Shown piece after piece: positions 1 to 22,622 of a stretch of DNA of 22,622 nt. Positions within the stretch are counted from its first letter, which is position 1. Every line of letters begins with the position of its first letter. The notes under the pieces are model-generated. The model was not told the origin of the DNA. It ran no database searches and saw nothing but the letters and a program-made list of their open reading frames with translations. Source of the stretch: a virus; the IMG/VR virus record IMGVR_UViG_3300025168_000726, positions 1-22,622 of that record; one strand, given 5' to 3'. Made by a program: the position numbers and the translations under genes.

Positions 1-2378
1 TCATACGTTATAAACCCAGCATACGTTCCAGCACCACTTGTTGCATCACTAAATGCAAAAGTTCCAGCATGAGTGGTAGCACCACTTTGAATAGTTATAC
101 CACCATCGTCTGGAACAGAAACAACTAAATCATCTGCATATTGATTGCTTGGAGTAGTAGTTTTAATTCCTACATTTTCATCACTATCTATTGTTATTGA
201 AGTAGCATCGGCATTATCATCTATACCTACTGAAGTAAAAGCACCAGCAACAGACATTGCACCAGTAAAAATAGCTTTTCCAGCATCAGACATATCAAGA
301 GTCAATGGTGTAATATCTGCACCACCATCAGTTCCTTTAAAAATAATATCTGCATTATCAGCTTGGTTATCAATCGTAATAGCACCAGAACTTGTAGCTA
401 TTGTTACTGCACCATCACCTGTTGTTAAATCATCAGAAGCCAAACCACTTATTGTAGCCGAACCCCAGACCAAATCATTGCCATCTGATTTAAGATACTG
501 ACCATTGGTTCCAATTGCTAAAGCTGAAGGGTCACCACTACTATCGCCAGTAATAAGTTTACCTCTAGCAAGCCCAGCCATCTTTGCTAATGAAATAGCA
601 TTATCGGCAACATGGGCTGTGTCGATAGAGCCATCAACGTATTGGTCAGAGTCAACCGAGTTCACACTCATATGAACTAAGTCGATAGAACCATCGACAT
701 ACTGGTCACTATCTATGGAGTTCGCTGACATATGGGCTAAATCTATAGAACCATCTACATATGAAGCACTATCTATAGAGTTTGCTGACATATGCTCGGC
801 ATCAACTGCACCAGCAACAATATGTTCAGAATCAATTTGGTCATCAGCAATTTTTGCCGATGTAATTTGGTCTGCTCCAATATGAGCCGTATCAATACTT
901 CCATCTACATATTGGTCTGAGTCAATACTATTAACTGACATATGAGCTAAATCAACAGAACCATTTGCTAACTGAGGACTGTCTATAGCATCATCTGCCA
1001 TTAAAGCATTTGTAATTTGGTCGTTAGCAATGTGTGCTGTATCAATACTTCCATCGACATACTGGTCAGAATCTACAGAGTTTGCAGACATATGAACTAA
1101 GTCAATCGAACCATCTACATATTGGTCACTATCTACACTATTCGCACTCATATGAACTAGGTCGATAGAGCCGTCAACATACTGACTAGAGTCAATACTA
1201 TTTGCTGACATATGAGCTAAGTCAATCGAGCCATCAGTATAATGTTCTGAGTCAATAGCGTTGTCAGCAATCTTAGCACCAGTAACAGCATCAGCATTTA
1301 TCTTTACTGTAGTAACTGCATTGGAAGCTATTTCTGCGGCAACTACAGTACCATCTGCAATCTTATCGGCTGTAATTGCTCCACTTGCAATATGAACTGT
1401 ATCTATAGAACCATCAACATAATGTTCACTATCAATTTGGTCATCAGCTATCTTTGCTCCAGTTACTGCATCAGCTAAAATTGATGCTGTAACAACAGCA
1501 TTACTAGCTAACTCATCTGCACCAACGGCATCATCAGCCAACATTGAATTGACAATCGAACCAGCACCAATAACAAAATCCAGAGTATTGTCACCATCTT
1601 CATAAGAAACTGTAATTCCTGTTTCAGTATTTGAACTAACCATTGCTCCTACAGTATCGGCAATCGTTTCAGCTAATGTCACTCCACCTATCGTAATAGC
1701 ATCAGCTTCTAATGTACCATCAATATCAGCATCACCAGAAACATCTAATGAACCAGCATCAAGTTCACCTGATAAAGTTATATTCCTAAAAGTTCCTATA
1801 TCTTTATTACTATCTACAAGAACATACTTGCTGGCTAATACAGTACCAGCTGTTAATCCATCTAAGGCAACAGTATTTTCATTAGTAAGATACACATACA
1901 TTTCTGGTACACCAGTAGAAGAATTAAATCCTAATATCTTTCCAAGTCTTGATGCTTTTAATGGCAATGTCATTGCAACAGTCGAATCTTCATCATCTAA
2001 TCTTAAAGAACGATTAAAGTCATCTTCAAGTTCTTGCTGAATAGCTGTAATAGTATCAAGTTCTGTATTAAGAGAATCAACTTGAAAAGAACCACTTGCT
2101 GGAAAATCAGAAATTCTTTTAATTTCTATGTCACGAAAAATTGTAACAGTAACATCATCTACTGCTGACCCAAAAGTAACTGTACCACCATGATTTGATG
2201 CTGTATCATTACCTTCACCAGTAACAGTATAATGCGTTGTCAGTTCTTTAAGAGTAGAGTCTACATAAACTTTAATATCCGAATCTTGAAAAAAATTAAA
2301 GTCAAATGCAAACGCAGTAGTAGGACTTGTAACAGTAAACTGTACTCTCGGTGTTTCAGAATCTACAAATATTGACAT
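1..2378 (-). CDS. Tail fibre protein, T7 gp17-like N-terminus (partial, 3' end off window)
   Basis: The frame opens at ATG 2378, preceded by AAGGAG with good spacing, and stays open for 792 codons to the left edge, so the C-terminus is missing. Residues 1 to about 127 (starting MSIFVDSETPRVQFTV, with an AFDFNFF stretch and a later TELDTITAIQQELEDDFNRS segment) match the virion-attachment domain of T7-type tail fibres that docks the fibre to the tail. A beta-rich linker follows. Residues about 274-594 are degenerate 10/20-residue repeats of the form YVDGSIDLAHMSANSIDSDQ. From about residue 600 to the edge (LARGKLITGDSSGDPSALAIG onward) the sequence has the look of marine phage fibre shafts. 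A receptor-binding tip or chaperone domain would lie outside the window. It is the last visible gene of the late operon, directly downstream of the gp16-like gene. Confidence 0.9.
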   Translation of the reverse strand, partial: MSIFVDSETPRVQFTVTSPTTAFAFDFNFFQDSDIKVYVDSTLKELTTHYTVTGEGNDTASNHGGTVTFGSAVDDVTVTIFRDIEIKRISDFPASGSFQVDSLNTELDTITAIQQELEDDFNRSLRLDDEDSTVAMTLPLKASRLGKILGFNSSTGVPEMYVYLTNENTVALDGLTAGTVLASKYVLVDSNKDIGTFRNITLSGELDAGSLDVSGDADIDGTLEADAITIGGVTLAETIADTVGAMVSSNTETGITVSYEDGDNTLDFVIGAGSIVNSMLADDAVGADELASNAVVTASILADAVTGAKIADDQIDSEHYVDGSIDTVHIASGAITADKIADGTVVAAEIASNAVTTVKINADAVTGAKIADNAIDSEHYTDGSIDLAHMSANSIDSSQYVDGSIDLVHMSANSVDSDQYVDGSIDLVHMSANSVDSDQYVDGSIDTAHIANDQITNALMADDAIDSPQLANGSVDLAHMSVNSIDSDQYVDGSIDTAHIGADQITSAKIADDQIDSEHIVAGAVDAEHMSANSIDSASYVDGSIDLAHMSANSIDSDQYVDGSIDLVHMSVNSVDSDQYVDGSIDTAHVADNAISLAKMAGLARGKLITGDSSGDPSALAIGTNGQYLKSDGNDLVWGSATISGLASDDLTTGDGAVTIATSSGAITIDNQADNADIIFKGTDGGADITPLTLDMSDAGKAIFTGAMSVAGAFTSVGIDDNADATSITIDSDENVGIKTTTPSNQYADDLVVSVPDDGGITIQSGATTHAGTFAFSDATSGAGTYAGFITY
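600..1560 (-). repeat. Degenerate 60-bp tandem coding repeats in the tail fibre
   Basis: Read on the minus strand, this stretch encodes a 20-residue unit of the type DGSIDLVHMSANSVDSDQYV. I count nine DGSID copies and one NGSVD variant. Some spacings are shifted by half a unit (10 residues, 30 bp), so the basic period is 10 residues. Copies differ at many synonymous positions, for example in the codons for Ser, Ile and Asp, which points to old repeats held at the protein level rather than a recent expansion. The array probably forms a repetitive fibre shaft. Confidence 0.85.
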
Positions 2379-2401
2379 AATAACTCCTTATAAGCATATT
2401 T

Positions 2402-5400
2402 TTAATAATTATGCAACCATCTTCTCATTTCTCTTATGTCATCTCTTATAAACATATTGAATTGTAAAGGATATGGAAGTTGTGCTAATCCATGTGGGAT
2501 ACTATCTGTTGCCATAGTAACTAAACTTCTACCAACATCACCAACATAACCATACCCAGCACCAAATGGTTCCATAATTGCATCATAAATATCTGGGTCA
2601 TATAAAGCTAAAGAATTTTCCATATCTTTACCACCAAATCCTTTATACATATGTAAATTCATGTACATAATATCTGTATACATTCCTGTGACTCCAGATA
2701 AATGAACAGCTTTTGCCATTCTTTGTGCATATGTCATGCTATCCCATCTATAATCAGGTATTCGCCAACTTGCTATCATGTATCCTAAACCTATCATTAT
2801 AGATGCACCAAATAATCTATTGCTTAAAGGTCTATTAGGGTCAAATCCAGCTTGTAGTATTTTTTGATTCGCAGCTAATCCATAATTCCAAAACATAAAA
2901 GGCAATCCCATCATGCCACTTTGCAATCTTACATATTCAGCTGTGCCAGATGATATACTTTTATCAACAACAAATAAAGGTTCACCTTTTCTATTTTTAA
3001 ATTTACTCATCCATGGCTTATAAGGAACAAATACAACACCATCTACCATTTGAAATTTATCTGATGCTGTTGCCGTTAAACTTCCTGTATTTATATAAGT
3101 TTGATGCGTTGCTAAGAATATTGTTTTAGCTTCTGCATTTTCCCATTTATCTATGTTTGGTAAATAAGCACCATTTGAATCTATTTCTATTGCTTTGTTT
3201 TCTCTTTGAATTAAATTAGCTTCATATTCACCTATACCATGTCGTGCTAATGTTATACGTTCTGATTTAGTTAATGAACTATAATTAAAAGATTTTTCTA
3301 TTATATCATGTTGTGAAAAATTACCTATGACTTCTTTCCACATTAAAGTAAAAGGCTTTAAAAAATTTAATTGCATAGAATATTCAACTGACCTATCACG
3401 CACTCTTGCCATTCTATTTGTTGCTGGATGTGCTGTTGCGTATTCTACTATTCTATTTGCCATGCTTATTAATGATGCTGTACCAATACCTTCTCCAGCT
3501 AATCTATTTGCTTTTGACCTTTTGCCGTATAATTCTGGTCTTGAAAATGTTTCCATTGCCATTTGCCATGGTCTAAATCCATATTGAAATACTGAGTTTC
3601 CTGTATCAACAATAGATGCTCTACCAGAATCACTTAAAAAAGTAATTGTTCCTAGTGCTTTAATATACTGTGCTAATTCATTATCCCATCTTTCTGGTGA
3701 TTTTATTGTTTGCCCTACTACTCTTGAATATAAAACATCAAATTTTTGTTTTATTCTGGCTATATCTTTATCTGTAAATTTATCAATTTGCATAGTTCTT
3801 TCTATAATTTTTTTTACTTGTTCTGCACTCATACCAAAATCACTTTTAAATTGTATCTTAGGTGCTACTCTAGTGGCATAATTTTGAACAACGGCAAATG
3901 GGTCAGTAATTATAAAATCAGTAAGTCGATAAATCTCTCCATCTTTTTTACTTTTAACTCCAAAATAATTTGGCGCATCTAAATTTCTTCCATGTAAAGA
4001 ACTTACGTTTAATGGATTCATTAAAGATGATGTAACTTCTGGGTCATCTTCTTCTAAAAGTTTAACGATATGTTTTTTAGCTCTTTTAGTTATTTCTTTA
4101 GGGTCTGTAGAGTAAGATATTTTTTTTAATTGACCTGTTTTTTCATTATGAATTAATCTATAAGGTTTTACTTTAAACCATTCTTCAACAAGTTCTTGAA
4201 ATATTTCTCTGTTTCCTTTAATAAATTCTTTGTTATAAATTCTACTAAAATAATTTTCTTCAAAAGGTGGAGTTAAATCTTTTTCATGTTTTTTAATATC
4301 ATCTATATTTTTTCTTAAATCATACATACGTTTTTCTGCTTCACGTATGTCTGAACCAATTTTAGTTCTTTCATCAGCATCTTTTGTTGTTTGAAATTTT
4401 TTCTTTATTTCTTTAATTTCATCAGGAATTACTTTATTTAAAACATGTTCTTTTTGTTGTAATGTTCTGCTAATGCTAAACATATTTGCATCTAAACCCA
4501 TCGCTTCATATTCTTTAAAATATTTTTCTACAACTTTTGTTGCTTCTTCTTCTATTTTCGTTATAGGTTCTGATTTACCCATAGAGTTTTTATGATATGT
4601 TTTAGGGTCATACTCTAAATAATTAAAATCTTTGCCTGTTTCTTTTTGCAATTTACCTGTTTTATTTATTTGTTTCCATGAATCTTTTAACATATAATGA
4701 AGAGCTACTCTGTTTATAAAAGTAGCTAAATCATCATCATTTCTACTTTGCCACCATTTAATTCTATTAGTTGCACCAAAATAACCTCGTCTAGCTGTAT
4801 GTTTCATTTCTCCTGTAGCTGGGTCATAAATATCTTTGTTAACAACTTTATGTAATGTTCCTTCTTTTTTAAGTTTCAACTGCAATGAATGTAAATTTTC
4901 TATATTTCTTTCAAAATCTCCTCGTCTTCCTAAATGCTGTCCTAATTTTTGTAGTGTAGATTGTGTTGCATTACCAAATAAATTATCTATTAAAGTTAAT
5001 TGACCATCGCCAAAACCTTTATGGAATAGTTGTTTTATAGAATCTGGTAATTCTTTACCATTTTTTTCTCCTATATAAAAAATAGCTTTTCGATACGTTG
5101 ACTTAATAATATTTCCTAAAATATTTCTTAAAGCACTATCGTATCTATTTTTAATAGGAGTATTTTTTTTAATCTTTAATTGTTGTGTTTTTAATTCTTC
5201 TAATGATTCTTGATTTATTCTATTTTCATATTCTATTTGCGTTTCTTTAGTTCTTTTAGGTAATTGATTATATTTATATTCACGCAATAAAACAAAATTA
5301 AACCATTCATTTGCACTTTCAAATTGATTATCAAGTAAAGGTTTAACACCTTTTAGTTTAGGGTTTGTCCAAGGTTTATTTTTAAAAGTGCTTTTAATAA

Positions 5401-6463
5401 ATTCTGTATCTAATACAATATTATTGTCTTTATCTCTTGTTACCATATCATACGATATTTTTTTAAAAGTTGTTTTAGCATTAAATTTTTTATTACCAAT
5501 TTTAACCTTTATCATGCCTTGTGGAGATATTGATTCTATTATACCTTTTATTTTTTTTCCTTTAGCATTAACTGAATCTATTGTTAATAAAGTAATATCA
5601 TCACCAACTTTTGCTTTATCTGGAACTACTGCATCATCAATAAGTTTAAATACTGAGTTTCCTTTTTCATCAACTATTTCATCTATTGCTTTAACAGTTT
5701 TTTGAGTTTCTTGAATTGTATGTTTTTTTGTATGTTTTACTTCTTTGATATTTGTTTTGTTATCTTTATTAAATTTATTAACATTAATAGATTTGTTTTT
5801 AATAGTCTTATCAATACCTAAAGGGGGTGTACTGTCTGTTGTTTCTTGTAATTGTTTCTTTGCTTTGTGCCAACGCATTGTAGCCATAGGTAATTTCATA
5901 CCACCACCTATTGCACCACCTAATGTAGAACTCACACCAATATTTAAAAGTGTTTCTGTTTTAGTATTTGTTGGGTCAAAAGGCGCACGTAATGCTTCTG
6001 AAGCTACACCATATTTTAAACCAGCCATTGTTCCTGTTTTAACACCTTGCATAACAGTTTTACCAACAACAGCCGAAGGTATTAAAAAATTAAGAGGGTC
6101 TAACATTGCACCTATTAACATTTGAGAGCCTTGCAAATGATGAATATTTTGTTTTATTTCTTGTTGTTTTCTTCTGTTATCTCTTAAAAATTGTAGTTCT
6201 TCTCTTGAACCAGCTGATGCTAAATACGAGGCATCTTCATTTTCAAAGTCTATATATTTATATGCTTTAAAATCAGGGTCATCTGTAAATTTACCTATTG
6301 AATCTATATAATTTATAATAGGACTGTATTGATATTTCAACATAGTTCCTACACCTTCCCAATATCCTGTTGGGTCAGGTTCATTTACTTCTTGATTGTA
6401 TGGTAAATAAACAGGTTCTTTATAATTTCTGCTATATACATTTTTTAATTGTTGTATGGTCAT
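2402..6463 (-). CDS. Large internal virion (ejection) protein, gp16-like
   Basis: This 1353-residue protein begins MTIQQLKNVYSRNYKEP and ends near the gp17-like fibre gene, the position and size of T7 gp16 (1318 residues), which is ejected into the host envelope to carry DNA in. I see no N-terminal lytic transglycosylase signature of the T7 gp16 kind. Residues about 110-190 contain Gly/Ala-rich hydrophobic stretches (MLIGAMLDPLNFLIPSAVVG; TLGGAIGGGM). The middle is highly charged with a likely coiled coil (KEHVLNKVIPDEIKEIKKK onward). The C-terminal third holds another hydrophobic segment (GASIMIGLGYMIASW). Start ATG follows the gp15-like stop by one base (TAATATG). Assignment rests on size, order and composition, so function is inferred. 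Confidence 0.75.
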   Translation of the reverse strand: MTIQQLKNVYSRNYKEPVYLPYNQEVNEPDPTGYWEGVGTMLKYQYSPIINYIDSIGKFTDDPDFKAYKYIDFENEDASYLASAGSREELQFLRDNRRKQQEIKQNIHHLQGSQMLIGAMLDPLNFLIPSAVVGKTVMQGVKTGTMAGLKYGVASEALRAPFDPTNTKTETLLNIGVSSTLGGAIGGGMKLPMATMRWHKAKKQLQETTDSTPPLGIDKTIKNKSINVNKFNKDNKTNIKEVKHTKKHTIQETQKTVKAIDEIVDEKGNSVFKLIDDAVVPDKAKVGDDITLLTIDSVNAKGKKIKGIIESISPQGMIKVKIGNKKFNAKTTFKKISYDMVTRDKDNNIVLDTEFIKSTFKNKPWTNPKLKGVKPLLDNQFESANEWFNFVLLREYKYNQLPKRTKETQIEYENRINQESLEELKTQQLKIKKNTPIKNRYDSALRNILGNIIKSTYRKAIFYIGEKNGKELPDSIKQLFHKGFGDGQLTLIDNLFGNATQSTLQKLGQHLGRRGDFERNIENLHSLQLKLKKEGTLHKVVNKDIYDPATGEMKHTARRGYFGATNRIKWWQSRNDDDLATFINRVALHYMLKDSWKQINKTGKLQKETGKDFNYLEYDPKTYHKNSMGKSEPITKIEEEATKVVEKYFKEYEAMGLDANMFSISRTLQQKEHVLNKVIPDEIKEIKKKFQTTKDADERTKIGSDIREAEKRMYDLRKNIDDIKKHEKDLTPPFEENYFSRIYNKEFIKGNREIFQELVEEWFKVKPYRLIHNEKTGQLKKISYSTDPKEITKRAKKHIVKLLEEDDPEVTSSLMNPLNVSSLHGRNLDAPNYFGVKSKKDGEIYRLTDFIITDPFAVVQNYATRVAPKIQFKSDFGMSAEQVKKIIERTMQIDKFTDKDIARIKQKFDVLYSRVVGQTIKSPERWDNELAQYIKALGTITFLSDSGRASIVDTGNSVFQYGFRPWQMAMETFSRPELYGKRSKANRLAGEGIGTASLISMANRIVEYATAHPATNRMARVRDRSVEYSMQLNFLKPFTLMWKEVIGNFSQHDIIEKSFNYSSLTKSERITLARHGIGEYEANLIQRENKAIEIDSNGAYLPNIDKWENAEAKTIFLATHQTYINTGSLTATASDKFQMVDGVVFVPYKPWMSKFKNRKGEPLFVVDKSISSGTAEYVRLQSGMMGLPFMFWNYGLAANQKILQAGFDPNRPLSNRLFGASIMIGLGYMIASWRIPDYRWDSMTYAQRMAKAVHLSGVTGMYTDIMYMNLHMYKGFGGKDMENSLALYDPDIYDAIMEPFGAGYGYVGDVGRSLVTMATDSIPHGLAQLPYPLQFNMFIRDDIREMRRWLHNY

Positions 6464-6464
6464 A

Positions 6465-9407
6465 TTAATTTAGTGCCATTGAAATACCATTTCGTATTTC
6501 ATTTTCCCAATCGTCATATTGATTGTAAACTGATAAACCTAATTCCATTTTGGTCATAGCATTTAAAATATTAAATAATAAATCTTCATCCATCATGTCA
6601 ATAATTTCATCATCAGGATACTCACTAGATTTAGAAATGTAATTTATATATGCTTTTGTATTATTTTCTTTAGGTGGAGCCCATCGTGTAATCATATCTG
6701 TAATAGTCATTTTATTATTATAGTATTTATCATTGTAGGTATTTAATATTTTTACTGTTGCACGATACCCATGTTCGTTTGTTTCAAAAACTTCAAAACC
6801 ATTTTCATCACCCATACTTCCAACCCATTGATTATCAGCACTAAAACGAATATTTGTAGGATTAAAACGCTGTATTGATTCAATAGAATTACCAATAGTT
6901 GTTGCACCAGCTTTATCTACACCTAATAATCTTGACAAATAATCAGGTACTTTTTTTAAATTGTCTACAGTACTATCAAACCATGAGCCTTCATCATTTA
7001 AATCTTGAAACTCCATACCTGTTTGTTTTTCAATAGTTGATTCTAAAGTTGGTTTATTAATTTGTGGTGCTAAACCACCACTTAGTAAACCACCTATTGT
7101 AGGATTGCCTGTTACTCCTAATTTTTTATTTTCCTCTAAGGAATCTTGCCACTCTTGCCAAATTTTATTTCCTACTTCTTTATAACTACCTCCTGTTCGT
7201 TTCATTATCTCAATATCTTCTTTTAAACTCATTTTAAAATCACTTAAATTTATAATAACAGGAGCTTCATTTATTATAGTAGGAACAACATTGCCTGTAA
7301 TTTTATCTCTATGTAATAGTTGATAACTAGGATTATCTAGTGTTGAGTTCATTCTTAATTGTATAAAAACATCTTCTCCAAATGCTGTTTTAAATTCACT
7401 AGCTTTTGGCTTTAATATACTATCCGATACATCTTCTACAAAATTATGAAATTCATTTATTGGATTAAAATTTGCATAGGATTCACCAGAAAATGCTCTT
7501 TCTAAAGTATAAGACGTTCTAACACTAGCTCCCATTCTATGCGTTTTTTCAAAATATTCTGGTGAAGTCATACCATAACCCATACCCATAGCACTCGCTA
7601 CTTCTCCAGCATCAGGGTTAGCTACTTTGTATGTATATTGTGCAAATGCTGGTACACCTTCAGCAGTAAAAAGACCTTTTTGATGTGCAAAGTCATCTCT
7701 TCGTTGAAGCCATGTTTTTGTTAATGACTCATTTAAAGTCTTAGTTGGTCTTTTTTTCCCATCACCAGAAGCTGTTTTAAAACTTAATGCAAAATCTATA
7801 ATTGCTTCATCTATATATTTTTCTCCTTGTTCTACTGTCATTGATGGTCCGTTCCACATAGGTATCCATGACCTATCTCTACTTCCTTTCAAGAACCCAC
7901 CATTTATAAATCTATCAATTAATGCATCTCGCAATTTACCACTTTCTGCCGAACCTTCATATTCTTTGTCTAACTGGCCTTTGTTAAGTTCTGCTCTTAG
8001 TAAATCATTAAATTCTGAATCTGGGTCTTTTGTAAAATTATATGTTGTTAAACCTTGTTGAAACCCTAATGGACTTTTATTTAAATCCATTCTTCTGCTC
8101 ATAGCCATCATAAAATTATTAATTTCTTTACTAAAAAGTTTTGTATTTCTTACTTGACCTACTAAATTACCTTTATTTACAAGGGTAAGATTATCCCATA
8201 TAGTATATAATTCGTATCCGTTTTCTCCTGTTGGGTCATTTCCATCTACTGTTAAATACGAATCAAATGTATCTGTTAACGCTGTTGGCAAAATACCATC
8301 TTGTTGAATTTGGTATAGTGCATCTTGACTTGTAGCAATAAGTGTTGTCATTGGGATATTAGATTCAGTAGCTAGTGTTTTAAATTGATTTGACCTTTCG
8401 TCTGCTCTTTTTTGAGAACCTCTTTTTGTTGGCGTACCTAAAACTACGGCATTATTTTTTAAAACATTAAAATGCGCGCGTATATTGGCATTAATTGATA
8501 TTGATGGTTTAACAGCCTTTATAACTTTATTATAATTTTCATAAGGTATTTTACCATTTTTTTCATATAAATCTTGAAACTTTCCAATCTCGTGTTTGTA
8601 TAATCCATTTCCATTGTTACCTTCTTTAACAATACTATTTATAACACCTTTAATGATTTCACTATCAACGTTATTAATTAAACTATTGAAATCATTTGGC
8701 TTCAATAATTGTCGTTGATTATTAATATTTTCTAAAAGTTTATCACGTTCTTCAAACTTTGTATTTAACGGTGCGTTTTCATCACTAAATAATGAAGTTG
8801 ACTCAAACACTTGACTATTCAAATCTCGGTTCGTTTGGTATTGAATTGTTTTTACATTTTGGTCATGTTGATTTTTTGATACTTGTGTTAATCCTGTACT
8901 TAATAACTGTTCTCCACGTTGCTGTGTATATGCTTGTAAATCATCTGGTGTTTGTTTAATTATCTCTGCTATTTTTCTAACAGCGTGTTTTTTATACAAA
9001 TCAGGATTATTATATAAAGGAATACCTTGTGTTATATCATCATATAACTGTGTTCCATCAGAACTTTTTAACTGAATACTTGACAACATATTTTTTAATT
9101 GTGAGTCAATACTTGTTTCATATCTTGAAAGCATAGCTTTATTAAAAGATTCTGTTGCTATTTTACCAAATGATTCTGGAGCATCTACTTTTTTGATTGC
9201 TCCTGTTGTGTCTAATACAGTAAGTCTTGCTGTTTCTTTTCCTCTTTCAGTAGCTTCTTCTATACCATCTCTATAAGATTGTACCATTAATTTTGTTGAT
9301 GTTTCTGAAATTGATTTATATAATTCTGCATCTGCACTAAAGGCATCCTGTTTAACAACACCTACAGGTTTGACTGTTGTATTTCTTTTAATGACTTTTA
9401 TTGCCAT
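6465..9407 (-). CDS. Internal virion (ejection) protein, gp15-like, with C-terminal NPxNIR/RWAPP domain
   Basis: This 980-residue product lies between gp14-like and gp16-like genes, as gp15 does in T7 (747 residues). Most of it is soluble, alpha-helical-looking sequence without motifs I can name. The last ~130 residues differ: from about residue 847 comes NPTNIR, then QWVGSMGDENGFEVFET, GYRATVKILNTY and TRWAPPKENNTKAYI. That order matches the NPGNIR...GIRA..L..Y...RWAPP.ENDT.AYI domain known from many phage virion-associated proteins, suspected of acting on the cell wall. T7 instead carries its wall-cutting domain on gp16. The start overlaps the gp14-like stop (TAATG). Ejection role is inferred from position; the domain is read directly. 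Confidence 0.8.
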   Translation of the reverse strand: MAIKVIKRNTTVKPVGVVKQDAFSADAELYKSISETSTKLMVQSYRDGIEEATERGKETARLTVLDTTGAIKKVDAPESFGKIATESFNKAMLSRYETSIDSQLKNMLSSIQLKSSDGTQLYDDITQGIPLYNNPDLYKKHAVRKIAEIIKQTPDDLQAYTQQRGEQLLSTGLTQVSKNQHDQNVKTIQYQTNRDLNSQVFESTSLFSDENAPLNTKFEERDKLLENINNQRQLLKPNDFNSLINNVDSEIIKGVINSIVKEGNNGNGLYKHEIGKFQDLYEKNGKIPYENYNKVIKAVKPSISINANIRAHFNVLKNNAVVLGTPTKRGSQKRADERSNQFKTLATESNIPMTTLIATSQDALYQIQQDGILPTALTDTFDSYLTVDGNDPTGENGYELYTIWDNLTLVNKGNLVGQVRNTKLFSKEINNFMMAMSRRMDLNKSPLGFQQGLTTYNFTKDPDSEFNDLLRAELNKGQLDKEYEGSAESGKLRDALIDRFINGGFLKGSRDRSWIPMWNGPSMTVEQGEKYIDEAIIDFALSFKTASGDGKKRPTKTLNESLTKTWLQRRDDFAHQKGLFTAEGVPAFAQYTYKVANPDAGEVASAMGMGYGMTSPEYFEKTHRMGASVRTSYTLERAFSGESYANFNPINEFHNFVEDVSDSILKPKASEFKTAFGEDVFIQLRMNSTLDNPSYQLLHRDKITGNVVPTIINEAPVIINLSDFKMSLKEDIEIMKRTGGSYKEVGNKIWQEWQDSLEENKKLGVTGNPTIGGLLSGGLAPQINKPTLESTIEKQTGMEFQDLNDEGSWFDSTVDNLKKVPDYLSRLLGVDKAGATTIGNSIESIQRFNPTNIRFSADNQWVGSMGDENGFEVFETNEHGYRATVKILNTYNDKYYNNKMTITDMITRWAPPKENNTKAYINYISKSSEYPDDEIIDMMDEDLLFNILNAMTKMELGLSVYNQYDDWENEIRNGISMALN

Positions 9408-9880
9408 TATTCTATTCCCTTTATTTGTCTAATTCCTGTTGTGCCAGCTACTATAGCATTTAATTGACCTGACCTTTGCGAAGCTGTTGCTCTTTCACTA
9501 GCAGAATCTAATGTAGTTTGCATCATCCTATCTCTTTTTTGATTATTTAATCGGTGCTGTAGTTTTATATTTGTTATATCAGATTGTGTATTATCCCAGT
9601 TTTTTTGAAACAATGCTAATGCTGATGGGTCGTTTACATCTCTACCCATAAAACTCATAGCCGTTGCATTTGAAGCAACAGCTTCTTGGAATGTTAACAT
9701 ACGTTCTGTTTCTGCTGTCATTGCTTCTAATTCTGCAACTTCTTTATCAGCTTGCATTTGTTCTACTTCAGACGTTGCACTTCTTTGATATGCTCTTGCT
9801 TGTGCATTACCAGCCGATATTGAACCAACTGCTGTTGCCATTGTTGAAATCATTAATAATTGTGGTGGTCCTACACACAT
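9407..9880 (-). CDS. Internal virion protein, gp14-like
   Basis: This 157-residue protein (T7 gp14 is 196) starts MCVGPPQLLMISTMATAVGS, a short hydrophobic N-terminus like that of gp14 proteins. An Ala/Gln/Glu-rich helical stretch follows (QADKEVAELEAMTAETERM), then a conserved-looking FMGRDVNDPSALAL segment. In T7 gp14 forms the outer-membrane part of the ejected channel. The gene overlaps by one base the stop of the nozzle gene upstream and the start of the gp15-like gene downstream (both TAATG), indicating coupled translation. Size, N-terminus and position agree; there is no enzymatic motif. Confidence 0.8.
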   Translation of the reverse strand: MCVGPPQLLMISTMATAVGSISAGNAQARAYQRSATSEVEQMQADKEVAELEAMTAETERMLTFQEAVASNATAMSFMGRDVNDPSALALFQKNWDNTQSDITNIKLQHRLNNQKRDRMMQTTLDSASERATASQRSGQLNAIVAGTTGIRQIKGIE

Positions 9881-11871
9881 TAAAAAGCTACCTCTACTAT
9901 CATGCCATTAATTTGTAAATCTAATGGTGCTGTTTGTGTTATTTCTACTCTTGGGTCACGACTATAACCTAACAATCGAAACTCTTTTTTACCTGTAAAT
10001 GCATTAAAAGCCATCTGTGAACTCGTTACTGTATCTGTTACACCTTGTATAAGTAAAGGTTGTGCATTTACTGATACCGATAATGTACTTAATAAGTCAA
10101 GGTTTACTCTTGTAATTGCCCTTGGTTCTCCTGTTAATGGACCTCCTGTTACTTGTGCATCTATCGGTAAACTTTTTAAAGATGATGTAAAACTTAATCC
10201 TATCTCTGCTGTATTAATTGCTTTTACAGCTGATACATTTACTTGGTTACTTGCTTGGGTAAATGAACCTATAAAATTATTTCCTTCTACAACTGACAAA
10301 ACTGCATTGTTTGTATAAATAGTATTCGTTGCAAATATCCCATTGTCTGTTGATGTTGCTGTAAAATTATCCGAACAATCTAAACGCAAGGATGTTTTAA
10401 ATTCTTCTAACGAATATGTATTCGTTCCTGAACCTAAATCTCTACTAACAACACAAAACACTCTATCATCTATTGCACATACAGAATGATAGTTCCCTGT
10501 TGTTGTCCACTTTGCCCATCCAGCTTTCTCTTCGTTTCGTATTGAATGAAATACAGCAAGACTACCATCTGCATTTACAACAAAAGCATATTGTTCTGGT
10601 CTGTCAAATGCACCTTTTACTGATGCCATGTGTACAGGATTGCTTATAAGATGTGACGATATTAAAGATATAGGTGTTGAAACATACGCTGATTCTTTAT
10701 CACTAAATAGAAATTCTCTAACAGAGGTTCCTGTTTTCTGTACATAAAGAGTAGCACCATCAAAAGGAAGTGGTCTAATATAAGATGCACCATAAGGTGT
10801 TTGTCTTCTTATTTGTGCATTTGTTGGTGTTAAGGCTTTATCAGCAAATGATGGAACATATAATTCTGATGTACTTGTAAAGACTTGCAAATCACGATTA
10901 GCTACTAAATGACGAATAGCATTAAACTCACCAACATTAATAGTCATTTGTATGCTATCACTATCGCCAGCTGAACCTACATCATAATTAAAATACTCTC
11001 CTGTTTTGGATGCCCATATTGCATCTGGTTGATTTGTCGTACCAGCAAACCATAATCTATCTTCGTGAAATGTTATTGCACTTGGGAATCCACGATAAGT
11101 ACCAATAGATGCTTCATCCCAATTTGTTGTAGCTGTTGTTGCTGATAATGTTTTTCTTACTGTACCAACAGCAACAGTTGCATTTGTAACAGCTGTTATT
11201 AATACTTCATTCCCAGCATAACGAATGATTGTTCCAACATGACTTGCGTTCCAGAAGTCTGCTGATGTTGTCATTGTCTTTCCAGTTCCACTTGTTGCTT
11301 GAGGTGTAAGCGTTACACCACTTGCTTGAAATGCAAAGTAAGGTTGGTATTTTTGGTCATCTGCTGTTGTTGAATCAAAGGCATATGTTGTTACAGAAAA
11401 CGCTGTTACTGATGTTCGTGTTATTTTACGAATCATAAAATCAGGGTGAGCAATAAACATAACGTCAGCATTTTGTGTGAACGTCATTCTTTCTAAACGT
11501 GCTGTTGTCCAAGGCAAACTAGCACTTGCTGAGTCAGCTGTAATTGTTGCGACTAAACTAACCACTCCTGTTGATGCATTGATACGAAATACTTTTAACC
11601 CAGCATTATAAAATGCCATGATATACTTTTCATCGTCACTAAATAAGAATGGTTCTAATCTAACTTCAACTCTATTTGATGTATTAGGTGTTCCTGTAAA
11701 AGTATGCAACCATTCTGTACCAGCCCTACGTTTAACACCACCTTCAGCTAATAAGAAAAGATTACGGACTTCTTCTGCACCTTGTACGTATGTATTTAAA
11801 TCAGTTCGCATCCTCATGGATGGACTAATTTCACCTCTTTCAAAATTATTTTGAGGTATTCTTACTTTCAT
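9880..11871 (-). CDS. Tail nozzle protein, gp12-like (tail tubular protein B)
   Basis: This is a 663-residue protein if started at the ATG at 11871 (MKVRIPQNNFERGEISPS). An in-frame ATG seven codons upstream at 11892 also exists, but 11871 has AGAAGG seven bases upstream and sits one base after the stop of the gp11-like gene, so I prefer it. The N-terminal pattern ERGEISP...NTYVQGAEEVRNLFLLAEGGVKRRAGTEW is diagnostic of podovirus nozzle proteins, which form the distal end of the short tail. The middle is beta-rich (GFPSAITFHEDRLWFAG; SELYVPSF), consistent with the beta-propeller fold of this family. T7 gp12 is longer at 794 residues. Confidence 0.92.
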   Translation of the reverse strand: MKVRIPQNNFERGEISPSMRMRTDLNTYVQGAEEVRNLFLLAEGGVKRRAGTEWLHTFTGTPNTSNRVEVRLEPFLFSDDEKYIMAFYNAGLKVFRINASTGVVSLVATITADSASASLPWTTARLERMTFTQNADVMFIAHPDFMIRKITRTSVTAFSVTTYAFDSTTADDQKYQPYFAFQASGVTLTPQATSGTGKTMTTSADFWNASHVGTIIRYAGNEVLITAVTNATVAVGTVRKTLSATTATTNWDEASIGTYRGFPSAITFHEDRLWFAGTTNQPDAIWASKTGEYFNYDVGSAGDSDSIQMTINVGEFNAIRHLVANRDLQVFTSTSELYVPSFADKALTPTNAQIRRQTPYGASYIRPLPFDGATLYVQKTGTSVREFLFSDKESAYVSTPISLISSHLISNPVHMASVKGAFDRPEQYAFVVNADGSLAVFHSIRNEEKAGWAKWTTTGNYHSVCAIDDRVFCVVSRDLGSGTNTYSLEEFKTSLRLDCSDNFTATSTDNGIFATNTIYTNNAVLSVVEGNNFIGSFTQASNQVNVSAVKAINTAEIGLSFTSSLKSLPIDAQVTGGPLTGEPRAITRVNLDLLSTLSVSVNAQPLLIQGVTDTVTSSQMAFNAFTGKKEFRLLGYSRDPRVEITQTAPLDLQINGMIVEVAF

Positions 11872-11872
11872 A

Positions 11873-12466
11873 TCAAGACCTTCTTGATACAATAAAACGA
11901 TTTGTTACAAGTTTTTTTGTTGTTTGTTGTTGGCTATCCATAGTTCTAGCTTTTTGCAAATAAAACTTAGCATTATTAAACATCATACTTGATAACCCTT
12001 CATCCCTTGCAATGCCTAATGCAAACTGAGCAGATAGTTCATATACTAATGCTTGAACAAAGTACGATGGAAACTTTGCTTCTGACTGTCTAAAACTATA
12101 ATCGGCTATAACTACATCAGTAGTTGTCGCATCACAATAAACATAATTACCAAATATATCATACTTAATTGGGCTATCACTAACTGTTACTGTGTGAACA
12201 TAAAGTGATTCAGCTGGTATTAAATATCCAGCATCCCATCTTCCAGTTGGTGTATCAGTTAGTCTATTCAGTATTCGTTGGTCAGTTGCAAATCTCCATC
12301 GAGAATTAACCAATGTTGAACGACAAGTATCTTCATATAAATTAACAGCAACTAATGCTTCATTTGTTCCATCTTCAAAAGATGTCATGGGTGATGCACC
12401 AATAAGAACTAATGCTCTATTGCAAATATCAATAGGTGTTGTAGCTGTAGTACTTTTAACTGCCAT
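11873..12466 (-). CDS. Tail adaptor, gp11-like (tail tubular protein A)
   Basis: At 197 residues this nearly equals T7 gp11 (196). Typical features are PIDICNRALVLIGASPMTSFEDGTNEALVAVNLYED near the N-terminus, then the RSTLVNSRWRFATDQ segment, a YSFRQSEAKFPSYFVQALVYELSAQFA helix and a C-terminal FYLQKAR. The protein forms the ring between portal and nozzle. The nearest good Shine-Dalgarno (AGGAG, 12494-12498) is 27 bases from the ATG, separated from it by a strong hairpin described separately. Confidence 0.92.
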   Translation of the reverse strand: MAVKSTTATTPIDICNRALVLIGASPMTSFEDGTNEALVAVNLYEDTCRSTLVNSRWRFATDQRILNRLTDTPTGRWDAGYLIPAESLYVHTVTVSDSPIKYDIFGNYVYCDATTTDVVIADYSFRQSEAKFPSYFVQALVYELSAQFALGIARDEGLSSMMFNNAKFYLQKARTMDSQQQTTKKLVTNRFIVSRRS

Positions 12467-12474
12467 AAAAGATA

Positions 12475-12492
12475 GGGGGGATTTCTCCCCCC
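12475..12492 (-). promoter_or_regulatory. GAAA-tetraloop hairpin between Shine-Dalgarno and gp11-like start
   Basis: On the minus-strand transcript, seven pairs GGGGGGA/UCCCCCC close a GAAA loop. The 3' side is followed by UAUCUUUU and then the gp11-like AUG at 12466. AGGAG at 12494-12498 lies just before the hairpin. Linear spacing from AGGAG to AUG is 27 bases; subtracting the 18-base hairpin leaves 9, which is normal. A partial intrinsic terminator that lowers expression after the capsid genes is an alternative reading, but the U tract is interrupted. Confidence 0.65.
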
Positions 12493-12500
12493 ACTCCTAA

Positions 12501-12770
12501 TTAGTCGCTGTCTGTAGCTGTGATAACTAAACCATCTACTACATCAACAGCTGTTGCTGTAACACTATTTGCAAAAGTCCATACTAAAACAGGTGTACCA
12601 CCTGTAGATGTAGCACAACAAATAACGTCATTAGTATTAAACATATTAGCACTATCAGAAAAATAACCAGCTGTATTTACAGTAGCTATTGTATCTGTCG
12701 TTGTATAATGCCAAAAAGTAACACCAGAGCCACCAGCTAAACGTGTTAAATTATCTTTATCGTAAGCCAT
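12501..12770 (-). CDS. Small protein between capsid and tail adaptor genes, possible head decoration
   Basis: An 89-residue protein that I do not recognise by name. It begins MAYDKDNLTRLAGGSGVTFWHYTTTDTIATV and is rich in Thr, Val and Ala with short alternating hydrophobic stretches (TPVLVWTFANSVTATAVDVVDGLVI), suggesting beta structure. It has an excellent Shine-Dalgarno (AGGAGGGTATAA then ATG) that overlaps the capsid stop codon, so it should be translated strongly and in step with capsid protein. That context fits an abundant virion component such as a head decoration or cement protein, but the role is inference. A minor structural or assembly protein is equally possible. Confidence 0.75.
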   Translation of the reverse strand: MAYDKDNLTRLAGGSGVTFWHYTTTDTIATVNTAGYFSDSANMFNTNDVICCATSTGGTPVLVWTFANSVTATAVDVVDGLVITATDSD

Positions 12771-12780
12771 TTATACCCTC

Positions 12781-13596
12781 CTATGAGTTATTATCTAAGA
12801 CTTCATAGACACCATTGTCATCAATGACAGTAGAACCCATGGACATCATAGATGTGGTTAAATGAGATACTTTTTCTGGCACATAGTTTACTTCTGTTGA
12901 AACATCTGCACCAATACCTAAACCAACAGCTGAACTATGGTAAGCTATATTCTTACCAGCTGTAACGGCTGACGTACTGAACCACATAAACGATAGCCAA
13001 TTCTTAGCTGTCATTCCTCCAGCATAAGGAAGCTGTGCTTCACCTACATAGTCTGCACTTGAGAACTCTGTAATTGTGAATAGGTCAGCAAAACCTTTAG
13101 GATTCATGGCAACAAATCTTTGTCCATCTTCTGGAACATCTGCTACACCCATTGTTTCAAACAATGAGAGAACATCTGCTCTTTCTAATGCAGAACTTGT
13201 ATCATGTATTTGGGTTGAATTTGCTCCAGCATCCATTGCTGTGTAGATAAGTTCATCAGTTTTACGACCTAAAGCACTCGCAGCCGAAGTTGCTATTGCC
13301 TGTCGTTCATTGATGTTTGTTTTTAACTCATCTAGTTTGTCAATGTATTCTGGTGCGTAATGGTCGGTTAATGTCACATCCACAACAGTATGTGCTAATT
13401 CCATGGGTGTTACATTTCCGTTTCTGCTTTTAGTATTAGCTGAACCAGTACCTATCTTTTGGAAACGAACTTGGTTTCCTCTTACATTACCAGCTGTACG
13501 AACTGTGTTTCTTAACTTAGAACCCATACGCTGATATGCCAGATGGACTTCTGACTCAAACTGTTTAATAAAAGCTGTATCTATGGTATTCGCCAT
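12781..13596 (-). CDS. Major capsid protein
   Basis: A 271-residue protein following scaffold and preceding the tail adaptor, the expected capsid position. It starts MANTIDTAFIKQFESEVHLAYQRMGSKLRNTV, typical of HK97-fold podovirus capsid proteins, with a PEYIDKLDELKTNINERQAIATSAASALGRKTDELIY helix region (the long 'spine' type helix) and FVAMNPKGFADLF in the probable A domain. It is shorter than T7 gp10A (345). It has a strong ribosome site (AAAGGAG, seven bases from ATG) and its own 121-base leader, consistent with high expression. Confidence 0.9.
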   Translation of the reverse strand: MANTIDTAFIKQFESEVHLAYQRMGSKLRNTVRTAGNVRGNQVRFQKIGTGSANTKSRNGNVTPMELAHTVVDVTLTDHYAPEYIDKLDELKTNINERQAIATSAASALGRKTDELIYTAMDAGANSTQIHDTSSALERADVLSLFETMGVADVPEDGQRFVAMNPKGFADLFTITEFSSADYVGEAQLPYAGGMTAKNWLSFMWFSTSAVTAGKNIAYHSSAVGLGIGADVSTEVNYVPEKVSHLTTSMMSMGSTVIDDNGVYEVLDNNS

Positions 13597-13717
13597 AAGA
13601 TTTCTCCTTTAAACAAGATTAAATTTAAGATGCTTTCACATCCGTTAGCATGATTGTCCATTCTTAGCATCTGCATGGTTGCCTTTTTCAAGACCATTCA
13701 GCTTAGATAAGGGTCAC
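13597..13717 (-). promoter_or_regulatory. Leader of the capsid gene with inverted repeat
   Basis: This is the longest gap inside the capsid/tail gene block. It holds a 7-bp perfect inverted repeat, AGATGCT at 13628-13634 and AGCATCT at 13666-13672, separated by 31 bases. The downstream part ends in AAAGGAG and the capsid ATG. A TTGAAA on the minus strand could be a -35 but no convincing -10 lies 16-18 bases downstream, so I call this a probable mRNA leader (stability or processing) rather than a proven promoter. Confidence 0.35.
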
Positions 13718-14227
13718 TTAATGTACTACTGCCACATTTTTTATATTTTGGCAACGTGTAAAATGCAACAAAGTAGTATTTTTTATATTTACAACTTGAC
13801 CTTCGATAGTAAACCCTAATCTTCTTAGCCATAAAATAGTATCGTAATGGTCTTCTGGAACTATATTCCATATGGTTTTATTTTTTGCTTGTAACAATTC
13901 CACCATAGATAAAGATGCTTTCACAAAACTTTTTTTGTATTTAAATATAGTATTGCTACCTAATGCCCAAACAATAGCATGATGTTTACGTTCTTGTTCT
14001 GGTACAGTTCCAAACATACATATAGGTTTGTCTTCAACCATGGCTGAATATGTAGGTGCTTTCATTGTCAAAGGTGTTACTAATGCTTCAAGTGGGTCAC
14101 TATTTGCTAAGGAAACTTCACGTAAGTCATTATTTCTTAATCGTGTTGACAAATAACTAGCATGTTCTAACTCTGCTTTAATTATTTTTATGGGTCCTAC
14201 AGTAGCATACAGCTTATCTTTGAGCAT
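13718..14227 (-). CDS. gp13-like / GNAT-fold protein
   Basis: The product resembles T7 gp13 and related phage proteins with an acetyltransferase-like fold. It has KIIKAELEHASYLSTRLRNNDLREVSLANSDPLEALV at the N-terminus, a central IWALGSNTIF-like strand (IVWALGSN), a long helix, and TIWNIVPEDHYDTILWLRRLGFTIEG near the C-terminus, matching the 'WN.V...H...I.wL..lGf' ending of that family. T7 gp13 (138 residues) is required for virion morphogenesis. The frame runs up to a TTG at 14251 and ATG at 14248, but ATG 14227 (169 residues) gives only a 14-base overlap with the scaffold gene and brings the conserved part close to the start. The start is uncertain. Its place between scaffold and capsid differs from T7. 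Confidence 0.75.
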   Translation of the reverse strand: MLKDKLYATVGPIKIIKAELEHASYLSTRLRNNDLREVSLANSDPLEALVTPLTMKAPTYSAMVEDKPICMFGTVPEQERKHHAIVWALGSNTIFKYKKSFVKASLSMVELLQAKNKTIWNIVPEDHYDTILWLRRLGFTIEGQVVNIKNTTLLHFTRCQNIKNVAVVH

Positions 14228-14912
14228 ACAACTTTGCAAATCCTTCATCAACTTGCTTTATGAAATCAGGGTTTCTATCTTTTGCGTTCCAATAACGAGG
14301 GTCTTTCATCATTTCTGTAAGGTCAGCTTCTGATACTAAGCCTGTTGGATTTGATGCTCCTGATATTGTTGCACCTTTTAATTTTTCCATAATCAATTCT
14401 ATTGTTTCAATTCCTTTAGCTGTCTGTGCCATATCTTGAAACGCATCCATATTTTCTTGTGGAAAGTTTGCCTGTGTCCATAAGTTAACAGCATCAACTC
14501 TTGCTTGAGCATTATCACCTAATGCTTTGAACTCTTCTTCAATATTAGGTTGACCAGCTTGTAAAGCATCGACATACATATTAATACCATTGGCAAATTG
14601 TTCTTGGTTGTATCCATTTTCCCATGCTTCATTTGCCCACCACTTTAACAATTCATTGTCATTGGCTAGTTCTTCATCTATGCTTTCTGGTAATTCATAA
14701 TGACCTGATGTTTCTGGTCGGCTTGCATGAAAGTTATCGTGCATTTCCTGTGTAATGGATTCTCGTAATTCTTCATCCTTTGCACCTATTTTAGATTCTA
14801 AATTTGAATAACTTGTTGCCATATCTTCTGCTGTGTTAAATTTCTCAGGCAACCACTCAGGTCTTTCTGGTGCTGTTGTTTCTTCTACGGCTACTTCAGT
14901 TTCTTCACTCAT
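14214..14912 (-). CDS. Capsid scaffolding protein, gp9-like
   Basis: A 232-residue, acidic protein beginning MSEETEVAVEETTAPERPEWLPEKFNTAEDMATSYSNLESKIG. The PEWLPEKF...E..A.SY..LE..IG pattern is the usual N-terminus of podovirus scaffolding proteins. The C-terminus (DPRYWNAKDRNPDFIKQVDEGFAKLY) is more basic and probably contacts capsid protein. It assembles inside the procapsid and leaves before packaging. T7 gp9 is longer (307). The start overlaps the end of the Bbp19-like gene by four bases, and the end overlaps the gp13-like gene. Confidence 0.88.
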   Translation of the reverse strand: MSEETEVAVEETTAPERPEWLPEKFNTAEDMATSYSNLESKIGAKDEELRESITQEMHDNFHASRPETSGHYELPESIDEELANDNELLKWWANEAWENGYNQEQFANGINMYVDALQAGQPNIEEEFKALGDNAQARVDAVNLWTQANFPQENMDAFQDMAQTAKGIETIELIMEKLKGATISGASNPTGLVSEADLTEMMKDPRYWNAKDRNPDFIKQVDEGFAKLYAQR

Positions 14913-15166
14913 CTTCTTTTTACTCCATGACTATGTTGAATACGTCTTTCAATTAAACCAACAAGATAACGCTGACCTTCTAAATGCCTTAGTTCATTGT
15001 CAGTTATGTTAGCACCTGATACAGATTCTATTGTTATACTTCTCAGGTATTTTAATACAGCCTGTCCACTTGGGGTAGAAAAACAGAAAGCTATATCATG
15101 TGATAATTTTTCATCCTCATCTTTCTTTCGAGGATAACCATCTATTCCAATATGACTCATTGCCAT
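14909..15166 (-). CDS. Bbp19-like small phage protein
   Basis: An 85-residue protein with the pattern FCFSTPSGQAVLKYLRSIT...HLEGQRYLVGLIERRI, which matches the 'F.tp.G..VL..L......EG.R.lv..I...i' signature of the Bbp19 family that sits between portal and scaffold in podoviruses. Function is not known to me; position suggests an assembly factor. ATG 15166 overlaps the preceding stop (TAATG); a second ATG two codons in is possible. It overlaps the scaffold gene by four bases at its 3' end (ATGA). Confidence 0.75.
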   Translation of the reverse strand: MAMSHIGIDGYPRKKDEDEKLSHDIAFCFSTPSGQAVLKYLRSITIESVSGANITDNELRHLEGQRYLVGLIERRIQHSHGVKRR

Positions 15167-15432
15167 TAACTTTCAGCAAGATTAATAAGACGACTGATTT
15201 CTCTTTCTATCTTTATAATTTCTGATTTAGAACCTTTTTTACTCATTAAAGAATCAACTCTACGTCTTAATCCAGATATTTTTGAACCGATTTTACTACC
15301 ATAATAGTGTGTATAATCTGGGTTCATATCAGTTCCATAAGCTAGTGATAGGTTTTTTGATTCTTCTTTTTCTTGTTTATCTGATATAGAAGTTTCTTTC
15401 TTCTTATTGAATAGGCTTTTTTTCTTAATCAT
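15166..15432 (-). CDS. Lysine-rich small protein, unrecognised
   Basis: An 88-residue protein beginning MIKKKSLFNKKKETS, with a strongly basic first dozen residues, a mixed Lys/Glu segment, a PDYTHYYGSKIGSKISGLRRRVDSL centre and a probable C-terminal helix (SEIIKIEREISRLINLAES). I do not recognise a family. The ATG overlaps the portal stop by four bases (ATGA), and its own stop overlaps the next start, so it is translated as part of the portal-scaffold block. A role in head assembly is inferred from position only. Confidence 0.7.
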   Translation of the reverse strand: MIKKKSLFNKKKETSISDKQEKEESKNLSLAYGTDMNPDYTHYYGSKIGSKISGLRRRVDSLMSKKGSKSEIIKIEREISRLINLAES

Positions 15433-17003
15433 TGTACTGGTTGCTCCATTCCTTGTTGTGCTTGCATCTGTGCCATTTGCTGTGCCATCTGCGTTAGCAT
15501 TGCTCTTTGTTCTGGTGAACGTATCAAGTTATCAGGAACACCAAACTTCCTTGCTAAATATATAGATACTTCTTGCGAGTCTATCAAGAGATTCAATATT
15601 TGTGGACCAAATCGACCACCAACCAATTCAAGGAATCTATCAACAGATACAACGTCTTGTTGTGCTTGTGCTTGCGCCAATGGTGAAACAGAACGAATCT
15701 TTATTTCTCTACCATTAATTGTTGGAACATCTATTCTCCCTTGCTTCTTTAAAATATAAACAACTCTTTGCAATACTGGTGTAACTAACTCAGCCTGTAG
15801 CCTTCCAAATGCTGAACCAATTCTTCTTGAAAGGTCAGCCATTCGTTCAGCAATTTCTGTCGCTGATGCTGGTGTACGATTTGGGTCACCTAACATATCA
15901 TTATATAAAGCACGTTTAATATTATTACGCATATCACCAAGAACTAAATCAGCAACATCAAAACGACCAGCACTATTTATTGGCTGTAATCCAGCACTTC
16001 CAGCCGACTTAGGAATAACAGTTCCCGGAACTAACGAAATAGAATCTGGGTTTATTATCCCATCATCTTCCATTTGGTATATACCAGAGATTGCCATTTG
16101 TGCGTTTTCTAATATCAACTCAACTGTTAGGTTGGTAGTTTTAATTGCACTTAACGCATTAATAAGTGGACCTCTTCCATAAATTTCGCCACTCGCTTTA
16201 GACCAACGATACGCAATAATAGGACAAGAACCAACACCTTCATACCTTTCTTGCAGTAACTTTTCTTTTGTATTCATATCAACAACACAATAATGATGTG
16301 CCATAACATTTAACTTTGAATAATCTCTGTATATAATTTCTAAAACTTTTCTTTTATCTTCTGGATTTCTTTTAACTTGTTCTTCAACTTTTGCTGGAAC
16401 TTTTGCTCTTGGGTATGCAACAGTAAGTTCTGCACCACGGATAGAACGCTCTCTAAATATGTGGTCAATATTATCATCAGCACCCACATCAAGTGCAACA
16501 TGAGGTAATGGGATAGCTGAAAAACGTATTGGCTGTATAGCATCACCTTCTTCTGCAAGTAAAACTCCTGTTCCTACGGCTAAATCCATAAATGATTCAT
16601 GAACTTCTTGAGCAAAGTTTGAGTTCTGTATAACTTCAAAAACATAATCTGTCACATCTTCTAATTCAGAATTGACTTGTTCTCTGTTTTCTTTTGGTAC
16701 TTCCGAACCAGCCATGAGGTCTGCCCATCGTGCAAAGTTTGGGACCATACCAGCTTGCAATCGTGATGCAAATTCCTGTACACCAACCACAGCAGTCTCA
16801 TCAAATATCTTATCATCCCTACGCTGACCAGCTGTTTCGGAATAAAAACTTTCTCTTTGTGGCAATGCAAATTCATAACACTCTTCAAAAAGGTCTACCC
16901 AATTTTTACGAACTGTTAATGCTCTTTCGTATCTTTTTAAAAGCTGTTGTGTTTTAGTATCATCAGCCGTTGATACAGAATCTATTACATTGCCTGTTAT
17001 CAT
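15429..17003 (-). CDS. Portal protein (head-tail connector), gp8-like
   Basis: A 524-residue protein, close to T7 gp8 (536). Diagnostic stretches include LLKRYERALTVRKNWVDLFEECYEFALPQR at residues ~20-50, DDKIFDETAVVGVQEFASRLQAGMVPNFARW, a SGEIYGRGPLINALSAIKTTN segment and the ATEIAERMADLSRRIGSAFGRLQAELVTPVLQR helix. These belong to the head-tail connector family of short-tailed phages, which forms the dodecameric DNA channel at the capsid vertex and the docking site for terminase. The C-terminus is Gln/Met-rich (QMAQQMAQMQAQQG). Start and stop both overlap neighbours by four bases (ATGA). Confidence 0.93.
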   Translation of the reverse strand: MITGNVIDSVSTADDTKTQQLLKRYERALTVRKNWVDLFEECYEFALPQRESFYSETAGQRRDDKIFDETAVVGVQEFASRLQAGMVPNFARWADLMAGSEVPKENREQVNSELEDVTDYVFEVIQNSNFAQEVHESFMDLAVGTGVLLAEEGDAIQPIRFSAIPLPHVALDVGADDNIDHIFRERSIRGAELTVAYPRAKVPAKVEEQVKRNPEDKRKVLEIIYRDYSKLNVMAHHYCVVDMNTKEKLLQERYEGVGSCPIIAYRWSKASGEIYGRGPLINALSAIKTTNLTVELILENAQMAISGIYQMEDDGIINPDSISLVPGTVIPKSAGSAGLQPINSAGRFDVADLVLGDMRNNIKRALYNDMLGDPNRTPASATEIAERMADLSRRIGSAFGRLQAELVTPVLQRVVYILKKQGRIDVPTINGREIKIRSVSPLAQAQAQQDVVSVDRFLELVGGRFGPQILNLLIDSQEVSIYLARKFGVPDNLIRSPEQRAMLTQMAQQMAQMQAQQGMEQPVQ

Positions 17004-17206
17004 TTTACGTATCCTATTCCACCCGATTCACCTGATATTAAAGAACGTCTACCTACTTTGCCACCTTGTACTTTGGCTTTGTAAGCATCACTTTTCTTTT
17101 CTATTTCTTCTTGTCTTGATTTTTCTTTTGCTTTTGCTTCTTCTACAGCTGGGTCAACTTTAGGTTCTGGCATTGGCATTGCTTGTTTTCTATTAAATAT
17201 ACACAT
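17000..17206 (-). CDS. Small phage protein with conserved-looking GRRSLISG C-terminus
   Basis: A 68-residue protein between large terminase and portal. The middle is Glu/Lys/Ala-rich and likely helical (DPAVEEAKAKEKSRQEEIEKK), and the end KVGRRSLISGESGGIGYV resembles the GRRSLLTG..GG.G ending I associate with small proteins near portal genes in podoviruses. Function is unknown. It has AGGAG eight bases upstream of ATG and overlaps the portal start by four bases, suggesting it is made together with portal. Confidence 0.7.
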   Translation of the reverse strand: MCIFNRKQAMPMPEPKVDPAVEEAKAKEKSRQEEIEKKSDAYKAKVQGGKVGRRSLISGESGGIGYVK

Positions 17207-17215
17207 AGTTTTCTC

Positions 17216-18733
17216 CTACATTCTTGCCCACATACCTTGCCTTCTTGGTTTGGCTTTACGAGCAAATACATCAAACTCTTTTCTTGCGTTAAATGCTTTT
17301 AAAGGTTTTTGTCCTGACAGTAACTGACGACCTTCACCAGCACCTAACATTAAATACTGTAACGCATCATGTATATGTGAATACATATTTTTATCAGGTT
17401 TGTCACTATATCTTTCACCTGATACTTGAATACGTCTATATTGATAGTTACCTTCAAACCCTTTTATAATAGTTCGGCATCTGTAATCAACAAGTATTCC
17501 TGACTGACCTTCCACCATATTTGTTAACGCTTTATTAACGGCTTCGATTCTAAGACCGACATCGTTTGACGATGCTGGTAAGGCTTTGAGTCCACAGGCT
17601 CTGAGGATTTGAAACGGCGTTGACTCATCCGTCTGCGCCCTGAAGTCGCCAGATGGGTCGCCAAAGATAAGGGCATCATGCGAAGCATATTTTGTTGCTA
17701 ACTCCTCTCTTATTAATTCTGCAAACCGAACTATACCCATATCAAAGGCTACAATTTCAGATTGGATTAACCATCTACCTCTTACTTTTTGACCGAAAAC
17801 ACAGGCTGGTGTCAAGCCAAAATCTAATCCTACGTACACAGGGATACCGATTGCAACATTAACTTCTTCTTTTGAAGCATGAACTTCTGGAGCAAACATC
17901 TGATAAACAGGTTTACCATCAGCAACATTGCCTAACTTATTCATTACATATACATCAATCCAAGACTTTGTTTTTCCACGGACTGTATTATCATAATAAG
18001 TTTTAAGAAGGTTGCTTGTGTTTTCTGCTTTTGGATTTGGCTTATAATTATCAACATTGCCTGATGAATCTTTAATTTCTAACATTCCACTAGGCTGTGT
18101 ATAAAAAATCCATGTATCAGGTTTCACCAACATACGAGATTCTTCTTTTGGTATGTGGTCTGGAACAGGAACTTCACCTGACATTATTGACCACCAATGG
18201 TCTTCTTCTGGTGCGTTGGTGTCACATATAACCCCTGACCAACTTGGACCACCTTCACGCATTGAAGGGTATCGACCAACACGCATAGTACAAGCATCAA
18301 CAATAGACTTGGGCAACTCACGAGCTTCATTAATCCATACCCCTGTAAGTTCAAGCGATAGTAATTTTTTAACGTCTTCTGGTCTATCAAGCGCAAGAAA
18401 TATAACTTCAAGGTCTACTTCCCCTTTTCTTATATAATGAGTATAAGGAACTTCCCAACGAAAGTTTCCCCAAGTATGTTCTGGAAACCAATCTAACCAC
18501 GTTTTAATTGTTGTCGTTCTAAGCTGTGGATTCGTGTTCCGAATAATTGCCCACCTTGATTTGCGTATTCCCTTTTCATTTTTCTTTTGCGCCAACGCTC
18601 TACGGAAGACTTCAACGCAACAAGCAACAGATTTTCCTGACCCAACTGGACCTCTAAGTCCTCTAAAGAATGAGTCATTTTTCATAAACTCCTTTATTGT
18701 TACACCATCTGGTTTATACTTAAAGGTTGTCAA
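17216..18733 (-). CDS. Terminase large subunit
   Basis: A 505-residue packaging motor. The ATPase domain shows Walker A GPVGSGKS at residues 28-35, Walker B VWINEA at 132-137 with Glu136 as catalytic candidate, and a GVICDTNAP coupling motif near 167. The nuclease domain has GLDFG with Asp304, FGDPSGD with Asp359/Asp363, and HDALQY with Asp456, a complete set of acidic metal ligands. It uses ATP to drive DNA into the head and cuts concatemers. The start is TTG at 18733, because the KPDGVTIKEFMKNDSFFRG region upstream of the first ATG (18685) looks conserved. It overlaps the 65-residue gene by 14 bases, so weak initiation plus coupling is likely. Confidence 0.95.
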   Translation of the reverse strand: MTTFKYKPDGVTIKEFMKNDSFFRGLRGPVGSGKSVACCVEVFRRALAQKKNEKGIRKSRWAIIRNTNPQLRTTTIKTWLDWFPEHTWGNFRWEVPYTHYIRKGEVDLEVIFLALDRPEDVKKLLSLELTGVWINEARELPKSIVDACTMRVGRYPSMREGGPSWSGVICDTNAPEEDHWWSIMSGEVPVPDHIPKEESRMLVKPDTWIFYTQPSGMLEIKDSSGNVDNYKPNPKAENTSNLLKTYYDNTVRGKTKSWIDVYVMNKLGNVADGKPVYQMFAPEVHASKEEVNVAIGIPVYVGLDFGLTPACVFGQKVRGRWLIQSEIVAFDMGIVRFAELIREELATKYASHDALIFGDPSGDFRAQTDESTPFQILRACGLKALPASSNDVGLRIEAVNKALTNMVEGQSGILVDYRCRTIIKGFEGNYQYRRIQVSGERYSDKPDKNMYSHIHDALQYLMLGAGEGRQLLSGQKPLKAFNARKEFDVFARKAKPRRQGMWARM

Positions 18734-18917
18734 TGTTATTATCTCTACCTGTCTTTATTAAATTCTCTACAATCTGTGGACCAAGGACAGATATTAATTT
18801 GTCTGCTTCTCTATCAGTCTTTACTTCATTGGGGTAGTGCTTAAAATGAACAAGTTTCACTATCTTTCTTAGCAATGCCCTCTCGGTTGGCTTGAGTATA
18901 TGGAGGAAATCACTCAT
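18720..18917 (-). CDS. Small conserved-type protein upstream of large terminase
   Basis: A 65-residue protein, MSDFLHILKPTERALLRKIVKLVHFKHYP...TDREADKLISVLGPQIVENLI. Compact, helical, with a TDREADKLI motif and a C-terminal helix. I associate this kind of protein with the position just ahead of large terminase in marine podoviruses but know no function. The 3' end overlaps the large terminase start by 14 bases. A packaging accessory role is inference from position. Confidence 0.75.
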   Translation of the reverse strand: MSDFLHILKPTERALLRKIVKLVHFKHYPNEVKTDREADKLISVLGPQIVENLIKTGRDNNIDNL

Positions 18918-18924
18918 AGTTTCA

Positions 18925-19071
18925 TTACTTCTTTTTCTTAGGTTTCTTATGACTTAATACTTGAGAATTTTTTGTATGTTTAGCTCCAGTATGTAATGAC
19001 CCATTAGGCATTTTATGTGTTTTGCCTTTGAAAAGTTTTCCATCTTTTGTATAATGAGGTACGTTTTTCAT
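18925..19071 (-). CDS. 48-residue lysine-rich micro-protein
   Basis: ATG at 19071 overlaps the preceding gene's stop (TAATG). The product reads MKNVPHYTKDGKLFKGKTHK and continues MPNGSLHTGAKHT..., ending KKPKKKK. Features are the HY.KDGK.FKG..HKMPNG.LHTG..HT pattern, many Lys and His, and no acidic residue apart from one Asp. I recall similar tiny basic proteins in marine phage genomes, with no assigned function. High positive charge suggests nucleic-acid contact. It lies between the 42-residue gene and the 65-residue gene and is very likely cotranslated with them. Confidence 0.75.
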   Translation of the reverse strand: MKNVPHYTKDGKLFKGKTHKMPNGSLHTGAKHTKNSQVLSHKKPKKKK

Positions 19072-19199
19072 TACTTCTTTTTCTTTTTAGGAAACCCAGC
19101 CTTCATATTGCTATACGCTTTCTTTGTAACAGTTGAGTTAGCTTTTGAACGTGACGTACCAGCCTTTTTACGAGCATTAATATTTTTGTATAGTGACAT
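19071..19199 (-). CDS. 42-residue lysine-rich micro-protein
   Basis: ATG at 19199 with AAGGAAAG upstream. The product reads MSLYKNINARKKAGTSRSKA and ends GFPKKKKK. It contains 14 Lys/Arg and no acidic residues. The 'LYKNIN.RKKAGTSRSK...AY..M..GFPKKK' pattern is one I recall from very small proteins common in marine phages; I know no function. Its stop overlaps the start of the 48-residue gene. The basic nature and location beside terminase genes suggest DNA binding, which is inference. Confidence 0.78.
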   Translation of the reverse strand: MSLYKNINARKKAGTSRSKANSTVTKKAYSNMKAGFPKKKKK

Positions 19200-19218
19200 T
19201 TTCTTTCCTTAATATATA

Positions 19219-20463
19219 TTAACGAACCTCAGTTGGGATTAGTGCTGTCTTTTTCTGTTGTCCTAACCACCATTTACGACCTTGAGAAGCCCTAACTGTT
19301 GAGTAATACTGTGCTTTTGGTGGGAATATTTTATTAGTGTAAACTGGTGTGAATGGAAAAGTCTTAACAGTTTTATTAAAGATAGGGCTAATCTTTTTTG
19401 TTGTAGGAAAAGGCTTAACAAATTTATTAGAGACAGGTGTTACTTTACTTTTTGCCTTACCTAAAGATTTAATAGTTCCCCATTGACCTTCATTCAAAGA
19501 ACCCTTTAATGAAACCCTAGCCCTTTCTTGCTTCGCTGTTTCTGAAGTTGTCCTTCTTGCCTTTGAAAGCCATGGAGAAGAATCAACATTACTAAAAGCA
19601 TTACTAACAGTACTCTTAGCTGATGCAATAATATTAGACATTAAAGAAGTTTTCTTTGTTGGTTTTTTATTAAAGTTTTTTGGACCTATACCTGTAAGGT
19701 CTTGTACTTTAGGCAATCTTGTTGATGGATAATTGACAGGATACTTATTTTTTATGCCATGTCCAAGTTTTCCTTTTTTTAAACCTTCTTTAATTTTGTT
19801 AAGTGTAATAAGACTTCGTGCTGTTAGTGAAGGCTTGTCTTTTCTTATAGAACCATCACTCTTACTTTGTAAAAATTTTCTTTGATTAAGTATAAGAGAT
19901 TCATCTCCTCCTACAGCTTTGCGTGTTCTTAATAGAATTGGGTCTTCTATGTTCCTCTTAACACTCGTTGTCGTTGTTTTAGTATTGTTGACTCTAGTGT
20001 TCTTGCTTGGAGGACCACTCTTAACAATGTTTTGAACGACAGGTTTTTTTACAAGTGTGTTCTTAACAGGTGGACCACTCTTAACAACGGAAGGCTTTGC
20101 CATAAAGTCCGTAAAGTTTTTACCAGCATTAACAAACCTTGTTCCCCTTGGTCCAGCTTCACCACCTTGCATTGTCCTACTCGACCCAGCAGAAATAAAC
20201 CTGTTTTCTTCTTTCTTGCTTATAATTGTACCAGCTGGTCGCTGACCTGTGCTTGTCTTTGTCGTAGATATAAGATGCTTGCCACTATCTAACTGTCGTG
20301 TTGCAATCTTTGTCCCTCTCTGCTTCTGCTCAACAGGAGCTTTAAAAAAAGAAAGAATAGATTTAGTTTCCTTCTTCTCCTTACTTTTTGTTGAACTGGA
20401 CGTCTTTAAGTTTGTGTTGACTGTCCTGTTTTGAACCTTACGTGTAAACTGACCATACGCCAT
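19219..20463 (-). CDS. Highly basic, low-complexity 414-residue protein, unrecognised
   Basis: No family recognised. By hand count it has about 85 Lys/Arg against about 21 Asp/Glu and no cysteine, giving a net charge near +64. It is rich in Lys, Ser, Thr, Asn and Pro throughout and looks largely disordered. A near-duplicate pair, KSGPPVKNT and KSGPPSKNT, lies at residues ~128-157. The C-terminal third carries F-P rich blocks (KFVKPFPTTKKISPIFNKTVK). The start ATG at 20463 has GAGGAG-type ribosome site and a MAYGQFTRKV start. It lies between small and large terminase, so a DNA-binding role in packaging, or a packaged virion protein, is plausible but unproven. Confidence 0.8.
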   Translation of the reverse strand: MAYGQFTRKVQNRTVNTNLKTSSSTKSKEKKETKSILSFFKAPVEQKQRGTKIATRQLDSGKHLISTTKTSTGQRPAGTIISKKEENRFISAGSSRTMQGGEAGPRGTRFVNAGKNFTDFMAKPSVVKSGPPVKNTLVKKPVVQNIVKSGPPSKNTRVNNTKTTTTSVKRNIEDPILLRTRKAVGGDESLILNQRKFLQSKSDGSIRKDKPSLTARSLITLNKIKEGLKKGKLGHGIKNKYPVNYPSTRLPKVQDLTGIGPKNFNKKPTKKTSLMSNIIASAKSTVSNAFSNVDSSPWLSKARRTTSETAKQERARVSLKGSLNEGQWGTIKSLGKAKSKVTPVSNKFVKPFPTTKKISPIFNKTVKTFPFTPVYTNKIFPPKAQYYSTVRASQGRKWWLGQQKKTALIPTEVR

Positions 20464-20644
20464 ACTATATCTCCTCTTTATAAATCACCTTTAACAGAAA
20501 AATATTTTACAGGCAAGTTATTATTCTATGTTACTCGATAAAGAACCAAAGACATTATTATCTTTTATCGAGCTTTGATGAGATAATTGTGAGTGCTAGG
20601 GATTATATGGCGAGAGGTATGGGAGTTTTACCCCACCCCCCTCT
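20464..20644 (-). promoter_or_regulatory. Gap downstream of small terminase with 9-bp inverted repeat
   Basis: This 181-base gap has no gene I can support. It contains CTCGATAAA at 20534-20542 and its exact inverse TTTATCGAG at 20564-20572, with two further pairs allowing a one-base bulge, around a 16-base AT-rich loop. Neither side is followed by a T tract, so it is not a standard terminator. Location next to small terminase fits a packaging recognition site, a regulator-binding site or an mRNA structure. The 3' part carries the ribosome site of the 414-residue gene. Confidence 0.4.
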
Positions 20645-21010
20645 TTATGATAAATCTATAGAGACAGATATATCGCCAGCATGAAGATGCATATGCTTGT
20701 CAGGTGCTTTGAATCCAGCTCTGTCCAGTATATCCTTGCTCGCTTCGAGTTGAACATACTCACTCTTGGCTGAATCAGTAAGGGTTAGAAGTCTATGTAC
20801 AGCTTTAGTAGCACCAAATCCTAGAGTATCTTTAATATGTTGCATCATATACTCTTGCACATGTGGTTGCTTCAAAGCCTTGCTAGCTGTCACTCTGCCC
20901 GACTCGCCTTTTGCATATCCAGCTATTTGTGATGCTTCTCTTATCGTACAGCCATGTGCTACGATGGTATCAACAAGTTTAGTTTGTTTTGATGTAAGTT
21001 CTCTACTCAT
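20645..21010 (-). CDS. Terminase small subunit
   Basis: A 121-residue protein. It starts MSRELTSKQTKLVDTIVAHG, followed by a helix-turn-helix type segment TIREASQIAGYAKGESGRVTASKALKQPHVQEYM (residues ~22-55), the classic layout of terminase small subunits ('lT.kQ...v......g....eAa..AGya......A.r.l..p.V...l'). A second helical part follows, with DTLGFGATKAVHRLLTLTDS and YVQLEASKDILDRAGFKAPDK. It recognises the packaging site and loads the large subunit. It is the first gene of the minus-strand operon. The ribosome site is weak (AGG immediately before ATG), and the leader from the proposed promoter would be only about ten bases. Confidence 0.9.
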   Translation of the reverse strand: MSRELTSKQTKLVDTIVAHGCTIREASQIAGYAKGESGRVTASKALKQPHVQEYMMQHIKDTLGFGATKAVHRLLTLTDSAKSEYVQLEASKDILDRAGFKAPDKHMHLHAGDISVSIDLS

Positions 21011-21027
21011 CCTAGCTATATATTTAT

Positions 21028-21055
21028 AGTATAATAATCAACAGTCAATAGTTAA
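21028..21055 (-). promoter_or_regulatory. Candidate sigma70-type promoter for the late operon
   Basis: On the minus strand TTAACT (21050-21055) and TATACT (21028-21033) are separated by 16 bases, matching four and five of six consensus positions. Transcription would begin around 21021, about ten bases before the small terminase start. A TTGACT also lies here but its spacing to TATAAA is only 14. The area is AT-rich, so chance matches are likely. Confidence 0.35.
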
Positions 21056-21087
21056 AATAAGAAAGATAAGTAGATAATGAATCGTAT

Positions 21088-21117
21088 TAGGTTAGATTAG
21101 GATAGTTTAATATAATG
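21088..21117 (+). promoter_or_regulatory. Pentameric TAGNN tract ending in TATAAT, candidate promoter
   Basis: Six consecutive five-base units start with TA: TAGGT, TAGAT, TAGGA, TAGTT, TAATA, TAATG. A perfect TATAAT sits at 21111-21116. No good -35 hexamer lies 16-18 bases upstream, so if this is a plus-strand promoter it may rely on an activator bound to the periodic tract. Confidence 0.3.
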
Positions 21118-21136
21118 ACTGCTCAATTTCATCAAT

Positions 21137-21228
21137 GGGAAAAAGCTCCCTCCACACCATACCCAAGAGCCTCCACTTTATTCCCATGACGAAAGGTTTC
21201 TCCCCCAAATGCTTCCCATTTGGAGAAA
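21137..21228 (+). other. Inverted repeats in the divergent control region
   Basis: A hairpin at 21197-21228 pairs TTTCT with AGAAA, CC with GG and AAATG with CATTT around a CTTCC loop, with three extra Cs bulged. Upstream, ATGGGAA (about 21136-21142) has an inverse TTCCCAT at about 21181-21187, and a second TTCCCAT lies in the later hairpin, so alternative pairings exist. No T tract follows. The stretch is C-rich on the plus strand, unlike its surroundings. Confidence 0.4.
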
Positions 21229-21280
21229 GCCTAAGAGCAGTAATTATATTCCTATATGTAATTTAAAAGGAAATTGTGTA

Positions 21281-21568
21281 ATGCAAAAAGACATATCATA
21301 TAAGTATAATAAAACACGCTTTGCTAAGCATCTAGTAGAATGCATAATTTTATCTGCGATGCATACGTGGCAGTTTTTATTACGCTCATATATGTGTCTG
21401 TGGCTCATTCAGTCGCGCACATTCGCTTACCACAAACAGTCTAAAGTCAAGAGGTTTCTTAAAGTGCAGAAACATATTGACTGTAGCCTTGAGGTTTGTG
21501 GGGGATTGGTAGTGCCACGTTGTATAACACAATATGGTATATATATTAACTTAACAATGGAGACTTAA
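21281..21568 (+). CDS. Doubtful small ORF overlapping a structured leader
   Basis: From ATG 21281 (AAGGA nine bases upstream) a 95-residue frame, MQKDISYKYNKTRFAKHLVE onward, runs to a TAA placed directly before the next gene's ATG, which would suit coupled translation. The frame is also open further upstream to 21209. Against it: from about codon 25 on, codon endings become G/C-rich unlike neighbouring genes, no family is recognisable, and the same bases form long inverted repeats. I think the inverted repeats are the real content and the frame may be accidental. Confidence 0.25.
   Translation: MQKDISYKYNKTRFAKHLVECIILSAMHTWQFLLRSYMCLWLIQSRTFAYHKQSKVKRFLKVQKHIDCSLEVCGGLVVPRCITQYGIYINLTMET
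21365..21520 (+). ncRNA. Candidate structured leader RNA with nested helices
   Basis: Helices seen on paper: outer ACGTGGCA 21365-21372 with TGCCACGT 21513-21520 (8 bp, perfect); CCACAAAC 21430-21437 with GTTTGTGG 21494-21501 (8 bp, perfect); ACAGTC 21436-21441 with GACTGT 21479-21484; GTTTC 21454-21458 with GAAAC 21469-21473. An alternative hairpin GTGG 21498-21501 with CCAC 21515-21518 would break the first two. The element ends about 50 bases before the ATG of the 177-residue gene, so it is likely a cis-acting leader. I match it to no known RNA family. Confidence 0.45.
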
Positions 21569-22102
21569 ATGACTAAACAAAACATACAAACTCAAATAGA
21601 AAACGCAGTAAAACAAGAATCAGCTAGTTTAATTGAAACACAAGCTCAAACTTATGTCGAAAACTACATATCTGAATCTTCATATACAGCTTATGAGGAT
21701 GGTCTTGGTAAACAAACCAACACACAGTTTATTGATGAAGAAGGTTTGATACCAAACCCTTATTGGAATTTAGATGTTCTATTTAATGTAGGTGGACAAT
21801 GTGAACAAGCAATAAACAAAGCTGATAGAGCAATAAAGACTCTGAATACTGCTCAAACACAACTAGATGAATACCCACAAAGAATAACTATAGATGTTGC
21901 TATATGCAAATATACAACAGCATTGTCAAGACGATACTATTGGTTTGCTGTTTGGGAAGCATGTTATGGTGAAGAATTTTGTATGGTGCGATACAATCAA
22001 CTAAAGGTTAACTTCAATAACAGAGATAATAACCCTGTTACTACCGAATCATTTATAGATGTTTCCTCTAAGATAAAGGTCGTAAAAGACAATACTAAAT
22101 AA
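21569..22102 (+). CDS. Unrecognised 177-residue early-region protein
   Basis: No family recognised. GGAG lies six bases from the ATG. The N-terminus is Gln/Glu-rich and probably helical (TKQNIQTQIENAVKQESASL), the middle has NPYWNLDVLFNVGGQCEQAINKADRAIKTLNTAQTQLDEYPQR, suggesting a helical hairpin, and the latter part is rich in aromatics (RRYYWFAVWEACYGEEFCMVRYNQL). There is no signal peptide or membrane span. It is the first convincing gene of the plus-strand cluster, follows a long structured leader and is closed by a strong terminator, so it is probably a separately controlled single-gene unit, perhaps a host-takeover protein. Confidence 0.75.
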   Translation: MTKQNIQTQIENAVKQESASLIETQAQTYVENYISESSYTAYEDGLGKQTNTQFIDEEGLIPNPYWNLDVLFNVGGQCEQAINKADRAIKTLNTAQTQLDEYPQRITIDVAICKYTTALSRRYYWFAVWEACYGEEFCMVRYNQLKVNFNNRDNNPVTTESFIDVSSKIKVVKDNTK

Positions 22103-22117
22103 CCAACTCCCAAACTG

Positions 22118-22152
22118 AGCCTAGTATTTCATTATACTAGGTTCTTTTTTTT
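22118..22152 (+). terminator. Rho-independent terminator
   Basis: A stem of CCTAGTAT (22120-22127) with ATACTAGG (22134-22141) around TTCATT, extendable outward by three pairs including one G-U, is followed directly by TTCTTTTTTTT. It lies 15 bases after the stop of the 177-residue gene and should end that transcript. Confidence 0.93.
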
Positions 22153-22172
22153 ATGCGTATTACTAAAAATTT

Positions 22173-22189
22173 CGCGCGCTTACGCGCGC
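22173..22189. repeat. GC-rich hairpin GCGCGC-ttac-GCGCGC
   Basis: A six-pair GCGCGC stem (22174-22179 with 22184-22189) with a four-base loop lies in otherwise AT-rich DNA, 21 bases after the terminator T tract. A second hairpin, TTATGC (22193-22198) with GCATGA (22207-22212), follows. No T tract follows either, so these are more likely protein- or RNA-level signals than terminators. Confidence 0.5.
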
Positions 22190-22219
22190 AAGTTATGCCT
22201 ATACAAGCATGATGTGTTA

Positions 22220-22225
22220 TATAAT
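22220..22225 (+). promoter_or_regulatory. Candidate -10 element (TATAAT) ahead of the 31-residue gene
   Basis: A perfect TATAAT sits between the terminator and the small gene at 22253, leaving about 20 bases of leader including AAGGAG. No clear -35 hexamer is visible at 16-18 bases, where the GC hairpin and TTATGC hairpin lie, so use of this site might depend on a protein bound there. Confidence 0.3.
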
Positions 22226-22252
22226 AATTGTACAACCTATAAGGAGTAAAGT

Positions 22253-22348
22253 ATGGAACAACTATGGACAAAGACTGCTATCATATTTGGTGTTGTCGCT
22301 TGTGTTTATTTCGGAGCGCATATAATAAACGCAGTAGTATTACCCTAG
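22253..22348 (+). CDS. 31-residue single-span membrane peptide
   Basis: The ORF MEQLWTKTAIIFGVVACVYF continues GAHIINAVVLP and stops at TAG. AAGGAG seven bases before ATG is a near-ideal ribosome site. Residues about 8-30 form one hydrophobic stretch, long enough for a single inner-membrane span, with Lys7 on the probable cytoplasmic side. No family is recognised. Early-region phage peptides of this form can act on host membrane proteins or be small lysis/regulatory peptides; that is inference. It stands alone between a terminator and a further hairpin. Confidence 0.65.
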   Translation: MEQLWTKTAIIFGVVACVYFGAHIINAVVLP

Positions 22349-22361
22349 CCAACCAAGCATC

Positions 22362-22392
22362 AGGAGGAGCAACCTAATGGGTTGTTCTTCTT
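22362..22392 (+). promoter_or_regulatory. Hairpin hiding an AGGAGG ribosome site, with start codon at its loop
   Basis: Thirteen consecutive pairs (three G-U) join AGGAGGAGCAACC (22362-22374) with GGTTGTTCTTCTT (22380-22392). The AGGAGG is in the 5' arm, and an ATG (22377-22379), nine bases from it, sits in the TAATG loop. This opens a ten-codon frame MGCSSSNIVH ending at 22409. Either a weak terminator with a pyrimidine-rich tail (TTCTTCC) for the 31-residue gene, or a leader-peptide control hairpin. Confidence 0.5.
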
Positions 22393-22412
22393 CCAATATC
22401 GTTCATTAAATT

Positions 22413-22498
22413 GCGCTTTCAGCGTAGTTATGCAAAGCAATAGCGCATTCGCGCGAGGTAGGGCAACTATGTGGGGTCTGCCACGCAACAACACAGTA
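22413..22498 (+). ncRNA. Second candidate structured leader, sharing motif with 21365-21534
   Basis: Short helices in series: GCGCT/AGCGT (22413-22425, loop TTC), TAGTT 22425-22429 with AACTA 22465-22469 enclosing GCGC-ATTC-GCGC (22443-22454), then GTGG 22471-22474 with CCAC 22481-22484. GTGGGG, TGCCACG and AACACAGTA follow in the same order as in the leader of the 177-residue gene. It lies about 40 bases before the next start codon. Not matched to a known RNA family. Confidence 0.4.
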
Positions 22499-22538
22499 AA
22501 CCACATCAAAATTTATTTACTTTTAACAGGAGATAATA

Positions 22539-22622
22539 ATGAAAGATAAATATGTTACGACACAATCTTTAATTGAAGAAGCCAATCCAAAGAGTCCTAT
22601 CTATATAGTAAGTGGAGGATTA
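22539..22622 (+). CDS. Start of an unrecognised gene (partial, right edge)
   Basis: AACAGGAG and seven bases lead to ATG 22539, and the frame is open for 28 codons to the window end: MKDKYVTTQSLIEEANPKSP then IYIVSGGL. AT-rich codon use matches neighbouring phage genes. It is too short to assign. Its leader carries the same GTGGGG...TGCCACG...AACACA motif as the 177-residue gene, suggesting common control. Confidence 0.7.
   Translation, partial: MKDKYVTTQSLIEEANPKSPIYIVSGGL

Follow-up and report, generated by a model that had tools for sequence, protein, structure and literature searches.

The inverted repeats at positions 21365-21520 of the 22,622-nucleotide stretch of viral DNA analysed here (the window) are one domain of a longer, strongly self-pairing element, a 558-nt noncoding stretch (the leader) with the minus-strand gene for the terminase small subunit (TerS) on its left and the first plus-strand gene on its right. 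We see an even chance that the phage early operon has a structured 5' leader RNA and that the span forms its 3'-terminal domain, a reading suggested by predicted folds and by comparison of relatives. The original prediction of a cis-regulatory RNA leader of an early gene stands in part: a structured noncoding leader does precede the early operon, and the proposed switch and ribosome-site control are not borne out. The features on which the argument draws are as follows.

20645..21010, minus strand: TerS, divergent, left border of the leader (phrog_2538, E 2.6e-11; Pfam Terminase_2 just under the cut-off).
21028..21055, minus strand: sigma70-like promoter towards TerS, TTAACT-16-TATACT (site 9/12, not above chance in the window).
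21108..21250, plus strand: module A, a predicted three-way junction (z −6.06; same shape, different stems in relatives L083, L085 and L110).
21146..21174, plus strand: C-rich loop CTCCCTCCACACCATACCCAAGAGCCTCC of module A, 29 nt, on the second arm of the predicted junction, with two CCTCC (anti-Shine-Dalgarno-like) words.
21365..21520, plus strand: module B, the last domain before the ribosome site (z −3.36; positional counterpart in L083).
21559..21562, plus strand: Shine-Dalgarno GGAG of the first early gene, read from the sequence and unpaired in the best fold (in context).
21569..22102, plus strand: first gene of the early operon, 177 aa, without known family, with a weak relation to the first genes of 17 relatives.

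Late genes (tail fibre, T7-like internal virion proteins, terminase) lie on the minus strand of the 22,622-base record, and plus-strand genes occupy the right end of the window. The nearest named phage is Pelagibacter phage EXVC031P Hodr, whose terminase large subunit is 66% identical. The operon that lies downstream in Hodr carries genes for an anti-restriction protein, a RecE-type exonuclease, a single-strand binding protein (SSB) and RusA, all of them early phage functions. Hodr infects SAR11 (Pelagibacter), among the most abundant bacteria of the ocean. Its entry, OQ414635, bears the GenBank name EXVC031P Hodr and locus tags reading EXVC032PBaldr, a mismatch in which one name or the other is probably an error. 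The first early gene lies 3' of the leader in every locus and evolves fast; its products in the relatives, proteins of 120-230 aa without known family, form a few groups with weak relation to one another. A direct IMG/VR search with the window's own first early gene (21569-22102) returned no relatives.

All four inverted repeats reported for the 156-nt span are present, the outer at 21365-21372/21513-21520, the inner at 21430-21437/21494-21501, and the smaller ones inside. The predicted folding energy of the span is −52 kcal/mol (z −3.36), a stability equalled by none of 200 dinucleotide shuffles, and the reverse strand reaches z −3.82. The window contains five nested pairs of perfect repeats of at least 8 bp versus a mean of 3.4 in 30 shuffles, a count near chance, and the repeats alone are therefore unremarkable. 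Chance as the origin of the structure was rejected on folding, homologues and covariation, the two 8-bp repeats by themselves still being near chance. Within the predicted fold the inner hairpin dominates, with best-partner probabilities of 0.86-1.0; the outer 8-bp helix is the sole uncertain one, because 21368 has a local competitor partner (probability 0.52). Protein-type conservation of the overlapping frame 21281-21568, the outcome that the original prediction had set against an RNA, was not seen: Pfam and PHROG gave no match to the frame, and tblastn found no relative.

Searching IMG/VR with TerL and TerS yielded about 155 loci, 84 of them distinct and with enough sequence upstream of TerS, and 66-70 leaders, that of Hodr included, were analysed. 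The relatives carry a self-complementary leader of 300-1400 nt at the same place, between TerS and the first early gene. Mean z was −7.0 and −6.9 on the two strands of 66 leaders, with few shuffles and with the window's leader entered shortened; in a controlled run 57 leaders averaged −5.8, and coding stretches from these loci −0.67 and −0.35. A closing helix of at least 10 Watson-Crick pairs, taken as the score after mismatch penalty over a span of 80-350 nt ending at most 110 nt from the start codon, occurs in 69% of 70 leaders versus 3.6% of shuffles, and the window's own best closing helix scores 8, below that threshold. Few of the leaders can be aligned with one another and nearly all are self-complementary; the sequence therefore turns over while the pairing stays.

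Where alignment succeeds, compensatory changes run throughout the aligned clusters. For one subfamily of four phages (L009/L152/L012/L134), 22 of 42 consensus pairs have changed on both sides, a number matched in none of 500 shuffles, and paired cells drop from 95% to 30-44% in slid controls, a contrast partly built in since the structure came from the same alignment. Junction letters, AAGGATCATG and CAGTAGCTT for example, are conserved between variable stems. The compensation looked for as a mark of a selected structured RNA thus exceeds both shuffled and slid controls in the relatives' leaders, as the original prediction had expected of them; for module B no alignable relative was found among the leaders. 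Its counterpart in L083 is 159 nt long versus 156 and ends 42 nt versus 48 nt before the start codon, with z −3.39 versus −3.36 and a different sequence, and so supports module B by architecture, not by covariation.

Two observations concern the records themselves. IMG/VR contigs of the clade frequently stop 19-90 nt upstream of TerS, as do ten of the incomplete ones (L015, L025, L036, L039, L059, L077, L084, L092, L104 and L137), as if assemblies broke where the hypervariable leader starts. The TerS relatives L246-L250 come from metagenome bins labelled Euryarchaeota, Rhodobiaceae and Gammaproteobacteria, and are most likely phage contigs that binning assigned to an organism not their own.

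Separate domains make up the leader; the window has first a three-way junction, which bears a C-rich loop, and then the terminal domain. The former, module A, was absent from the original prediction; it is stronger than module B and is the most structured of 225 segments of 150 nt on both strands. Its predicted closing helices pair 21109-21116 with 21243-21250 and 21118-21124 with 21235-21241, and enclose hairpins at 21135-21187 and 21195-21231. Alignment of module A across the relatives with MAFFT failed because the stems differ, and single folds were therefore compared. The C-rich loop is kept in 11 leaders whose stems are unrelated, and hairpins with this loop were seen only beside this TerS clade; a search of viral_contigs with a second loop pattern gave 77 stretches, mostly chance.

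The original prediction saw in module B two exclusive folds, with GTGG and CCAC pairing in place of the two 8-bp helices, and took their position close to a ribosome site as typical of a cis-regulatory RNA. Forcing that pairing costs 11.5 kcal/mol (−48.6 versus −60.1), so that two folds of similar energy, as a bistable riboswitch would have, are not found in module B. The Shine-Dalgarno sequence of the window is free in the best fold, and across the clade the Shine-Dalgarno region is paired no more than other places are, its complement within its own leader being no longer than elsewhere. Several leaders do pair their Shine-Dalgarno perfectly with an arm 170-300 nt upstream that changes in step with it (L016 versus L033, L009/L152). 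Since the ribosome site is not preferentially paired in the clade and is free in the window, masking is at most one use of the structure. The proposed absence of any known riboswitch or phage RNA was confirmed, Rfam 15 (GOLLD and ROOL included) giving no match at the gathering threshold in the window and 12 relatives; below the threshold, the best hit is to a nematode snoRNA (E 2.1) and is due to chance. A riboswitch-like bistable element controlling the ribosome site is favoured by the position of module B, 48 nt before the start codon, and by the long helix that captures the Shine-Dalgarno in other leaders; set against the energy of the alternative fold, the free Shine-Dalgarno, the lack of general enrichment of its pairing and the missing Rfam match, we consider it very improbable.

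Transcription signals give the leader its left boundary. The TTGACA of the TerS promoter is kept in 77 of 84 loci versus 3 in shuffles, and AGTCAA at 21043-21048 takes its place in the window. This conserved promoter lies between the leader and TerS, and the leader therefore falls outside the TerS mRNA. On the plus strand, no sigma70 promoter above shuffles was found in the leaders of the clade, and on the minus strand no promoter cluster other than that of TerS was seen. A search of 8 records for PF00940 (T7-type RNA polymerase) gave no match, a weak result since the control genomes gave none either. The two largest virion proteins have matches to T7-like internal virion and transglycosylase families, and no virion RNA polymerase is among them.

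Ending just before the ribosome site and starting beyond the TerS promoter, the element is suited to be a 5' leader RNA. The early mRNA would then begin with the leader as an untranslated part, and folding of the leader may set the translation, processing or protection of that mRNA. Candidate contact points are the C-rich loop, with its CCUCC words, and in some subfamilies the base-paired Shine-Dalgarno; the fast turnover of the sequence would be in keeping with evasion of some host or competitor factor by which the leader is read. The constant position, the z of the leaders, the compensatory changes, the conserved junction letters, the shared fold of module A, the early genes of Hodr, the upstream arms that change together with the Shine-Dalgarno in several leaders and the place of the TerS promoter support an RNA leader. 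Against it speak the depletion of G-U pairs, the lack of a plus-strand promoter, a ribosome site that is not preferentially paired and the unalignable module B.

The depletion of G-U pairs affects both strands of the folded leaders (6% versus 14%, and 10.5% versus 19%, in shuffles). E. coli rRNA and RNase P RNA, folded in the same way, are enriched in G-U on the sense strand, and the tolerance of G-U on the functional strand that a structured RNA should show is not seen in the leaders. Taken with the absence of a plus-strand sigma70 promoter, the depletion on both strands keeps hairpins at the DNA level a serious rival. The palindromes would then act or arise as DNA, as hairpins in single-stranded or supercoiled DNA where a site of replication, recombination or packaging adjoins TerS, or through arms continually perfected by template switching, and the fold of the transcript would be incidental. 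G-U is nearly absent from the conserved helices, no consistent strand preference appears, the ribosome site is not singled out for pairing, and the leader adjoins TerS, beside which the packaging sites of other phages lie. Domains that are nested and branched, and whose junction and loop letters are conserved, look RNA-like, however; in some leaders the helices stop just before the ribosome site and co-vary with it, and the L009/L152/L012/L134 subfamily does have some G-U pairs. We regard action at the DNA level as possible but less probable than a leader RNA.

Other readings assign the structure to the opposite strand or to a folded promoter. Among the 155 interruptions of long helices, A-C accounts for 46 and G-T for 12 on the plus strand, and A-C there is G-U on the minus strand, which also folds equally well; both observations speak for a structure that belongs to a minus-strand RNA, either a late leader or one antisense to the ribosome site of the early gene. 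The excess of A-C may instead reflect a C-rich, G-poor plus strand, and the conserved minus-strand promoter starts between the leader and TerS with no other cluster seen, so that this origin appears unlikely. The least probable of the readings weighed is that anti-defence genes are driven from a folded single-strand promoter like Frpo of plasmids, to which similar downstream genes (anti-restriction, SSB) and strict Watson-Crick pairing lend some likeness. Sigma70 boxes inside folded helices occur on the plus strand in 4 of 65 leaders versus 1 of 65 shuffled, no clear excess, and the Frpo-type promoter was rejected on this test of −35 and −10 boxes; tailed phages, moreover, inject double-stranded DNA.

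Several known systems resemble the leader in part. The put sites of phage HK022 are structured RNAs of early leaders, through which RNA polymerase becomes resistant to termination, and they resemble the proposed leader RNA in being noncoding, folded and placed where an early operon begins; put is about 70 nt long with two hairpins and a conserved sequence, whereas the leaders here are 300-1400 nt, branched and hypervariable. A terminator-like hairpin (22117-22144) 3' of the first early gene bears on a candidate put-like antitermination. GOLLD and ROOL are large ornate RNAs (PMC12286853). Like the proposed leader RNA they are very large, structured and noncoding, and they are partly associated with phages, but the window's leader has no Rfam match, stands directly before a gene and belongs to a family of far higher sequence turnover. 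The plasmid Frpo/ssi elements are single-strand promoters (PMC11541004), like the leader in being a folded noncoding stretch before anti-restriction and SSB genes, and unlike it in that −35 and −10 boxes in leader helices are not above shuffles and the phage DNA is double-stranded. The manA and wcaG motifs and other marine or cyanophage 5' UTR motifs (PMC2864571) are likewise structured 5' UTR candidates from marine phages, with other genes downstream, and Rfam gave no match for the window's leader. A literature search returned nothing on leaders of this kind in pelagiphages, a result that does not prove their absence from the literature.

We tentatively suggest, with somewhat less than even confidence, that the leaders are phage nucleic-acid structures of a new class, very large and hypervariable, in which position and pairing are kept across an ocean-wide clade, sequence is almost wholly replaced and wobble is avoided, and which would be either an arms-race leader RNA or an array of DNA hairpins that controls how infection begins. 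A structure at a fixed place and as large as a kilobase, evolving faster than the adjacent proteins and avoiding G-U, would point to a new large regulatory RNA or a DNA-level signal. We know of no account of how SAR11 phages like Hodr switch on their early genes, and Hodr, an isolate with a named host, makes direct testing possible.

Two further places drew attention. On the plus strand, 22117-22191, after the first early gene, ranks second in the window for structure, with two strong hairpins, one of them the T-tailed, terminator-like hairpin mentioned above and the other GCGCGCTTACGCGCGC. Many of the 84 regions upstream of TerS carry a pair of G tracts (AAAGGGGGGGATTACAGGGGGGG, minus strand) immediately beyond the −10 region of the TerS promoter, where the late mRNA is expected to start; the window has a related C tract at 20630-20646, just past TerS.
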